A stretch of DNA of 64,000 nucleotides from NCBI RefSeq assembly GCF_002017865.1, contig NZ_MTJN01000002.1, forward strand, positions 62,001 through 126,000, written 5' to 3'. Position numbers and translations under genes: made by a program. This document shows, in pieces, positions 1 through 64,000 of this stretch; positions within the stretch are counted from its first letter, which is position 1, and each line of letters opens with the position of its first letter. The DNA comes from Rhodoferax fermentans. GTDB taxonomy: Bacteria > Pseudomonadota > Gammaproteobacteria > Burkholderiales > Burkholderiaceae_C. Under the pieces are notes generated by a model, which was given only the letters and a program-made list of their open reading frames with translations, made no database searches and was not told where the DNA came from.

Positions 1-250
1 ACAGCAGGGTGGCGTTGTAGGTAGGACTGTTGTCCGGCACCAGTGCCGTGGTGGCGGGGTCGAGGATCTCAATCTTGTCCTCGAGGGTGGTTAGAAATAG
101 AGCTGATTGACTGCGCACCAATTCCGAGATGCCATCACAGGTGAGTAACCAGCCGCCATCGGTTGCCGGGTCAACGCGTCGGATGAGCCATTCTTCGTCG
201 CGGATAACAGCACGGGTACCAGGGGCAAGACTCTCAGAACGATCAAACAT
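1..250 (-). CDS. N-terminal part of an unidentified protein, possibly a helicase of a defence operon (runs off left edge)
   Basis: An open frame begins at an ATG at 248-250 and stays open for all 83 codons to the window edge, so the 3' end is missing. It begins MFDRSESLAPGTRAVIRDEE and then has alternating hydrophobic stretches that could form a small beta-rich N-terminal domain. Its start overlaps the stop codon of the WYL regulator by 8 bp, which implies co-transcription and translational coupling. My recollection is that this type of N-terminus (VIRDEEW, LLTCDG, LVR) occurs on SNF2-type helicases such as those of DISARM-like systems, but no helicase motif lies inside the window. The reading frame and overlap are seen; the helicase assignment is inference. 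Confidence 0.6.
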   Translation of the reverse strand, partial: MFDRSESLAPGTRAVIRDEEWLIRRVDPATDGGWLLTCDGISELVRSQSALFLTTLEDKIEILDPATTALVPDNSPTYNATLL

Positions 251-1205
251 ACTTGGCCGCGGCCTCCAGAAAACATTTTTGAACCTTTGACCGCAGTGTC
301 GCAGGCGAAAGCACTTGCACATCCGCGCCATAACGCATGATGTCGCCAATCAGCTCCCGGTCATCCGCATATGGAAACGACAGCACATAGCTGCCATCGG
401 CATCGAAGGCAGTCTCTTGCATCGGGTGCCAGGTCTCGCCAGCCACCCAGCGCGCCCGCTCAGGCGTGAACTTCAATTTGGCCCAAGCCTGCGCCGCACC
501 GTTGAAGATGCCGTAGCTGTTACCCAGGGCCTGGTCAATGGCTTTGGTGGACACTTCTTTGGCTTTGGTTTCCAGCACCTCCAACTGGGTGATGGCATCA
601 ATGCTGAAGTTGCGCACATCGTCCCGCAGGTGGCACCAGGCATCCAGGTACCAGTTATCCCGGTAATGCACCAGACGCTGTGGTGAGACTTCCCGCTCGG
701 TGGTGATGCCGTTTTGTCGGTTGAAATGCCAGATATTCAGGCGCTTACCAGCCATGGTGGCGGCTGCCACCAGCTCAAACGACTTTGCAACCACCTGGCG
801 TTTGCCCGCATGAACAATGCGAATGCGTTTTGCAACGTCCTGGCTGGCCAAACCGTGCTTGTCCATCAATTGGGCCAGGCGCTTCTGAAGGGGTTGCAAC
901 TTGGCGCCCAACAGACCAGGTTCCAGTTGCTCCAACAAATGCTGGATGGTGACCAGGGACAGGATTTCTTCCTGGCTGAACCACAGACCAGGCAATTCGC
1001 TCGCCGTTTGGTCCCGCTCCAACTGGTAGCCACCGAGTTCACGGTTGTAGACGATGGGCACATGGAGTTGGTCACGCAACTTGGCGATGTCGCGCTTGAG
1101 GGTGGCGCGGGAGATTTCCAGCGCTGTCATGAGTTCGTCGGCAGAGATGGCGGCGCGACTGCTCAGCAAGCCCTTGAAACGATAAAGACGCACCACCTCA
1201 CTCAT
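243..1205 (-). CDS. WYL-domain transcriptional regulator
   Basis: About 320 residues. The N-terminal 60 or so residues form a DeoR-like winged helix-turn-helix (VRLYRFKGLLSSRAAISADE, then LEISRATLKRDIAKLRDQL). A WYL domain follows at about 150-235, with the signature DNWYLDAWCH, and then a C-terminal WCX-like region. WYL proteins bind ligands or nucleic acids and often repress phage-defence operons. Three start codons are possible (GTG 1211, ATG 1208, ATG 1205). I chose 1205 because GGGGAG then lies 5 nt upstream. The downstream gene at 1-250 overlaps it, so this is probably the regulator of that operon. A nested inverted repeat lies just upstream at 1282-1334. Confidence 0.9.
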   Translation of the reverse strand: MSEVVRLYRFKGLLSSRAAISADELMTALEISRATLKRDIAKLRDQLHVPIVYNRELGGYQLERDQTASELPGLWFSQEEILSLVTIQHLLEQLEPGLLGAKLQPLQKRLAQLMDKHGLASQDVAKRIRIVHAGKRQVVAKSFELVAAATMAGKRLNIWHFNRQNGITTEREVSPQRLVHYRDNWYLDAWCHLRDDVRNFSIDAITQLEVLETKAKEVSTKAIDQALGNSYGIFNGAAQAWAKLKFTPERARWVAGETWHPMQETAFDADGSYVLSFPYADDRELIGDIMRYGADVQVLSPATLRSKVQKCFLEAAAKYV

Positions 1206-1281
1206 CATCACTCCCCATGGTTACCCGTTTGTTCTTTAACTTTTGATAGACAGGCATTACAAATGATATTCGATTCAATGG

Positions 1282-1334
1282 GCTCCACAGGGCGGGTTTC
1301 ATCAATGAAACTCTCAATTTTTACCCTGTGGAGC
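1282..1334. promoter_or_regulatory. Nested inverted repeats upstream of the WYL regulator
   Basis: A perfect 11-bp inverted repeat (GCTCCACAGGG at 1282-1292, CCCTGTGGAGC at 1324-1334) encloses a second palindrome, GTTTCAT-CA-ATGAAAC at 1296-1311. It sits between the end of the VWA gene and the start of the WYL gene, both on the minus strand. It could be an operator for the WYL protein or an RNA hairpin. There is no strong U-run directly after the outer stem, which argues against a simple terminator. Confidence 0.5.
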
Positions 1335-1378
1335 AGCTCCCTGCGTTCACCCTGTGTGACAGCGTGATAGGTGTCCGG

Positions 1379-2728
1379 TCAGACCGGGTTGTTGGGTGAA
1401 ATGCCAGGCGATGCGACATGCGGCTGGCTACGACCCCTGCCCTCTTGGCCCTTCTTGCGCAAGAAGGCCGGGATAGCCAGATCGGTCTCATCCACGCTGT
1501 AACGGACTTCCGACTTGGCCGACAAGCGACTGGACATGCGCATGGCCGAGAAACACGCTTCCTTGCCCATCATTTCTGGATCGCGCTGGGCTAGTTCACG
1601 CAGGCGCTGCAGCTTTTCTTGTAGCCATGGGTGTTGGCTGAAGCGCGTCTCCAGGTCCGTCAACAGCTTGCGGGCCATCAGGATCTCGCCTTGCTGCACC
1701 AGGGTGTGCAATTCCTGGCTGGATTGGGCGAACTCGACTTCCTGCATGCGGTCCAAAACGCTCTGGTCGGGCGCCAAGGCGGCAAAGGCTGTAGCGTCCA
1801 CTGCGGACAAACTGAGCATGGCCGCGTGGGTGCTGACTGCCTCACCTTCGGGGGTATGGGCTTGCAGTGAGGCTGCCAGCAGGTCACGGGTGTCACCGAC
1901 GGCACTTGGGCTGACATGCAGACGCAGCATCATCCAGCTTTCAGAGTCCCACGCCAGGTCGCTAATTCGGTAACTGCCATCCGGGTTCTTCTGCACCAGG
2001 CCCATGTGTTCGATGATGACACCGGGGGCTGGGATGAGTTTGAGGTCAAGCTGTCGCAGACACAGGGCATGCAGCAGTTGGAACTCTTCGTCAAAGCTGT
2101 CAAACAGGTCTTCTGCGGTCTGACCGTAATACTGTTGCCCACCACCGGCACGGGCCATGGCGATCATCAGGTTTTCATTGAAGCCACCGCCCAGACCAAC
2201 GGTGGTGGTGCTAATGCCACGGGCCAGTAAAGCGCTGCAGTGTTTTTCAATAACAGGGATGTCACACAGACCATGGTTGGCCTGACCATCGGAAAGCAGG
2301 ATCACCCGGGAGATGGAGGAGGCGACGCCGCCTTCGAGCTGTTTGGCACCCGCCTCCCAGCCACCAAAGAGGTTTGTCATGCCACCGCTGACCACTTGAG
2401 ACACCGCTTGTTGGATCCGGCTTGGCTTGGTCATGGCTGTCAGTGGCATCAACACATTGACCTTGTCGTCGTACACCACGACCGAGAGGAAATCAGCCGG
2501 TGTCATGCGCTCGGCAATGTGGGTGACACAACGCAGTGCTTCTGTCAGAGGTTGACCGTCCATGCTGCCGGAACGGTCCACTACCAGGGAGAGACGCTTA
2601 GGGATGATGGTGGCTTTGGCTGTATCAGGTGCATCGGGAGCCTGGACACGGACCAGGACTTCAAGAACACCGCCTTGGGCGGAGACGGCGGATTTGATGG
2701 GTGACAGCAGAATGGTGGCTTGGGTCAT
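1379..2728 (-). CDS. von Willebrand factor type A domain protein
   Basis: 449 residues. The VWA domain occupies roughly residues 44-215, with the metal-ion-dependent adhesion site DRSGSMDG (DxSxS) and the later conserved segments MTNLFGG and ILLSDGQANHG. The C-terminal part, from about 330, is predicted helical with a basic tail. There is no signal peptide, so it is probably cytoplasmic. Such VWA proteins scaffold partner proteins, often beside AAA ATPases, but no partner is visible here. AAGGAG lies 7 nt before the ATG. It is in the same orientation as the WYL gene, 170 bp upstream of it, and may belong to the same accessory unit. Specific function unknown. Confidence 0.88.
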   Translation of the reverse strand: MTQATILLSPIKSAVSAQGGVLEVLVRVQAPDAPDTAKATIIPKRLSLVVDRSGSMDGQPLTEALRCVTHIAERMTPADFLSVVVYDDKVNVLMPLTAMTKPSRIQQAVSQVVSGGMTNLFGGWEAGAKQLEGGVASSISRVILLSDGQANHGLCDIPVIEKHCSALLARGISTTTVGLGGGFNENLMIAMARAGGGQQYYGQTAEDLFDSFDEEFQLLHALCLRQLDLKLIPAPGVIIEHMGLVQKNPDGSYRISDLAWDSESWMMLRLHVSPSAVGDTRDLLAASLQAHTPEGEAVSTHAAMLSLSAVDATAFAALAPDQSVLDRMQEVEFAQSSQELHTLVQQGEILMARKLLTDLETRFSQHPWLQEKLQRLRELAQRDPEMMGKEACFSAMRMSSRLSAKSEVRYSVDETDLAIPAFLRKKGQEGRGRSQPHVASPGISPNNPV

Positions 2729-2910
2729 GGTTTTCTCCTTAGGGGTTGACGATGTGATGACCTCTCAAAGGGCCTGATCCATCGTCGTCAGGTAAAGAGT
2801 TTGGGCTTGCTGAAGTCCACAGCGTGCACCTGTGGGGCTGTTCGTTTACCCAGCCAGTCGCGTGGTTTTACAGGTAAGTCAGGGTCATCTGGTGAGCCTG
2901 GCGTGCGGTG

Positions 2911-3372
2911 TCACTGCTTCGACCGCAGTAGCCTGATGGCGGTCATGGCCAGGCTGACATCGTTGATCTCAACGTCAAAAATTTGGTCATCCGGCTCTCG
3001 GTAAAGGAAGGAACGGGCCAGGATGGTCTCAGCCCAGGTGTCACCATAGGCTTGGTACAGCGGGAGCTCTTTGAAGCGCGGCATCGCCAGCAACAACTTG
3101 ACGACCCTGGGTGCGGGGTTTCTGACCATCCACCTGACGGTGTCGCGAATGTGTTCGGAGCCTGCCAGGTCAAGTTTGCCGGTGGTGGGCACAAACTGGA
3201 GGGTGCGCCGGACATGGGTACTGAAATTGGGGTCGGGCCAGCGCTGGCAGGTCTCAAAATCCCATGAAAGGTACGCTAGGTTCCATGCATCCGGGTCTTC
3301 TGTGAGGATTTGAGACTTGGCCGAGAAACTGTAACTCTCGATGGGCAGGGGTGAGTAGCGTACTGGGGTCAT
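2911..3372 (-). CDS. Hypothetical protein
   Basis: 153 residues from the ATG at 3372, which has AGAGAGGA 6 nt upstream; an earlier in-frame ATG at 3435 lacks this. I do not recognise a family. It is a soluble-looking protein with several Trp/aromatic-rich stretches (WNLAYLSWDFETCQRWPDP) and no membrane segment. The frame ends at TGA 2911-2913 but continues open for another 38 codons after the stop (to 2788), with protein-like, proline-rich sequence. The stop could therefore be a recent nonsense mutation or readthrough site. It lies upstream of the VWA gene on the same strand. Confidence 0.65.
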   Translation of the reverse strand: MTPVRYSPLPIESYSFSAKSQILTEDPDAWNLAYLSWDFETCQRWPDPNFSTHVRRTLQFVPTTGKLDLAGSEHIRDTVRWMVRNPAPRVVKLLLAMPRFKELPLYQAYGDTWAETILARSFLYREPDDQIFDVEINDVSLAMTAIRLLRSKQ

Positions 3373-3659
3373 GGTGATTCCTCTCTGTGTGGATGTGGAA
3401 AGCCATGAGCTTGACGGGTGCAAGGCTCGTGACATGAGCCTGTTCGTCTGGTACGCATCACTTGATGGTCCTTCATGACACCGGGTTGAGCCAAAAACAC
3501 ACCATGAACACCGGATTTGGAGGTTCTACAAACTCATCGCTGGCCGCTGAGCCATCCGAGCTTGAATGTGCTCAACAACAATGGCATGCCGTCGAGGCGC
3601 CATGACCACCATAATCATGGCTCCTTCAGTCAGAACCAAATTTCAGTAAATCGTCGTAG

Positions 3660-3992
3660 ATGGCATTTGAGAATTCACTCAGCAAAATTTCATTGGGCGA
3701 CCACGTTCGCTTCAACGAGGATCGGCTGGCCTTACTAACGCTTGCAGACAAAAAACGACTTGAGGGCCGGGTGGGTGTCGTGCAAGGATACTGGAATTCC
3801 ACAAGAAAGCTGATTGTTGCCTTTCCTGAGCACTGTGGCAGGCCGGTATTGCGCATTCTGGGTGTCGATCCGCGACACCTTGAAAGAGTTATCGAGGAAG
3901 AAATCGCGTCTGGTGATGCGCCCAAAGTCGATGATGAAATTCAAGGCGATTCAAAACTATCCCAGGACGATTTGGACAACCTCTTCGGCTAG
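3660..3992 (+). CDS. Hypothetical protein with a CheY-binding-like C-terminal peptide
   Basis: 110 residues. The central part, about residues 30-75, is beta-rich (GRVGVVQGYW, KLIVAFPE, LRILGVDP). The C-terminus is acidic and ends LSQDDLDNLFG. That ending resembles the short peptides with which FliM (N-terminus) and CheZ (C-terminus) bind CheY; such peptides are short and the match may be fortuitous. No strong ribosome-binding site precedes the ATG. It is flanked by unknown and regulatory genes in accessory DNA. Function unknown. Confidence 0.55.
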   Translation: MAFENSLSKISLGDHVRFNEDRLALLTLADKKRLEGRVGVVQGYWNSTRKLIVAFPEHCGRPVLRILGVDPRHLERVIEEEIASGDAPKVDDEIQGDSKLSQDDLDNLFG

Positions 3993-4010
3993 CGAAACCA
4001 GCCAAATAGT

Positions 4011-4289
4011 TCAGGACGCACTGGTCTCTGCTGGTGACTCTTTCTTGACCAATGAAAATTCTGGATGGCTATCCGTTAGAAGCTGGAACATGGCAAAGAT
4101 GGGGCCAGGCATCTTGCGCGGGTCCTGCGAGCTTTCAAGCGCCTGCCAGGTCCGGGATTGCTGCCCTCCCCGACTGCCGGACTGAACGGGATAGCCCATC
4201 AAGACCGCAGCCTGAACTTGGCTCAAGCCCACCTTGACCCTTGCTGCCTTGAGTTCGTCACCCGTTGGGGTGGGCATTTGCATCTGCAT
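4011..4289 (-). CDS. XRE-type helix-turn-helix protein
   Basis: 92 residues if translation starts at ATG 4289; ATG 4283 and 4277 are in-frame alternatives. The helix-turn-helix is at about residues 11-50 (DELKAARVKVGLSQVQAAVL, then SRTWQALES), matching the small DNA-binding repressors of mobile elements. The frame is open further upstream, but that part reads as antisense to the plus-strand gene at 4401. No clear Shine-Dalgarno sequence is visible. It is divergent from the unknown gene at 4401 and may regulate it. Confidence 0.65.
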   Translation of the reverse strand: MQMQMPTPTGDELKAARVKVGLSQVQAAVLMGYPVQSGSRGGQQSRTWQALESSQDPRKMPGPIFAMFQLLTDSHPEFSLVKKESPAETSAS

Positions 4290-4400
4290 GTTGACGATAA
4301 TTGAAATTAAATTTGGTCGGTGACCAAGCCGACCATGAGGCATCTTAGCCTCGCCAAGGTCAGACAATACCGGCAACGAACTTAACTGCCGAGCCTTGAA

Positions 4401-4733
4401 GTGAAAGAGAAATCCCGCTGGAACGTGCGCCTTGGACCCCTCGAATGGGCCAAGCACACCCATGAGCGTTTGCCCGATGACCCCCTCAAATTGCTGGGTA
4501 GCGCCCGTCACGGCATGCAAATCGGTGCCCTGGCCAAGCTGGGGGATGAATTCGTCCTGGTGGTTGGTGACCATGTGACGCCCTTGAGCAATGCAGACAA
4601 CAAGCATCTTGCCGCAGCGACAGCTCACGCCAAGGTGCTAGATCGGCCGTTTGTTGCTCAGCCAGTGCCTGTGCGCTGCGCCCCTGCTGTGGTGGTGGTT
4701 GTGAAACGGCGGCGCATTCCAGTGCCACATTGA
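4401..4733 (+). CDS. Hypothetical protein
   Basis: 110 residues starting at GTG 4401. An in-frame ATG at 4335 is separated from it by a stop at 4383-4385, so the gene may have lost its 5' end. The residues look protein-like, with a conserved-looking core (LGDEFVLVVGDHVTPLSNAD) and a basic Val-rich tail. I do not recognise a family. It is divergent from the XRE gene and upstream of the SRAP gene, with a long palindrome between them. Moderate doubt that it is a functional gene. Confidence 0.45.
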   Translation: MKEKSRWNVRLGPLEWAKHTHERLPDDPLKLLGSARHGMQIGALAKLGDEFVLVVGDHVTPLSNADNKHLAAATAHAKVLDRPFVAQPVPVRCAPAVVVVVKRRRIPVPH

Positions 4734-4791
4734 CTTGCGCGCCCACTGCGTGGCGGCCTCGCAGGCAGCCGCCGAGGTTGATAAACGACTG

Positions 4792-4825
4792 GCCTGCAGG
4801 GGGAGCAGTCGCTCCCCCTGCAGGC
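4792..4825. repeat. Perfect 15-bp inverted repeat before the SRAP gene
   Basis: GCCTGCAGGGGGAGC at 4792-4806 and its exact complement at 4811-4825 enclose a 4-nt loop, AGTC. The repeat ends 29 bp before the SRAP start codon. No T-run follows, so it is not a standard terminator. It could be an operator, a protected mRNA end or a cruciform. Confidence 0.7.
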
Positions 4826-4854
4826 GCAATCAAGATGGGGCACACTGATATCCC

Positions 4855-5832
4855 ATGTGCTACAGCGCCCAAATCTGGCAAGACTACCGGAAGTATGTCC
4901 GGCAATTCGACGGACAGCTTGATCTGGAAGCGTTCGTGCAGCTTTTCTGGAGCCGCCTGGACAACGACAAGATCAAGATACCCAAGGCCATGGAGATGGC
5001 GTTCACCGACCCATTGAATCCCTCGGAGGAAGGATTCAAGCAAATCCGGGCAGCAGTAGGCATCTGGCAAACCCAGCAGGCACTCAAACTTGAACAGGAG
5101 CTCTTCAAGCAGCGCGCTCGTTTGGCCGATGCACAGCGCGCCTTGCAGTCCAAAACCACCAAGGCAGCACTGGAGGCACAGCGCATCTCAGGCAGCAAGG
5201 TCGAGTGGATTCTGGCCAAGCTGGCAGACCTCCGACGCAGGGAACTCCAGGACGATGACAGCAGAATCTATCCGGGTACTTATGCACCGGTGATGGTGAT
5301 CGAAGACGGTCGGCGGGTGCTCAAACCCATGCGTTACCAATGCCGACCTGCTGGCAAGCCTGTCAGCTATGACCGCCAGTACCCGGGCACCTACAACGCC
5401 AGGCGCGACAACCTGGAGGGATTCTGGAAGCGACAGTTCGGTCACAGCCATGGCCTGATGGTCGTCAATGCCTTCTATGAGCATGTCACCCGTCCACGTC
5501 CAACGGCGGCCAGCACCGGCAACGGTCACGAGGGTGATGGCTTAGAGAATGTGATCCTGGAATTCAGGCCCAGACCTCAGCAAGACATGCTGGTCGCGTG
5601 TTTGTGGTCACACTGGCGTGGTGAAGGCGAGTCCGACCTGGACTCCTTTGCCGCCATCACCGACACCCCACCGGAAGAAGTAGCAGCTGTTGGGCATGAC
5701 CGGTGCATCATTCCGATCAAGTACAAGAACATGGAAGCTTGGTTGAGCCAGAACCCACGTAATCTATCGGACTTGTACGCAATTTTGGATGACCGGCAGC
5801 GGCCATATTTTGAGCATCGCCTCGCGGCCTGA
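4855..5832 (+). CDS. SRAP-domain (HMCES/YedK-like) protein
   Basis: 325 residues beginning MCYSAQ. The Met is removed so that Cys2 is the catalytic residue of SOS-response-associated peptidase (SRAP) proteins, which form thiazolidine crosslinks with abasic sites in single-stranded DNA. Other family signatures are YNARRDNLEGFW (about 183-194) and MVVNAFYEHV (about 201-210, with the catalytic Glu), then LVACLWSHWRG near 245. It is longer than YedK (about 222 aa) because of a coiled-coil-like insert at about 60-130 (QQALKLEQELFKQRARLADA). Long SRAP versions are common on plasmids and integrative elements. The 15-bp palindrome lies just upstream. Confidence 0.9.
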   Translation: MCYSAQIWQDYRKYVRQFDGQLDLEAFVQLFWSRLDNDKIKIPKAMEMAFTDPLNPSEEGFKQIRAAVGIWQTQQALKLEQELFKQRARLADAQRALQSKTTKAALEAQRISGSKVEWILAKLADLRRRELQDDDSRIYPGTYAPVMVIEDGRRVLKPMRYQCRPAGKPVSYDRQYPGTYNARRDNLEGFWKRQFGHSHGLMVVNAFYEHVTRPRPTAASTGNGHEGDGLENVILEFRPRPQQDMLVACLWSHWRGEGESDLDSFAAITDTPPEEVAAVGHDRCIIPIKYKNMEAWLSQNPRNLSDLYAILDDRQRPYFEHRLAA

Positions 5833-6423
5833 CTTGGATTGCGTTGGGCCGTTTCACCTCTACAGATAGTCCCCCGAAGGTTGCGTATTCCGGTCGGACT
5901 GATCACTCGTCAGTGTTCTTATCTATCTGAACGACTCACAATCTGACGACCACGCAGCACCTTATTTTGGCTAGGTGAAACATGAAGTTTCTGATCATTC
6001 CATTGCTTCGCGGGATCGCTAGTCTTGCCAGTTGCTCCGATAAATACAAGAATGGTTCTCAAACAGCCCATTCACAGAGAATTACTGATGCAGAACAAAT
6101 CGTTCCCACCGATTACGGGAAACGGACTTGTCAATTGGAGCAACGGGCTTCTTCCAATACAGGAACCGCATCTATGTTGGCGACAACGAAGGTCTAGGGC
6201 CCGCTGTGAGCTCACCCGCTTAGCGTCAGCTTTTGGAGCGTCGCCGATGCCCGCAAAGGGCCAGTTGCTGTCAGTCGCGAATGACCGCTGTCCGGCAGCC
6301 AAATGACGCTGTCAATTTGCCCCATCAGTAATCCCTTTCAGCAGGGGGCGCCTGGAATGCTAACGGATCAAGGCTGGGTTTTCGCCATTCCCGATGCAAC
6401 AAGTCAAAGAGAAAACTGGTCAA
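5833..6423. other. 590-bp stretch with no clear gene
   Basis: The only candidate is a plus-strand frame at 5982-6197 (71 codons), which begins with a short hydrophobic segment and a possible lipobox (SLASC at residues 14-18). The rest is not protein-like and no ribosome-binding site is evident, so a decayed lipoprotein gene is the most I would propose. The stretch separates the SRAP gene from the convergent recombinase gene. Confidence 0.4.
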
Positions 6424-7047
6424 TCAGATGTCTGTCTGCTCGGCGAGCTCCAGTGCATCTTCGACTTCGATTCCCAGATAACGCACCGTGCTCTCGATTT
6501 TGGTGTGGCCCAGCAGCAGTTGCACTGCCCGAAGGTTCTTGGTTCGGCGATAGATCAGGGTCGCTTTGGTTCTGCGCATGGAATGGGTTCCATATTGGGC
6601 AGGATCTAAACCGATCTCCTTAATCCAACTGTCCAAAATTCGGGCGTACTGTCGCGTGCCCAGATGTGGTGATTCATGAACGCGGCTCGGAAACAAGTAG
6701 TCGTCCGCCTTCAGTGATGACTCTTTGATCCAGGTCTCGACCGCTTCACGAGTAGGCTGTGTGATTTCAAACTGAACCGGCAATGATGTTTTTTGTTGCA
6801 AGACGATGGCGCGGGTCGAGACGCGATCACCATGACAGATGTCATTGACGCGCAATTTCACCAAATCGCAGGCCCTGAGTTTGCTATCCAGCCCCAGATC
6901 AAACAACGCCAGTTCTCGAGTCCTTTTGTTGAGCTGTAGTCGAATCCTGATGGCCCAGATGTCTTTGAGCTTGAGAGGTGACTTTTGACCAACAATTTTT
7001 CCCTTGTTCCATGGAATCTTGGCAGGCGAAGCGGTTGTAGTGTCCAC
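6424..7047 (-). CDS. Tyrosine recombinase, catalytic domain only
   Basis: 207 residues from GTG 7047, with AGGAG 6 nt upstream. It has the tyrosine recombinase residues in order: Arg I in SKLRACDL (about 72), HxxR in THSMRRTKA (about 163), His in LLLGHTKIES (about 184) and the nucleophile Tyr in TVRYLGI (about 194). Full-length integrases are 300-400 aa; this one lacks the core-binding and arm-binding domains, as do many small Burkholderiales recombinases. It may act on the accessory segment here, but no att sites could be identified. Confidence 0.88.
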   Translation of the reverse strand: MDTTTASPAKIPWNKGKIVGQKSPLKLKDIWAIRIRLQLNKRTRELALFDLGLDSKLRACDLVKLRVNDICHGDRVSTRAIVLQQKTSLPVQFEITQPTREAVETWIKESSLKADDYLFPSRVHESPHLGTRQYARILDSWIKEIGLDPAQYGTHSMRRTKATLIYRRTKNLRAVQLLLGHTKIESTVRYLGIEVEDALELAEQTDI

Positions 7048-7366
7048 AATGATCTCCTAAAAGTTGGGGGAGAACAACTGTGGACCGGTTGTGCGAATAG
7101 TCAATTCGATCCGGCCGTGGAATGCCGGACAGCTGACATTGGCCATCGGCTTGTCGGTGCCCACAAGAGCCATTCGACTTTCGCAACTACCTGCTACAAA
7201 GCGGACGGTCAAACGATGGCAGTAAGGCAATGTCTTGCATGATTGATTGCACCGTGGGCATCGCATCGCAAAAGCGTTCACACGGCTTCAAATGCTTGCC
7301 CATGGATCTGGATCCAAGCCTGGGTTCTCACGTTTGAACCGGAGTTCCTCATGATCAGATAGAAAA
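7048..7366. other. Intergenic stretch between recombinase and cusS
   Basis: About 320 bp between the recombinase start and the 3' end of the histidine kinase gene. No open frame here looks like protein, and I see no repeat or strong hairpin. It probably marks the junction between the recombinase region and the copper island. Confidence 0.4.
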
Positions 7367-8767
7367 TCACCGCATCGCTGAAACGCGCGGCAATCTGATT
7401 GTGAACGCGGTGATGGTTGTCGATGAGGCTGCAGAAATGCTTCCTCCATGTGCTAAGACGATGGACTTGGCAATTGCCAGACCGAGGCCAGTTCCGTCAC
7501 GGCGTTGACGTGCAGTGTCAACTCTGAAAAATCGATCAAAAATACGTTCCAGATATTCCTCTGGAATGAAATCACCCGTGTTTTCAATTCTCATCAAAAC
7601 CCAATCGGATTCCTGCGAAATGCAAACATTAATCGATCCATTTGGTGCCGAATGTCGAATGGCGTTGGACATAATATTCCCAATGGCCCGCCTCAACATA
7701 AACCTGTCGGCATTCACGATCGCGTCACCTTCAAGGATGAGCCGTAATCCCTTTTCTTCTGCCACAGCATCATAGTAATCAAAGAGAGCTTTGATCTCCT
7801 GAGCCAGCGTAATTGACGTGCAGCCTGATGCCGTCAAACTGTTTTCGGACTTGGCTAACAGAAGCATGTCTGAAATCATCCGGGTCATATGATCCAATTC
7901 TTCGGCGTTCGATTCAAGAATGCTGCGGTACTCATCGGCACTGCGCATTCGCGTTAACGAGACTTGGGTCTCAGTCATCAGGTTACTGACAGGCGTACGT
8001 AATTCATGCGCAATATCTGAAGAAAAATCGGAAAGGCGCTCAAAGGCTTCTTCAAGGCGGGCCAGCATGTCATTGAGTGACTGCGCAAGCTCTTCTAGCT
8101 CGAGTGGCACTGAATCTACCTTTACACGTCGATTGAGCTGTTGAGCCGTTACAACCTGAGCTTGATCGCGCATGGCGCGCAGGGGTTGCAGTCCACGTCT
8201 CACAGCAGCCCATCCGAGCAAGCCGCTAAAAGCAGCAGCAACTGCGACAAACAGCCATAAGGTTTGCACGAACGACTGCATGTATGCCAGGTGATGCATG
8301 ATGTCCATGGACGTCGCCACGATGACCTTGACCCCGGGATCAGTACCAATCGACACCTCATCGGCAATGCCCCGATACGACTGCTCACTAGACTGCCACC
8401 GGAAAGGTTTGTTCGGGTGATTGGCGGCGCTTGACATGACCAATTCTTTGGGGAAAGTAGCGTCAGGTGTGGAAAAGATCGTCTCGCCCTTTGCGTCATA
8501 CACGATCAAGTCCAAACCATAGTGGCCGACGAGTGCATCATTTAGAACTTGCGTAATCTGTTGGCGATCACTTGGTGAGTCAAATTTTTCAAAGGTATGA
8601 CGAGTCAACATCATTTTGGCCGTCAAAACCTCCATATCTTGTTCTTCAAAGTGCTTTTCAACCGTTGAGGAAATGACAAACCCGAGTGTCATTAGAACCA
8701 CGGTAGAAGTAATCGAAAATAGTAAAGTCAGCTCCAGCGTGATTGATCTTTTTCTGTTCAGGCGCAA
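7367..8767 (-). CDS. cusS: Copper-responsive sensor histidine kinase (CusS/CopS type)
   Basis: 466 residues. There are two membrane segments, at about 11-31 and 165-187, flanking a periplasmic sensor of about 130 residues. A HAMP domain follows, then the H-box ([20 protein letters not shown], His about 252), N-box ([13 protein letters not shown]), F/G boxes ([20 protein letters not shown]). This is the heavy-metal sensor kinase family. The start is TTG 8767, overlapping cusR by 10 bp, with GGAG inside the end of cusR as its ribosome-binding site, so the two are translationally coupled. It is expected to sense periplasmic copper and phosphorylate the adjacent regulator. Confidence 0.93.
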
Positions 8768-9441
8768 TCTGGATTCTCCAAAACATAGCCCATTCCGCGA
8801 ATTGTGCGTATGAGCTTGGGTTCGAAATCGTCATCTACCTTGGCGCGCAAACGTCGCATTGCAACTTCGATCACATTGGTGTCAGAGTCAAAATTCATAT
8901 CCCACACTTGAGAGGCAATCAACGAGCGCGGCAACACCTCGCCCTGGCGGCGTAAAAGCAATTCAAGTAGTGCGAACTCTTTGGCTGTAAGGTCAATGCG
9001 CTTTCCAGCACGGGTAACCCGACGACGCATCAAATCAAGATGCAAATTGGATGCCTCCAAATAGTCCGCGGCAGAAACCTTGGATCCTCTGCGCAAAAGG
9101 GTTCGAACACGGGCTAGCAGTTCTGAGAACGCAAACGGTTTGACCAAATAGTCATCGGCTCCGAGCTCTAGGCCCTTCACTCGATCATCAACATGATCGC
9201 GGGCAGTCAAAAACAGCACTGGAATGTCCTTGCCTGAGCGTCGAATGCCTGCCAACACCCCCCATCCATCTATGCCCGGCAGCATCACATCCAGTATGAC
9301 CAAGTCGTAATCTTCAGTGAGTGCGCTGTGTAAACCGTCTGTCCCGTTGCGCAACAGATCTGTGACAAACCCCGCTTCAAGCAAACCTTGTTTGAGGTAA
9401 TCCCCGGTCTTTTGCTCATCTTCAACTATTAAGATTTTCAT
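8758..9441 (-). CDS. cusR: Copper response regulator (CusR/CopR, OmpR family)
   Basis: 227 residues. The receiver domain has acidic residues EDE (7-9), phospho-acceptor Asp in [10 protein letters not shown] (about 51) and Lys in YLVKPF (about 101). A C-terminal OmpR-type winged helix (about 130-222) ends with [13 protein letters not shown]. It has the usual length for heavy-metal response regulators. GAAGGGA precedes the ATG. It is the obvious candidate to bind the 15-bp boxes found at six promoters in this island, including the one at 9518 in its own upstream region. Confidence 0.94.
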
Positions 9442-9517
9442 GGCGTCCCTTCAATGTTTTCTAATCTGGTGCCATTTTCGATTGCAACAGTCCCGTAGAT
9501 GTACAGATAACAAGAAT

Positions 9518-9561
9518 GTAATATTCGGCTCATCGAACTGTTAGGTGGCAACGGTCACACT
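9518..9561 (+). promoter_or_regulatory. CopR-type box and -10 upstream of copG
   Basis: Box GTAATATTCGGCTCA at 9518-9532, then exactly 23 bp, then hexamer CACACT at 9556-9561. It lies about 70 bp before the CopG-like gene and on the other side faces cusR. The same box and spacing occur at 13703-13746, 15061-15104, 19001-19044, 26291-26334 and 26685-26728. Confidence 0.65.
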
Positions 9562-9602
9562 TCATCTTTTACTCATTGCATGTTGATGTGAAAGGAAATG
9601 GT

Positions 9603-10079
9603 TTGACTAAAAATTCAAATGTGAACCGGCGGGAAATGGTCATTGGCGTTCTTGTGTTGCCTTGGGTGGCAGTACAAGCGGCACCTTCGCGTGAGTTGAT
9701 CGAGGTGTGGAAAACGCCAACCTGTGGTTGCTGTAAGGATTGGATTTCGCACTTGGAAAAAGAAGGTTTTGATGTCAAGACCTACATGGTGAGCGAGTCA
9801 GCCAAAACTGCCCAGCGAAGCAAGATCGGCATGCCAGAAAAATTGGGCTCCTGTCATACAGCGCTCGTTAAGGGCTATGTCCTTGAGGGCCATGTGCCAG
9901 GACGCGACATCCGTCGCTTGTTAATCGAGCGACCGCGTGCAGTTGGATTGGCGGTTCCGGGTATGCCGGTTGGCTCACCTGGTATGGACGGCCCTGAATA
10001 CGGGGGCCGTAAAGATCCTTACAACGTTCTGTTGGTTCAGCGCGATGGATCTTCCTCTGTCTTTCATGCCTATTCATGA
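9603..10079 (+). CDS. copG: CopG-like DUF411 periplasmic copper protein
   Basis: About 158 residues from TTG 9603, chosen because AAAGGA lies 6 nt upstream; upstream in-frame GTG and TTG codons lack a site. The N-terminus NRREMVIGVLVLPW, cut around VQAA, looks like an export signal and possibly a Tat one. The DUF411 core follows: TCGCCKDWISHL supplies the CxCC motif, with GSCHTALVKGYVLEGHVPG later giving Cys/His copper ligands, and PGMPVGSPGMDG near the end. CopG proteins are periplasmic Cu redox proteins of copper-resistance loci. It is divergent from cusRS and preceded by a CopR-type box. Confidence 0.88.
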   Translation: MTKNSNVNRREMVIGVLVLPWVAVQAAPSRELIEVWKTPTCGCCKDWISHLEKEGFDVKTYMVSESAKTAQRSKIGMPEKLGSCHTALVKGYVLEGHVPGRDIRRLLIERPRAVGLAVPGMPVGSPGMDGPEYGGRKDPYNVLLVQRDGSSSVFHAYS

Positions 10080-10200
10080 GCACAAGTCGCGCGCAACAGC
10101 AACGGTTCCCCCTATTTTGGTCAATTGTGCTTCGAGCTCGGGAGTGATACATGAAGCCCAATGCGCCAGGTATCCGCACTGGGCGATTGCATCATGTCAG

Positions 10201-10542
10201 TTACTTGATTGGCTGTAGCTCTGTGACGATCATCTGGCCATTTTCGTGAAGAACCATGAAGCGCACCTTGTCTCCAGCCTTTACCATGTCGAGCATGGAC
10301 TTGTCTCTGGCCACAAAAACCATGGTCATTGGAGGCATCTCAAGGTGTTTAATCTCGCCATGTTTGATAGTGAGTTTTCCCGTTTCTTTGTCGATTTTTC
10401 GAACTTCCCCGTCTGTCAAGCTAGGCTTTGCAGACATATCCATTGTGTTGTGGTCTGGGGACGTCTGGGCAAAAACTGAGCCAAAAAATAGGGACGGCAG
10501 GGTTATGGCTATTGCAGCCAGCAAAGGTTTCGTTTGTTTCAT
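10201..10542 (-). CDS. cusF: CusF-type periplasmic copper-binding protein
   Basis: 113 residues from ATG 10542, with AGGAAA 7 nt upstream. The signal peptide is about residues 1-25 (ending SVFAQ). The CusF beta-barrel follows, with KHGEIKHLEMPPMTMVF. The His and the two Met of MTM match CusF Cu(I) ligands, but the Trp that caps copper in E. coli CusF (NWPAMTM) is Met here (EMPPMTM). It is the last gene of the tolC-oxidase-cupredoxin-cusF operon, 50 bp after the cupredoxin gene. Confidence 0.85.
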   Translation of the reverse strand: MKQTKPLLAAIAITLPSLFFGSVFAQTSPDHNTMDMSAKPSLTDGEVRKIDKETGKLTIKHGEIKHLEMPPMTMVFVARDKSMLDMVKAGDKVRFMVLHENGQMIVTELQPIK

Positions 10543-10592
10543 GAAGTATTTCCTGAAAAGGTAATAGTCAAAAGACCGATAGCGAGTTGACC

Positions 10593-11084
10593 TTACTTGG
10601 CGGCTACGATGACGCGGCCTTTCATACCTGCCTCGAAGTGCCCTGGGTGCAGACACGCAAAATTGATGGTGTCCGCCTTTGTGAATTGCCATATCACATC
10701 TCCCTGCTTGCCCGGTGCCAGACTGATCTTGTTCGGCTCGTCGTGTTCCATATCGGGAAACTTCTTCATGACCTCGTAGTGTTCCAGCAGTTCCTTTTCT
10801 GTTCCCAGGCTGAATTCATGTTTGACGCCATCGGTGTTTTTTAAGACAAAGCGGATCGTTTCCCCCTTTTTGACCCGAATTTCAGAGGGTTTGAAGCGCA
10901 TGCCGTTCATCATCTCCATTTCGATCGTACGGTTGACTTTGGAAGCGACTCCGGGTTTTCCAGTGGGCGAATCACCATGTCCTCCAGCGTGAGATCCCGA
11001 GGCCAATGCGGCAGAAGATGCTGCAAGCAATGCGATGGAAACCAGTGTGGAAGACTTCGACAGGAGGAGTTTTGCAAATTTCAT
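10593..11084 (-). CDS. Periplasmic cupredoxin
   Basis: 163 residues. Signal peptide of about 28 residues (ends ALASG), then a His/Gly-rich stretch (SHAGGHGDS) and a plastocyanin/azurin-like fold. Type-1 copper ligands are visible: His in VKHEFSL and the C-terminal CLHPGHFEAGMKG loop (Cys, His, Met). Related proteins in copper islands (CopI-like) are induced by copper and protect periplasmic enzymes. It follows the multicopper oxidase by 73 bp on the same strand. Confidence 0.86.
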   Translation of the reverse strand: MKFAKLLLSKSSTLVSIALLAASSAALASGSHAGGHGDSPTGKPGVASKVNRTIEMEMMNGMRFKPSEIRVKKGETIRFVLKNTDGVKHEFSLGTEKELLEHYEVMKKFPDMEHDEPNKISLAPGKQGDVIWQFTKADTINFACLHPGHFEAGMKGRVIVAAK

Positions 11085-11157
11085 GTTTACTTATTTAATG
11101 GAGGGTTGATAACGCTGAAAAAATTGAGCGACAAATGGCTTTGGCGGTGTTTTACAG

Positions 11158-12543
11158 TTAGTGCGACACTCCTTTACCACTGGGCTTGATGGCGCTTGCA
11201 GCAGCAGGCGCAGTCTCGGTACTGCCAGTTGGGCGTGCGGTCTGTGGTGTGGTGCCATTCCACTCGTAAGCCACGGTGCCGGCTGGAAACTTGTATGGTC
11301 CGGGGTCGCTGTAGTCCCCCTGCTTCTGGTCTTTGCGCACCTTGAACACCGTGAACATGCCGCCCATTTCCAATGGGCCAAACTGGCCTGTGCCGGTCAT
11401 CATGGGAGCCGTGTTGTCGGGGATGGGCATCTGCATTTCGCCCATGTCGGCCATGCCGCGCTCGCCCATCAGCATGTAGTCAGGTACCACTTTCTGGATC
11501 TTTCCGACCAGTCCGCGGTGATCCACACCGATCATCGTTGGTACGGCGTGCCCCATGGCGTTCATGGTGTGGTGGCTTTTATGGCAGTGCATGGCCCAGT
11601 CGCCTTCTTCGTCAGCAATCAGTTCAATCTGGCGCATCTGCCCCACCGCCACATCCGTGGTGACCTCATACCAGCGTGTGCTGGGCGGTGTCGGACCACC
11701 GTCTGTCCCAGTGACCAGAAATTCATGGCCATGCAGATGAATCGGATGGTTGGTCATGGTGAGGTTACCGACCCGGATGCGAACACGGTCATTCAGCCGC
11801 ACGTTCAAGGTATCGATCGCCGGAAAGACACGGCTGTTCCAGCACCAGATGTTGAAGTCCGTCATGGTGTTGATCTTGGGCGTTTTGCTGCCAGGTTCTA
11901 TGTCAAAGGCGTTGAGTAAAAAGCAGAAATCCCGGTTCACCTCGCTGATGTACGGGTGTTTGGCCTTCGGGTGCGTCACCCACATGCCCATCATGCCCAT
12001 AGCCATTTGCACCATCTCATCCGCGTGGGGGTGGTACATGAAGGTGCCTGGCCTACGCGCCTCGAACTCGTAGACAAAGGTCTTGCCCATAGGAATGGCG
12101 CGCTGGGTCAACCCGCCGACACCGTCCATGCCGTTGGGCAAGCGCTGGCCATGCCAGTGGATGGTGGTGTGCTCGGGCAATTTGTTGGTGACAAAAATGC
12201 GCACGCTGTCACCTTCCACCACCTCGATGGTGGGACCCGGACTTTGACCGTTGTAGCCCCACATGTTGACCTTGAACCCTGGGGATACTTCTCGTACCAC
12301 CGGTTCAGCCACCAAGTGAAACTCCTTGACCCCGCTGTTCATGCGCCAGGGTAAGGTCCAGCCGTTTAGGGTGACAACCGGGTTATAGGGTCTTCCCGTG
12401 GTAGGGATCAACGGGGGTGCCGTTGCCACCGAAGTCTGGATGACCGGCTCAGGCAAGCCAGCCAGCGCCGAACGCGCCACAGCCAAGCCAGCCACCGATG
12501 CGGCAGCCCCTGCAAAAAATTGTCGACGTGAATTGAGATGCAT
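11158..12543 (-). CDS. Multicopper oxidase (CopA/CueO-like), Tat-exported
   Basis: 461 residues from ATG 12543 (AAGGA 9 nt upstream); an ATG 9 bp earlier is an alternative. The Tat signal is NSRRQFFAG at the N-terminus. The four copper motifs are in order: TTIHWHGQRLPNG, MYHPHADEM, NHPIHLHGHEF and the C-terminal HCHKSHHTMNAM, giving T1 Cys, His and Met and the T2/T3 His clusters. It is shorter than CopA/PcoA (about 600 aa) and lacks their long Met-rich insert, although a Met-rich segment follows the last copper motif (MGERGMADMGEMQMPIP). Expected to oxidise Cu(I) in the periplasm. Second gene of the operon. Confidence 0.9.
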   Translation of the reverse strand: MHLNSRRQFFAGAAASVAGLAVARSALAGLPEPVIQTSVATAPPLIPTTGRPYNPVVTLNGWTLPWRMNSGVKEFHLVAEPVVREVSPGFKVNMWGYNGQSPGPTIEVVEGDSVRIFVTNKLPEHTTIHWHGQRLPNGMDGVGGLTQRAIPMGKTFVYEFEARRPGTFMYHPHADEMVQMAMGMMGMWVTHPKAKHPYISEVNRDFCFLLNAFDIEPGSKTPKINTMTDFNIWCWNSRVFPAIDTLNVRLNDRVRIRVGNLTMTNHPIHLHGHEFLVTGTDGGPTPPSTRWYEVTTDVAVGQMRQIELIADEEGDWAMHCHKSHHTMNAMGHAVPTMIGVDHRGLVGKIQKVVPDYMLMGERGMADMGEMQMPIPDNTAPMMTGTGQFGPLEMGGMFTVFKVRKDQKQGDYSDPGPYKFPAGTVAYEWNGTTPQTARPTGSTETAPAAASAIKPSGKGVSH

Positions 12544-12558
12544 GTTCTTCATTCCTTA

Positions 12559-13665
12559 TTAGTGCGCAGCTGGTGTGGCAGTTTCACCACCACCGCCCAG
12601 AGATACAAAGCTTTCTGGTTCACCGCCATGCAACACCCATTGCAAGTCGGCCTCGGCGATCCAGAAGTCGCGCTGCGCACCGATGGCATCAATCACGGCC
12701 TGTGATTGATTACGGGATTCACCCAGCAAATCCCAAACGCTGCTCAACATGCCGTTGTAGTGCAGGAGAGTTTCCTCGCTGATGAATTCGCGCGTCTTAA
12801 GCAACTCATCCCGCGTGCCTTTGACCAATGCGTGGCTGGCCTGGTATGCGGCCAACGCCAAATCGACGTTGGATTGGTTACGTATGCCTTCAGCAACCGG
12901 CAATTGCGCTTGTATCTCCTTTACTTTTTTCTGCCATTCATCGCGTGGCACCAGTTGTGGGGGCACATCTGGCAGGGAATTGGGTAGCGTCACATGCGTG
13001 TATTGGCCACTTAAACCCAGTAGCTTTATCAAACCAGCCTGAGCCTGGTCCGCTGTGTATTGGGCGCGTACCAGATTCATTTTGGCGGTTGACTGGGCCA
13101 GTTGCATCTGAGTCTGTTGCAGCTTGCTCCAATTGCCCACGTTGACCATGCGCCTGCCCAATTCATTTGCAGCTTCGGTAGCATCCAGGGCTGCACGGTA
13201 CTGCGCCAGAGCTTGACGTGTGGCAACCGCTTGCAACCAGGCTTTTCGCCCTTGTACGGCCACCTCCAGCACCTCGTCCATACCGTCCACTTTGCGCTGC
13301 AGGCTGGGGTCAACTTCAGTCCAGCGGCCCGTCACGATAAGTGCCACAGTGGCCGTGTCAAGACGAGTCAACGACCGAGCCAAATCGCGGTGAGCTCGCC
13401 AAGCCTGACGAGTAAGATCTTCTATCGTTAGCAGCTTGAGCCCATTGGCGACCTGCCCTTGTGTTGTCGAGGGCGACTCATTGGCTTGTTCCCATTTGAG
13501 TACATCTGCATGGCCTCGCTTGAGTTGCCCCACCGCATCGTTTGCACTTCGCCAGTCTGTGCCCGAGTCGGGAGCAGTCGTCTGTGCTGACAATGTCAAT
13601 GGAATCGACACGAAACCCAAAACCATAACCGGCCACACATGTTTTATTTTAAGTTTGAGAGTCAC
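12559..13665 (-). CDS. TolC-family outer-membrane protein
   Basis: 368 residues from GTG 13665, with AAGGA 9 nt upstream. Signal peptide ends about residue 28 (TLSAQT). The rest is long alpha-helical heptad sequence rich in Ala, Gln and Leu with the internal duplication typical of TolC/CzcC outer-membrane efflux proteins, though about 60 residues shorter than most. It is the first gene of the operon with the oxidase, cupredoxin and CusF, where CopB would be in classical cop operons, so it may give the periplasmic copper proteins an outer-membrane partner. A CopR-type box lies about 70 bp upstream. Confidence 0.8.
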   Translation of the reverse strand: MTLKLKIKHVWPVMVLGFVSIPLTLSAQTTAPDSGTDWRSANDAVGQLKRGHADVLKWEQANESPSTTQGQVANGLKLLTIEDLTRQAWRAHRDLARSLTRLDTATVALIVTGRWTEVDPSLQRKVDGMDEVLEVAVQGRKAWLQAVATRQALAQYRAALDATEAANELGRRMVNVGNWSKLQQTQMQLAQSTAKMNLVRAQYTADQAQAGLIKLLGLSGQYTHVTLPNSLPDVPPQLVPRDEWQKKVKEIQAQLPVAEGIRNQSNVDLALAAYQASHALVKGTRDELLKTREFISEETLLHYNGMLSSVWDLLGESRNQSQAVIDAIGAQRDFWIAEADLQWVLHGGEPESFVSLGGGGETATPAAH

Positions 13666-13702
13666 TATTTCACTTCCTTTTGATGTGGATCAAATAGGTT
13701 TT

Positions 13703-13746
13703 ATTGTGCGGGCTAATGGATGTCATTTGAATGTCTTGAAAATTAC
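13703..13746 (-). promoter_or_regulatory. CopR-type box and -10 for the tolC-oxidase-cupredoxin-cusF operon
   Basis: On the minus strand GTAATTTTCAAGACA at 13746-13732, then 23 bp, then CACAAT at 13708-13703, 38 bp before the GTG. Upstream the box extends into the palindrome ATTAC-N6-GTAAT (13757-13742), the clearest dyad among the six sites. Confidence 0.65.
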
Positions 13747-13757
13747 ATAGTCGTAAT

Positions 13758-14176
13758 GTTCATCAGTGATGTGTTAAATCCGACAATAGAAAACTCACTA
13801 AAAAGTGGCGTTGCTTGCACGCACCTGATCAGATCGGGCTGTCATTGAAGCTGTTGGCGTGGGTTGTGTCGGCGAATGCACTGAATGATGTGCAATCACG
13901 TCAAGTCGCTTTGAGGCTTCAACTTGCTGCTGACCGATTTGCATAACAGAAGTGACTGTCTGTAGTGCATTAGCTTCTCAGAAGTCCGGGGGGGGATCAA
14001 GACCGCGAGCTCTGATCACAAGTGCTTATTTCCGATGTCGGAAAAACCGGTATCGGTGATACCGTTGTTGTCAAACCGGACGACGTAGTCGAAACCGCGC
14101 CCAATCGAGCCAGCGTTTCCCACTTTGGGGTGTTTCATGGGTCTTTCGTCCCCCTATCGCGCCCTCATGGACGCAC
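13758..14176. other. Non-coding stretch between tolC promoter and IS remnant
   Basis: About 420 bp with no convincing gene. A minus-strand frame of about 40 codons near 14022-14143 and its plus-strand counterpart both read poorly as protein. A G-run (GGGGGG near 13990) and an imperfect dyad around 14040-14065 are visible. It is probably debris of insertion-sequence activity. Confidence 0.4.
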
Positions 14177-14565
14177 CTATGCCATCAACCACACTCGACT
14201 GAGATAGATGTTGGTCAGTGCCAGAGCAGTAAATACCCGTGTCGCATTCTTTTGCAATCCGCGGTATCGCACCTTGCCAAATCCCCACAGCCGCTTGACC
14301 ACAGCAAAGACATGCTCCACGCGTGAACGGATTTTTTGGATATGTTGCGGTTCTTGGCGCAAATCGCCTCAACGACAACCCCAGCGCGGCGACTGCGCTG
14401 ATTGGTGAAGTCTTTGGCCTTGGGTGCGGCACTGTGGATCAGCTCCTTCTGGCTGGCATAGGCACTGTCGCCATAGAGGCGTTGCTCGCAGCCATGCAAC
14501 AAATCTGGCAGTCGGTGTTTGCAATGAATCATGCAAATCACGGGCCAGGTTGGGACTAAATCAGC
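14177..14565 (-). pseudogene. IS5-family transposase remnant (frameshifted)
   Basis: Two minus-strand frames together match the C-terminal third of an IS5-type DDE transposase. The upstream frame carries LYGDSAYASQKELI and AKDFTNQRSRRAG; the downstream frame carries the terminal block SRVEHVFAVVKRLWGFGKVR followed by YRGLQKNATRVFTALALTNIYL. At least one frameshift separates them, and the N-terminal two thirds and any terminal inverted repeats are missing. This is a dead fragment marking a past insertion between the oxidase operon and copK. Confidence 0.82.
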
Positions 14566-14677
14566 ATTGCCTTAGTCAGAAAGACCGAATAAAGAATGCG
14601 GGTGGAGGTGCGACATCTTGTTCTAGGACGCTTTTGTGGCTTCCTGACGCTCCAAGATGTAGATTGCACCCCGAAAT

Positions 14678-14977
14678 TTACTTGCGGGTTTCCGATTTCT
14701 TTTGCGTGAAGAGTCTAGCAACTTCGTTACCAGACATGGAGATTGTTTTTCCGTCGCTGGTTTCCATTGATACGCCGTCCTTCATGTAAACGATTTTTCC
14801 TAATGAATCTTCCATGGACATCTTGCCGTCCTTGTAATGGTGCATCGTGGTCCCATCCTTGAGTTGCACGGACTGCACGATAGCGGCATCGCCTTTTGAA
14901 ACATCCGGACCTGCGGCAACTGCCGACAGTGCGGTAGCGACAAGACTCAAGGCGATCAGCGATTTGCGAATAGACAT
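14678..14977 (-). CDS. copK: CopK-family periplasmic copper protein (copy 1)
   Basis: 99 residues. Signal peptide of about 22 residues (ends SAVAAG). The mature part has the CopK pattern of short beta-strands with Met ligands: LKDGTTMHHYKDGKMSME, YMKDGVSMETSDGKT, MSGNEVARL. CopK of Cupriavidus metallidurans binds Cu(I) through such methionines and Cu(II) cooperatively. This copy is the most divergent of three and longer at the N-terminus of the mature protein. GGAG lies 8 nt before the ATG, the same leader end as the other copies. A CopR-type box is upstream at 15090-15104. Confidence 0.88.
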   Translation of the reverse strand: MSIRKSLIALSLVATALSAVAAGPDVSKGDAAIVQSVQLKDGTTMHHYKDGKMSMEDSLGKIVYMKDGVSMETSDGKTISMSGNEVARLFTQKKSETRK

Positions 14978-15060
14978 GATAAAACTCCATTTTGATGATT
15001 GCGGTGCCCTGTTGAGTTCATCAGTAGGGCTGGTGATGCAACTGCTGCATCACTGGGGTT

Positions 15061-15104
15061 AATGTAGAACTCGGGTACTGTCAGCAGCATGACCCAGAAA
15101 TTAC
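15061..15104 (-). promoter_or_regulatory. CopR-type box and -10 of copK copy 1
   Basis: Minus strand: GTAATTTCTGGGTCA at 15104-15090, 23 bp, TACATT at 15066-15061. The 83 nt between the -10 and the start codon contain a conserved block (15028-15060) and a hairpin with arms GCCCT/AGGGC, equivalent in position to a CCCCGA/TCGGGG hairpin at copies 2 and 3. Confidence 0.68.
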
Positions 15105-15184
15105 AGATATGTAGGATTTGGGTCACAAGCCGAATATCATGGAGTTTTCTTGCTGTCTTGCGTGATCGTGAAACGCGGGCAGAA

Positions 15185-15631
15185 TTAACAACACCCACCC
15201 GCCAGGTCATCCAAAATTGGGCAGTCAGGTCGTTCATTGTCTGGGCAATGTGTTAGCAGCGAAGCCAAGGTCCGTTGCATGGACTGCATGGCCTCAATGC
15301 GTACGGCCAAGTCCTCAACATGCTTTTGTGCAACGCGTTTGACACTGGCACTGGCACGCGTTCGGTTGCGCCACAATCCCACCAGTTCCGCAATCTCGAT
15401 CATGGAAAACCCAAGTTCCCGCCCGCGTTTGATGAACTGCAGAGTGCGCACATCTGCCTCGCCATATTGACGGTAACCGCTGTCTGTACGTGCCACTGGA
15501 GCCAGTAAACCCAGTCCTTCATAGTGCCTGATCATCTTGGCCGACACCTTGGAAAGACGCGCTGCGACACCAATTGTCACCGGCCAAACGGTGCCAACCA
15601 AGTCAGCAGTGACCTTTATGTCAGCTTTCAT
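15185..15631 (-). CDS. cueR: CueR, MerR-family Cu(I)-responsive activator
   Basis: 148 residues. The N-terminal MerR helix-turn-helix has VTIGVAARLSKVSAKMIRHY and YRQYGEADVRTLQFI. A dimerisation helix follows, then the metal loop HCPDNERPDCPIL, whose Cys-x7-Cys spacing matches CueR. The C-terminus ends GGCC. There is an N-terminal extension of about 16 residues compared with E. coli CueR. Its start overlaps the end of copZ by 4 bp (ATGA), so the two are one operon. It is expected to activate the two promoters at 15855-15885 and 15912-15942. Confidence 0.92.
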   Translation of the reverse strand: MKADIKVTADLVGTVWPVTIGVAARLSKVSAKMIRHYEGLGLLAPVARTDSGYRQYGEADVRTLQFIKRGRELGFSMIEIAELVGLWRNRTRASASVKRVAQKHVEDLAVRIEAMQSMQRTLASLLTHCPDNERPDCPILDDLAGGCC

Positions 15632-15825
15632 TGGACGACGATATAGCCTTCGTCCGTGATGGCCTTGGAAATCAGTTCAGGCGCACACGTGGAAACCACC
15701 TCCACCTTATTGAGGTGTCGATCAATCGTCACTTCGGCTTTTGGATCAATCCCTTTGACGGCACGAGCGACTGCTTTTTCACAATGGCCACATGTCATGC
15801 CCGTGACGGTGAAAGATTGGTTCAT
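15628..15825 (-). CDS. copZ: CopZ copper chaperone
   Basis: 65 residues, a single heavy-metal-associated (ferredoxin-like) domain: MNQSFTVTGMTCGHCEKAV, with the Cu(I)-binding MTCGHC. The start at ATG 15825 is supported by AGGAG 6 nt upstream. Cytosolic; delivers Cu(I) to CopA and CueR. It is first in the copZ-cueR operon and divergent from copA. Confidence 0.93.
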   Translation of the reverse strand: MNQSFTVTGMTCGHCEKAVARAVKGIDPKAEVTIDRHLNKVEVVSTCAPELISKAITDEGYIVVQ

Positions 15826-15854
15826 AAAAACTCCTTTTAAACATTGGAAAGCAT

Positions 15855-15885
15855 AGCTTGAAGCCTCCCACCATGGGAAGGTCAA
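15855..15885 (-). promoter_or_regulatory. CueR-type promoter of copZ-cueR
   Basis: Minus strand: -35 TTGACC at 15885-15880, 19-bp spacer, -10 CAAGCT at 15860-15855. The long 19-bp spacer holds the dyad ACCTTCCCATGGTGGGAGGC typical of MerR/CueR operators. It starts transcription just before copZ. Confidence 0.8.
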
Positions 15886-15911
15886 GGGTTAGAAGCATGG
15901 AATCTTTGTGC

Positions 15912-15942
15912 TTGACCTTGCCATGGTGTCAAGGATTACGCT
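15912..15942 (+). promoter_or_regulatory. CueR-type promoter of copA
   Basis: Plus strand: -35 TTGACC at 15912-15917, 19-bp spacer with dyad CCTTG-cCATGGtgt-CAAGG, -10 TACGCT at 15937-15942. Transcription would start at about 15949-15950, right at the likely copA start codon. Confidence 0.8.
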
Positions 15943-15949
15943 TGCCGGC

Positions 15950-18181
15950 ATGACTACTTATCCAACACAATCAATCGTCACTACTATTTCTGAACCAGTG
16001 GACATAGGCATAGGGGGCATGACTTGCGCCTCTTGCGTTTCAAGAGTCGAAAAGGCGCTCAGAAAAGTGCCGGGTGTTCAAGATGCCACTGTCAACTTGG
16101 CCACCGAGTCGGCCCGCATTTTGGCAGCACCAGGTGTGCACATGCAGGCGCTCCTGCGCCGCGCCGTGCGCGACGCAGGCTACGAACCTCGGACCGCCGA
16201 GGCGGGTCTAGATGCTCAAGAAGCTTCACCTTGGTCGGGCTTTATGCCTGTGGCCATAGGACTGCTTCTGTCTATGCCGCTGACTGTTCCCATGCTGGGT
16301 GACCTGTTCGAACAGCACTGGATGCTGCCCCCGTGGTGGCAATTTTTACTGGCAACACCCGTACAGTTCGGCCTTGGCGCACGCTTTTACAGGGCGGGGT
16401 TGCACGCACTCAAGGCCCGAACCGGCAACATGGACCTGTTGGTATCTATTGGCACGACAGCAGGTTGGGCGTTGTCGGTGTGGTTGTGGTTGACGGCCGA
16501 AGCAGGTGCCGTGGTTCATCTTTACTTCGAAGGCTCAGCGATTGTTATCACGCTTGTGTTGCTGGGCAAGTGGCTCGAAGTCCGTGCCAAGTGGCAAACA
16601 ACCTCCGCCATACGCGCCCTCCATGCGCTACGCCCCAACATGGCTCATCTGCTGGGGCTGGACGGCGAAGTGGATGTTCCCGTGGCTGAGGTGCTTGTCA
16701 GTGACAAACTGGTGGTCAAGCCTGGCGAACGTTTTCCGGTTGATGGAACGCTGTTTGAAGGGCATACCGAGGTGGACGAGTCCATGCTCACAGGCGAGCC
16801 CCTTCCCGTAGCCAAAGACGTGGGCACAGCCCTCACAGGTGGCTCAATCAATGGCGAAGGGCGTATCGTGATGCAGGTCGGCGCAGTAGGCAACGAAACC
16901 GTGTTGTCCCACATCATCCGGCTGGTGGAGGACGCGCAAGCTGCCAAAGCACCGATCCAGCGGATGGTGGATCAGGTCAGTGCGGTATTTGTTCCAGTGG
17001 TTCTGGTGCTGGCAGTCGCCACTCTGCTGGGCTGGTGGCTGACAGGGCATTCGTTTGAGCTCGCAGTGATTCGCGCCGTGGCTGTGCTGGTGATTGCATG
17101 CCCCTGCGCATTGGGCCTGGCTACACCAGCAGCCATCATGGCGGGCACTGGCGTGGCTGCTAAGCATGGCATTTTGATCAAGGATGCCCAGGCCCTTGAG
17201 TTGGCCCACAAGGTTGATGTGGTTGCGTTTGACAAAACTGGCACGCTGACAGTAGGTAGACCCAAATTGACGAGCCTGTTCCCGTTGCATGGGATCTCCG
17301 AGGACGAAGTGCTGCAGATAGCAGCAAGTGTGCAAAGCGGTAGCGAGCATCCACTGGCGCGTGCTGTGGTGGCAAGAGCTCAAGAGTGTGGACAAGTGTT
17401 CGAAGCTCCCGAGAGTGTTCGCTCAATCGCCGGTCGAGGCACCGAGGGTGCGGTGGGTGCGCGCAATTTCTTGATTGGTAGCCTGAGATGGATGGAAGAA
17501 CTCAATGTTGACACCCTCGCAGTGAAAGCGCGGACTGTCGAGTGGCAGAGCCAGGGTGCCACTGTTTCTGCGATGGCTGAGCGCACGGCACAAGGCTTGA
17601 CTCTGCGAGCAGTAATGGCGTTTGGAGATGAACCCAAGCCAGGAGCGAAGGAAGCGCTCGCCACGTTGCGGCGACGCGGTATCAAAACCGTGATGATTTC
17701 CGGTGACAACCAAGGTGCTGCCGAAGTTATGGCACGTCGCCTTGGCTTGCGACCAGAGGACGGTGAAGTCATGGCGGAAGTGCTGCCAGGCGAAAAGGCC
17801 GCCAGGGTCATTGCCCTCAAAGAGGGCGGTTATACCGTTGCCATGGTGGGCGATGGAGTTAACGACGCTCCTGCACTTGCCGTTGCGGATGTTGGCTTTG
17901 CAATGGGCAACGGCACCGATGTTGCAATGCACGCAGCAGGGATCACCCTCATGCGAGGCGATCCCACGCTAGTCGTTGCCTCGCTGGATATTTCAGATAA
18001 GACCGTTGCCAAAATTCGTCAAAATCTATTCTGGGCGTTTGCCTATAACGTTGCAGGCATTCCTTTGGCGGCGTTCGGCTTTTTAAGCCCAGTCATGGCC
18101 GGTGCCGCAATGGCTTTGAGCTCGGTCAGCGTAATGAGTAATGCACTGCTACTAAAGCGTTGGAAACCGGACAAACAATAG
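15950..18181 (+). CDS. copA: CopA, Cu(I)-exporting P1B-type ATPase
   Basis: 743 residues from ATG 15950. The frame is open back to GTG 15908, but 15908-15949 is the CueR promoter, so the shorter start is preferred. One N-terminal metal-binding domain (GMTCASC, about 24-29), eight membrane segments, the Cu-binding CPC in VIACPCALG (about 383), phosphorylation motif DKTGTLT (about 428), HP motif GSEHPLARA, and GDGVNDAP (about 633). Pumps cytosolic Cu(I) to the periplasm. It is divergent from copZ-cueR. A stretch of it (about 16728-17060) is duplicated in the remnant at 19111. Confidence 0.95.
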   Translation: MTTYPTQSIVTTISEPVDIGIGGMTCASCVSRVEKALRKVPGVQDATVNLATESARILAAPGVHMQALLRRAVRDAGYEPRTAEAGLDAQEASPWSGFMPVAIGLLLSMPLTVPMLGDLFEQHWMLPPWWQFLLATPVQFGLGARFYRAGLHALKARTGNMDLLVSIGTTAGWALSVWLWLTAEAGAVVHLYFEGSAIVITLVLLGKWLEVRAKWQTTSAIRALHALRPNMAHLLGLDGEVDVPVAEVLVSDKLVVKPGERFPVDGTLFEGHTEVDESMLTGEPLPVAKDVGTALTGGSINGEGRIVMQVGAVGNETVLSHIIRLVEDAQAAKAPIQRMVDQVSAVFVPVVLVLAVATLLGWWLTGHSFELAVIRAVAVLVIACPCALGLATPAAIMAGTGVAAKHGILIKDAQALELAHKVDVVAFDKTGTLTVGRPKLTSLFPLHGISEDEVLQIAASVQSGSEHPLARAVVARAQECGQVFEAPESVRSIAGRGTEGAVGARNFLIGSLRWMEELNVDTLAVKARTVEWQSQGATVSAMAERTAQGLTLRAVMAFGDEPKPGAKEALATLRRRGIKTVMISGDNQGAAEVMARRLGLRPEDGEVMAEVLPGEKAARVIALKEGGYTVAMVGDGVNDAPALAVADVGFAMGNGTDVAMHAAGITLMRGDPTLVVASLDISDKTVAKIRQNLFWAFAYNVAGIPLAAFGFLSPVMAGAAMALSSVSVMSNALLLKRWKPDKQ

Positions 18182-18207
18182 GTTTTTATGCTGCGCAAAG
18201 CTGCTCT

Positions 18208-18522
18208 TCACACCTGCATATTCATGACATCTGTATATGCCTGGACAACCCTGTTGCGTACCTGCAAGGTCGCCTGAAACGCGACATTTGATTTAACACC
18301 TGCCAACATGGTTTGCTCAAGGCTAACGGTTGGATTTTCGAGGGTGAACGCCGTGGTAAGTCGCCCAGACTCTTTTTGAAGATTGCTTGTTGAACTCAAG
18401 GCCTGCACCAGAGCATCCTGAAATCCGGTTTCAGATGAACCCTGACTTTTGCGGAGCGGTGGATTTAGATCCACGACAGCACGTATTAATTCGGGTGACT
18501 TGATTGTGAGGTTCATGAGCAT
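18208..18522 (-). CDS. fliE: FliE-like flagellar basal-body protein, orphan
   Basis: 104 residues from ATG 18522, the same length as E. coli FliE; the frame is open to 18585 but that part is not FliE-like. The C-terminal half matches FliE: FQDALVQALSSTSNLQKES, then NPTVSLEQTML, VAFQATLQVRNRVV and QAYTDVMNMQV. FliE joins the MS ring to the rod of flagella and is normally next to fliF; no other flagellar gene is here. It lies 115 bp after the end of copK copy 2 on the same strand, so it probably shares that copper-type promoter. No good Shine-Dalgarno sequence is seen before ATG 18522. Why a rod protein sits in a copper operon is unexplained. Confidence 0.72.
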   Translation of the reverse strand: MLMNLTIKSPELIRAVVDLNPPLRKSQGSSETGFQDALVQALSSTSNLQKESGRLTTAFTLENPTVSLEQTMLAGVKSNVAFQATLQVRNRVVQAYTDVMNMQV

Positions 18523-18637
18523 GCCTATAGGCTGCAAATCGGCTGAGTTGAGGGCAAGTGCCCAACCGCCCAGTGCGCACGGCACTGGGCTCTAATGCGG
18601 GCAAAACCTCTTGGGTACGCCTGCACCGGTCAGTACC

Positions 18638-18919
18638 CTAGTTGCGGTTGTGTTTATAAATGCCTTGGGCCAGCTTAGCTACCTCGTCTCCTTTCATGGT
18701 GATCGATTGACCGTCTGCTGTTTCCATCGTTGTGCCTTCTTGCATGCGCACGGCTTTTCCGAACTGACTTTCCATGGCCATCTTGCCGTCTTTGAACTGA
18801 TACACAGTTGAGCCGTCCTTGAGTTGGGTGGACTTCACGACATCGGTGTTGTCCAAAGCGAAAGCCGACAAAGCGGGCAACACAAGACTCAGAACCAGAA
18901 TGGATTTACGAATTGACAT
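18638..18919 (-). CDS. copK: CopK-family periplasmic copper protein (copy 2)
   Basis: 93 residues. Signal peptide of about 21 residues (ends SAFA). The mature part is VVKSTQLKDGSTVYQFKDGK, then MAMESQFGKAVRMQEGTTME and GQSITMKGDEVAKL, with the four-methionine CopK pattern. The signal peptide and about 200 bp upstream are almost identical to copy 3. GGAG precedes the ATG by 8 nt. Followed by the fliE-like gene on the same strand. Confidence 0.9.
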   Translation of the reverse strand: MSIRKSILVLSLVLPALSAFALDNTDVVKSTQLKDGSTVYQFKDGKMAMESQFGKAVRMQEGTTMETADGQSITMKGDEVAKLAQGIYKHNRN

Positions 18920-19097
18920 GATAAAACTCCTTCAAGATGATTGCAGTTCTCCCCGAAGTTTCTCGGGGACTGGTGACGCAACTGCTGCATCACTGGTGTT
19001 AATGTAGAAGTCCAACCCCAACAAAGGCATGACCGCAAAATTACAAAAAGGACGCCTAAAGAAAGTTTTCGGATCACATTGACGGGTTCTGAAAAAC
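18885..19097. repeat. Duplicated copK promoter/leader (copy at 26175-26387)
   Basis: About 213 bp covering the CopR-type box, -10, 5'-UTR hairpin and start of the signal peptide of copK copy 2 recurs at 26175-26387 with only a few differences. The match stops abruptly at GAAAAAC (19097/26387). This is a recent duplication of a promoter-copK module. Confidence 0.9.
19001..19044 (-). promoter_or_regulatory. CopR-type box and -10 of copK copy 2
   Basis: Minus strand: GTAATTTTGCGGTCA at 19044-19030, 23 bp, TACATT at 19006-19001. The transcript leader carries a CCCCGA/TCGGGG hairpin (18950-18967). Confidence 0.68.
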
Positions 19098-19110
19098 GAC
19101 ATCAAGCATC

Positions 19111-19482
19111 GCGAACGTTTTCCGGTTGATGGAACGTTGTTTGAGGGGCATACCGAGGTGGACGAATCCATGCTCACTGGCGAGCCCCTTCCCGTAGCCA
19201 AAGACGTGGGCACAGCCCTCACAGGTGGCTCAATCAATGGCGAAGGGCGCATCGTGATGCAGGTCGGCGCAGTAGGCAGCGAAACCGTGTTGTCCCACAT
19301 CATCCGGGTGGTGGAGGACGCGCAAGCTGCCAAAGCACCGATCCAGCGGATGGTCTATCAGTTCAGCGCGGTATTTGTTCCAGTGGTTCTGGTGCTGGCA
19401 GTCGTCATTCTGCTGACATGGCATTCGTTTGTGTGTGGTGAGTAATGCACTACAGTTAAAGCGATGGAAGGCTGCACAGTGA
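19111..19482 (+). pseudogene. Internally deleted copA ATPase copy
   Basis: From 19111 the DNA is about 95% identical to copA 16728-17050 (the actuator-domain region, encoding [19 protein letters not shown]). At about 19430 it jumps to the extreme 3' end of a copA-like gene, reading SNALQLKRWKAAQ-stop in another frame. The promoter, N-terminus, CPC motif and catalytic core are missing and the junction is out of frame, so it cannot encode a pump. The last residues differ from the intact copA (SNALLLKRWKPDKQ), so this tail came from another homologue. Confidence 0.9.
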
Positions 19483-19552
19483 AGCGTGGAAGTGGTGACG
19501 AAGTGCTCTTGAAATTTTGCAGAACATGACACCCCATGTGCCTGGCGAACCA

Positions 19553-21931
19553 CTAAAGCCGAGCAGATCGCAACCGCAGTGCATTGCCAATAACCGACAC
19601 CGAACTAAAGCTCATTGCCAAGGCAGCAATCATAGGTGACAGTACCCAACCGGTGAAGGGATAGAGGACCCCAGCAGCCACGGGGATGCCCAGTGCGTTG
19701 TACAGGAATGCAAACATCAGGTTCTGTTTCATGTTGCCGACAGTGGCATTTGAGAGTGCCAGGGCGATAGAAATGCCACGCAAATCCCCCTTGACCAGAG
19801 TGACCTGAGCGCTGTTCATTGCCACATCAGTTCCCGTTCCCATTGCAATTCCCACATTGGCTTTTGCCAGGGCCGGGGCATCATTGATGCCGTCACCCGC
19901 CATGGCCACGATACGGCCGTCCTTTTGCAGCTGCTCGACCAAATTGAGTTTGTCTTGAGGCTTGACCTCCCCATGTACTTCATCGATGCCGAGCTTTGCG
20001 CCAACTGCTTTGGCCGTGGTCAGACCGTCACCCGTTGCCATCACAATGCGGATGCCTGATGCCTTGAGTGTCCTGAGGGCCTCCATCGAACTGGTCTTGA
20101 TGGGATCGGAGACCGCGAGCAATCCGGCGAGCTTTCCATCAACGGCAAGGTGCATGACGCTGGCACCTTCGGTCCGCAGGGCTTCAGCCTGTCCTTTCAA
20201 CTCATCCACCGCAATCTTCATTTGCTGCATCAGAGTAGTATTTCCCAAGACCAAATGTTTTCCTGCAACTTGGCCTTGCACACCAATGCCAGAGCCTGAT
20301 TCAAAGTTCTCTGGCTTTTCCAATATGAGTTTGCGATCACGCGCGGCGGTCACAATGGCTGCCGCCAAAGGATGTTCGCTTCCCTGATCAAGGCTTGCGG
20401 CAAGACGCAAAACTTCGTCAGCTTCGTACCCAGCACTCGGCACCGTCTTTTCAAAACTTGGGTGCCCTTCTGTCAGAGTACCGGTTTTATCGATGATCAG
20501 GGTGTCGATCTTGCGCAGGTTTTCAATGGCTGCGGCGTCGCGAAACAGTATTCCCTGCGTCGCCCCTTTCCCAGTGGCCACCATGATCGACATGGGTGTG
20601 GCCAGCCCCAGTGCGCAGGGGCAAGCGATGATCAATACGGCGACGGCGTTGATCAATCCGTACACCCAGCTTGGCTCAGGACCCCAAAGCCCCCAACCAA
20701 TGAAAGTGAGCATGGCGATGCTTACAACTGCCACGACAAAGTACCCAGCGACCTCATCCGCCATGCGCTGCATCGGAGCCCTAGAGCGTTGGGCCTGTGC
20801 GACCATTTGAACGATTTGGGACAGGACGGTGTCAGACCCGATTTTTTCAGCCTTCATCACCAACGCGCCACTGGTGTTCAGCGTTGCACCAATGATCTTG
20901 TCGCCCACGCGTTTGGTAACAGGCAGAGGTTCGCCAGTCAACATGGACTCATCGAGTGCACTGCTGCCTTCAGTGACGATGCCATCGACTGGAACCTTTT
21001 CGCCCGGGCGCACCCGCAACAAGTCACCCAGATGAACATGCGAGAGTTCAATGTCCTCCTCGGTGCCATCGGTTTTCACACGGCGCGCCGTTTTTGGTGC
21101 CAGTCCCAGCAGCGATTTGATTGCCGCTGAAGTCTGGGAACGCGCCTTGAGTTCCAGCATTTGCCCCAAAAGTGTCAGTGAAATGATGACCGCAGCCGCT
21201 TCAAAATAGACAGCCACCCGGCCCATGGAGATGAATGAATCCGGAAATACACCTGGCACAATGGTCGCCACCACGCTGTAGAGGTACGCTGCTCCAGTGC
21301 CAAGACCAATCAATGTCCACATATTGGGACTGCGGTTCATGACGGACTCTGCACCGCGTACAAAAAACGGCCATCCCGCCCACAGGACGATGGGCGTTGC
21401 CAGCGCAAATTCGACCCAACTCTGCACCGTCATATCCATCCACTGCAGGCGATGGCCCACCATCGCCAGCACAAAAACCACGGCAGTGAGAGGCAGCGTC
21501 CACCAAAAACGCCGCTGAAAGTCTTGCAGCTCTGAATTTTCCTCATCATCGAGCGCAGGCATCAGGGGTTCCAGCGTCATCCCACATTTCGGGCAGTTGC
21601 CTGGATGATCCTGGCGAATTTCGGGGTGCATGGGGCAGGTGTAAATCGTCCCTGCAACCGTTGGTGCAGCGGCCGTTTTGGCAGTGGGTTCCCCCATGTA
21701 CTGCATGGGAGCGGCATCGAATTTCGTTTTGCACTTGGGGCCGCAAAAGAAGAACGTACGACCCATATGCTTGGATCGGTGAAAGGACTGGTCCGTCACC
21801 GTCATACCGCACACGGGATCCTTCAGAGCCTCAGTGCTGCCTTTTTCGGTGCTATTGTCTGCTTGAGGCACAGCGCTCCCGGCGCCATGGTGGTGCGCAT
21901 GCGCGTGTTCGTCGTGTTGGTGGGTATTCAT
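19553..21931 (-). CDS. copF: Cu P1B-type ATPase with His-rich and YHS N-terminus (CopF-like)
   Basis: 792 residues. The N-terminus is His-rich ([15 protein letters not shown]). It is followed by a YHS domain ([16 protein letters not shown] ... [13 protein letters not shown]) and a heavy-metal-binding domain ([20 protein letters not shown]). The ATPase core follows: actuator, CPC in [14 protein letters not shown] (about 437), [13 protein letters not shown] (about 480), [25 protein letters not shown] and eight membrane segments. This architecture is found in copper- or silver-exporting ATPases of proteobacterial islands. It is the last gene of a long minus-strand operon that begins near copK copy 3. 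Confidence 0.92.
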
Positions 21932-21950
21932 AGTATTTCTGCAATGTTTG

Positions 21951-22451
21951 TCAGGTCAACAAGACCGGGGCATCGGGAAGCTCGTTAACGCGCGCTTCCT
22001 GCGCTGGGAAATACGCTCCGATCAGGTTGGCAAGTGCCGCAATGCCCTGCAATGCGCCGGCTTGGAACGCGGCACTGGAAAACGCCTTTTGCATGTCATG
22101 GCAGATGGCGGCCCAAGTTTCATTGCCAGCTTTGGCATGGATTCCCCGGTCTGCAACGATTTCAACCGCATGGTCTGCCAGCAAAACGTAAATCAGGACA
22201 CCGTTGTTGTGCTCGGTGTCCCAGACTCGCAGTTGGGAGAACACTTCAAGGGCGCGCTCGCGCGAGGATTGGCCCTTGAGCAAGCGCATGCCGTCCAGAC
22301 CACCTTCCACGGCAAATCGAATCTCGCCGCCATGCTGTTGTTCGCTGGACTGGATCGCTTGCTCTATGGCGCGCAGGCTCTGTGGCGTGAAGGCCCGGTG
22401 CAACTGCCAATCGGTAAACAGCAGGTGTCGCATAAAACGCTGGATATGCAT
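21951..22451 (-). CDS. TPM-domain protein (short form)
   Basis: 166 residues from ATG 22451 (GGAAGG 8 nt upstream); a GTG at 22460 overlapping the upstream stop is possible. It has the TPM fold (TLP18.3/Psb32/MOLO-1): [35 protein letters not shown] block ([20 protein letters not shown]) and [17 protein letters not shown]. It lacks a signal peptide and membrane anchor, unlike its upstream neighbour. Usual partner of LemA and the long TPM protein; biochemical role poorly defined. Confidence 0.85.
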
Positions 22452-22453
22452 GG

Positions 22454-23314
22454 CTACCACCTTCCCGACGCGCCGCCGCCGCCGAAACCACCACCGCCAC
22501 CCCGGAATCCGCCACCGCCGAATCCACCTCGACCACCACCAGAATAGCCTCCGACGCCACGAAGCAGTGTGCCTGCTCCAATCAATGTGACAAACATGGA
22601 AGCAATACCGGCCAAGATGGCATAAAGCAAGGTCCCAATCAACATCCAGGCAAGGCCAGTCACGATGGCCCCCGTGATCAAGGACCCACCAAACTTTCCA
22701 ACGACATGGCGCAGCACACCGCCAACTCCCAGGGCCACAATGAACAGAAATGGCACGAACTGCCGAAGACTCTGATCGTTCCCTCTTGGGTTGCTCTGGG
22801 TTGCCGGTAGAGGTTCACCATCCACCACCTGCATGATCTGCGCCGTGCCGGCTTGCACACCGCCGTAGAAATCACCTTGCTTGAAGCGCGGCACGATGGT
22901 CTCGCTGATGATGCGCTTGCTGACGATGTCTGACAGTGCGCCTTCCAGGCCATAGCCCACTTCGATGCGTACGGTGCGATCGTCCTTTGCCACCACCAGA
23001 ATGACGCCGTCATCTACCTTCTTGCGCCCCAGCTTCCATTGCTCGGCCACCCGCAAGGCATATTGCTCAATGCCTTCGGGCAGCGTGGTGGCAAGCATCA
23101 GCACGGCCAACTGTGTGCCCTTGCGCGCTTCAAAAGCTGTCAATGCTTGTTCGAGCTGGGCTTTCTGCTCCTGCGTGAGCGTGCTGCTCCGGTCGGTGAC
23201 GTGTCCCACTAGGGGAGGCACTGCGACCTGTGCATCGGCAAGTCCTGGAACGAACAATGCAAACGTCAGCCAGACAGCAAGACACCCGCGGTGCATCGCC
23301 CCTTTGATGGTCAT
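22454..23314 (-). CDS. TPM-domain membrane protein with Gly-rich tail (YgcG-like)
   Basis: 286 residues. Signal peptide of about 28 residues (ends LADAQ), TPM domain at about 32-170 (VTDRSSTLTQEQKAQLEQAL ... VRIEVGYGLEGALSD), two membrane segments at about 190-245 and a C-terminal Gly-rich tail (GGFRGGGGGFGGGG). It overlaps the lemA-like gene by 4 bp and the short TPM gene is immediately downstream. LemA/TPM pairs are widespread envelope proteins of unclear function; here they sit inside a copper operon. Confidence 0.88.
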   Translation of the reverse strand: MTIKGAMHRGCLAVWLTFALFVPGLADAQVAVPPLVGHVTDRSSTLTQEQKAQLEQALTAFEARKGTQLAVLMLATTLPEGIEQYALRVAEQWKLGRKKVDDGVILVVAKDDRTVRIEVGYGLEGALSDIVSKRIISETIVPRFKQGDFYGGVQAGTAQIMQVVDGEPLPATQSNPRGNDQSLRQFVPFLFIVALGVGGVLRHVVGKFGGSLITGAIVTGLAWMLIGTLLYAILAGIASMFVTLIGAGTLLRGVGGYSGGGRGGFGGGGFRGGGGGFGGGGASGRW

Positions 23315-23943
23315 TTTGTGACTCCGGATGCCGCGCCTTGTGGCGCAGCCGCTGGGCGGTCAAAGCTGACGGACGGTGGCTTGGAGATTTCCTTCTCGTT
23401 CTCCACCGTGAAATTGGCTTTTTCTTTGTATCCAAACACCATTGCAGTCAGATTCGATGGGAATGACCTCACCGTCACGTTGTACTCCTGAACTGATTTG
23501 ATGTACCGGTTGCGGGCGACCGTGATGCGGTTTTCTGTGCCCTCCAGCTGCGCCTGCAAATCTCTGAATGCCTGGTTGGCTTTGAGATTGGGGTAGTTCT
23601 CGGATACCACCAGCAGGCGCGACAGGGCTCCCGACAATTGGCCTTGTGCCTGTTGGAACTTCTGAAAAGCAGCAGGGTCGTTGATCAGCTCAGGCGTCGC
23701 CTGTATGGACGTTGCCCTTGAGCGCGCCTCGACCACTTTGATCAACGTGTCTTGCTCAAACTGGGTCTCGCCCTTGACGGTGCTGACCAGGTTGGGCACC
23801 AGATCCGATCGACGCTGATACTGGTTCAGCACCTCCGCCCAGCTGGCCTTGATCTGCTCGTCGGTGCTCTGAAAGCTGTTGTATCCACAGCCCGTCAACC
23901 CAAGGATCGCGGCAGACATGATGAAGATGAGAAGTTTGCGCAT
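23311..23943 (-). CDS. LemA-family lipoprotein
   Basis: 210 residues. Lipoprotein signal with lipobox LTGC (Cys about 19), then the LemA helical bundle: VLNQYQRRSDLVPNLVSTVK, GALSRLLVVSENYPNLKANQ, RITVARNRYIKSVQEYNVTV and the terminal FPSNLTAMVFGYKEK motif. Full length for the family. First of the LemA-TPM-TPM set, translationally coupled to the next gene (ATGA). Confidence 0.92.
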   Translation of the reverse strand: MRKLLIFIMSAAILGLTGCGYNSFQSTDEQIKASWAEVLNQYQRRSDLVPNLVSTVKGETQFEQDTLIKVVEARSRATSIQATPELINDPAAFQKFQQAQGQLSGALSRLLVVSENYPNLKANQAFRDLQAQLEGTENRITVARNRYIKSVQEYNVTVRSFPSNLTAMVFGYKEKANFTVENEKEISKPPSVSFDRPAAAPQGAASGVTK

Positions 23944-23979
23944 TTTTTGTGCCTCCGATATAAATGAAATATGCCAGCG

Positions 23980-24171
23980 TTATGCGCAGCAGCAGGCGAC
24001 TTTGTTATCCAGGCTGCTCTGGCACCCAGATGTCTTCGAGAATCCAGAAGAGACCACACGCGTGCGGCCACTTGCCAGGTCCACCTCCACACGAGTTACA
24101 CCAGGAACAGCTTGCAATGCTGTCGTGACATGTTTCACGCACGATTCGCATGTGATGTCGTGAACCCTCAA
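23980..24171 (-). CDS. Small heavy-metal-associated domain protein with Cys-rich tail
   Basis: 63 residues from TTG 24171, chosen because GAAGG lies 5 nt upstream; no ATG or GTG is available near the domain start. It has an HMA motif, HDITCESCVKHVTTALQAVP, then GVTRVEVDLASGRTRV. After that it departs from the usual fold: the expected last strand and helix are replaced by GCQSSLDNKVACCCA with four cysteines. This may be a frameshift of the 3' end or a real extra metal site. It lies between the methyltransferase-like gene and lemA on the same strand. Confidence 0.6.
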   Translation of the reverse strand: MRVHDITCESCVKHVTTALQAVPGVTRVEVDLASGRTRVVSSGFSKTSGCQSSLDNKVACCCA

Positions 24172-24229
24172 ATCACCTTCGATTCCCTTTTTTCTATTTT
24201 GCGAAACAATCCCAGTAGCTCCACATGGC

Positions 24230-24886
24230 TCAGCCACCAGATGTCGCAGACGACTGATGAAAGTGCGGAAAAAAACGTGGCGTCTGCTGGGCGTAACGCG
24301 TATACATCTCGCCAAATTGCGACCGCATCTCTGCCTCTTCGGTGACTGCCAAGCGCCCATACATCGTTAGCAAGACTGGAAACATCAACAGGGTTAACAA
24401 GGTCGGCCATTGCAATAGGAAGCCAAAGAGAATCAGGACAAAGGCCACATATTGCGGATGACGGATACGGGCGTAAGGTCCCGCCGTTGCCAATACGTGC
24501 CTGCGTTGGGCGTGGTACAGCACATTCCAAGCACTCGACAACAGGTAGAAACCCAGGCCCAGGAAGATATAACTCGCAATATGAAGAGGCCCCCAATGCG
24601 GATCACCCTTTTCGCCCAGCAGTGTGGACCATAAATGTCCAGCGTCATGGGTCAGGATGTCCAAGCCAGGGTATTTGGTTTGCAACCAACCGGACAGAAG
24701 ATAGATGGTCAATGGGAACCCGTACATCTCCACAAACAGGGCCACGATAAAGGCAGAGAACGCACTAAACGTTCTCCAATCCCTGGCCGTTGCGGGTTTG
24801 AAGAAGCTGTAGCCAAACATGATGAAAATCGCTGAATTGAAGATCACCAACGTCCACAACCCATAGGCAGGTTGATCATGGCTCAT
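24230..24886 (-). CDS. Isoprenylcysteine carboxyl methyltransferase-like membrane protein
   Basis: 218 residues with about five membrane segments. The C-terminal half carries the family motif GPYARIRHPQYVAF (about 136-149) followed by a membrane helix and EEAEMRSQFGEMYTRYAQQT, which together form the SAM-binding site of ICMT/PEMT-type enzymes. The substrate of the bacterial versions in copper islands is unknown; lipids or thiols are possible. Overlaps the DUF2933 gene by 4 bp. Confidence 0.85.
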   Translation of the reverse strand: MSHDQPAYGLWTLVIFNSAIFIMFGYSFFKPATARDWRTFSAFSAFIVALFVEMYGFPLTIYLLSGWLQTKYPGLDILTHDAGHLWSTLLGEKGDPHWGPLHIASYIFLGLGFYLLSSAWNVLYHAQRRHVLATAGPYARIRHPQYVAFVLILFGFLLQWPTLLTLLMFPVLLTMYGRLAVTEEAEMRSQFGEMYTRYAQQTPRFFPHFHQSSATSGG

Positions 24887-25164
24887 GCTGATTCTCCCGG
24901 CCGCGGATTGCTCGATTTGCTGGAATCATCAATGGGTGGACCGCCACCTTGACCGTGACCATGAGCTCCGTGTCCGTGGTGCATGAAGACATGCATCAAG
25001 GGACATGCCAACAAGAGCAGCCAGGGCAAAGCTCCTGCAACATGAGCCAGGTGCTCCGTCAACAAGTAATACGCAGCTGCTGCGCCAATCACCAATAGTC
25101 CCACGGCGTATCGGGAACTCCAAAAGCTTGGCGGTTGGTCTGGGGTTTCATGGTCATGGTCCAT
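24883..25164 (-). CDS. DUF2933 small membrane protein
   Basis: 93 residues. Two adjacent membrane segments (about 18-36 and 41-58), followed by a His/Gly-rich tail (MHVFMHHGHGAHGHGQGG) that could bind metal. DUF2933 proteins occur next to Cu and Ag resistance genes. Start overlaps nothing upstream; its stop overlaps the next gene by 4 bp (ATGA). Confidence 0.82.
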   Translation of the reverse strand: MDHDHETPDQPPSFWSSRYAVGLLVIGAAAAYYLLTEHLAHVAGALPWLLLLACPLMHVFMHHGHGAHGHGQGGGPPIDDSSKSSNPRPGESA

Positions 25165-25175
25165 GATTGGGCTCC

Positions 25176-25646
25176 TTACTTTGCGGGATCGTCAGGAAGG
25201 CGATCCATCATCATTTGCATCATGGAAGTCATCATTTCCATGCGCTTTTCCATCATCTCGGGGTGGGCCATCATGTCCAAGGGCACACGCCCTTTGTTTG
25301 CGCCAGAGTCCGTGCTGCCCATGCCTTTCATGCCACCCATGGAGGCCATCGAACCCATCATGTTCATGCCGTCTTGCATGGCCTTCGCGTGATCAGCCAT
25401 AAGCGCGTTGCGTTCTTCCGGTGTTTTTGCCGCCATCATCTTTTCATGCATCTCGCGCATAACTTTCATTTGGCTATCCATAGCGGCCATCGATTCCTTG
25501 ACCAATGCTTTCGGCTTGGCTACAGCCGCCTTTTTTACAGAATCAGCCGGATGATGTTGAACATGTTGGGCGTCCGTTTGCGCATAGGCGCCAAATGCAG
25601 CGGCAGCCATAACTAGAGGCAGAACAGTTTGACGAAAAGTTGTCAT
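25176..25646 (-). CDS. Met-rich periplasmic protein, probable copper binding
   Basis: 156 residues. Signal peptide of about 22 residues (ends GAYAQ), then a His patch (HVQHHP) and long helices very rich in Met (MKVMREMHEKMMAAKTPEER, MQDGMNMMGSMASMGGMKGM, MMTSMMQMMMDRL). The composition suits Cu(I)/Ag(I) buffering in the periplasm, like other Met-rich proteins of copper operons, but I cannot assign a family. It is 11 bp upstream of the DUF2933 gene. Confidence 0.75.
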   Translation of the reverse strand: MTTFRQTVLPLVMAAAAFGAYAQTDAQHVQHHPADSVKKAAVAKPKALVKESMAAMDSQMKVMREMHEKMMAAKTPEERNALMADHAKAMQDGMNMMGSMASMGGMKGMGSTDSGANKGRVPLDMMAHPEMMEKRMEMMTSMMQMMMDRLPDDPAK

Positions 25647-25810
25647 TTGAAACTCCGGTTGGTGGAAATGGGTAATGCCAATGCCATGCCCAAATTGGTG
25701 AGCAGTGCGAGTGAAGCAGTCAGAGCGCCAAGCGTCCGTGCGCTAAGCAACTTATTGAAAGCTTTCGCTGGATGGAAAAGTTCAATATCGACAAGTGGAG
25801 GATTCCGCAT
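25643..25810 (-). CDS. Small hypothetical membrane protein
   Basis: 55 residues from ATG 25810 with AGGA 6 nt upstream. One hydrophobic segment at about 29-45 (LGALTASLALLTNLGMALAL). Its stop overlaps the start of the Met-rich gene by 4 bp, which suggests translational coupling and supports it being real. No family recognised. Confidence 0.5.
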   Translation of the reverse strand: MRNPPLVDIELFHPAKAFNKLLSARTLGALTASLALLTNLGMALALPISTNRSFK

Positions 25811-25927
25811 GTGAATTCCTTTGCACCTCGCCCAGACGTTGTTTGAAGATGGCCTCTTGGTTACCACACTTGCACCAGATCATGATGCGGTGCTGAAATG
25901 TCCGCATCACTCCTGGTTACGGGCTCG

Positions 25928-26209
25928 TTAGCGGCGGTTTTCCAATTTGACGTAGTAAGCCAGCCTGCCGACCTCATCCCCGTTCATGGTGATTGTTTGA
26001 CCATTCGCGGTTTCCATCGCTGCGCCTTCTTGCATGCGAACAACTTTTCCAAACTTGTTTTCCATGGCCATCTTGCCGTCTTTAAACTGATGCACGATAG
26101 CGCCGTCCTTGAGTTGGGTGGACTTCACAATATCCTGATTGGTCACTGCGAATGCAGACAGGGCAGGCAAAGCAAGACTCAGAACCAGAATGGATTTACG
26201 AATTGACAT
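25928..26209 (-). CDS. copK: CopK-family periplasmic copper protein (copy 3)
   Basis: 93 residues. Signal peptide of about 21 residues, almost identical to copy 2. Mature part IVKSTQLKDGAIVHQFKDGK, then MAMENKFGKVVRMQEGAAME and ITMNGDEVGRL. It retains the conserved methionines and has His where copy 2 has Tyr (VHQF versus VYQF). The C-terminal 12 residues differ from copy 2. A CopR-type box is at 26320-26334. It is the first gene of the minus-strand series leading to copF and may provide the promoter for it. Confidence 0.9.
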   Translation of the reverse strand: MSIRKSILVLSLALPALSAFAVTNQDIVKSTQLKDGAIVHQFKDGKMAMENKFGKVVRMQEGAAMETANGQTITMNGDEVGRLAYYVKLENRR

Positions 26210-26387
26210 GATAAAACTCCTTCAAGATGATTGCAGTTCTCCCCGAAGTTTCTCGGGGACCGGTGACGCAACTGCTGCATCACTGGTGTTAATGTAGAAG
26301 TCCAACCCCAACAAAGGCATGACCGCAAAATTACAAAAAAGACACCTAAAGAAAGTTTTCGAATCACATTGACGGGTTCTGAAAAAC
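26175..26387. repeat. Second copy of the duplicated copK promoter/leader
   Basis: Partner of 18885-19097 in the same orientation, about 98% identical by eye over 213 bp. Confidence 0.9.
26291..26334 (-). promoter_or_regulatory. CopR-type box and -10 of copK copy 3
   Basis: Minus strand: GTAATTTTGCGGTCA at 26334-26320, 23 bp, TACATT at 26296-26291. The duplicated block of copy 2. Confidence 0.68.
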
Positions 26388-26684
26388 ACGAACGTCTCGG
26401 TGGATTAATGCTCTTCCTCCACGCCGGCTTATGCACTCAGTCTCAGTTGGAAAACGCTCAAGTGCCAAGTCTGAGTTCATAGATGCATGAAGGCAACAGC
26501 CCAGATGCGGTCTCAAAGACTTTGTGTCTTTGCCAGGTAATCGGTTAGTCAACGACGATATCCAGAAGTGCGAATTTCGTCAGAGTCAGTCAGATCAATC
26601 AAATTGCCTTCTTCACTGTCGTCTTAATGCCAACAGCTGATTGAAATAGAAAGTCGAGCATGAGATTTCGAAGATGACACAAAT
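26388..26684. other. Intergenic stretch between copK copy 3 and cusF
   Basis: About 300 bp without a convincing gene, separating two divergent CopR-type promoters. No repeat or strong hairpin was noticed. Confidence 0.4.
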
Positions 26685-26728
26685 GTAATTTTCGGGTCAA
26701 CTTGTTGTTCGTTTCGGCGGTTCAAAAT
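26685..26728 (+). promoter_or_regulatory. CopR-type box and -10 of the cusF-cusCBA operon
   Basis: Plus strand: GTAATTTTCGGGTCA at 26685-26699, 23 bp, CAAAAT at 26723-26728. Located 32 bp before the cusF start codon. Confidence 0.66.
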
Positions 26729-26759
26729 CGGACATCCAATTTCACAAAGGAGTTCCCTC

Positions 26760-27143
26760 ATGAACGCTCGTTCTTTTTTCACCTTGATTCTGGCTGTTGC
26801 TGGAGTGGGATTTTCGACACTTGGCTTGGCGCAAATGGATCACGGCAGTATGAAGGGCGGTGCCATGGCTGGTGGCAGCATGCAGGGAAGCGCTGCCACC
26901 ATGGCGGCCCAACATGGCGCCGACACCAGCATGGCTGAAGGCACGGTCAAGCGGGTCGACAAGACAAAGGGAACAGTGACCCTGGCGCATGGGTCGGTGA
27001 ACGGCATGCCGCCCATGACCATGGCCTACAAGGTCAAGGACATCACTTGGCTCGACAAGATGCAGGTCGGACAAAAGATTCGCTTTGCCACCGACCCCGC
27101 CGACGGAGGCATGGCCGTGCTGCGTTTTGAAGCATTGAAATAA
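26760..27143 (+). CDS. cusF: CusF-type periplasmic copper-binding protein
   Basis: 127 residues. AAGGAG 8 nt before the ATG. Signal peptide of about 24 residues (ends LGLAQ), a Met/His/Gly-rich linker (MDHGSMKGGAMAGGSMQG) and the CusF barrel (AHGSVNGMPPMTMAYKV). As in the copy at 10201, the Trp of E. coli CusF is replaced by Met. It heads the operon with cusC, cusB and cusA and should hand Cu(I) to CusB. Confidence 0.88.
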   Translation: MNARSFFTLILAVAGVGFSTLGLAQMDHGSMKGGAMAGGSMQGSAATMAAQHGADTSMAEGTVKRVDKTKGTVTLAHGSVNGMPPMTMAYKVKDITWLDKMQVGQKIRFATDPADGGMAVLRFEALK

Positions 27144-27149
27144 CTGATA

Positions 27150-27498
27150 CAAGTTTTATGCGCTGGTCAAGGTTCTGGTGGCTGCGCACCAACAATGCCG
27201 GTTTGAAGTCATACTGCAATCTCTGCATGCCAGCCAAGATACCTGGATGATCATCCACACGGTCGATGGGCAATGCATCGGCCCCTTGCTGCAAAACCTG
27301 GGATTGAACCTGGCTCGCCTGTAAAACGACGCGACTGCCCTTGAAGTAACGGCCTTGGCCACGTGTGATCTGGCGGATGCCCAAACTCTGAAAGTGACGA
27401 TGACGCCGTGGTATTTTGTCAACGGCAAACCGCTGCCACAGTTCGGTTTTGACGAGTTAATGAAGCTCGTCGAAGACGCACTCGCCCAACATCTATAG
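27150..27498 (+). pseudogene. Broken DsbA/thioredoxin-like gene
   Basis: Fragments in two frames. The first frame has LVKVLVAAHQQCRFEVILQS and TWMIIHTVDGQCIGPLLQNL, ending in a stop at about 27328. The second frame has EVTALATCDLADAQTLKVTM followed by TPWYFVNGKPLPQFGFDELM and ends at TAG 27496-27498. Together they resemble the C-terminal part of a DsbA-type thiol-disulfide protein with the cis-Pro loop (TPWYFVNG). The N-terminal CxxC is missing. It sits between cusF and cusC. Confidence 0.65.
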
Positions 27499-27505
27499 GA
27501 TCATT

Positions 27506-28777
27506 ATGAAAGACATTTTTCAATCGGCTGCCTTATTGACGCTGCTGGCCTGGGGCAGTGCTGCGCCTGTGCTGGCACAGGAGACCTTGCCCGGCGCCCA
27601 GCTCGAAGGTTTGCTGGCCATCGCCAAAGCGAGCAACCCGGACTACGCCAGCATGCGCAAGGAAGCCCAAGCCGCCAGCGAGCGAGTCGTTATGGCCGGC
27701 GCCTTGATGGACCCGAAATTCCGGGTGGAATGGATGGACATCACCAAGGGCGGTTCGCAATCAGCCACGCTGTTGCCCAACGAAACCGGCAGTACCAAAT
27801 ACACCTTCATGCAAGACCTGCCCTGGTGGGGAAAACGCGATTTGAAGCGTGCCATTGCTGGTCAGGAGGCACAAGCTGTTGACGGCAAGGCACAAGGGAC
27901 TTGGGCGGAACTGGCCGCCAAAGTGAAAACCACCCATGCCCAGCGTTACTTTCTGTACAACACCAAGAAACTCACACAGGAATTACTCGACCTGACCAAC
28001 CGCTTGTCCAATGTGGCCCAGGTGCGCTACGCCGGAGGGTTGGCCATGCAGCAGGATGCCATTCGCGCCCAGGTGGAGCAAACCACCATGCAGACTGAAT
28101 TGGTGGCACTAGAAAGCGAAGCCCGCCAGGCCGACGCACGGCTTAACGCCTTGTTAGCGCGGCCAAGCAGCGCGCCCTTGGCTGCGCCTGAGCGTCTGTC
28201 AGTTTTGCCTGCTGCGGAGAAGTTCGATGCCGATTCCTTGCTGGAGCGGGCGCATCAGCGTAACCCGCAGCTTTTCTCGGAGGACGCACGTATCAAGGCA
28301 GCAGAGCTGTCACGTGAGCTCAGCCTGAAGAACCGCTACCCGGACTTCACGCTGGCCATCACGCCCACGCAAATGCAGAGCCGCGTCACCGAGTGGGGTC
28401 TGATGCTGGAGATGAACATTCCACTGCAACAGGGCACACGACGGGCTCAGGAGCGTGAGGCCCAAGCCATGCTGGCGGCAGCTCAGTCCCGTCGTGAGGC
28501 CGTGGCTAACCAAGTCGCATCCGATTTGTCTGAAAACCTGGCTGGCATACAAGCGGCGCAAAGGACAGAGCAACTTGTCAAGACCAGCTTGTTGCCACAG
28601 GCCGAATTGACTTTTCAGGCGGCCTTGGCGGGATACGAAAACGGCAAACTCGACTTTGCCACTCTGCTGGACGCACAGCGGCAAATTCGCCAGGCCCGCT
28701 TGGGACAACTGAAGGCGCAAGTTGACGCGCAGATGCGTCTGGCTGAGATTGAAAAGTTATTGGGAGAAGAATTATGA
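27506..28777 (+). CDS. cusC: CusC/CzcC-type outer-membrane efflux protein
   Basis: 423 residues. Signal peptide of about 24 residues (ends PVLAQE). Typical TolC-family helical repeats; PWWGKRDLKRAIAGQEAQ and the equivalent second half with LQQGTRRAQEREAQAML. Outer-membrane channel of the tripartite Cu efflux system. The last 4 bp overlap cusB (ATGA). Confidence 0.88.
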   Translation: MKDIFQSAALLTLLAWGSAAPVLAQETLPGAQLEGLLAIAKASNPDYASMRKEAQAASERVVMAGALMDPKFRVEWMDITKGGSQSATLLPNETGSTKYTFMQDLPWWGKRDLKRAIAGQEAQAVDGKAQGTWAELAAKVKTTHAQRYFLYNTKKLTQELLDLTNRLSNVAQVRYAGGLAMQQDAIRAQVEQTTMQTELVALESEARQADARLNALLARPSSAPLAAPERLSVLPAAEKFDADSLLERAHQRNPQLFSEDARIKAAELSRELSLKNRYPDFTLAITPTQMQSRVTEWGLMLEMNIPLQQGTRRAQEREAQAMLAAAQSRREAVANQVASDLSENLAGIQAAQRTEQLVKTSLLPQAELTFQAALAGYENGKLDFATLLDAQRQIRQARLGQLKAQVDAQMRLAEIEKLLGEEL

Positions 28778-30387
28778 AATCAGGTGCAGCTATCTCTGTA
28801 GGTGTTATCGCTTTGGTTGCTGCCGTGGGCAGTGGTTATTGGTTAGGACAGTCGGGCAAGGCAGCACAACATGCGCCAACTGCCGCAGTTCAGGCCACAG
28901 GCGCACCAGATACCCCCAAACAGCCAAAACTGTTGTACTACCGCAATCCCATGGGCCTACCCGACACCTCGCCGGTGCCGAAAAAAGACCCGATGGGCAT
29001 GGATTACATCGCCGTGTTTGAGGGCGCATCCACCGACGACAGCGCTGCTTCTCCGAATCAGGTCAACATCAGCACCCAGAAGGTCCAGAAACTTGGTGTG
29101 CGTGCCGAAGCCGCCCAGCTGCGCAGCCTGGATCGGACCATTCATGCCGCCGGCCGCGTGGAGCCCGATGAACGCCGCATTGCGATGATTTCGCCAAAGT
29201 TTGAAGGTTATGTCGAGCGCTTGCATGTCAATGTGACCGGCCAGTATGTGGCCAAAGGCCAGCCGCTGTTTGAGGTTTACAGCCCGGAGCTGGTGTCGGC
29301 GCAGCGTGAATATGCGATTGCGGTACAGGGCGCCGCGTCACTCAAGGGTGCCGACAGCTCGGCGCAGTTGGGCATGGGGCGACTGGTCGAATCGAGCCTG
29401 CAGCGGCTCAAGAACTGGGATATTTCCGAGGAGCAGATCAAGGCCCTGGTGGCCTCTGGTGATACCAGACGCACGATGACTTTTCGCTCACCGGTGTCGG
29501 GCATCGTGACCGAAAAGAAGGCGGTGCAGGGTATGCGTTTCATGCCCGGTGACGCGCTTTATCAGGTGTCCGATTTGTCGGCCGTCTGGGTGGTGGCGGA
29601 TGTGTTTGAACAAGATCTGGGACTGGTCAGGACCGGCGCAAAAGCGCAGGTCAGGATCACCGCTTACCCCGACAAGCTGTTCGAGGGAAAGGTGACTTAT
29701 GTCTACCCCACACTTAAAGCAGAAACGCGAACGGTGCCGGTGCGGGTGGAGATGGCTAACCCGGGCGGACTGCTCAAGCCCGGAATGTTTGCCCAGATGG
29801 AACTTCAAGTCTCGGGCAAAGCTCAGGCGGTGACTGTGCCGGTGTCGGCGGTGATCGACAGCGGTACCCGGCAAATTGTCTTGGTCCAGCTCAAAGAGGG
29901 CCGCTTCGAGCCGCGCGAGGTCAAACTCGGTGCGCGCAGCGACACCTATGTCGAAGTGATCGACGGGGTCAAGGAAGGTGAGCAGGTGGTGGTTGCGGCC
30001 AACTTCCTGATTGATGCCGAAAGCAATCTCAAGGCCGCAATAGGTGGCTTCGCGGGCGCAGCAACACCCAATTCTGCGGCACCGGCCGCATCTGGTGCAG
30101 CCGGCCCGGCCAGCGCCGGTCATCAGGCGCAAGGCACGGTCGAAGAGGTAGATGCCAAGACCGGTACGGTCAGCATTGCCCACGGTCCCATTGCCAGCCT
30201 CAAATGGCCAGCGATGACGATGGAGTTCAACGTGGCCAACGAGGCATTGCTCAAAACACTCAAGCCAGGCGCCAAAGTGGCGGTCGAGTTTGTCGAGCGC
30301 CAACCCGGTGAGTGGGTGATCACCAGTGTCAAGCCGCTTACAGCGGGCCAGGCCTCCACTGGCAGCGACGCGCACGCCGGTCATTAA
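28774..30387 (+). CDS. cusB: CusB periplasmic adaptor with fused CusF domain
   Basis: 537 residues. N-terminal membrane anchor (about 8-24), a heavy-metal-binding motif (YYRNPMGLPDTSPVPKKDPM, about 50-70), barrel-sandwich and beta-barrel adaptor domains (about 130-400), then an Ala/Pro-rich linker. A C-terminal CusF domain at about 450-525 contains AHGPIASLKWPAMTMEF. Unlike the two free CusF proteins, this domain keeps the copper-capping Trp. Links CusA to CusC and carries its own Cu(I) chaperone. Confidence 0.92.
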   Translation: MKSGAAISVGVIALVAAVGSGYWLGQSGKAAQHAPTAAVQATGAPDTPKQPKLLYYRNPMGLPDTSPVPKKDPMGMDYIAVFEGASTDDSAASPNQVNISTQKVQKLGVRAEAAQLRSLDRTIHAAGRVEPDERRIAMISPKFEGYVERLHVNVTGQYVAKGQPLFEVYSPELVSAQREYAIAVQGAASLKGADSSAQLGMGRLVESSLQRLKNWDISEEQIKALVASGDTRRTMTFRSPVSGIVTEKKAVQGMRFMPGDALYQVSDLSAVWVVADVFEQDLGLVRTGAKAQVRITAYPDKLFEGKVTYVYPTLKAETRTVPVRVEMANPGGLLKPGMFAQMELQVSGKAQAVTVPVSAVIDSGTRQIVLVQLKEGRFEPREVKLGARSDTYVEVIDGVKEGEQVVVAANFLIDAESNLKAAIGGFAGAATPNSAAPAASGAAGPASAGHQAQGTVEEVDAKTGTVSIAHGPIASLKWPAMTMEFNVANEALLKTLKPGAKVAVEFVERQPGEWVITSVKPLTAGQASTGSDAHAGH

Positions 30388-30399
30388 TGGGAATCCGCA

Positions 30400-33300
30400 A
30401 TGCTTTCAAAAATCATTGATTGGTCAGGCCGCAACCGTTTTCTGGTGCTGCTGGCCACCCTGTTCATTCTTGCGGGCGGTGTTTTCGCCGTGCTGCGTAC
30501 GCCGATTGATGCACTGCCGGACTTGTCGGACGTGCAGGTCATCGTTTACACCGAAGTTCCCGGCCAGGCGCCGCAGGTGGTGGAAGACCAAGTGACCTAC
30601 CCGCTGACCAGCGCCATGTTGTCGGTGCCTAAATCGAAAGTGGTGCGCGGCTTCTCGTTTTTTGGTGCGTCGTTTGTCTACATCATTTTCGAAGACGGCA
30701 CCGACATTTACTGGGCACGTTCACGGGTGCTGGAGTACCTGAACTTTGCCTCCGGCCGTATGCCTAAGGGCGTCACGCCACAGATCGGGCCGGACGCCAC
30801 CGGCGTTGGCTGGGTCTACGAATACGCGTTGATCGCCAAGAACAAAACCCTGGCCGAATTACGCAGCATTCAGGACTGGTATGTGCGTTACCAGTTGACC
30901 AAGGCCCACGGCGTGGCCGAGGTCGCGTCGATTGGCGGCTTTGTCCAGACCTATCAGGTGACCGTCGACCCGGTCAAGCTGCGTTCCTACGGCATTCCGC
31001 TGATGAAGGTGGCGCAGGTGATTCGCGACTCGAACCGCGATGTGGGGGGCCGTGCGGTCGAGATGGCCGAGACCGAGTACATGGTGCGTGGCAAAGGCTA
31101 TCTGCGTGGCAAAGGCGACATCGAGATGCTGGTGGTCAAGGCCGACAAGGGCACACCGGTGCTGATTCGTGACATTGCCCGTGTGGAACTGGTGCCCGAC
31201 GAGCGCCGTGGCTTGACGGAACTCAATGGTGAGGGCGAAGTGGTCTCAGGCATTGCCATGGCGCGTTACGGTGAAAACGCGCTGGAAGTCATCGCCAACC
31301 TCAAAGACAAGATTGCCGAGATTGGCCCGGGCCTGCCCGAAGGGGTGACAGTGCAGGCGGTGTATGACCGCTCCGAGCTGATCTACCGCGCCATTGACAC
31401 CCTCAAACGAACACTGCTGGAAGAATCGCTGATCGTTGCCGCCGTGTGTATCGTCTTTCTGCTGCATGTGCGCAGCGCCTTGGTAGCGATTCTGATGCTG
31501 CCAGTGGGCATTCTGATGGCGTTTATCGCCATGCGGTTGCTGGGCATGAGCTCGAATCTGATGAGCCTGGGCGGCATTGCGATTGCCATCGGCGCGATGA
31601 TTGACGCGGCGATTGTGATGATCGAGAACGCCCATAAACACCTGGAGCGCCTGCCCGAAAACCACAGCACGCATGACCGTTTTGAGGCCATGCTGGCTGC
31701 CTGCAAGGAGGTTGGCCCGGCGCTGTTTTTCTCGCTGCTGATCATCACCGTGTCGTTTTTACCGGTGTTTGCACTGGAAGGGCAGGAGGGGCGGCTGTTC
31801 TCGCCGTTGGCCTACACCAAGACCTTTTCCATGGCCAGTGCGGCGCTGCTGTCGGTGACGCTGGTGCCGGTGCTGATGCTGCTGTTTATCCGCGGCAAGG
31901 TGATGCCCGAGTCCAAAAATCCAGTGAACCGGTTTCTGATCTGGGTCTACCGGCCAATCATCACCGGCGTGATGCGTTGGAAAAAAGTGACCATCTTCCT
32001 GGCACTGTTGACACTGCTGGTTTCCTGGTATCCGGCCTCCAGGTTGGGTTCTGAATTCATGCCCACGCTCAACGAAGGCAGCCTGCTCTACATGCCAGCT
32101 TCGTTGCCCGGCATGTCGATCACCAAGGCCGCTGAGTTGTTACAAACGCAGGACAAGATCATCAAGAGTTTCCCCGAGGTGGCCTCGGTTTTTGGCAAGG
32201 CAGGGCGCGCCAACACCGCCACCGACCCGGCGCCGACCGAGATGTTCGAGACCGTGATCAACCTCAAACCCGAGTCCGAATGGCGTGCCGGTCTGACCAT
32301 GGACAAGTTGATCGCCGAGATGGACAAGGCGCTGCAGTTCCCCGGTGTGGCCAACTCCTGGACCATGCCGATCAAGGCGCGCATCGACATGTTGTCCACC
32401 GGCATCCGTACGCCGATTGGCATCAAGGTGTTTGGCAAGGACCTGATTGAAATGGAAAAGCTGGCCCGGCAGATCGAAGCCGTGGTCAAGACCGTGCCGG
32501 GCACCAGCAGTGCCTTTGCCGAGCGCATCACCGGCGGCTTTTACCTCAACATCGAACCCGATCGCACGCAGTTGGCGCGGTACGGCCTGGCCGTGGGCGA
32601 CCTGCTTGACGTGGTTGGCAGCGCCTTGGGGGGGGAGATGGTGACAACGACGGTCGAGGGCCGGGAACGCTTTGGCGTGACGGTGCGTTACCCGCGTGAA
32701 TTACGTGGCGACCCGCAGCAAATCGCACGTGAGGTGCTGGTGCCAACCATGGATGGCGCGATGATCCCGCTGGGACAATTGGCCAAGGTAGTGGTGGCCA
32801 AGGGCGCACCGGGCATCCGGACCGAAAATGCTCTTTTGTCGGCCTACATCTATGTTGACATCCGCGACCGTGACATTGGCGGTTATGTGCATGACGCTAA
32901 AAAAGCCGTGGCCGAGCAGGTGACCTTCCCAAGTGGTTATTACGCCACCTGGAGCGGCCAGTTCGAGAACATGGAGCGCGCCATCGAGAAAATGAAGGTG
33001 GTGATTCCGGTCACGCTGCTGATCATCTTCCTGCTGCTGTACCTGAATTTCCGGCGCATCACCGAGACGCTGATCGTGATGCTCTCGGTGCCATTTGCCC
33101 TGGTGGGTGGTATCTGGCTGATGTGGGCGCTGGGCTACAACCTGTCGGTGGCGGTGGCGGTGGGCTTCATCGCGCTGGCCGGTGTGGCCGCCGAGACCGG
33201 CGTGATCATGCTGATCTACCTCGACCATGCCTGGGAGGCTATCAAGGTTAAATGCCGTGCAGAAGGGCGCGAGCCTGCCGTTGGTGATCTTTACGAAGCG

Positions 33301-33534
33301 GTGATGGAAGGCGCTGTCGAGCGCGTGCGGCCCAAGATGATGACGGTGGTGGCGATCATGGCTGGCCTGCTTCCCATCATGTGGGGCACCGGCACCGGCT
33401 CTGAAGTCATGAGTCGTATCGCCGCGCCGATGGTCGGCGGCATGTTGTCAAGCACGGTGCTGACGCTGGCGGTGATTCCTGCGATCTACGCGCTGGTCAA
33501 ACAGTGGCGGTTAAAGAGGGGGTTGGAGGGCTAA
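30400..33534 (+). CDS. cusA: CusA, heavy-metal RND efflux pump
   Basis: 1044 residues, the normal length. Twelve membrane segments; the TM4 block AIGAMIDAAIVMIENAHKHL carries the acidic proton-relay residues of the HME-RND family, and SFFGASFVYIIFEDGTDIYW is typical of Cu/Ag pumps. The large periplasmic loop has the Met-containing MPTLNEGSLLYMPASLPGMS segment used for Cu(I). Inner-membrane motor of the CusCBA system; 12 bp after cusB. Confidence 0.95.
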   Translation: MLSKIIDWSGRNRFLVLLATLFILAGGVFAVLRTPIDALPDLSDVQVIVYTEVPGQAPQVVEDQVTYPLTSAMLSVPKSKVVRGFSFFGASFVYIIFEDGTDIYWARSRVLEYLNFASGRMPKGVTPQIGPDATGVGWVYEYALIAKNKTLAELRSIQDWYVRYQLTKAHGVAEVASIGGFVQTYQVTVDPVKLRSYGIPLMKVAQVIRDSNRDVGGRAVEMAETEYMVRGKGYLRGKGDIEMLVVKADKGTPVLIRDIARVELVPDERRGLTELNGEGEVVSGIAMARYGENALEVIANLKDKIAEIGPGLPEGVTVQAVYDRSELIYRAIDTLKRTLLEESLIVAAVCIVFLLHVRSALVAILMLPVGILMAFIAMRLLGMSSNLMSLGGIAIAIGAMIDAAIVMIENAHKHLERLPENHSTHDRFEAMLAACKEVGPALFFSLLIITVSFLPVFALEGQEGRLFSPLAYTKTFSMASAALLSVTLVPVLMLLFIRGKVMPESKNPVNRFLIWVYRPIITGVMRWKKVTIFLALLTLLVSWYPASRLGSEFMPTLNEGSLLYMPASLPGMSITKAAELLQTQDKIIKSFPEVASVFGKAGRANTATDPAPTEMFETVINLKPESEWRAGLTMDKLIAEMDKALQFPGVANSWTMPIKARIDMLSTGIRTPIGIKVFGKDLIEMEKLARQIEAVVKTVPGTSSAFAERITGGFYLNIEPDRTQLARYGLAVGDLLDVVGSALGGEMVTTTVEGRERFGVTVRYPRELRGDPQQIAREVLVPTMDGAMIPLGQLAKVVVAKGAPGIRTENALLSAYIYVDIRDRDIGGYVHDAKKAVAEQVTFPSGYYATWSGQFENMERAIEKMKVVIPVTLLIIFLLLYLNFRRITETLIVMLSVPFALVGGIWLMWALGYNLSVAVAVGFIALAGVAAETGVIMLIYLDHAWEAIKVKCRAEGREPAVGDLYEAVMEGAVERVRPKMMTVVAIMAGLLPIMWGTGTGSEVMSRIAAPMVGGMLSSTVLTLAVIPAIYALVKQWRLKRGLEG

Positions 33535-34080
33535 TCGTTCACCCTGAAGTTTGAAACCACTGGCCTTCTTCAGTTAGATTTATTTTCAAGCATGAATCAA
33601 ATTGGATATGGCAGTGCTCTGAGTGAGATGTGTCCTGTGCCAGGCAGAGATACTTCAACAAGTGGACTTTAATCTGGGAGGGAATTTTGATTTTGGCATC
33701 TCGATACCGGCCATTGTTGAGCCTCAATTCCTGGTCGAGACACGACTACCACTTTAAAGATTGGGTCTCCCGCAAGCGGTCATTGCGGGTCTGCTGATTC
33801 CCATCAGCGAATGTCAGCTTTCCGGCGTTGAAATCGCCAGAGGCTAAGACCGCAATGGGTCGTGTCCTGCCGATGGCAACCGCCATTCCAATGGCGCCTG
33901 TCAGTCTGCCTGTCGCTGAAGACAGCCACATTACCGTGGTCCCTGTCATTTTTGAACACAACTCATCTCGAGCCATCCACCACGCAGCGTCAACGAGATC
34001 GACTACAGGCAGGATTTTTTGCGCAATGCCATCGTTAATGTCTGAGACCGACCTCATGAGCAAAATTTGTGCTTCTCAAG
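33535..34080. other. Non-coding or decayed stretch after cusA
   Basis: About 550 bp between cusA and the mobile-element module. Two minus-strand frames (33539-33727 and 33746-34063) are open but without recognisable motifs or ribosome-binding sites. I leave them as uncertain. Confidence 0.4.
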
Positions 34081-34135
34081 AAAAAAAAACAGGCTGCCAC
34101 CCACTGCACCACACCACAGGGGTGCAGTGCAGCGG
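34081..34135 (-). terminator. Intrinsic terminator of the 34.1-35.1 kb pair
   Basis: Minus strand hairpin with arms CACTGCACC/GGTGCAGTG (34102-34110 and 34121-34129), followed by a run of nine T (34081-34089 read as A on the plus strand). It lies directly downstream of the gene ending at 34139. Confidence 0.75.
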
Positions 34136-34138
34136 CAA

Positions 34139-34675
34139 TCAAGCAACTTGGCGCAGGTTCATGCGATTCAACCGATCATCGACACAGTCAGATATTCGCT
34201 TGAGCGCCAGGCCCTCCAACTCAAACGTCTCCGGTTCATTAATGTCGTGATGGATCATGGCCCGTTTGATGCCCAGCGCAGCCACCGCCTTGGTCAGTTC
34301 GGCATGCACATTGGTGTCACGCGCAAAATCACTGCACGGGTAGACCTTGCCTTTGACCAACAGCCGCTTCATCACCTTGATGCGAAGTTCGCACTCACGC
34401 AAAGTCATTGAACTCACATCATGCAACCGTAAGTCAATGCTGACCGTACTCGCAACGGTGGCATAGACATACAAGCCAATATCACTCACTGCACGGCAAA
34501 CGTCGTTCATGTCATTGTGGCGGTCCCCGGGCAACACCCCCCGAAGTGACACCCAGAATGAGGATGACTGGTCGTCATAAGCAGAATAGTCCCGGTCACC
34601 CCAATACCCTGGCCCGGTGCTGCCTGCCCAGGTGGGAATGACAATTTCCGTTTTGGTTGATTTCTTCATGCTCAT
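34139..34675 (-). CDS. Hypothetical protein of mobile-element module
   Basis: 178 residues from ATG 34675, whose first bases overlap the upstream gene's stop (4 bp). The N-terminus is rich in aromatic residues and Gly (IVIPTWAGSTGPGYWGDRDY) and the middle resembles a mixed alpha/beta domain (MNDVCRAVSDIGLYVYATVA). No family recognised. Overlap with its neighbour suggests a two-gene unit. Confidence 0.65.
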   Translation of the reverse strand: MSMKKSTKTEIVIPTWAGSTGPGYWGDRDYSAYDDQSSSFWVSLRGVLPGDRHNDMNDVCRAVSDIGLYVYATVASTVSIDLRLHDVSSMTLRECELRIKVMKRLLVKGKVYPCSDFARDTNVHAELTKAVAALGIKRAMIHHDINEPETFELEGLALKRISDCVDDRLNRMNLRQVA

Positions 34676-35109
34676 GCTGCCTCTTTGAAGTGAGTCGTGG
34701 CTACTGTCCGGCATGGCGGTGAAGCTGCGATTTGGCTGTCAACGCCTCGCGGATAAGTGATGTGCTCAGCCAGTGGCCCAAAGTGACTGGGTGTCCCCAG
34801 TTGGTTCAACGCGTAGTACGCTTTAACGTACGCCTTGGCGCTCAATCCGGTGGGTGGAAAGACACGGGGACTCGGGAACAGCCTGACCTTACGATGCCGC
34901 CCGTCGCATTTCATCGCGTAAGTCTGCAGGTCCTTGACACGTTCAGCCAGCAGTGCCTCGGGTGTCAAGTGCCCTCTCACCTCCTCCCAAGGCATGTCTG
35001 GGTTGGCTTTGTAAAGTTTGGCCAGCGTTGGTTGCTGGTTGGTCGGCACACGCACCAGGTAACGCAGCTTGCCGATTTTGAGTACCGCGCTTGAAACGTT
35101 TTGCGCCAT
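34672..35109 (-). CDS. Hypothetical protein of mobile-element module
   Basis: 145 residues. AGGAGG 4 nt before the ATG, the strongest ribosome-binding site of the module. Contains KIGKLRYLVRVPTNQQPTLA and a basic middle (CDGRHRKVRLFPSPRV). No membrane segment or known motif. Coupled to the gene at 34139. Confidence 0.65.
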   Translation of the reverse strand: MAQNVSSAVLKIGKLRYLVRVPTNQQPTLAKLYKANPDMPWEEVRGHLTPEALLAERVKDLQTYAMKCDGRHRKVRLFPSPRVFPPTGLSAKAYVKAYYALNQLGTPSHFGPLAEHITYPRGVDSQIAASPPCRTVATTHFKEAA

Positions 35110-35230
35110 GATGTCCTCCTGAAAGGTGAGTGAATTGGCCCGGTTTCCAACTTTGTGTACGTGACCGAGGAAACAGGAAAATCGCCACGGCCTGCTTGCC
35201 AGGCTCAGTGATGCCTTTCAACAGCGCACT

Positions 35231-35253
35231 AAAAAGCCCTGACGCGCAGGGCT
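35231..35253 (-). terminator. Intrinsic terminator
   Basis: Minus strand AGCCCT-N7-AGGGCT hairpin followed by five T. Downstream of the gene ending at 35292. Confidence 0.7.
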
Positions 35254-35291
35254 CTGTGGTGTGGGTTGAAGTGGTGGTGTCAGAGCGGCTA

Positions 35292-35510
35292 TCAAAACCG
35301 TCGGAAATCAGCCCGCTCAAAGCGCTGGCGATCCCAGCCCAGTTGACGCTTCAGACGTGCTTTGGCCTGAGCCGGATCAAAGTCAAAGGCAGACCAGGTA
35401 TCGCCTCCACTGGAGTACCGATACTCCCAGCCCGCGCTGATGCGCTGGAACAAGATGACATCCCGGCTGTTCCTGCATATCTGTGGCTGCTGCCGATCAG
35501 TGGCTGCCAT
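35292..35510 (-). CDS. Small hypothetical protein
   Basis: 72 residues. Polar, with WEYRYSSGGDTWSAFDFDPA and a basic C-terminal helix (KARLKRQLGWDRQRFERADF). Its start overlaps the last codons of the 379-aa gene by 14 bp and a terminator follows it, which supports a real cistron. Family unknown. Confidence 0.5.
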   Translation of the reverse strand: MAATDRQQPQICRNSRDVILFQRISAGWEYRYSSGGDTWSAFDFDPAQAKARLKRQLGWDRQRFERADFRRF

Positions 35511-36636
35511 GCTGCGCTGGCCCTGTCGGCTGGGATGGACGCGGTGGCTGGGATGGCTGAGAAGATCCGGACAACTGTTCCACTGCCACTGGCTTGCCCA
35601 GGTCCGTCATCAGCGCCACTTTTCGGTTGAGCTTGTCTGCCAGCCCAGGTTTCAGGCCATTGGGTGACAGTCTTGCACTCTCTTTGTCAGCCCCCTCCTC
35701 TGCGCTGCCAGCTTCTGGACTGCCAAACTCATCTGGATAAAACTCCTCGACCACCGCCGCACCCTCCTCTTCCGACTCTTCAAAGGCCCCGGCTGCAAAA
35801 CCCAGCCTGGCCGCCGCATCCAATGCCACCTGGTCAAACCCAGCGTTCTGACGCAATTCACGCTCAGTTTTGGCATAGGTCAATGCATCCGCCAAGGTCA
35901 TGCCGGTTCTGATAGTCAAATCCACGTAGTAAATGGCAGCCCGATGTGATTTGGTGGTGGACTTGCCCCGCAGTCGCAACTCCAGTGGCAAGGTCGACAA
36001 CATCCCTCCCGAGATCGCCTGGAAGTAACGCAGTCGGGCTGACAGGGTGCGGATCGAATTGAAGCCGGTGGTACGGAAGATGAAACTGCCCAATTCATCC
36101 TCCGCCTGTGCCGGGTCTTGGTCTTGGTCTTGGTCCTGGTCCTGGTTCTTGTCCTGATCTTGACTATGGTTGTGTTTCTTTTGCTGATCCACCACCACCC
36201 GCACATTGAGCCGGCCATAGGGCTTGCAGTACCCTCCCTTGGCCAGTTCACAGGCCTCAGGAGATGGACACGGCAAGGTCTGCACTCCGGCTGCCAAGGA
36301 CCGTCTGCAGGTCTCCCCATTGCCAACACACATTGGTCTGCCGGTTTGGCGGTCAAACAGGTGGTAGCTGGCTCTCAGGTTGAGATCAGGGTCATCGAAC
36401 AAGAGCCGGATGGGAATGTGGCGAAGTTTGGTCCCCGCCCCTGTTCCATTCCCTGCCACCTTGCGCAGGGCCTCATCCAGAGGGTGGTTGACCCAGCCGC
36501 CGTCTCTGGACTGCACCTGGCTGGTCAGGGTAAAGCCGTCGTCTTTCTCAGGCAGACGTTTGCCCGCTTTCTCGACAACTTTGCCGATCGAGATTCGGCC
36601 AATGATGGGAGGCGTTAAAGCCAGACCTTTGAGCAT
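35497..36636 (-). CDS. Mobile-element protein, possibly recombination-directionality-factor-like
   Basis: 379 residues; AAGGA 6 nt before the ATG. The N-terminal half has GLALTPPIIGRISIGKVVEK and a cysteine cluster (MCVGNGETCRR, LPCPSPEACELAKGGYCKPY) that could bind zinc. The centre holds FIFRTTGFNSIRTLSARLRY. An Asp-Gln repeat tract separates the two halves, and the C-terminal 60 residues are Ser/Pro-rich and disordered. From memory, similar proteins in integrative elements are annotated either as metal-binding hydrolases or as Gp3-like recombination directionality factors. I cannot confirm which, so function is tentative. Confidence 0.6.
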   Translation of the reverse strand: MLKGLALTPPIIGRISIGKVVEKAGKRLPEKDDGFTLTSQVQSRDGGWVNHPLDEALRKVAGNGTGAGTKLRHIPIRLLFDDPDLNLRASYHLFDRQTGRPMCVGNGETCRRSLAAGVQTLPCPSPEACELAKGGYCKPYGRLNVRVVVDQQKKHNHSQDQDKNQDQDQDQDQDPAQAEDELGSFIFRTTGFNSIRTLSARLRYFQAISGGMLSTLPLELRLRGKSTTKSHRAAIYYVDLTIRTGMTLADALTYAKTERELRQNAGFDQVALDAAARLGFAAGAFEESEEEGAAVVEEFYPDEFGSPEAGSAEEGADKESARLSPNGLKPGLADKLNRKVALMTDLGKPVAVEQLSGSSQPSQPPRPSQPTGPAQHGSH

Positions 36637-36788
36637 GGTGGTTCCTTGGGTTGGGATATAGAAGATGGAAGACGGAAGTCAAAACGGCAACAAGTTCAGT
36701 TGCCATCACCCACCCCCGCATGCCGCTAGGAGGTGGGTCAGTGGGTCACCCCAGCGGTTAGGGTTGGGGGATAGCCCGGGTGCAGGTG

Positions 36789-37799
36789 TCAGGTGGTCAC
36801 CAGAAAGCGTCTGGAACCCGGTTTGACCAGGGCATAACGCTGGGCCAGTTCCGGTTGGTCTTTGAGCAAGCTGGTCGTATCCAGTGCTGTGCCATCCTTG
36901 CTGCGTTTCCAACTGACCTCCCCGGTCTCAAACAGCACCTTGGTGGCCTCCCCCATGCGTTGCTGGATACGCTGTTTGAGTTGGGCTTCCAACAACACAT
37001 TGGTCGTCAGTACTTCCCGGATCGACAGCAGGTCCGAGAACACCGCTGACATCTCCAGGTCACCTGAGAGATCCAGGGTTTGGCCGCTGTCCTTCGGATA
37101 CAGACAACGCAGTGCCAGATCAGCGGAGTCCGAACCATCTGCTGGGGGTGCTGTGTCTGTTTGCACGTACTGCCAGAACGCCCGTTCCAACTCGATCATT
37201 TTGGCGATCAAGGCTTCATCACGGTGGATGCGGTGGATCTGGAGGTCCTGGCCACAGATCAATACCGCCACATCGGCACAGGGTTTGCCAGTGACAGCCA
37301 ACTGGTGCATCACCTGAAGCTGGATGTATTCCGGTACACCTTCACGCCACAGAAAGGAGCCTTGGAATCCGGCGGTCTTGCATTCCAGGATCTGGACATC
37401 CGGGGTGCCAATGACTTCGCGGTCAATGTTGGCCAGCATCCAGGGTTCTGTCGGATGCTGCAGCACCGCATTGATACGACGAACACGGTGGCCGGTGCGT
37501 CGGGTGTAGTGGGCTGCCACGATGTGTTCGAGCAAGGTGCCCCAGTACATCGGGCTGGTTTCGTCATTAGGATCGGTTTTGGGCAGCTTGTCATCACGCC
37601 CGGTCTTTTCCATCCAGAGTTCGAGTTGGGACTTGTAGGGGTTCAGGCCAACCGCTGCAGCAGCATCGGAGCTGCCGATGCCTTGTTTTCTGACAGTGAG
37701 CCATTGGTCACGGTCCAGGGTGTTGGTCTTGACCAGTTTTAATGCCGGGGCGTGACGGCGGGGTTTGTCACCCAGGGGGGTCTGTAGGGGATGGGCCAT
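36789..37799 (-). CDS. YqaJ-type exonuclease (lambda-exo fold)
   Basis: 336 residues. YqaJ domain at about 30-210: WLTVRKQGIGSSDAAAAVGL, LEHIVAAHYTRRTGHRVRRI, then IGTPDVQILECKTAG, which gives the D-x(n)-ExK catalytic motif, and GVPEYIQLQVMHQLAV. These phage and plasmid nucleases resect DNA ends for single-strand-annealing recombination. The C-terminal 100 residues are less conserved and may bind DNA or a partner. No recognisable annealing protein is adjacent, so one of the unknown neighbours may fill that role. Confidence 0.88.
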   Translation of the reverse strand: MAHPLQTPLGDKPRRHAPALKLVKTNTLDRDQWLTVRKQGIGSSDAAAAVGLNPYKSQLELWMEKTGRDDKLPKTDPNDETSPMYWGTLLEHIVAAHYTRRTGHRVRRINAVLQHPTEPWMLANIDREVIGTPDVQILECKTAGFQGSFLWREGVPEYIQLQVMHQLAVTGKPCADVAVLICGQDLQIHRIHRDEALIAKMIELERAFWQYVQTDTAPPADGSDSADLALRCLYPKDSGQTLDLSGDLEMSAVFSDLLSIREVLTTNVLLEAQLKQRIQQRMGEATKVLFETGEVSWKRSKDGTALDTTSLLKDQPELAQRYALVKPGSRRFLVTT

Positions 37800-37852
37800 G
37801 GTGGTTCTCTCTGGGTTGGGGTTGAAACAGGGATTGCTGTCATTGCCACCAA

Positions 37853-37887
37853 CAAAAAACCCCGCGCAATCCGAAGACTGGGCGGGG
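37853..37887 (-). terminator. Intrinsic terminator of the DUF932 gene
   Basis: Minus strand hairpin with arms CCCGC/GCGGG and a T-run of six; it lies after the DUF932 gene and before the YqaJ gene. Confidence 0.72.
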
Positions 37888-37960
37888 CTGTTCTGCTAGT
37901 TGGTGTTGTGGTTTCGTTGGGTCGTTGCCGTTGTGAACCGGTCAGTTGGTGCCGTTCCTG

Positions 37961-38929
37961 TCAGGCCACCAGTTGCAGGGCATGGTCCAGGGCACGCTGC
38001 TTTAATGCGGCCCCTTGACCAAACCAGGCGGAGTCCAGCCGGTATTCCTGACTTCTTGCCCGGCGTTCGTGGTCGGTGAACTGGGTGACCGCATTCAGGA
38101 GTCCCCAGGCGGTGCCTGAAGCCGATGCAAGATCGGCTCCTTGGCCCTTGCCGTCGTACAGGGCTTGCACCGTCTTCAAAGCACGCTCGTTCATCAGGCC
38201 TTGTGCCGGATCGACATGGCTGTCGGTGTTGCACAGGACTTTGAGGAAGTAGTTCATGGCCTCGTGGCTTTTGACTTTGCGCTCGGAGAGGGTCTTCATG
38301 CGGTACATGAAGCTGTCCCAGCTGGAGACTGCGATGCCCAACTGCTTCTTGACCGCTTGAGGGTCGAAGCTGGTGCTGTGGGGCACCTTGATGGCGCTGC
38401 TGGCACCGTTCAAGGCCACGGCCAGGGTGTTTTGGCAAACCACGCGGATGGTGGTGGGTGTGGCGGTGGTGGCCAAGGTGCCGTCACAACTGGTGGCCAG
38501 CAGGATGTAGCCCTTCACCGTGTCGTTGCCCTTGAGTGCGGTTTCCTTGCCGGTCTTGGCCAGGGCCCAGAACTTCTTGCCTTCCTTGAGGACACCGGCG
38601 GTTTCCAGCTCAAAGCCGGAGACCTCGACCAGATCACGGTAGAACTCCAGGACTTCCTTGGGCTGGACCACCTGGTAGCGACCGGAGACCACTGACAAGG
38701 GGGCCTTGGTGTCAGAGCGGTACAGAACCTTCTGGTCGTCAAAGGTCATGATGGAGCCCAGGGTTCCAGCTTGTTCGGTCATATAGCGCACCGGGGTGTC
38801 TTTGATTTCCCAGTCCATGCCTGCTTTTTGAGCCCAGACTTCGATGGGTTGTTGGGCTGGCAAGGCGTTGCCGAGTTGGTGCCAGGGGGTCTGGCCGACA
38901 TAGGCCATGGTGTGTACTGCGTGTGCCAT
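37961..38929 (-). CDS. DUF932 (phage/plasmid-like) protein
   Basis: 322 residues from ATG 38929; the frame is open further upstream but the family begins MAHAVHTMAYVGQTPWHQLG. Other family blocks are SGRYQVVQPKEVLEFYRDLV, TTIRVVCQNTLAVAL and FTDHERRARS near the end. DUF932 proteins are carried by plasmids, phages and integrative elements, commonly beside recombination genes. Their biochemical role is unknown. Followed by a terminator. Confidence 0.88.
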   Translation of the reverse strand: MAHAVHTMAYVGQTPWHQLGNALPAQQPIEVWAQKAGMDWEIKDTPVRYMTEQAGTLGSIMTFDDQKVLYRSDTKAPLSVVSGRYQVVQPKEVLEFYRDLVEVSGFELETAGVLKEGKKFWALAKTGKETALKGNDTVKGYILLATSCDGTLATTATPTTIRVVCQNTLAVALNGASSAIKVPHSTSFDPQAVKKQLGIAVSSWDSFMYRMKTLSERKVKSHEAMNYFLKVLCNTDSHVDPAQGLMNERALKTVQALYDGKGQGADLASASGTAWGLLNAVTQFTDHERRARSQEYRLDSAWFGQGAALKQRALDHALQLVA

Positions 38930-39318
38930 GATGATTTCACTTTCTTGGATGGATGGTTGTGGGGATGGTGGGGGTGAATGACGGAAACAGGGCTGTGACT
39001 GGACGTGACAAAGCCGCTGAAGGGTTTCAGCAGTCAAACGCCAGGGGTCAGTCAGGCCTGTGCGGCCAGTGGATCAAGTGAGAACAGGAGCGGGAACGAG
39101 AACGGGGGAGACATCACCCGGGGTGGGTGATCGGGTCAGGTGCTCAAGATCGATGGATTGATCTGAATGCTCTGATCCAGTGGGATGGCAATGGTGAAAG
39201 CCATGGTGGGTATCGAGTGAAACTGCGAGGGCGCAAAGCGTCGAGCAAGCGTCCAAAGATGTCCGAGGACGTCCGAAGACACCAATGGGTGACGGAATCC
39301 CCAGATTTCAAGCCTGGA
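38930..39318. other. Intergenic stretch with a small dyad
   Basis: 390 bp with no convincing gene. It holds a G-rich, purine-biased segment (38940-38980) and an inverted repeat ATCACCC/GGGTGAT (39113-39119, 39125-39131) that could be an operator. Confidence 0.45.
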
Positions 39319-39681
39319 TCACATGCCCGAGGGGTACATCGTCTCCGGTTCAGGCGGTTTCTTGCTGAAGGTGTAGTGGCAAGCCAGGCATTGGTAGTTG
39401 TCGAAGACGTTTTGATCAACGACTTCACCAAGTTTGGCACCCAGGGCACCACCGGTGGCGCCACCTATCAGGCCACCGATGATGGCACCCGTGATGGTAC
39501 CCACGGTGGTGCCGACAGGTCCGACCACCGCACCTGTCATGGCGCCGATTTCGCCACCGCGCAGCACACCGGCAGCCACACTGGCCGCACCAGCGAGGGT
39601 GCCCAGGGTGCTACCGGCCTTTTTGCCGTAGTTGCGGGTGTCGATGCGGTCTGAATGGCATTGAGGGCATTGGATGGTCAT
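39319..39681 (-). CDS. Zinc-ribbon and glycine-zipper protein
   Basis: 120 residues from ATG 39681; the open frame extends upstream but the protein begins MTIQCPQCHSDRID, the first half of a zinc ribbon (CPQC). A long Gly/Ala zipper with membrane-inserting character follows (GAVVGPVGTTVGTITGAIIG), then a second CxxC (YQCLACHYTF). The two CxxC knuckles at each end would pair in a folded ribbon. Found on mobile elements; function unknown. Confidence 0.72.
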   Translation of the reverse strand: MTIQCPQCHSDRIDTRNYGKKAGSTLGTLAGAASVAAGVLRGGEIGAMTGAVVGPVGTTVGTITGAIIGGLIGGATGGALGAKLGEVVDQNVFDNYQCLACHYTFSKKPPEPETMYPSGM

Positions 39682-39724
39682 GGGGCATGTTCCGATTTGG
39701 AAGGAAGGGGGGGCATATCCATGG

Positions 39725-39868
39725 TCAATGCTGGTAGATCCTGCGCAGTTCGCACCGTTTGAGGGCATGGATGTATTCGACCAGGCCAATGGCGGTGATG
39801 GCTGCAGTGACCATGACGATGGCAAAGGCTGTGAGGCATTCCATGGGGGAGATGGGGTTGATGTACAT
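39725..39868 (-). CDS. Small membrane protein
   Basis: 47 residues from ATG 39868 with AAAGGA 5 nt upstream. One membrane segment (about 12-30, CLTAFAIVMVTAAITAIGLV) and a basic tail. Too short to assign. It lies 43 bp upstream of the zinc-ribbon gene on the same strand. Confidence 0.5.
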   Translation of the reverse strand: MYINPISPMECLTAFAIVMVTAAITAIGLVEYIHALKRCELRRIYQH

Positions 39869-40252
39869 GGGGTCCTTTCGTGGTTTGGGGGATTGAGAGA
39901 CAAGACCAGGCTCTCCTCTGGGTGGGGAAACGGGAAATGGTCGACGTAAGCACAAGTGACGGCATAAAGACCCGCCGCATCGCTGCTGGCGTGGTCGAGC
40001 CAACGCCAACCGGTGCCGCAATTGAAGAATTTATTGCTTCAGCTTCATGCTGTGAGAGTGGTGTGATCAGGTTGAGCGACAACCCAGTTGATTCGACGAC
40101 TGGCCAATCGAAAACAGCTGATGCACCAATCTTCAGCCTTGACTGAACCTCCTCTTGATGCCAATCGGTGCCAGTGAAATCCAATGGGCATTTGACGAGC
40201 GTCTTTGAGCGGCCAGCAAGAACAGTGACCTGATTATTTCTGGAGAATTCAA
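39869..40252. other. Intergenic stretch before the split gene
   Basis: About 380 bp. Frames open on both strands read poorly as protein and have no ribosome-binding sites. It probably contains the divergent promoters for the small membrane protein and the gene at 40253. Confidence 0.4.
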
Positions 40253-40573
40253 ATGCAATCAGCCCGGTGCACCCTCAATGGGTCAGTCTACCAAGCGCAA
40301 CAACTCACAGGCCTGCCAAATCTCGATTTGTCGCAGCACCGCCATCACCTGGTATGCCCTGAGTGTGGTGGACCTGCCTTTTATCGAAAGGAATCGCTAA
40401 ACGGGCGTGATGCCTGTTTTGGTGCGCGACCTCATGCCAGTGGCTGCAGCTTGAAAGCGGCGCAGTCCGCGCTTCAGGCACACGGCCAGGCAGATGGCTA
40501 TGTTGCTCTGATGGAGAAATCTGAACGAATCTTGGTGGATTTTGGGTACGGTGCCCATCCGTCTCAGGGTTAG
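40253..40573 (+). CDS. Zinc-finger-containing protein, 5' half of a gene split by an in-frame TAG
   Basis: 106 residues up to TAG 40571-40573. GGAG lies 6 nt before the ATG. It has a Cys4-type knuckle, LVCPECGGPAFYRKESLNGR, with further Cys residues in DACFGARPHASGCSLKA. The next gene starts with GTG directly after the stop in the same frame, so this may be the first part of a 290-residue protein. Family not recognised. Confidence 0.6.
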   Translation: MQSARCTLNGSVYQAQQLTGLPNLDLSQHRHHLVCPECGGPAFYRKESLNGRDACFGARPHASGCSLKAAQSALQAHGQADGYVALMEKSERILVDFGYGAHPSQG

Positions 40574-41125
40574 GTGTCCCAAACCGACGAATGGCACAGT
40601 CCTATGAACCATGTTGGTACCCGGTCTGGCTCAGATTCTGGTGCGACCTCTGCGACACATGTGCGGTTGAGACCGCTGCTACGCATGCTGGTGGCAATAC
40701 CGGCTTTGAACAGCTCACGGCAATGGGTGGACGTGCCGAACATCGGCACTTTCAAAGTAGCAGATTTCTTTGTCCGGTTTGAACGCCTGACGGAGTTGCC
40801 GGGTTGCCCATACCTGGGAGCGTTCGGAAAAGTTCATTCAGCGTTGCTGGCACCGCTGGATGGCGCACTGTGGCTGAACGCAGGCCAAGTTGATGATCCG
40901 AGTATTTGCATACCTCAACCACTCATTGCAGCTCTGGCTGAGCGGTTTCAGATGGGAGATGCCAGTGATCTGACTGAAGCCGATGTGTTGGTTTTTGGCA
41001 TCCTTCGGACCTCTCGGAATGGCAAGAAATTCATGGTGCTGGATGACTTGAACCACATCACTCTTGTTTTACCGGACGATCAGCAAGATTTTGGCGCTTC
41101 GGATGCCGTTGGATGGTCGTGGTAA
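40574..41125 (+). CDS. 3' half of the TAG-split gene, hypothetical
   Basis: 183 residues, in frame with the preceding 106-residue part. The C-terminal two thirds are well structured (WVDVPNIGTFKVADFFVRFE, LTEADVLVFGILRTSRNGKK, FMVLDDLNHITLVLPDD) with no known motif. A GTG directly follows the TAG but has no good ribosome-binding site, so independent initiation is doubtful; coupled re-initiation or readthrough is possible. Confidence 0.5.
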   Translation: MSQTDEWHSPMNHVGTRSGSDSGATSATHVRLRPLLRMLVAIPALNSSRQWVDVPNIGTFKVADFFVRFERLTELPGCPYLGAFGKVHSALLAPLDGALWLNAGQVDDPSICIPQPLIAALAERFQMGDASDLTEADVLVFGILRTSRNGKKFMVLDDLNHITLVLPDDQQDFGASDAVGWSW

Positions 41126-41147
41126 ACAGCCCTCAAGAGAGTGATAT

Positions 41148-41213
41148 ATGGCTAAAAAAAGTTGGAATACAGATTGGCGCTTACCAGACCAGCGTTTGAT
41201 CGGCAACTCTTGA
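41148..41213 (+). CDS. Very short frame next to tRNA-Pro, possibly a truncated gene
   Basis: 21 codons, MAKKSWNTDWRLPDQRLIGN-S, after a purine-rich AAGAGAG site 9 nt upstream. It looks like the start of a larger protein cut off near the element border. Low confidence. Confidence 0.3.
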   Translation: MAKKSWNTDWRLPDQRLIGNS

Positions 41214-41385
41214 TGGCCGAAAAGGTTTCACGAAAATCTCGACCCTTGCAACCCCGACGAGTTCACTTCGCGACCAAGAACTTCAAAAAAGATCCAGGTC
41301 TCGTCCAAATTGATTCAATGGCATCCATTCGCAGCCATTGAGAAACGGCAACCGAACGGCAACCAGAACTCAGAAAATAGGAAAC

Positions 41386-41424
41386 AAAGAAAAAGGACTT
41401 AGTGCATTTCTGCGCTAAGTCCTT
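41386..41424 (-). terminator. Intrinsic terminator after tRNA-Pro
   Basis: Perfect 10-bp stem AAGGACTTAG/CTAAGTCCTT (41393-41402, 41415-41424). On the minus strand it is followed by a T-run. It ends the tRNA transcript 9 bp downstream of the gene. Confidence 0.85.
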
Positions 41425-41432
41425 GATTTTAT

Positions 41433-41509
41433 TGGTCGGTGTGAAAGGATTCGAACCTTCGACCCCTTGCACCCCATGCAAGTGCGCTACCAGGCTGCGC
41501 CACACACCG
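41433..41509 (-). tRNA. tRNA-Pro (anticodon GGG), CCA encoded
   Basis: 77 nt. Acceptor stem CGGTGTG pairs with CACACCG, discriminator A and encoded CCA. D-arm with CCTGGTAGC, anticodon stem CTTGC/GCAAG with loop ATGGGGT (anticodon GGG), T-arm GGTTCGAATCC. It is at the border between core genome and the mobile module; tRNA 3' ends are common integration sites. Confidence 0.95.
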
Positions 41510-41543
41510 AAGCCCATAATTATAACGCGTGTCAGGCCTATTC

Positions 41544-41993
41544 TTAGAAATCGAGAGACAGAAGCTCTCGAATTTCACCAAGTTCCCTGCGCACATGTTG
41601 CCAGGCCCCCGAGACGGGCTCATCTTCTTGAAGCAGCGTCGTGTCTTCAAAGTCTCCAAACTGAGAGTTGCTGACCTCAATGACTTCCACACCATCCAGC
41701 AACACCTCGCCATGACGCGACTTGTCGCGCTCATGCTGGAGCAGCTCCTGCATTTTGTTGCGCGCACCACTGATGGTGAAACCCTGGTCATAGAGCAAGT
41801 CACGGATACGGCGGATCATCAGCACCTCGTGGTGCTGGTAGTAGCGCCGATTGCCACGACGCTTCATCGGGCGCAGCTGCGTGAACTCCTGCTCCCAATA
41901 GCGAAGCACGTGCGGTTTGACACCACACAAATCGCCGACTTCACCGATGGTGAAGTAGCGTTTTGCGGGGATGACTGGGAGAGAATTCTCCAT
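41544..41993 (-). CDS. MerR-family regulator downstream of ihfA
   Basis: 149 residues from ATG 41993. MerR helix-turn-helix (YFTIGEVGDLCGVKPHVLRY ... RRGNRRYYQHHEVLMIRRIR), then a helical region without metal-binding cysteines. This conserved gene follows ihfA in many beta- and gammaproteobacteria. Its targets are unknown. Confidence 0.87.
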   Translation of the reverse strand: MENSLPVIPAKRYFTIGEVGDLCGVKPHVLRYWEQEFTQLRPMKRRGNRRYYQHHEVLMIRRIRDLLYDQGFTISGARNKMQELLQHERDKSRHGEVLLDGVEVIEVSNSQFGDFEDTTLLQEDEPVSGAWQHVRRELGEIRELLSLDF

Positions 41994-42087
41994 TGAAATC
42001 AATGAAATAGCTGCAAAAGCTTGCAGGTTACTCTAAGTCAATGGTGCCTGTAAAGCAGGCTGTGTATCAATTTGTGAGACTGTTGGC

Positions 42088-42429
42088 TCAGGGCACAAAA
42101 CGCGAGGACGAAAAGCCTTGCTCCTGGATCTGTTCCTTGAGCTTATGACTGGCATGGAAGGTGACCACGCGGCGCGCCTCGATCGGAATCGCCTCGCCCG
42201 TGCGTGGGTTGCGCCCGGGCCGGGGCGCCTTGGTGCGGATCTGGAAGTTGCCAAAACCGGTGATCTTGACGTCATCACCGTCCACCAGGCTTTGTGCCAC
42301 CAGGTCAAAAAACGCGTCGATCATGTCCTTGGACTCGCGTTTGTTCAGGCCGATTTGCTCAAACAGCAGCTCCGCCAACTGGGCTTTGGTCAAGGCAGGC
42401 GTTTCCAGGGATTCAACAGTGATGTCCAT
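42088..42429 (-). CDS. ihfA: Integration host factor subunit alpha
   Basis: 113 residues. The DNABII signature is GFGNFQIRTKAPRPGRNPRT, with TGEAIPIEARRVVTFHAS in the C-terminal arm. It is about 13 residues longer than E. coli IhfA, mostly at the ends. DNA-bending nucleoid protein that works with IhfB. Follows pheT, the conserved order. Confidence 0.96.
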   Translation of the reverse strand: MDITVESLETPALTKAQLAELLFEQIGLNKRESKDMIDAFFDLVAQSLVDGDDVKITGFGNFQIRTKAPRPGRNPRTGEAIPIEARRVVTFHASHKLKEQIQEQGFSSSRFVP

Positions 42430-42468
42430 GAGGTTCTTTTCTTCTGTAAGGCGCTATTTTGCATCCAC

Positions 42469-44901
42469 TCAGGTGCGCTGGCGGGCACCCAAACGCTCCG
42501 CCAGGGTTGCCACCACCGCCGCCACGGAGGCATCAATCTGCGCCTCAGTCAGCGCGACCTCGTCCGTGGTGTTGAGGGTCAGACGCACCGCCATGCTTTT
42601 CTCGGTATTGGATGTGTCACCGCTACCCGAAGACTTGGGACGGTAGATGTCAAACAGCACGGCATCCCGTAGTACCCCACCCACAGGTGCGGCCCAGATG
42701 GCGGCCATCAACGCGTCGTGGGTGACATTTTCAGCAACAAGCACCGCGATATCACGCTCGACCGCCTGGAACTTCGGCACCGCTTTGAAGCGAGGCACCT
42801 CGCGGCACAACACCGCCTCCAGGTCCACCTCAAACAGGATGGGTGCCTGATTCAGGTCATAGGCCTGGCGCCATTTGGGATGCAGTTCACCCACAAAACC
42901 TACATCCACGCCGTTGAGCATCACCTTGGCGCAACGCCCCGGGTGCAGTGCCGGGTGTTCGGCCGCCACAAACGTGGCACGTGCAGGGGCCAGCAGGGCC
43001 TCCAGATCACCCTTAACGTCAAAGAAGTCCACGGCACGCTCTTTGACACCCCACTCAGGAGCATCACAAGCGCCCACAGCCAGACCGGCCAGCCGCATCG
43101 GCTGGTCAAAACCCTGCACTGTGGTGTCAGAGCTGGTCACCGAGGCATCACGCAAAAACACGCGGCCGATCTCAAAAACACGCACGCGCTGCGCCTTGCG
43201 GTCCTGATTGAACTTTAAAACCTGTAGCAAGGAACCCAGCAAGGACGAGCGCATGACGCTCATTTGGCTGGCAATCGGGTTGAGCAGCTTGATCGGATTC
43301 GGGTTGCCCGCCAGCTCGTGCTCCCAGCGCTCTTCAACAAAGCTGAAGTTGATGGTTTCCTGGTAACCCAGTGCGGCCACCGCTCGGCGCACCGCAAAGT
43401 CACCACGCCGGGCTTCGGTGCGGACTTTTGCCGTGATCGGTGCCTGTGGCGGTGTGGCCGGCAGGTTGTCATAACCCACCACACGCGCAACTTCCTCGAT
43501 CAGGTCTTCCTCGATCTGGATGTCAAACCGATAGGACGGCGCGGTCACCGACAACACGCCGTCGCCCTCCACCACCGGCAAACCCAGTCCGGCGAGCGCC
43601 TTGGCGCATTGCGCCTGACTCAAAGGCATACCCAGCACCTTGATCGCACGCGCCACACGCAGCGTCACCACAGCGGGCTGGGGCATAGCCACACGTTGGT
43701 CGTCCATCGGGCCGCAACGGGTGTCAGGTGTGCCGCAAATCTCGACAATCAGTTGCGTGATGCGTTCGATATGCTCCACCGTCAGCTCAGGATCAACACC
43801 CCGTTCAAAACGGTGGCCGGCATCGGTGGAGAAGTTGAAACGACGTGACCGCCCGGCAATCGCACGGGGCCACCAGAAAGCAGCTTCCACGTAGACATTC
43901 TGGGTGTCGTCCGAGACGGCGGTGGCGTCACCACCCATGATGCCAGCCAGCGACTCCACTTGCTGGGCATCGGCAATCACACCCACCTGCACATCCACCG
44001 TGACGGTGTTGCCATTGAGCAGCTTGAGCTGTTCACCGGGCTGACCCCAGCGCACCTCCAGCCCGCCGTGGATCTTGTCTAGATCAAAAATATGCGATGG
44101 CCGACCCAGCTCGAACATCACATAGTTGGAGATGTCGACCAACGCGGTCACGCTACGCTGACCACAACGTGCCAGGCGGTCCACCATCCAGGCCGGGGTG
44201 CTGGCCTTGGGGTTGACACTGCGGATGATGCGGCCCGAAAAACGGCCACACAAATCCGGCGCACTGACCTTGACCGGCAACACATCACTGATGGTCACGG
44301 GTGTGGCAGGATGCACAGGTGTCTTCAAAGGCGCACCGGTCAGCGCCGACAGTTCACGTGCGACGCCATAGACGCTGAGGCAATGTGCCAGGTTCGGTGT
44401 GAGCTTGAGGGTGAACAGCGTGTCGTCCAGATTCAGGTGTTCACGGATGTTCTGCCCCACGGGTGCATCAGCGGACAACTCCAGCAGGCCACCGTGGTCT
44501 TCGGACAGCTTCAGTTCACGCGCCGAGCACAACATGCCAAAACTCTCAACCCCGCGCAGCTTGCCCACCTTGATCAGAAACGGCTTGCCATCCTCACCGG
44601 GCGGCAGTTCGGCCCCCACCAGGGCACAGGGCACCTTGATGCCCACTCGGGCATTGGGCGCGCCACAGACGATGGTCAGCAGCTCTGGCTGGCCCACATC
44701 CACCTGGCAGACGCGCAGACGGTCCGCATTGGGGTGCTGTGCTGCTGCCTTGATCTCACCGACCACGATGTGTTGGAAAGGCGGTGCCACTGGACTGAGC
44801 TCCTCCACTTCCAGGCCCGCCATCGTCAGCGTGTTGGCCAGTTGTTCGGTGGTCAGGGATGGGTTACAGAATTCACGCAGCCAAGATTCAGGAAATTGCA
44901 T
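42469..44901 (-). CDS. pheT: Phenylalanine-tRNA ligase beta subunit
   Basis: 810 residues. EMAP/Trbp-like tRNA-binding domain at about 40-150, B3/B4 editing domain at about 215-380 (VTALVDISNYVMFELGRPSH), B5 domain, catalytic-like core and the C-terminal FDX-ACB domain (FQAVERDIAVLVAENVTHDA). Full length. 40 bp upstream of ihfA and 55 bp after pheS. Confidence 0.97.
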   Translation of the reverse strand: MQFPESWLREFCNPSLTTEQLANTLTMAGLEVEELSPVAPPFQHIVVGEIKAAAQHPNADRLRVCQVDVGQPELLTIVCGAPNARVGIKVPCALVGAELPPGEDGKPFLIKVGKLRGVESFGMLCSARELKLSEDHGGLLELSADAPVGQNIREHLNLDDTLFTLKLTPNLAHCLSVYGVARELSALTGAPLKTPVHPATPVTISDVLPVKVSAPDLCGRFSGRIIRSVNPKASTPAWMVDRLARCGQRSVTALVDISNYVMFELGRPSHIFDLDKIHGGLEVRWGQPGEQLKLLNGNTVTVDVQVGVIADAQQVESLAGIMGGDATAVSDDTQNVYVEAAFWWPRAIAGRSRRFNFSTDAGHRFERGVDPELTVEHIERITQLIVEICGTPDTRCGPMDDQRVAMPQPAVVTLRVARAIKVLGMPLSQAQCAKALAGLGLPVVEGDGVLSVTAPSYRFDIQIEEDLIEEVARVVGYDNLPATPPQAPITAKVRTEARRGDFAVRRAVAALGYQETINFSFVEERWEHELAGNPNPIKLLNPIASQMSVMRSSLLGSLLQVLKFNQDRKAQRVRVFEIGRVFLRDASVTSSDTTVQGFDQPMRLAGLAVGACDAPEWGVKERAVDFFDVKGDLEALLAPARATFVAAEHPALHPGRCAKVMLNGVDVGFVGELHPKWRQAYDLNQAPILFEVDLEAVLCREVPRFKAVPKFQAVERDIAVLVAENVTHDALMAAIWAAPVGGVLRDAVLFDIYRPKSSGSGDTSNTEKSMAVRLTLNTTDEVALTEAQIDASVAAVVATLAERLGARQRT

Positions 44902-44956
44902 AGTCGTTTTATCGGGTCAGACACATGGGACGGAGACAGATCGAACAGATCAGGGC

Positions 44957-46033
44957 TTATCGGAATTGCGACAAAAAGCGGATGTCACCGTCAAAAAACA
45001 GGCGCAAATCGTTCACACCGTAACGCAGCATGGTCAGCCGGTCCGGCCCCATGCCAAAGGCAAAACCGATGTAACGCTCGGGGTCCAGCCCCATGTTGCG
45101 GATCACATTGGGGTGCACCTGGCCACTGCCAGCCACTTCGAGCCAGCGCCCGGCCAACGGGCCGCTCGGGAACTGGATGTCGATCTCGGCGCTGGGTTCG
45201 GTGAACGGGAAAAAACTCGGCCGGAAGCGCAGAACCAGGTCCTTGTTTTCAAAAAAGGTGCGACAGAAGTCAGTGAACACATACTTCAGGTCCTTGAAAC
45301 TCACCGCCTCACCGACCCACAGGCCCTCACACTGATGGAACATCGGCGAATGGGTGGCGTCACTGTCGACACGGTAGGTACGGCCCGGGGCGATGACACG
45401 AATCTCGGGCATCGCGCCAGAAAACAGGCCAGATGTATTGCTTGAACCCTCAGCAGCCAGACGGTGTTTTTTGACGTGTTGTACCGCGTGGCGGATCTGC
45501 ATCGGGCTGGTGTGGGTGCGCAGCAGATTGGGGGCCGTTTCCGAGCCACCTTCGACATAAAAGGTGTCGTGCATCGAGCGTGCGGGGTGGTCTTCGGGCG
45601 TGTTGAGCGCAGTGAAGTTGAACCAGTCGGATTCAATCTCGGGGCCTTGCGCGACTTCAAAACCCATGGAGCCGAAGATCGCTTCGATGCGCTCCAGCGT
45701 GAGCGACACCGGGTGCAAACCACCCTGCCCGCGCTGGCGGCCAGGCAGGCTCACATCCAGCGCCTCAGCCTGCAACTGGGCCTGCAGTTCGGCATCGGCC
45801 AGCGCCTGACGACGTGCATTCAAGGCCGCTTCGATGGTCTGTTTGGCCAGGTTGATGGCCGCACCCTGGGTCTTTTTCTCTTCGACGGACAGCGTTGCCA
45901 TGCCCTTCATCATCTCGGTGATGCGTCCGGATTTGCCCAGGTACTGGGCCTTGGTGTTTTCCAGATCGGCCGGGGTGTGGGCCAGTTCAAAAGCGGCACG
46001 GGCCGCTTCGACAACGGTAGTCAAGTCGTTCAT
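44957..46033 (-). CDS. pheS: Phenylalanine-tRNA ligase alpha subunit
   Basis: 358 residues. N-terminal coiled coil, then the class II aminoacyl-tRNA synthetase core: motif 1 with [18 protein letters not shown], motif 2 HQCEGLWVG and [16 protein letters not shown], motif 3 [16 protein letters not shown]. Forms the alpha2-beta2 enzyme with PheT. Separated from rplT by a terminator-like hairpin. Confidence 0.97.
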
Positions 46034-46056
46034 AAGGGGTCAAATTCTGTGATCAA

Positions 46057-46093
46057 GGAAAAAGGGCTAGTGCTTTTTCAAGCTCTAGCCCTT
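46057..46093 (-). terminator. Terminator or attenuator between rplT and pheS
   Basis: Minus strand AAGGGCTAG/CTAGCCCTT stem (46085-46093 and 46062-46070), 14-nt loop, then five T. It is built from a copy of the AGCCCTT/AAGGGCT dispersed repeat. It should reduce read-through from the infC-rpmI-rplT genes into pheST. Confidence 0.78.
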
Positions 46094-46141
46094 ATCTCTG
46101 TTACTTAGTTAGCTATTCTTAAAATAGCAAACAGTCGGCAC

Positions 46142-46501
46142 TCAGGCTGCCAGCTTGGCCTTGACTTGGGCCACGATACCAGCAAACGCTGCCATGTCAT
46201 GGACGGCGATATCGCTCAGCACCTTACGGTCGATCTCGATAGAAGCCTTCTTCAGACCGTTGGCGAACTGGCTGTAGGTCATGCCACACTGACGAGCAGC
46301 GGCATTGATACGAGCAATCCACAACTGACGGAAGACACGTTTTTTGGTACGACGGTCACGGTAGGCATATTGCCCAGCTTTCATGACCGCTTCTTTGGCG
46401 ACCCGGAAAACATTACCACGACGACCGCGGAAGCCTTTTGCAAGGGCCAGAACTTTTTTGTGGCGGGCGTGAGCCGTTACACCACGTTTGACGCGAGGCA
46501 T
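46142..46501 (-). CDS. rplT: 50S ribosomal protein L20
   Basis: 119 residues, typical length; [40 protein letters not shown]. Binds 23S rRNA and in many bacteria represses its own operon. Follows rpmI by 25 bp. Confidence 0.98.
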
Positions 46502-46526
46502 TGAATTACTCCTTGTTCGTCGTTAA

Positions 46527-46730
46527 TCAAAGACCACGGCAGGGCAGCATCTGTGCCATGCGACCCATATCGGTCTCATGAACAGCGGTTGCACCACGCA
46601 GATGGCGTTTATTTTTGGTGGTCTTCTTGGTCAGAATGTGACGTTTGAAGGCTTGACCGCGCTTGACGGTGCCACCTGGACGGACGCGGAAGCGTTTCTT
46701 CGCCGCGCTCTTGGTCTTCATCTTGGGCAT
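46527..46730 (-). CDS. rpmI: 50S ribosomal protein L35
   Basis: 67 residues from ATG 46730 ([20 protein letters not shown]); an ATG 6 bp upstream is in frame. Basic, usual length. About 220 bp separate it from infC, longer than usual, so an extra promoter or leader may lie there. Confidence 0.97.
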
Positions 46731-46952
46731 TTTCATGCTCCTTTTTACATTGTGCTCGTGAGGCGTCTACACACTCTGTGCAGCCTTGTTGGCCCCGAGC
46801 CACTTGGTTCAGCAGTCGACTCACATCGTCTGCTGCTTGTTGGCCATGAACTTGCGCTCATTGCCTTCAAAACAGATTCAAGTCACCACTTACATGACCA
46901 CCCGATCCTGTTTCAAAACCTGCCTGGCGCCCACGTGGGACACCCAATTCCT

Positions 46953-47546
46953 TCAAGCTGCGACCGCGGCACTCTCAGCAGCCACCGGCTTCGGAGCCTG
47001 TTTTTTGCGACCTGGTGCAATCATCATGATCATCTGGCGGCCTTCCAACTTGGGAAACTGCTCCACCACAATCAGGTCACCCAACTCGTCGCGAATCCGA
47101 TTCAACAAGGCCATACCCAACTCTTGGTGGGTGATTTCACGACCCCGAAAACGCAGCGTGATCTTGCACTTGTCACCTTCGGACAAGAAACGCTTGATAT
47201 TGCGCATCTTGATGTTGTAATCGCCATCATCGGTACCTGGGCGGAACTTGATCTCTTTGATTTCGATCACAGTCTGCTTGGCCTTGGCCTCAGCAGCCTT
47301 CTTCTGCTCCTGGTACTTGAACTTGCCGTAATCCATCAGACGGCAGACCGGCGGTGTGGCCGTGGCCGCAATCTCCACCAAATCCACATCCAGATCGCCG
47401 GCCATGCGCAACGCCTCCATCAGGCTGACGACACCAAGCGGCTCGTTGTCCACACCAGAAAGGCGAACTTCTGGCACCATGATTTCCCGATTCAATCGGT
47501 GTTTGCGTTCTTCGCGCTGACGGCGATCACGAAATTCGGTAGCGAT
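46953..47546 (-). CDS. infC: Translation initiation factor IF-3, probable AUC start
   Basis: 197 residues if translation starts at ATC 47546 ([20 protein letters not shown]), the usual N-terminus of Burkholderiales IF-3. No ATG, GTG or TTG precedes the conserved [12 protein letters not shown]; an in-frame TAA lies two codons before the ATC, and AAGGA is 7 nt upstream of it. A rare start codon matches E. coli infC, whose AUU is the basis of IF-3 autoregulation. Core blocks [20 protein letters not shown] and [20 protein letters not shown] are present. Confidence 0.93.
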
Positions 47547-47644
47547 GGCTTAATCCTTCACAATAACAGCTACTACATCAGTAGCGATAACCGCACAACA
47601 CACGCCGGTGAACTGGCATTTTTGCCTGCAACTTAAGTATTCGC

Positions 47645-49558
47645 TTAAGCGTTCGATTTATGAGCAATGTCAGCTGACAACTTCTGCGAGAAATCTTCCA
47701 GAGACATCACTCCAAGGTCTTGACCACCTCGGGCGCGCACAGCAACGGCACCAGACGCCATCTCTTTGTCGCCAATAACGACCAGATACGGCACTTTTTG
47801 CATCGAATGCTCCCGTATTTTATACGTGATTTTCTCGTTGCGGAGGTCTGACTGAACCCTAAACCCTTGATTTTGCAGCGTTTTGACCACGTTTTGGGCG
47901 TATTCTGCCTGCGCATCGGTGATATTGAGCACCATCACCTGAGTCGGCGCCAGCCAGGTTGGCAAGGCGCCAGCAGTTTCTTCGATCATGATGCCGATGA
48001 AACGCTCCAGGCTGCCGACGATGGCGCGGTGCAGCATCACCGGGCGATGGCGGGCACCGTCTTCCCCGACGTATTCCGCATCCAGACGCTCGGTCATGAA
48101 GAAGTCAACCTGGATCGTGCCACATTGCCATTGGCGACCAATGGCGTCCTTGAGGGTGTACTCGATCTTGGGACCGTAGAAGGCACCTTCTCCGGGTGTG
48201 ATTTCAAACTCGCAGCCCGAAGCACGCAGACTCTCCATCAAGGCGTGTTCGGCCTTGTCCCAGCTCTCATCCGAGCCAATGCGTTTCTCGGGCCGGGTGG
48301 CGATCTTGTAGATGATGTTCTTGAAGCCGAAGTCTGCATACACCTTCTGCAGCAGCGCGGTGTAGTCCGAACACTCCTTGAGGATCTGGTCTTCGGTGCA
48401 GAAGATGTGCCCATCGTCCTGGGTGAAGCCGCGCACCCGCATGATGCCATGCAGGCCACCGGTGGGTTCGTTGCGGTGGCACTGACCGAACTCGCCGTAG
48501 CGCAGCGGCAGGTCGCGGTAACTCTTGATGCCTTGTTTAAAAATCAGGATGTGGCCCGGGCAGTTCATCGGTTTGAGGGCGTACTCGCGCTTTTCACTCT
48601 CGGTGGTGAACATGTTGTCACGGTACTTGTCCCAGTGCCCGGTTTTTTCCCACAACGACTTGTCCAGCAGCTGCGGACCTTTGACTTCCTTGTAGCCGTT
48701 GTCGCGATAGACCTGGCGCATGTACTGCTCCACCACTTGCCACACCGCCCAGCCATTGGGGTGCCAGAACACCACACCGGGCGCATGGTCGTCGATGTGG
48801 AACAGATCAAGTTGCTGACCGAGCTTGCGGTGGTCGCGCTTCTCAGCTTCTTCCAGCATGGTCAGGTGCGCGGCGAGATCTTCTTTGCTGGCCCAGGCAG
48901 TGCCGTAGATGCGCTGCAGCATCTCGTTCTTGTGGTCACCACGCCAGTACGCACCGGCCACCTTCATGAGTTTGAAGTGTTTGAGCTTGCCAGTGCTGGG
49001 CACGTGCGGGCCACGGCACAGGTCTTCAAAGGTGCCTTCGCGGTACAGGCTCACATCCTCATTGGACGGGATGCTGGCGATGATTTCGGCCTTGTAATGC
49101 TCACCCAGGCCCTTGAAGTAGGCCACCGCCTCGTCACGTGGCAACACACGGCGGGTCACCGGCTCGTCCTTGCTGGCGAGCTCGGTCATGCGTTTCTCGA
49201 TCAAGGCCAAGTCGTCAGGCGTGAAGGGCCGCTCAAACGAGAAATCGTAGAAAAAGCCGTTTTCAATCACCGGGCCAATCGTGACCTGAGCCTGCGGGAA
49301 CAACTGTTTGACGGCATAGGCCAGCAAGTGCGCGGTGGAGTGGCGGATCACCTCCAGGCCATCGGCGTCTTTGGCGGTAATGATGGCCAGCTTGGCATCG
49401 GCGTCGATCAGGTAGCTGGTGTCAACGACCTTGCCATTGACCTTGCCAGCCAGTGCCGCTTTGGCCAAGCCAGCGCCGATGGAGGCAGCGACATCGGCCA
49501 CGGTCACCGCAGCGGGGTAGTCACGTTGTGAACCGTCAGGAAGCGTAATTTGAACCAT
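47645..49558 (-). CDS. thrS: Threonine-tRNA ligase
   Basis: 637 residues. N-terminal TGS domain (1-61), editing domain with [12 protein letters not shown] (HxxxH, about 72-84), class II catalytic core with zinc ligands in [30 protein letters not shown] (motif 2) and the C-terminal anticodon-binding domain. Full length. Its leader carries a Thr-rich short frame and a terminator, so attenuation is likely. Confidence 0.97.
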
Positions 49559-49584
49559 GATGATCTGAGGGGGTTTGAAATGAA

Positions 49585-49612
49585 CAAAAAAAAACGCGGA
49601 TCAGTCCGCGTT
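49585..49612 (-). terminator. Terminator hairpin in the thrS leader
   Basis: Minus strand 8-bp perfect stem AACGCGGA/TCCGCGTT (49612-49605, 49600-49593) with a 4-nt loop and at least eight T, ending about 27 nt before the thrS start codon. Being upstream of the gene it would act as an attenuator. Confidence 0.85.
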
Positions 49613-49662
49613 TTACTATTATCTTGAGAGCACACCGTGCATAAGGCACGCGGGCTACGGCC

Positions 49663-49704
49663 TTATTCTTTGAATACCTTTGCCGTTGTCGTTCGCGGTG
49701 TCAT
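49663..49704 (-). CDS. Candidate thrS leader peptide
   Basis: ATG 49704 to TAA 49663: MTPRTTTAKVFKE, 13 residues with four Thr, three of them consecutive (ACG ACA ACG). AAAGG lies about 9 nt before the ATG. The thrS leader terminator begins 50 nt after its stop. The arrangement is that of a ribosome-mediated attenuator responding to Thr-tRNA. Inference from sequence alone. Confidence 0.7.
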   Translation of the reverse strand: MTPRTTTAKVFKE

Positions 49705-49772
49705 AACCAGATGCCTTTCTCGCTCTTATCAGTGTGTGATGCGCACATTTTAGCCGCAGTCGAACACCCCAT

Positions 49773-49808
49773 AAAAAAGGGCTGGCAGCCCTTGCGGGCC
49801 ACCAGCCT
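49773..49808 (-). terminator. Terminator of aceA
   Basis: Minus strand stem AAGGGCT/AGCCCTT (49777-49793) with tight loop and T-run, within a larger imperfect GGCTGG/CCAGCC pairing. 35 bp after the aceA stop codon. Confidence 0.78.
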
Positions 49809-49842
49809 TTTCACCCCTCCTCGGGTTCTTCTAGGTTGTTAC

Positions 49843-51171
49843 TTAGTGGAACTGTGCTTCTTCGGTCGAACCGGACAAGGCCTTGACGCTGCTGGAGCCG
49901 CCCTGGATCACGGTGGTCACGTCATCGAAGTAACCGGCGCCGACTTCCTGCTGGTGCGAAACAAAGGTGTAACCCTTGTCGCGTGCGGCAAATTCCTGCT
50001 CCTGCACCATCTCGGTGTAATGCTTCATGCCTTCGCCACGGGCGTAAGCGTGGGCAAACTGGAAAGTGTTGAACCAGTTGATGTGGATACCAGCCAGCGT
50101 GATGAACTGGTACTTGTAACCCAGCGCCGCCAGGTCTTCCTGGAACGAGGCAATCTGTTTGTCATCCAGGTTTTTCTTCCAGTTGAAGGACGGTGAGCAG
50201 TTGTAGGACAGCAGCTTGCCAGGGCAAGCGCCCTGCACCGCCTGGGCGAATTCGCGGGCAAAACCGATGTCTGGCACACCGGTTTCGCACCACACCAGAT
50301 CGGCATAGGGCGCGTAGGCGATACCCCGACTGATGGCTTGCTCGAGACCGTTTTTGACGCGGTAGAAGCCTTCTGGCGTGCGCTCGCCGGTCAGAAAGGG
50401 TTTGTCATTGGCGTCGTGGTCGCTGGTGATCAGGTTGGCGGCTTCGGCATCGGTGCGGGCCAACACGATGGTCGAGACACCCATCACGTCAGCGGCAAAA
50501 CGGGCGGCGATGAGTTTTTCACAGGCTTCTTGTGTGGGCACCAGCACCTTGCCACCCATGTGGCCGCATTTCTTGACGGCAGCCAGTTGGTCTTCAAAGT
50601 GCACACCGGCAGCGCCGGAGGCGATCATGTTTTTCATCAACTCAAACGCGTTGAGCACACCACCAAAACCGGCCTCGGCATCGGCCACGATCGGCAGGAA
50701 GTAGTCGATGAACTCAGCAGAGCCCGGCTCGATGCCACGGCTCCATTGGATTTCGTCAGCACGTTTGAAGGTGTTGTTGATCCGGCGCACCATGGTCGGC
50801 ACCGAGTCGTAGGCGTAGAGCGACTGGTCGGGGTACATGGTTTCCGACGTGTTGCCGTCGGCGGCCACCTGCCAGCCCGACAGATACACCGCTTCCAACC
50901 CGGCCTTGGCTTGCTGCATGGCCTGGCCGGCGGTGATCGCGCCAAAGGCGTTCACATAACCTTTTTTGGCGCCACCATTGACCTTGGCCCACAATTTCTC
51001 GGCGCCATGTTTAGCCAATGTGTACTCGGGTTGCAGGCTGCCACGCAGGCGGACCACGTCTGCAGCGCTGTAGCCACGTTTGACACCTTTCCAGCGGGGG
51101 TTGGTTGCCCAGTCTTTTTCGAGGGCGGCGATTTGCTCTGCACGGCTGAGGGCCGAGGTGGATTGAGACAT
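49843..51171 (-). CDS. aceA: Isocitrate lyase
   Basis: 442 residues. The catalytic motif [11 protein letters not shown] is at about 198-208, with [10 protein letters not shown] and the C-terminal block [15 protein letters not shown]. Splits isocitrate into glyoxylate and succinate in the glyoxylate shunt. AGGAG precedes the start. Two palindromes in its 5' region are likely operators. Confidence 0.97.
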
Positions 51172-51245
51172 AAAAACACTCCTGAGTTATGAAAACTGGG
51201 CCATCACACATGGGAATCACGTGGTTGGCATGGAGTGAATTCTAG

Positions 51246-51289
51246 GTCTTGTATAAGACTTGTTTTCAATCTTATGTCTTATATAAGAC
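51246..51289. promoter_or_regulatory. Two palindromic operators upstream of aceA
   Basis: GTCTTGTATAAGAC at 51246-51259 and GTCTTATATAAGAC at 51276-51289, nearly identical palindromes with 30 bp between centres (three helical turns, same face). They lie about 75-115 bp before aceA. The form suits a GntR-type dimeric regulator. Further upstream CAATGCAAAA occurs twice (51334 and 51399). Confidence 0.75.
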
Positions 51290-51429
51290 ATTTATTTTTA
51301 CAATACATATCAATGACTTGCAGAGATATTTCTCAATGCAAAATGAAATTTTTCAACCGGAGTGATTTTTCTGGATCAACCGATCCCGTGATATCTCACA
51401 ATGCAAAAGCAATTTTCTGCATTATGAAA

Positions 51430-52761
51430 TTAGAACTGGTCGACGTAATGTTGCAGCTCCCAGTCGCTCACGCTGGCGACATAGGCTAACCATTCCTCGG
51501 TCTTGAGGGTGATGAACTGTTGGCAAAAGGCCTCTCCCAGCGTCTGGGTCAGCGTGGTGTCCCGTGCCAGAGCCTGCAAGGCCACTCCCAGATCCACAGG
51601 CAGGCGCTCGGGCATCACAGCGCCAGAGGCAAACCGCTCATAAAGATCTTCGTTGCAGGCGGTCGGCACCGGCAAAGCGCGGTCGATGCCATCCAACCCG
51701 GCCGCCAGGGTAGCGGCAATGGCGGCGTAGACGTTGCACGAGGGGTCGGGCAGACGCCATTCCAGCCGACCCGCCACGGTGCGGACCACACAGGTGCGGT
51801 TGTTGTCCCCATACGCCTTCCAGACCGGTGACCAGGTCGTGCCCGAGGCGCTGTGGCTCAGCGCCAACCGTTTGTAGCTGTTGACCGTGGGCGCACAGAG
51901 GGCCGTCAAGGCATCCGCATGTTGCAGCAAGCCCGCCACAAACCCGTAGCCCTGGGCGCTGAGCTGCAACGCGTCGTTGCTGTCCGTGAACACCGCCCTG
52001 CCCTGTTCGTCGGTGATGCTCAGGTGAAAGTGCAGACCACTGCCCGGCGCACCGGCAAAGGGCTTGGGCATACAGCTGAAGACACAACCATGTTGCTCGG
52101 CGATGGCATGCGCCGTCAGCTTGAACAGCATAAAACGATCCGCCGCGGCCAGCGCGTCATCAAAGCTGTAGTTGATCTCGTACTGGCCGCAAGCGTCTTC
52201 ATGGTCAATCTGCTGCAGCTCAAACCCAAGCTGGGTCAGCGCCACACGCATGTCGTCCAGAAAACCTTGGTTGCGGTGGATGGATTTCAGGTCATATGAA
52301 GGTTTGTCTAGCCTGTCCTGTCCATCCGCTGGCAACCAGCGCCCGTCAGAGCCCTTTTTCAGCAGGAAGAATTCAGGTTCAATCCCCACCCACAAGGTCC
52401 AGCCGCGTTCTTTGAGCCGCGCCAATTGGCGTTTGAGCAGTTGGCGCGAATCGGTATCCAAGGGTAAACCGCCCGCATAACCGTCACACACCGCATGAGC
52501 CACGCCCGGCATGAACGGCAAGGGGCGCAGGCTCTCGGGTTGAACACGGCCGTAATACTCGCTGCGCGCGCCAAAACGGCCGAGACCGGTGCCCCAGATG
52601 CTGGGCCCGGCAAACCCGGCACCCGTCTCAACCCATTCACGCAGGTTCTGCAGCGGCACCAATTTGCCCTTGGCCACACCATGGAGGTCACAGAACTGGG
52701 TCAGGATGGAATGGATGCCGCTCGCCTGCAGGTCGGCGATGCGTGTCTCGTAGTTGTTCAT
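51430..52761 (-). CDS. glnT: Glutamine synthetase family protein, type III-like
   Basis: 443 residues. Glutamine synthetase beta-grasp (FCDLHGVAKGKLVPLQNLRE) and catalytic domain: GIEPEFFLL, DHEDACGQYEINYSFDD, SGLHFHLSITDEQGR and the late RLEWRLPDPSCNVYAAIAAT block give the metal, ATP and Glu sites. From memory this belongs to the type III GlnT/glutamylamine ligase branch of methylamine and polyamine metabolism, not nitrogen-assimilation GlnA. It is the last gene of the pot/puu series. Confidence 0.85.
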   Translation of the reverse strand: MNNYETRIADLQASGIHSILTQFCDLHGVAKGKLVPLQNLREWVETGAGFAGPSIWGTGLGRFGARSEYYGRVQPESLRPLPFMPGVAHAVCDGYAGGLPLDTDSRQLLKRQLARLKERGWTLWVGIEPEFFLLKKGSDGRWLPADGQDRLDKPSYDLKSIHRNQGFLDDMRVALTQLGFELQQIDHEDACGQYEINYSFDDALAAADRFMLFKLTAHAIAEQHGCVFSCMPKPFAGAPGSGLHFHLSITDEQGRAVFTDSNDALQLSAQGYGFVAGLLQHADALTALCAPTVNSYKRLALSHSASGTTWSPVWKAYGDNNRTCVVRTVAGRLEWRLPDPSCNVYAAIAATLAAGLDGIDRALPVPTACNEDLYERFASGAVMPERLPVDLGVALQALARDTTLTQTLGEAFCQQFITLKTEEWLAYVASVSDWELQHYVDQF

Positions 52762-52773
52762 GGTCTTTTCGCC

Positions 52774-52806
52774 TTCTAGCCCTTATGTATCAAGGGCGAG
52801 TAGCTA
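52774..52806. repeat. Dispersed AGCCCTT repeat
   Basis: Copy of a short interspersed element: AGCCCTT, loop, AAGGGC and TAGCTA. Other copies at 46062-46093, 54326-54370, 60172-60203 and 63260-63300. Confidence 0.7.
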
Positions 52807-52840
52807 CGCTTGACGTAGCACGACACGGATGACTTGCCGG

Positions 52841-54310
52841 TTACACCGGGCTGTCGATGCGGATCCAGGTGGTCTTGAGTTCGGTGTATTTGTCAAACGC
52901 GTGGAGCGATTTGTCGCGCCCGACACCACTTTGTTTGAAACCACCAAATGGCACGGTGATGTCGTCCTCGTCGTACTGGTTGACATGTACCGTACCGGCC
53001 TTGAGTGCACGCGCCACACCATGGGCTTTGTTGATGTCGCGTGTCCACACCGCAGCCTGCAAGCCGTAGACACTGGCATTGGCTTGGCGAACTACCTCAG
53101 CCGCGTCGGTGAAAGACAGCACCGAGAGCACCGGGCCAAAAATCTCTTCGCGGCAAATGGTCATGCTCGGATTCACCCCGGCAAAAATCGTAGGTTGTAC
53201 ATAACAGCCACCGGTCTCGCTCAAAGCCTGTTCACCACCGTAGAGCAAGCTGGCGCCTTCTGATTTGCCACTTTCCACATAACGCAGCACGGTCTCCATC
53301 TGGGTTTTGTCCACGATGGCGCCCATGATGGTGTCGGGGTTCAGAGGGTTCGCCGGCAAATACTTGGGTGCCAGCGCCAAGGCCTTCTCCAGGAACTGGT
53401 CCTGGATGCTGGCTTCCACAAACAGGCGCGAGGGTGCGTTACAGCTCTCCCCCTGGTTGAAGAAGATGCTGCCTACCGCTGCTTCCACCGCCTTGTCCAA
53501 ATCCGGGCAATCGGCAAACACGATGTTGGGCGACTTGCCACCGAGTTCGGTCCAGGCGCGCTTGAGGTTGCTTTGCCCGGCCATCACATGGATCTGTTTG
53601 CCCACCCGGGTCGAGCCGGTGAAACCGATGCAGTCCACATCCATGTGCAATGCCAGCGGTGAACCCGCCTCGGGACCATAGCCTGGCACCACGTTGAACA
53701 CACCGGGGGGAATGCCGGCTTCGAGCGCGAGTTCGGCCAGACGCAGCGCGGTCAAAGGCGACTTCTCGCTAGGTTTGAGCACCACAGAGTTGCCTGCCGC
53801 CAACGCCGGGGCAATCTTCCAGGCGGCCATGATCATCGGGTAGTTCCAGGGCACTATCACCCCCACCACACCCATCGGTTCGCGCTGAATCAAGGCCAGC
53901 GCGCTGCTGGCGGTGGGCGCAATCTCGTCATACACCTTGTCGACCGCCTCGCCATACCAGCGGATGCAGTTGGCAGCGCTGTTGACGTCGACGGCACGGG
54001 CGTATTTGATGGGTTTGCCCATGTCCAGGGTTTCCATCAAGGCCAGTTCTTCGGCATGGGCCAGCAGTTGGTCGGCAAACTTGATCATCACGCGTTTGCG
54101 CGCGGCTGGCGCCAAGCCACACCAGCGTTTGTCCTCAAACGCCGCACGCGCAGCAGCCACCGCCACATCCACATCAGCCTGGCCACAACGTGCCACTGTC
54201 GTGAGGCGACGGCCATCCACGGGTGACAGGCAGTCAAAGGTCTGGCCATCCAGTGCTTCGACCCGTTTGCCATTGATCAGAGCGCGGCCATCATAAGAGC
54301 TGATTGACAT
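52841..54310 (-). CDS. puuC: Aldehyde dehydrogenase, PuuC-like
   Basis: 489 residues. NAD(P)-binding VIVPWNYPM and GFTGSTRVGKQIH, catalytic Glu in WTELGGKSPNIVF (about 260), catalytic Cys in FFNQGESCNAPSRLF (about 294) and EIFGPVLSVLSF (about 392). In the context of glutamylamine ligases and Pot transport it most likely oxidises gamma-glutamyl-gamma-aminobutyraldehyde. Confidence 0.87.
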   Translation of the reverse strand: MSISSYDGRALINGKRVEALDGQTFDCLSPVDGRRLTTVARCGQADVDVAVAAARAAFEDKRWCGLAPAARKRVMIKFADQLLAHAEELALMETLDMGKPIKYARAVDVNSAANCIRWYGEAVDKVYDEIAPTASSALALIQREPMGVVGVIVPWNYPMIMAAWKIAPALAAGNSVVLKPSEKSPLTALRLAELALEAGIPPGVFNVVPGYGPEAGSPLALHMDVDCIGFTGSTRVGKQIHVMAGQSNLKRAWTELGGKSPNIVFADCPDLDKAVEAAVGSIFFNQGESCNAPSRLFVEASIQDQFLEKALALAPKYLPANPLNPDTIMGAIVDKTQMETVLRYVESGKSEGASLLYGGEQALSETGGCYVQPTIFAGVNPSMTICREEIFGPVLSVLSFTDAAEVVRQANASVYGLQAAVWTRDINKAHGVARALKAGTVHVNQYDEDDITVPFGGFKQSGVGRDKSLHAFDKYTELKTTWIRIDSPV

Positions 54311-54325
54311 TTTGATACCTCAAAA

Positions 54326-54370
54326 TAAATAGCATTCAGCCCAATTTGGAAAAGGGCTAGAGGCGAAAAA
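54326..54370. repeat. Dispersed AGCCCTT repeat
   Basis: Degenerate copy: ATAGCATTCAGCCC, then AAAGGGCTAGAGGC. Lies between potI and puuC. Confidence 0.6.
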
Positions 54371-55231
54371 CTACTGACCCTGCAACGCCACCAGCTCCGC
54401 GCGCGTGGCCGCTGCAATTTCGCGTTCACGTTTGCGCGTCTGGCGCGCCACCCAGACACTGTAGGCGATCACCACCACGGTGACCGACACAATCAGCAAG
54501 GTGGCCGCCGCGTAAATGGTCGGGTTGATGCCGCGCCGGGCGTAGCCAAAAATCACCTGCGGCAAGGTGTTGACCCCCGGGCCGGACAAGAACTCCGAAA
54601 TCACCACATCGTCAAACGACAAGGTAAAGGCCAGCAGGAAGGCCGCCAAAATGGCCTGCAAGATGTTGGGCATGGTGACCAGAAAGAAGACCTGGAACGG
54701 CCTGGCGCCCAGGTCCATGGCAGCCTCTTCAATCGAGCGGTTCATCTCGAGCAGGCGCGACTGGATCACCACCATGCCATAGGCCATGCCCAGCAGCGTG
54801 TGGCCCAGCACAATCGTCAACATGCCGCGCTGCGGCCAGCCAAAAGCGTTCTGGATGCCCACCATCAGCAGCAGCAGGGACAGGCCAATCACCACCTCGG
54901 GCATCACCAGCGGCGCATTCACCATGCCGGAAAACAGGGTACGGCCCGGGAAACGGCGGTAACGCACCAACACAAAAGCGGCAAAGGTGGCCATCACCGC
55001 AGACGCCAGACCGGCGGCTGTGGCCACCTGCACCGACAGCCAGAAACCTTCCACAATCTTGGTGTCTTCGGTCAGCGCCTGGTACCAGCGCAGCGAGAAG
55101 CCGGTGAAATTCGCGTCCTGGCGGGTGCTGTTGAACGAAAAAATCACCATGAACATCAAGGGCAGGTACAAAAACAGGAAGACCAGCGCCATCCAAAACT
55201 TGCCGATGTACTTTGCAAGAAACTGATTCAT
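54371..55231 (-). CDS. potI: Polyamine ABC transporter permease PotI-like
   Basis: 286 residues with six membrane segments. The EAA loop is EEAAMDLGARPFQVFFLVTMP, the contact for the ATPase. Pairs with the PotH-like permease to form the pore. The start is followed by MNQFLAKYIGKFWMALVFLF. Confidence 0.9.
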   Translation of the reverse strand: MNQFLAKYIGKFWMALVFLFLYLPLMFMVIFSFNSTRQDANFTGFSLRWYQALTEDTKIVEGFWLSVQVATAAGLASAVMATFAAFVLVRYRRFPGRTLFSGMVNAPLVMPEVVIGLSLLLLMVGIQNAFGWPQRGMLTIVLGHTLLGMAYGMVVIQSRLLEMNRSIEEAAMDLGARPFQVFFLVTMPNILQAILAAFLLAFTLSFDDVVISEFLSGPGVNTLPQVIFGYARRGINPTIYAAATLLIVSVTVVVIAYSVWVARQTRKREREIAAATRAELVALQGQ

Positions 55232-55299
55232 TTGGAAGCCCTCAAAATGGCCACGGCAAAGGCATCGGGTAAACCAACGACACGAGAAGAAAACATCGC

Positions 55300-55370
55300 G
55301 GAACCGGCTTCGCCGGGCCGCAGATGTTGTCCCCCTGGCGGGAAGGCGCGTAGCGGCTCAGGGGGGCTCA
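55300..55370. repeat. Comamonadaceae-type intergenic repeat
   Basis: Contains CCGGCTTCGCCGGG and the CCCCCTGGCGGGAAGGCGCG block followed by TAGCGGCTCAGGGGGGCTCAT. I recall this sequence from many intergenic regions of Comamonadaceae genomes. It fills the gap between potH and potI and can form a long GC-rich hairpin. Confidence 0.65.
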
Positions 55371-56270
55371 TTTCTCTTCTCCGGTGTAGTGGTAATAAAT
55401 CGCGAGCGGGATCACGATCAGGCCAATCATCACCACCGCCAACGCCGAAGCGCGGGGCCAGTTATTGCTGGTGAACATTTCGTCCCACACCACCCGGCCA
55501 ATCATGATGTTCTCCGGCCCGCCTAACAGCGACGGGATCACAAACTCGCCCACACACGGGATAAACACCAGCATGAACCCGGCAATGATGCCCGCCTTGG
55601 ACAGCGGCACGGTCACCAGCCAGAAGGCCTTGAACGGCGACGCACCCAGATCGTAGGCCGCTTCCAGCAGGCGGAAATCCATCTTGACCAGATTGGCATA
55701 CAGCGGCAACACCATGAACGGCAGGTAAACATAGGTCATGCCCACCAGCATCGAGACATTGGTGTAGAGCATCTGGATCGGTTCGGCCGTGAGCCCAAGC
55801 GCCATCAGCAGCTGGTTGAGCACCCCCTGGTCCGCCAGAATCCCCTTCCAGGCATACACACGCAGCAAAAACGAGGTCCAGAACGGCAGCATCACCATCA
55901 TCAGCAAGGCCGGGCGCACCTTGGCGTCTGACCTGGCGATGAAGTAGGAAAACGGGTAACCAATCACCAGACACAACACGGCGGTACACAAGGCGTACCA
56001 GATCGAGCGCAGATAAGCCTCGATATAAATCGTGTGGAACACCGCCCCACCATCGGCCGAGCGAAAAATCGACCAGTAGTTTTCGTACTTGAGATGCAGC
56101 AGACCGGTCTCATGGTCCCAGATGGGTTTGAACGGCGAGATGTCGTTGCCCATGTCCACAAAACTGATGTAGAGCAGGATCAGGAACGGCAGCATGAAAA
56201 ACACCACCAGCCAGACATAGGGCACGCTGATGACAAATCGGCGGCCGGGCATCGGAATCGATAAAGCCAT
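55368..56270 (-). CDS. potH: Polyamine ABC transporter permease PotH-like
   Basis: 300 residues, six membrane segments. The EAA loop is LEAAYDLGASPFKAFWLVTV. GGAGG lies 6 nt before the ATG. A long periplasmic stretch precedes TM2, as in PotH. Follows potG by 10 bp. Confidence 0.9.
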   Translation of the reverse strand: MALSIPMPGRRFVISVPYVWLVVFFMLPFLILLYISFVDMGNDISPFKPIWDHETGLLHLKYENYWSIFRSADGGAVFHTIYIEAYLRSIWYALCTAVLCLVIGYPFSYFIARSDAKVRPALLMMVMLPFWTSFLLRVYAWKGILADQGVLNQLLMALGLTAEPIQMLYTNVSMLVGMTYVYLPFMVLPLYANLVKMDFRLLEAAYDLGASPFKAFWLVTVPLSKAGIIAGFMLVFIPCVGEFVIPSLLGGPENIMIGRVVWDEMFTSNNWPRASALAVVMIGLIVIPLAIYYHYTGEEK

Positions 56271-56280
56271 GACGACCTCC

Positions 56281-57384
56281 TCAGTTACGCAGGATCAGGG
56301 CGTCGGTGTCATCCCACCAGAAAAACACATCGTCTTCCCAGGTGATGTCCAGCAGGTCCAGGTGGGAGCCATTGGGCTCGGTGATCTTGATCCGGTTGCC
56401 CTGGGGGGTGACCACAATGTAGGTGTTGTAGGCGCCAAAGTAGGCAATTTCCTTGACCCGCCCCCGAAACAGGTTGTGGCTCAGTCCCTGGGGCGCTTGT
56501 TTGCCAATGCTGACCTTCTCGGGCCGCACCGCCACCGCCACCGGCATGCCCACGGTGCCGCTGATGCTGTGACCCACGTGGATTTCACCAATCGGGGTCT
56601 CGGCCGCGCAGTGGTCAGTCTCATCGACACTGAGCTTGCCATCGAGCAGGTTCACGCTGCCGATGAAGTCCGCCACAAAACGGTTGCGCGGGTACTCGTA
56701 AATCTCTTGCGGCGAGCCGACCTGCAGCACCCGGCCCTTGCTCATGACCGCAATGCGGCCGGCCATGGTCATCGCCTCTTCCTGGTCGTGGGTCACCATG
56801 ACACAGGTCACACCCACTTTTTCGATGATGTTGACCAATTCAAACTGGGTCTGTTCGCGCAGTTTCTTGTCCAAGGCACCGAGTGGCTCGTCGAGCAGCA
56901 AGACCTTGGGTTTTTTGGCCAGACTGCGTGCCAGGGCCACCCGCTGCTGCTGCCCGCCCGAGAGCTGGTGCGGCTTGCGCTTGGCATAGGGTGTGAGCTG
57001 CACCAGGTCCAGCATTTCACCCACACGTTGTTTGATGTCTTCCTTGGCCAGGCCTTCACGTTTGAGGCCAAACGCGATGTTTTCCCAGATATCCAGATGC
57101 GGAAACAGCGCATACGACTGGAACATCATGTTGAACGGTCGCTCGTACGGCGCCAGCGATGCCACGTCCTTGCCACCGAGCAGAATCCGGCCCGAGGTCG
57201 GCTTCTCGAAACCCGCCAGCATGCGCAGCAGGGTGGACTTGCCACAGCCTGAACTGCCCAACAGGGCAAAAATCTCGCCCTGGGTGATGGACAGGTTGAC
57301 CTCGTCCACCGCCAGCGCCTCATCAAAACGCTTGACCAGATTTTCGGTCACCAGGTAATTGTCTTTGGACCCGCCAGTTGCCAT
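56281..57384 (-). CDS. potG: Polyamine ABC transporter ATPase PotG-like
   Basis: 367 residues. Walker A GSSGCGKST (about 43-51), signature LSGGQQQRVALARSL, Walker B VLLLDEPLGALD, His switch VTHDQEEA. A C-terminal TOBE domain is present (VAVRPEKVSIG). Drives uptake through PotHI. Confidence 0.94.
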   Translation of the reverse strand: MATGGSKDNYLVTENLVKRFDEALAVDEVNLSITQGEIFALLGSSGCGKSTLLRMLAGFEKPTSGRILLGGKDVASLAPYERPFNMMFQSYALFPHLDIWENIAFGLKREGLAKEDIKQRVGEMLDLVQLTPYAKRKPHQLSGGQQQRVALARSLAKKPKVLLLDEPLGALDKKLREQTQFELVNIIEKVGVTCVMVTHDQEEAMTMAGRIAVMSKGRVLQVGSPQEIYEYPRNRFVADFIGSVNLLDGKLSVDETDHCAAETPIGEIHVGHSISGTVGMPVAVAVRPEKVSIGKQAPQGLSHNLFRGRVKEIAYFGAYNTYIVVTPQGNRIKITEPNGSHLDLLDITWEDDVFFWWDDTDALILRN

Positions 57385-57419
57385 GTTTGAACCTTTGTTA
57401 TGCCTGCCATGCGGCCATT

Positions 57420-57456
57420 AAAAAGGGCTGCCTATACCCAACAGTACAAACAGCCC
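57420..57456 (-). terminator. Hairpin with T-run between potF and potG
   Basis: Minus strand GGGCTG/CAGCCC stem (57456-57451, 57430-57425) with a 20-nt loop and five T. It would leave potF more highly expressed than the rest of the transporter. Confidence 0.65.
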
Positions 57457-57481
57457 CGTGAGACTCGCAAGAAACAGATGT

Positions 57482-58642
57482 TTATTTGCCTTTTTTGAAG
57501 CTGTTGTAGACCGTGGCCATGGCTTCGCGGGCTTCGTTGGTGAAGCTGCTGGGTGGCACCATCTTGGGCATGTAGTCAGCCGCCACAAAAATCGAGGCGT
57601 TGCCGGCGATCTCGGGCTTGATCTTGTCCTTGGCCGCCAAATTGCCGCTGTTGTAGGTCATCTCATTGGCCATGGCCGCGCCATTTTCAGGACGCAGGAA
57701 GAAGTTGATGAAGGCCATGGCGTTCTGGGGATGTTTGGCATCCTTGGTCACAGCCATGGTGTCGGCAAACATCAACGCGCCTGTGCTCGGCAACAAAGCC
57801 TCGATCTCGTCCTTGGAACCATTTTCCTTGGCACGTGCAGCGGCGATGTTGATGTCGCCACCCCAGCCGATCACGACGCAAGCCTTGCCACCGGAGATGT
57901 CGTCGATCATGGTCGAGCTGAACAGGCGCACATCCTTGCGCACCTTGGTCAACATCTCACCCGCAGCCTTGTAGTCAGCCGGGTCGTTGGAATACGGGTC
58001 TTTGCCAATGTAGTGCAAAGCCACCGGAATGATCTCGGTCGGAGAATCCAGGTAGGCAATGCCGCAGGACTTGAGTTTGCTGCTGTACTCGGGCTTGAAC
58101 ACCAGGTCCCAGGCGTTCTCAGGCATTGGGGTCTTGCCCAGGGCCTTGGCAACCTTGGTTTTGTTGATACCCACGGTGGTGAAGCTCCAGGCCCAGGGCA
58201 CCAGGTACTTGTTGTCGGGGTCAGCCTTGCCCAGCACAGACATCACCGCCGGGTCCAGATTGGCCAGGTTGGGAATCTTGGCCTTGTCCAGCGGCTGCAA
58301 CAAACCACCTTCAATTTGTGGCTTGGCAAACACCGAGCCTGGCACCACGATGTCGTAACCGGTGTTGCCGGCCACCAGTTTGGCGTGCAGGGCTTCGTTG
58401 GTCTCAAAAGTGTCGTAGTTGACCTTGATGCCGGTTTCTTTCTCAAAAGCCGCCAACATACCTTCAGGGATGTAGTCGGGCCAGTTGTAGACGTTGAGCA
58501 CCTTTTCCTCAGCGGGCTCTGGTGCCGGTGCACTGGCCACGGGCGCAGGCGCCGTCACGGGTGCCGGTGGCTCCTCTTTTTTGCCACAAGCGGCCAACAC
58601 CAGCGCCGACAGCGCGAAGGTCACCAGGTACTTTTTCATCAT
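57482..58642 (-). CDS. potF: Polyamine-binding lipoprotein PotF-like
   Basis: 386 residues from ATG 58642 (GGAG 8 nt upstream). Lipobox LAAC, an Ala/Pro-rich linker, then the binding-protein fold of the spermidine/putrescine family (LNVYNWPDYIPEGMLAAFEK). E. coli PotF is periplasmic; this version appears lipid-anchored. First gene of the transporter part. Confidence 0.9.
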   Translation of the reverse strand: MMKKYLVTFALSALVLAACGKKEEPPAPVTAPAPVASAPAPEPAEEKVLNVYNWPDYIPEGMLAAFEKETGIKVNYDTFETNEALHAKLVAGNTGYDIVVPGSVFAKPQIEGGLLQPLDKAKIPNLANLDPAVMSVLGKADPDNKYLVPWAWSFTTVGINKTKVAKALGKTPMPENAWDLVFKPEYSSKLKSCGIAYLDSPTEIIPVALHYIGKDPYSNDPADYKAAGEMLTKVRKDVRLFSSTMIDDISGGKACVVIGWGGDINIAAARAKENGSKDEIEALLPSTGALMFADTMAVTKDAKHPQNAMAFINFFLRPENGAAMANEMTYNSGNLAAKDKIKPEIAGNASIFVAADYMPKMVPPSSFTNEAREAMATVYNSFKKGK

Positions 58643-58733
58643 GAACAACACTCCAAAGAGAAGAAGGAAGTTAAGGGAAGCGTGAGTTTATAGCTAGCAA
58701 AAAGCACACCAACACCCAATGCACCAAAAACAC

Positions 58734-60143
58734 TCAAATTAATCCTTTTTGGTGCAAATCAGCTTGTGTCAGGTCCAGTGCCTGGTGAATCAGGCGCAGC
58801 AACTCGTCGATGTCGGCGTGGGTCATCGTCAAAGGCGGTGCGATGATCATGCGGTCACCCACGGCACGCATGATCAGCCCGTTGCGGAAACAGTGGCCAC
58901 GGCAGATCATGCCGACCGCGTCATCAGGGTTAAACCGCTGCTTGGTCTGTTTGTTTTTGACCAACACCAGGCCCGCCACAAACCCGCAGGTTTCGGCATC
59001 CCCCACCAGCGGGTGGTCTTTGAGCGCCAGGAATCGCTTGGCAAAGTAGTCCCCCATCTCACCACGCACCCGTTGCGGCAACTGCTCTGCCTCCATGATG
59101 TCGAGGTTGGCCAGCGCCACCGCGCAGGCCACCGGGTGGCCGCTGTAGGTGTAGCCGTGGTTGAACTCGCCGCCCTGCTCGATCAGCACCTTGGCCACAC
59201 GGTTGCCCACCATCACCCCACCGAGCGGGATGTAACCGCTGGTCACCGCCTTGGCAAAGGTCACCAGATCTGGCTTGTAACCAAAACGCTCGTAGGCAAA
59301 CCAATGGCCCAGCCGGCCAAAGGCGCAGATCACCTCGTCGCTGATGAGCAAAATGCCGTATTTGTCGACGATGCGCTGGATTTCGGGCCAATAGGTGGCG
59401 GGCGGGATGATCACCCCACCGGCGCCCTGGATCGGCTCGGCAATAAAAGCCGCCACCTTGTCGGGCCCCACTTCCAGAATCTTGTCTTCCAGCCAACCCG
59501 CAGCGCGGACACCGAACGCGTCGGCCGTCTCGCCCGGTTTGCCGTCTTCAAAAAAGTAAGGCTGGCCAATGTGGGTGATGTTCGGGATTGGCAGATCACC
59601 CTGCGCGTGCATGCCACTCATGCCACCGAGCGAGGCACCGGCCATGGTGCTGCCGTGGTAGGCGTTGTGGCGGCTGATGATGACCTTGCGCTGCGGCTGA
59701 CCCAGCAAATCCCAATAACGGCGCACCATGCGCACGTTCGAGTCATTGCTCTCAGAGCCGCTGCTTGAGAAAAACACATGCTCAAAACTGCGGTCGCCCA
59801 CCTTGGGCGCCAGCGCGGCGAGCCGGGTGGCGAGCTTGACCGCCGGCACATTGGTGGTCTGGAAAAAGCTGTTGTAGAACGGCAGGGTCATCATCTGCTC
59901 GTAAGCCGCCTCGGCCAGCGCCTTGCGGCCATACCCGGCGTTCACACACCACAGGCCACTCATCGCATCCAGCAGTTTTTCACCTTCGGAGTCCCAGATG
60001 TAAATGCCGTCGCTGCGGGTGATCACACGCGCACCACGGGTGGCCAGGTCACCATGGTCGGTGAACGGGTGAATGAAGTGGGCGCTGTCAAGCGCCTGGA
60101 TCTCGCGGGTGCTCAGCTGCTCAGCGGTGCTGTGTGTGTTCAT
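58734..60143 (-). CDS. spuC: Class III aminotransferase, putrescine-pyruvate type (SpuC-like)
   Basis: 469 residues. PLP fold type I: GSESNDSNVRMVRRYW, HGSTMAGASLGGMSGMHAQG, LLISDEVICAFGRLG (Asp binding PLP nitrogen), the PLP Lys in FAKAVTSGYIPLGG. The sequence resembles the omega-amine:pyruvate transaminases, of which SpuC acts on putrescine. Its place between PuuA and PotF supports polyamine use. Confidence 0.86.
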   Translation of the reverse strand: MNTHSTAEQLSTREIQALDSAHFIHPFTDHGDLATRGARVITRSDGIYIWDSEGEKLLDAMSGLWCVNAGYGRKALAEAAYEQMMTLPFYNSFFQTTNVPAVKLATRLAALAPKVGDRSFEHVFFSSSGSESNDSNVRMVRRYWDLLGQPQRKVIISRHNAYHGSTMAGASLGGMSGMHAQGDLPIPNITHIGQPYFFEDGKPGETADAFGVRAAGWLEDKILEVGPDKVAAFIAEPIQGAGGVIIPPATYWPEIQRIVDKYGILLISDEVICAFGRLGHWFAYERFGYKPDLVTFAKAVTSGYIPLGGVMVGNRVAKVLIEQGGEFNHGYTYSGHPVACAVALANLDIMEAEQLPQRVRGEMGDYFAKRFLALKDHPLVGDAETCGFVAGLVLVKNKQTKQRFNPDDAVGMICRGHCFRNGLIMRAVGDRMIIAPPLTMTHADIDELLRLIHQALDLTQADLHQKGLI

Positions 60144-60171
60144 GGTTCACATCCTTATCAAAAAATGGGTT

Positions 60172-60203
60172 CTAGCCCTTTTACATCAAGGGCATACAGC
60201 TAT
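60172..60203. repeat. Dispersed AGCCCTT repeat
   Basis: Copy with AGCCCTT, AAGGGC and AGCTAT, touching the stop codon region of the puuA-like gene. Confidence 0.65.
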
Positions 60204-61567
60204 ACATGCAATAGCAAATGTTCACGCTCCCAGGGTGAGATCACTTTCATGAATTCCTCAAACTCCAGTTCCTTGATCTCGGAGTAGACGGTGATGAACT
60301 CCTTGCCCAGCACGTCGTGCAACTCGGACTCGCGGCGCAACCACTCCAGCGCGTCGCCCAGGCTGCGCGGCAAGGCATAGGGTGACAAATAGGCGTCCCC
60401 TCTCATCTCGGCCTTGGGTTTGATCTTGTTCTTGAGGCCCAGGTAACCGCAGGCCAGGGTCATCGCCAGCGCCACATAGGGGTTGGCGTCGGCACCAATC
60501 ACCCGGTTTTCAACACGGCGCGCGGCGGGCGACGAGATCGGGGAGCGGATGCCCACGGTGCGGTTGTCATAGCCCCACTCGATGTTGATCGGTGCGGCGG
60601 TGTTGCGTGACAGGCGGCGGTAGCTGTTGACATAGGGAGCCACCAACACCATCGCCGCCGGGATGTAGCGCTGCAAACCGCCGATGTAGTGCATGAACGC
60701 CTCCGACGGTGTGCCGTCGGGGTTGCTGAAGATGTTTTTGCCACTCTCCTTGTTCAAAATGCTCTGGTGCACATGCATCGCGCTGCCGGGTTCACCAGCG
60801 ATGGGTTTGGCCATGAAGGTGGCGTACATGTCGTGGCGCAGGGCCGATTCACGCACCGTGCGTTTGAACAAAAACACCTCGTCGGCCAGGCCCAGGGGTT
60901 CGGCGTGGAAGAAGTTGATCTCCATCTGGCCCGCGCCAATTTCGTGGATCAAGGTGTCCACGTTGAGCTCCATCTTGTCGGAGTAGTCGTAGATTTCTTC
61001 AAACAGCGGGTCGAACTCGTTGACCGCGTCGATGCTGTAGGCCTGGCGCGAGGTCTCGGCGCGGCCACTGCGGCCAATTGGCGGGCGCAGCAAGGTGTTG
61101 GGGTCGGTGTTGCGCGCGGTCAGGTAGAACTCGAGTTCGGGCGCCACGATCGGCTGCAGGCCTTCTGCGGCAAACAGATCACACACCCGGCGCAACACAC
61201 TGCGTGGCGCAAACGGCACCAGGTTGCCCTGGTTGTCAAAACAGTCATGGATCACCTGCGCGGTGGGGTCGGTGGACCAGGGCACGATGCGCACGGTGCT
61301 CGGGTCGGGGCGCAGCTGCATGTCACGGTCGGTGGGGTCGATCACGTCGTAATACGGACCACTCTCGGGGAACTCGCCGGTTACCCCCATCGCCACCACC
61401 GACTGCGGCAGGCGCATGCCACGGTCTTCGGTGAACTTGCCACGCGGCAGGATCTTGCCACGCGCCACACCGGTCAAGTCGGGCACCAGGCATTCCACCT
61501 CGGTGACCCGCCGCTCGTTGAGCCATTGCTCCAAATCATTGAAATTCATCGATTTTTTGTCAGTCAT
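60200..61567 (-). CDS. puuA: Gamma-glutamylpolyamine synthetase (PuuA/SpuI-like)
   Basis: 455 residues. Glutamine synthetase fold with APELEFYLTARNTDPNTLLR, GAGQMEINFFHAEPLGLADE, PGSAMHVHQSILNKESGKNI and NIEWGYDNRTVGIRSPISSP plus RRVENRVIGADANPYVALAM. The glutamine synthetase active-site residues for ATP and Glu are kept; the short glutamylpolyamine branch is consistent with the SpuC/Pot context. First gene of the minus-strand series. Confidence 0.88.
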   Translation of the reverse strand: MTDKKSMNFNDLEQWLNERRVTEVECLVPDLTGVARGKILPRGKFTEDRGMRLPQSVVAMGVTGEFPESGPYYDVIDPTDRDMQLRPDPSTVRIVPWSTDPTAQVIHDCFDNQGNLVPFAPRSVLRRVCDLFAAEGLQPIVAPELEFYLTARNTDPNTLLRPPIGRSGRAETSRQAYSIDAVNEFDPLFEEIYDYSDKMELNVDTLIHEIGAGQMEINFFHAEPLGLADEVFLFKRTVRESALRHDMYATFMAKPIAGEPGSAMHVHQSILNKESGKNIFSNPDGTPSEAFMHYIGGLQRYIPAAMVLVAPYVNSYRRLSRNTAAPINIEWGYDNRTVGIRSPISSPAARRVENRVIGADANPYVALAMTLACGYLGLKNKIKPKAEMRGDAYLSPYALPRSLGDALEWLRRESELHDVLGKEFITVYSEIKELEFEEFMKVISPWEREHLLLHV

Positions 61568-61652
61568 GGAACTCTCCTGAATCAGGCTGTACTCGGTTGA
61601 ACACAGTCTGCTGGCACATTGTGGGGGCTGAATTGGCTCAAAATCAGGGCCA

Positions 61653-61668
61653 TTTGATTCAAATCAAA
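61653..61668. promoter_or_regulatory. Palindrome in the puuA-mocR intergenic region
   Basis: TTTGATT-CA-AATCAAA, 7-bp arms, between the divergent puuA-like and MocR genes. Possible operator. Confidence 0.5.
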
Positions 61669-61751
61669 GGTGCCACTTGTTAAAGTGGGCATCACAGCCC
61701 CGAGCTCGACCCTGAACCCACTGTAACCGGGCTTTGACCCGCCAACGCGCC

Positions 61752-63227
61752 ATGTTGTCCGAATTCCTGCTGAGCGAACTCAGCCGCCTGAACCCGCAAG
61801 ACCGGCTGCCCTTACACCGGCAGTTGTACGAGGCGCTGCGCCGCGCCATTCTGGAGAACAAGCTCAGCCCGGAAGAACGCCTGCCCTCCAGCCGCGATCT
61901 GGTTCAGGACCTGGGCCTGTCGCGCAACACCGTGGTGGCGGCCCTGACCCAGCTCACGGTCGAGGGTTACCTGGTGAGCCGGGTGGGCAGTGGCACCTTT
62001 GTCAGCGCCAAGGTTCCGCAGCGCCAGCGTCGGCCCCTGCGCCAAACCAGCCACCCGGCACAACAGCTGTCACACCGCGGCCAGGCGCTGGGCAAACACT
62101 TTTGCGCCAGCGAGCTGGAGATCCAGCCCTTCACCCCGGGCATTGCCGATTTCAGCGCGTTCCCGGTGGCGCTGTGGCAGCGCCTGCAGAACAAACACTG
62201 GCGCATGACCTACCCCGACATGCTGGACTACAGCAGCAGCGGTGGTTATGCCCCGCTGCGCCGAGCAGTGGCCGACTACCTGCACATGTTTCGCAGCGTG
62301 GCGCTCGATCTGGACCAGGTCATCATCACCAGCGGCACCCAGGAGTCGCTGGAGTTGTGCGCACAACTGCTGGCCGACCAGGGTGACACCGTCTGGCTGG
62401 AAGACCCGGCCTACTGGGGCGCGGGCAAAGCCTTCATGGCCACCGGGCTCAAAATCCACCCGGTGCCGGTCGACGAACAAGGCATTGCGCCCCTGGCGAA
62501 TGACCGCCACGCGCCGCCCAGACTGATGTACGTGACCCCATCACACCAGTACCCGACCGGTGCGGTGATGTCACTGGAGCGGCGCCACCAGATCCTGTCG
62601 CTGGCCAATGAACACCAGGCCTGGGTGCTGGAGGACGACTACGACAGCGAGTTCCGTTTCAGCGGGCCACCCATTGCCTCGCTGGCCGGGCTCGACACCC
62701 AGGGCCGGGTGCTGTACCTGGGCTCGTTTTCCAAGGTGCTGTACCCGGGCCTCAAGCTGGCGTACGTGGTGGTGCCCAAGGGGCTGGCGGCGGCTTTCAA
62801 GGCCGCCCACTACGACCTCAACCGCCCGGGCCAGATGCCGGTGCAGGCGGCTCTGGCCGAGTTCATCGACATGGGCCACTTTGCGGCTTGCCTGCGCAAG
62901 GCGCGCCAGAGTTACGCCCAGCGCCGCCACTGCCTGCTCGAAGCCTTGCAGCCCTGCCTGGGCACACGCGCGCGCATCACCGGCGCCGAACAGGGCTTGC
63001 ACCTGTGTGTGCGCCTGCCCGACCACCTGGATGACCAGGCGCTGGCCAGGCAACTCGGCAAGCTCGGTCTGGTGGTGCGGCCGCTGTCGGCCTACTGCCT
63101 CAAGCGCCGCGACCTGCGGGGTCTGGTGATTGGTTATGGCTACGCACCACTGGCGCAGATCCAACGGTTTGGGCCGGTGCTGGCGCAGGTGGTGCAGCAG
63201 GCTTTGGCCCACCGGGCTCCAGCCTGA
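61752..63227 (+). CDS. MocR-type (GntR plus aminotransferase) regulator
   Basis: 491 residues from ATG 61752; an upstream TTG is less likely. The N-terminal GntR winged helix (about 12-75: LYEALRRAILENKLSPEERL, LGLSRNTVVAALTQL) is followed by an aminotransferase-like domain with VTPSHQYPTGAVMSL, LEDDYDSEFRF and the PLP Lys in YLGSFSKVLYPGLK. MocR regulators sense PLP adducts of amines, for example GabR and PdxR. Divergent from puuA, so its likely target is the polyamine operon. Confidence 0.9.
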   Translation: MLSEFLLSELSRLNPQDRLPLHRQLYEALRRAILENKLSPEERLPSSRDLVQDLGLSRNTVVAALTQLTVEGYLVSRVGSGTFVSAKVPQRQRRPLRQTSHPAQQLSHRGQALGKHFCASELEIQPFTPGIADFSAFPVALWQRLQNKHWRMTYPDMLDYSSSGGYAPLRRAVADYLHMFRSVALDLDQVIITSGTQESLELCAQLLADQGDTVWLEDPAYWGAGKAFMATGLKIHPVPVDEQGIAPLANDRHAPPRLMYVTPSHQYPTGAVMSLERRHQILSLANEHQAWVLEDDYDSEFRFSGPPIASLAGLDTQGRVLYLGSFSKVLYPGLKLAYVVVPKGLAAAFKAAHYDLNRPGQMPVQAALAEFIDMGHFAACLRKARQSYAQRRHCLLEALQPCLGTRARITGAEQGLHLCVRLPDHLDDQALARQLGKLGLVVRPLSAYCLKRRDLRGLVIGYGYAPLAQIQRFGPVLAQVVQQALAHRAPA

Positions 63228-63259
63228 GTGCCTGCGCTGCCCAACACAATACTTTGCTT

Positions 63260-63300
63260 TTGATAGCTACCAGCCCTTATCAAACAAGGGCCAGAGCACA
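63260..63300. repeat. Dispersed AGCCCTT repeat
   Basis: GATAGCTACCAGCCCTT, then AAGGGCCAGAGC; the most complete copy. Between convergent mocR and the FAD oxidoreductase, where it may act as a bidirectional terminator. Confidence 0.7.
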
Positions 63301-63306
63301 AAAACA

Positions 63307-64000
63307 TCAGAAAGCGTTGCGCAAACGGTGGTACAGCGTGCCCAGCACCAGGCTGGGGGTGCGCAACAGCGGGCCACCCGGGAAAGGCAGGTGGCGCAGC
63401 TTGGCAAACACATCAAAGGACTCGGCTTGCCCGGCCACGGTCTGCGCCACCAGTTGCCCGGCCAGCCCGGTCAGGGCCACACCGTGGCCGCTGAAGCCCT
63501 GCAGGTAATACAGGTTGTCACCGAGGCGGCCAAAGTCGGGCGCGCGGTTCATGCTGATGTCCACAAAACCACCCCAGACATACTCAATGGACGCGTTTTT
63601 CAGCTGCGGAAAAATCTGCCCAAGGCGCTGCGTCATCGTCTCTTTCAGGTTGGCAGGCGTGCGCGTGGTGTAGCTGACCCGCCCGCCAAATAACATGCGG
63701 TGGTCAGCGCTGAAGCGGTAGTAGTCCAGGATGAAATTGTTGTCACACACCGCCGCGTCACTCGGAATCAGTTGGCGGCACAGCTCGGCGCCCAGCGGGG
63801 CCGTGCCAATGATGTAGGTGCCCACCGGCATCATGCGTGCGCTCAACTCCGGTGCCACCTGGGGGCCGAATTCGGGCAAAGCGTAGTTGCCTGCCAGCAC
63901 ACCAAAACGGGCGGTAACGCTGCCTTGGGCCGTTTGCGCCGTCAGTGTTTTGCCACGCCGCAAGCGCAGCACCGCGCTGTGTTCACAGATCCGCACCCCC
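63307..64000 (-). CDS. FAD-dependent oxidoreductase, PuuB-like (5' end outside window)
   Basis: At least 229 C-terminal residues of a DAO-fold oxidase. Visible are LLFGGRVSYTTRTPANLKET, a substrate-side segment VWGGFVDISMNRAPDFGRLG and the C-terminal FAD motif LYYLQGFSGHGVALTGLAGQ. The dinucleotide-binding N-terminus lies past the right edge. Most similar in pattern to gamma-glutamylputrescine oxidase (PuuB), which would complete the glutamylated polyamine pathway. Convergent with mocR. Confidence 0.82.
   Translation of the reverse strand, partial: GVRICEHSAVLRLRRGKTLTAQTAQGSVTARFGVLAGNYALPEFGPQVAPELSARMMPVGTYIIGTAPLGAELCRQLIPSDAAVCDNNFILDYYRFSADHRMLFGGRVSYTTRTPANLKETMTQRLGQIFPQLKNASIEYVWGGFVDISMNRAPDFGRLGDNLYYLQGFSGHGVALTGLAGQLVAQTVAGQAESFDVFAKLRHLPFPGGPLLRTPSLVLGTLYHRLRNAF

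Follow-up and report, generated by a model that had tools for sequence, protein, structure and literature searches.

A candidate ribosome-mediated attenuator of thrS in Rhodoferax fermentans and other Burkholderiales

The thrS locus of Rhodoferax fermentans

The locus of interest lies on the minus strand of a 64,000 nt stretch of the Rhodoferax fermentans genome (contig NZ_MTJN01000002.1, positions 62,001–126,000; hereafter, the window, numbered from its first nucleotide). It contains thrS (47645–49558, −), which starts at the ATG at 49558 and, as a member of that family, encodes a threonyl-tRNA synthetase of 637 aa; relatives match over the full length. No second full-length thrS match was found in the genome. 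Reading away from the leader described below, the gene order is thrS-infC-rplT-pheS. The infC-like gene appears to start, in frame, at a non-AUG codon (ATC, 47544–47546, −), the presumed start by comparison with IF3; the list of open reading frames uses an internal TTG. Between the rplT-like and pheS-like genes, ~28 nt before pheS, lies a terminator-like hairpin (GGGCTAG...CTAGCCC followed by a T run; 46061–46093, −); visual inspection revealed no ORF rich in Phe there. The gene upstream of the thrS leader, presumably encoding isocitrate lyase, has its own terminator-like hairpin (49780–49807, −).

Downstream of that hairpin, direct reading of the minus strand reveals, in transcript order, (i) a -10-like hexamer, TAAAAT (49747–49752), which belongs to a putative thrS promoter and precedes the leader ATG by 48 nt, (ii) an RBS-like AGAAAGG (49714–49720), (iii) a leader ORF, MTPRTTTAKVFKE (49663–49704), with Thr codons at positions 2, 5, 6 and 7, and (iv) an intrinsic terminator hairpin, AAAACGCGGA-CTGA-TCCGCGTTTT (49614–49591), whose T run extends to 49586. 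The codons of the ORF are ATG ACA CCG CGA ACG ACA ACG GCA AAG GTA TTC AAA GAA TAA (49704–49663). An earlier note, made from the DNA letters of this locus, had described a thrS leader ORF with an ACG ACA ACG run and a plausible ribosome-binding site, together with a strong intrinsic terminator whose end is separated from the thrS start by 27 nt; both descriptions are accurate.

Four segments of the leader transcript are of importance for what follows. Segment 1 (CCGCGAACGAC; 49688–49698, −) spans leader codons 3–6 and is complementary to segment 2 (GTAGCCCGCGTG; 49647–49658, −), which lies directly past the leader stop and can also pair with segment 3 (AAAACGCGG; 49606–49614, −), the 5' arm of the terminator. 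Segment 4 (49586–49600, −) is made up of the 3' arm of the terminator (TCCGCG) and a run of nine T. Within segments 2 and 3 of the window leader, CCGCGT (49653–49648) is able to pair with ACGCGG (49611–49606). The minimum free energy of the window leader is not distinctive when compared with shuffles (z -1.1).

The frequency with which such a combination of parts arises was estimated by scanning both strands of 973,201 bases for an SD-preceded short ATG ORF containing two or more consecutive Thr codons and having a strong terminator no more than 130 nt away. The scanned DNA consists of the window and 119 loci that were picked for holding the motif, with the rest of their DNA acting as background. 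Of the 113 cases obtained, 89 begin with MTPRT, 22 represent alternative start codons of leaders of this type, and the last two are nested starts that share a single unrelated location. A dispersed repeat was considered for the spacer that separates the leader from the terminator, given its repeat-like appearance, and was rejected: the DNA at 49582–49662 matches only itself in its own genome, and a search with a repeat-like pattern was likewise empty.

Conservation and loss of the leader

A search for ThrS was successful in 59 of 60 genomes from the genus and in 149 of 150 from the family. The comparison below uses 159 thrS upstream regions, 51 from the window's genus and 108 from other genera of the family; partial genes and genes with internal stops are among those left out. 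The start of the leader, NTG-Thr-Pro-Arg-Thr, is present in 114 of the 159 regions. The earlier note had made its reading depend on the leader frame and Thr codons being kept in close relatives, and this is borne out in the other genera (94 of 108) but in only 20 of 51 regions of the window's own genus, where MTPRTTWSTSA is one example. The leader ATG is preceded by AAAGG or AAGGG in 111 of the 114 relatives, and a terminator is recognised downstream in 112. In 97 of 114 leaders, as against a shuffle mean of 12.6, the 28–70 nt interval before the ATG contains a -10-like hexamer, with a peak at -52 to -48; none was found between terminator and thrS in the 112 leaders. The hexamers of the relatives give no sign of a transcription start downstream of the terminator, which the earlier note had named as an observation that would count against its reading. 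For the window itself, a consensus promoter scan of 49000–50200 returned no promoter.

Thr occupies codons 6, 7 and 8 in 90, 55 and 19 of the 114 leaders, respectively, and codon 6 is something other than Thr in 24. Counted together, 164 of 342 codons at these three positions encode Thr in frame, versus 3 and 22 in the other two frames and a background of 3.5–4.0%. All four Thr codons are used at leader codons 6 and 7. This in-frame excess, achieved with mixed synonymous codons, indicates selection for threonine. The position of the leader stop is similarly frame-dependent: it sits 0–14 nt before the core of segment 2 in 63 of 93 leaders, as compared with 7 of 32 and 11 of 45 of those that have a stop in the two other frames.

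The leader extends well beyond the family. When up to one mismatch is allowed, the pattern GGTTATGACACCGCGAACNNC has a single match in each of 32 of the 399 order genomes, whereas its reversed control has none; the 32 genomes belong to five families (11, 11, 5, 3 and 2 genomes), and thrS lies 113–280 nt downstream in all 30 loci taken from these matches. An exact 18-mer, GGTTATGACACCGCGAAC, is found in at least 119 stretches of the species collection. Among the matches listed, it precedes thrS in 118 of 119 loci (within 600 nt in 117; locus L256 shows the thrS start at its very end, and locus L258 breaks off 43 nt past its leader ATG). Nearly all of these listed records are labelled Burkholderiales, one is labelled Alphaproteobacteria and a few are without such a name; the labels include Comamonas, Acidovorax, Variovorax, Rhodoferax, Roseateles, Massilia, Janthinobacterium, Cupriavidus, Burkholderia and Paraburkholderia. 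Among 80 of the 119 listed loci, 65 have Thr at codon 6 and 45 have it at codon 7. Elsewhere in the order, 12 of 40 further thrS upstream regions contain a short ORF with in-frame CG[AG]-AC[GT] (e.g., MSFRTTTTGTLNQG, MCNGLSCRTTTTRER, VKHWRTTTTRYSHAC and MQRTSTKTITYLG). Variants seen by eye before thrS in the order include MTPLTYT... and MRPPTTS..., and no leader was recognised in the rest. Thr-run leaders of different sequence precede thrS in other families. Judged by sequence comparison, the arrangement of leader and terminator is real and conserved across many Burkholderiales.

In other families, all 16 loci that were scanned for it have a tRNA-Val (GAC) gene immediately before the thrS leader, and a tRNA T-arm-like sequence is present in 28 of the 40 thrS upstream regions of the order. 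Among the loci read in the window's own family, no tRNA-Val gene was seen near the leader.

The motif is absent from 45 of the 159 loci, and 31 of the 51 loci of the window's genus are without the leader. By eye, one leaderless locus (L072) has CTT in place of the leader ATG and another (L008) is missing the start of the ORF; a third (L144), which reads ATG-GCA-CCG-CGA-ACT, is a near miss of the pattern and was counted as lacking the motif. In 35 of the 45 leaderless loci a CGCGG/CCGCG hairpin with a T run is kept, often close behind TAAAAT, suggesting that the hairpin may act without the leader. The leaderless species of this genus, with hairpin retained, constitute a natural experiment on attenuator decay or replacement.

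In leaderless relatives, TAAAAT can be found inside a palindrome, for instance AGAGCGTAAAATTACGCTCT (L034) and CAGCGTAAAATCACGCTG (L025). This was noted in ten loci and others besides, with the palindrome lying ~70–135 nt before thrS (~186 nt in L020), and with 35 nt between hexamer and CGCGG in many. The palindrome is perhaps an operator that took the place of the leader.

Alternative RNA pairings and simulated ribosome occlusion

Of the 112 leaders in which a terminator is recognised, 93 were aligned for the analysis of pairing, near-identical and long ones being left out. Segment 2 is complementary to both segment 1 and segment 3, the best sites overlapping in 106 of 112 leaders; since one segment is common to both, stems 1:2 and 2:3 were counted separately. 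Single leaders are rarely distinctive, with a complementarity z below -2 in 24 (1:2) and 31 (2:3) of 112. Across the 93 aligned leaders, 83.4% of the cells of stem 2:3 are paired, versus at most 47% in slid controls. There are 35 double-change cells versus 17.6 in shuffles, and 0 of 500 shuffles reach as high a number; examples are columns 103/175 (GC 27, UA 18) and 109/169 (CG 59, UA 10). Swapping segments between species weakens stem 2:3 (p = 1.6e-4). The CGCG segments that the earlier note put forward as a possible antiterminator exist in the window, covariation in relatives supports their pairing, and the comparison across species indicates that this antiterminator is mutually exclusive with the terminator.

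For stem 1:2, 70.8% of cells are paired, versus 19–42% in slid controls. Covariation above shuffles was not found for this stem in the 93 leaders, and a test of own versus swapped partners between species gave no signal, with swapped partners pairing as well. Of the alternative stems whose covariation the earlier note had proposed to check, 2:3 shows it and 1:2 does not show it above shuffles. The base of the terminator stem carries compensatory changes in relatives (5 and 10 cells), and the terminator loops are without conservation. RNAalifold, applied to the alignment, recovered only the terminator and a small GGU/ACC hairpin at the leader start, to which we return below.

The effect of a ribosome on these pairings was simulated by folding transcripts cut before segment 4, with the ribosome footprint barred from pairing; the read-out is the probability that segment 3 is paired upstream. 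On average, the 112 leaders gave 0.85 with the ribosome at codon 6, 0.63 with the ribosome at the stop codon and 0.63 without a ribosome, while the same leaders with shuffled spacers gave 0.79, 0.76 and 0.78, respectively. Outside the genus (92 leaders), the values were 0.91 stalled versus 0.65 at the stop; within the genus (20 leaders), they were 0.61 versus 0.55. No switch was obtained for the window's clade (10 leaders; 0.44 at codon 6 versus 0.56 at the stop), and the window leader itself gave 0.53 versus 0.69. These values fit an attenuation model for the family but, at equilibrium, not for the window's own clade, and the energetics of the window leader are equivocal. A set of 46 leaders of other families, from which near-duplicates and one leader without a recognised terminator had been dropped, gave 0.71 stalled, 0.54 at the stop and 0.51 without a ribosome (shuffled: 0.70, 0.71 and 0.72). 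Here, the real contrast exceeds the shuffled one in 33 and 37 of 46 leaders (p = 0.0013 and 2e-5); several leaders, such as those of L327, L340 and L331, go the opposite way.

Interpretation and comparison with known systems

We consider it likely that the element controls thrS as a ribosome-mediated transcription attenuator and that it responds to the charging of tRNA-Thr. The attenuation layout proposed in the earlier note draws support, at the level of sequence, from conservation of the frame and its Thr codons, selection for Thr at codons 6–8, and covariation in the antiterminator. Transcription would begin ~40 nt before the leader ORF, with a ribosome translating MTPRT(TT)... behind the RNA polymerase. 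When charged tRNA-Thr is scarce, the ribosome would stall at Thr codons 5–7 and cover segment 1, leaving segment 2 free for segment 3; no terminator would then form, and thrS would be transcribed. When charged tRNA-Thr is plentiful, the ribosome would reach the stop codon and cover segment 2, allowing the 3:4 terminator to end transcription before thrS. If no ribosome is present, 1:2 pairing would hold segment 2 off segment 3. Stalling of the ribosome, the direction of the response and the role of stem 1:2 are predictions of this scheme. The switch probably raises the supply of threonyl-tRNA synthetase when charged tRNA-Thr runs low.

A different emphasis is that the fixed MTPRT core, either as nascent peptide or through its CGA-Thr codon pair, causes pausing or arrest in its own right, with the Thr run serving only to tune the effect. 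Leader codons 2–5 are near-fixed in their nucleotides (ACA in 113, CCG in 114, CGA in 108, and ACT in 92 plus ACG in 22 of 114 leaders), the amino acids being imposed by the search pattern and the synonymous choice left free. These include rare codons: in 59 thrS genes, ACA and ACT make up 5% and 7% of Thr codons, and CGA 4% of Arg codons. Some leaders keep MTPRT while having no Thr after codon 5. Moreover, alignment columns 38 and 39, the two A's of CGAAC in segment 1, are A in 88 and 93 of 93 leaders yet are paired in only 34 and 43, and so pairing alone is insufficient to explain CGAAC; by these alignments, the core, set in rare codons, is conserved more than pairing accounts for. The constraint could nevertheless act on the RNA, and other members of the order have SFRTTTT, QRTSTKT, RPPTTS or further sequences in place of the core, which argues that the exact peptide is dispensable; we judge a pause-based mechanism of this kind to be unlikely.

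The remaining two explanations give the ORF a minor part. If ThrRS were to bind the leader RNA, with the small ORF secondary, a protein site could be offered by alignment columns 23–34, where GGU-UAUGAC-ACC can form a hairpin with the leader AUG in its loop and is invariant in 93 of 93 leaders save for one G-U. The pairs of this hairpin are preserved in 93/93, 93/93 and all 93 with one G-U, but three inner pairs that never vary provide no evidence for pairing; the terminator loops are unconserved, and in-frame Thr selection with mixed codons is left without a role. Such binding is, in our estimation, very unlikely. Alternatively, the hairpin could be a mere stabiliser of the 5' end or a guard against upstream read-through, beside which the leader ORF is incidental. 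The hairpins kept at leaderless loci, often directly behind TAAAAT, are in keeping with this; the upstream gene in the window has a terminator of its own. Thr selection, covariation between segments 2 and 3, and the occurrence of leaders before thrS in several families would all go unexplained, and we regard the proposal as highly improbable.

With attenuation by a translating ribosome as the preferred reading, some consequences follow. The genes lined up behind the leader include those for IF3, L20 and PheRS, and threonine limitation could thereby reach the translation machinery. The order concerned is large and contains common laboratory and environmental bacteria, in which the conserved 18-mer makes thrS leaders easy to annotate and test. 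A more speculative extension, doubtful on present evidence, is that the thrS attenuator is old in Burkholderiales, and that its invariant ATG ACA CCG CGA AC[TG] provides a built-in pause, through the CGA-Thr pair, the nascent MTPRT chain or both, which sets the timing of the ribosome relative to the polymerase, with one Thr codon (codon 5) able to suffice for sensing; the thrS-infC-rplT-pheS order may then tie the supply of IF3, L20 and PheRS to threonine charging.

The thrS gene is subject to two well-known modes of control: in Escherichia coli, translational autorepression, in which ThrRS binds its own mRNA, and in Firmicutes, the T-box. Like these, the leader described here would make expression of the same gene track tRNA-Thr charging or ThrRS level; unlike it, they use recognition between ThrRS and mRNA or between tRNA and mRNA, without a leader peptide. 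No match to the T-box covariance model (RF00230) was found in the window or in related loci. If the proposed mechanism is correct, it would add a third charging-dependent mode of control for thrS.

Parallels also exist in the attenuators of enterobacteria, including those of the thr (RF00506), trp (RF00513), his (RF00514) and leu (RF00512) operons and of pheST. These have in common with the thrS leader a peptide rich in the regulated amino acid and alternative antiterminator and terminator structures; they differ from it in their targets, thrS being the one here, and in their leader sequences, to which that of thrS is unrelated. The Thr operon leader RF00506 has no match at E ≤10 in window positions 49500–49820, nor at E ≤1 in six related loci, and RF00512 gives a chance-level match to the window leader (17 bits, versus a gathering score of 50). 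No Rfam family reaches its gathering score on the leader, the best chance-level matches falling far below. A thrS leader peptide in this group was not found described in the open-access literature; an earlier prediction is possible in Lopatovskaya et al. 2010 (Mol Biol 44:128), which reportedly covers aminoacyl-tRNA operons.

Excerpts of PMC2965389 and PMC4833913 contain nothing on thrS in this group, and among the attenuators for which an excerpt of PMC3766115 gives models are those of the His, Trp, Thr and Leu operons. According to PMC8632094, the uORFC-8-2 motif, found before cysS in Rhodobacterales, is likewise a predicted ribosome-mediated attenuator. In layout, the two share an aminoacyl-tRNA synthetase as target, tandem cognate codons in a small ORF, and a terminator with a U run; uORFC-8-2 differs in responding to Cys, in belonging to alpha-proteobacteria, and in having its Cys codons usually at positions 14–15.
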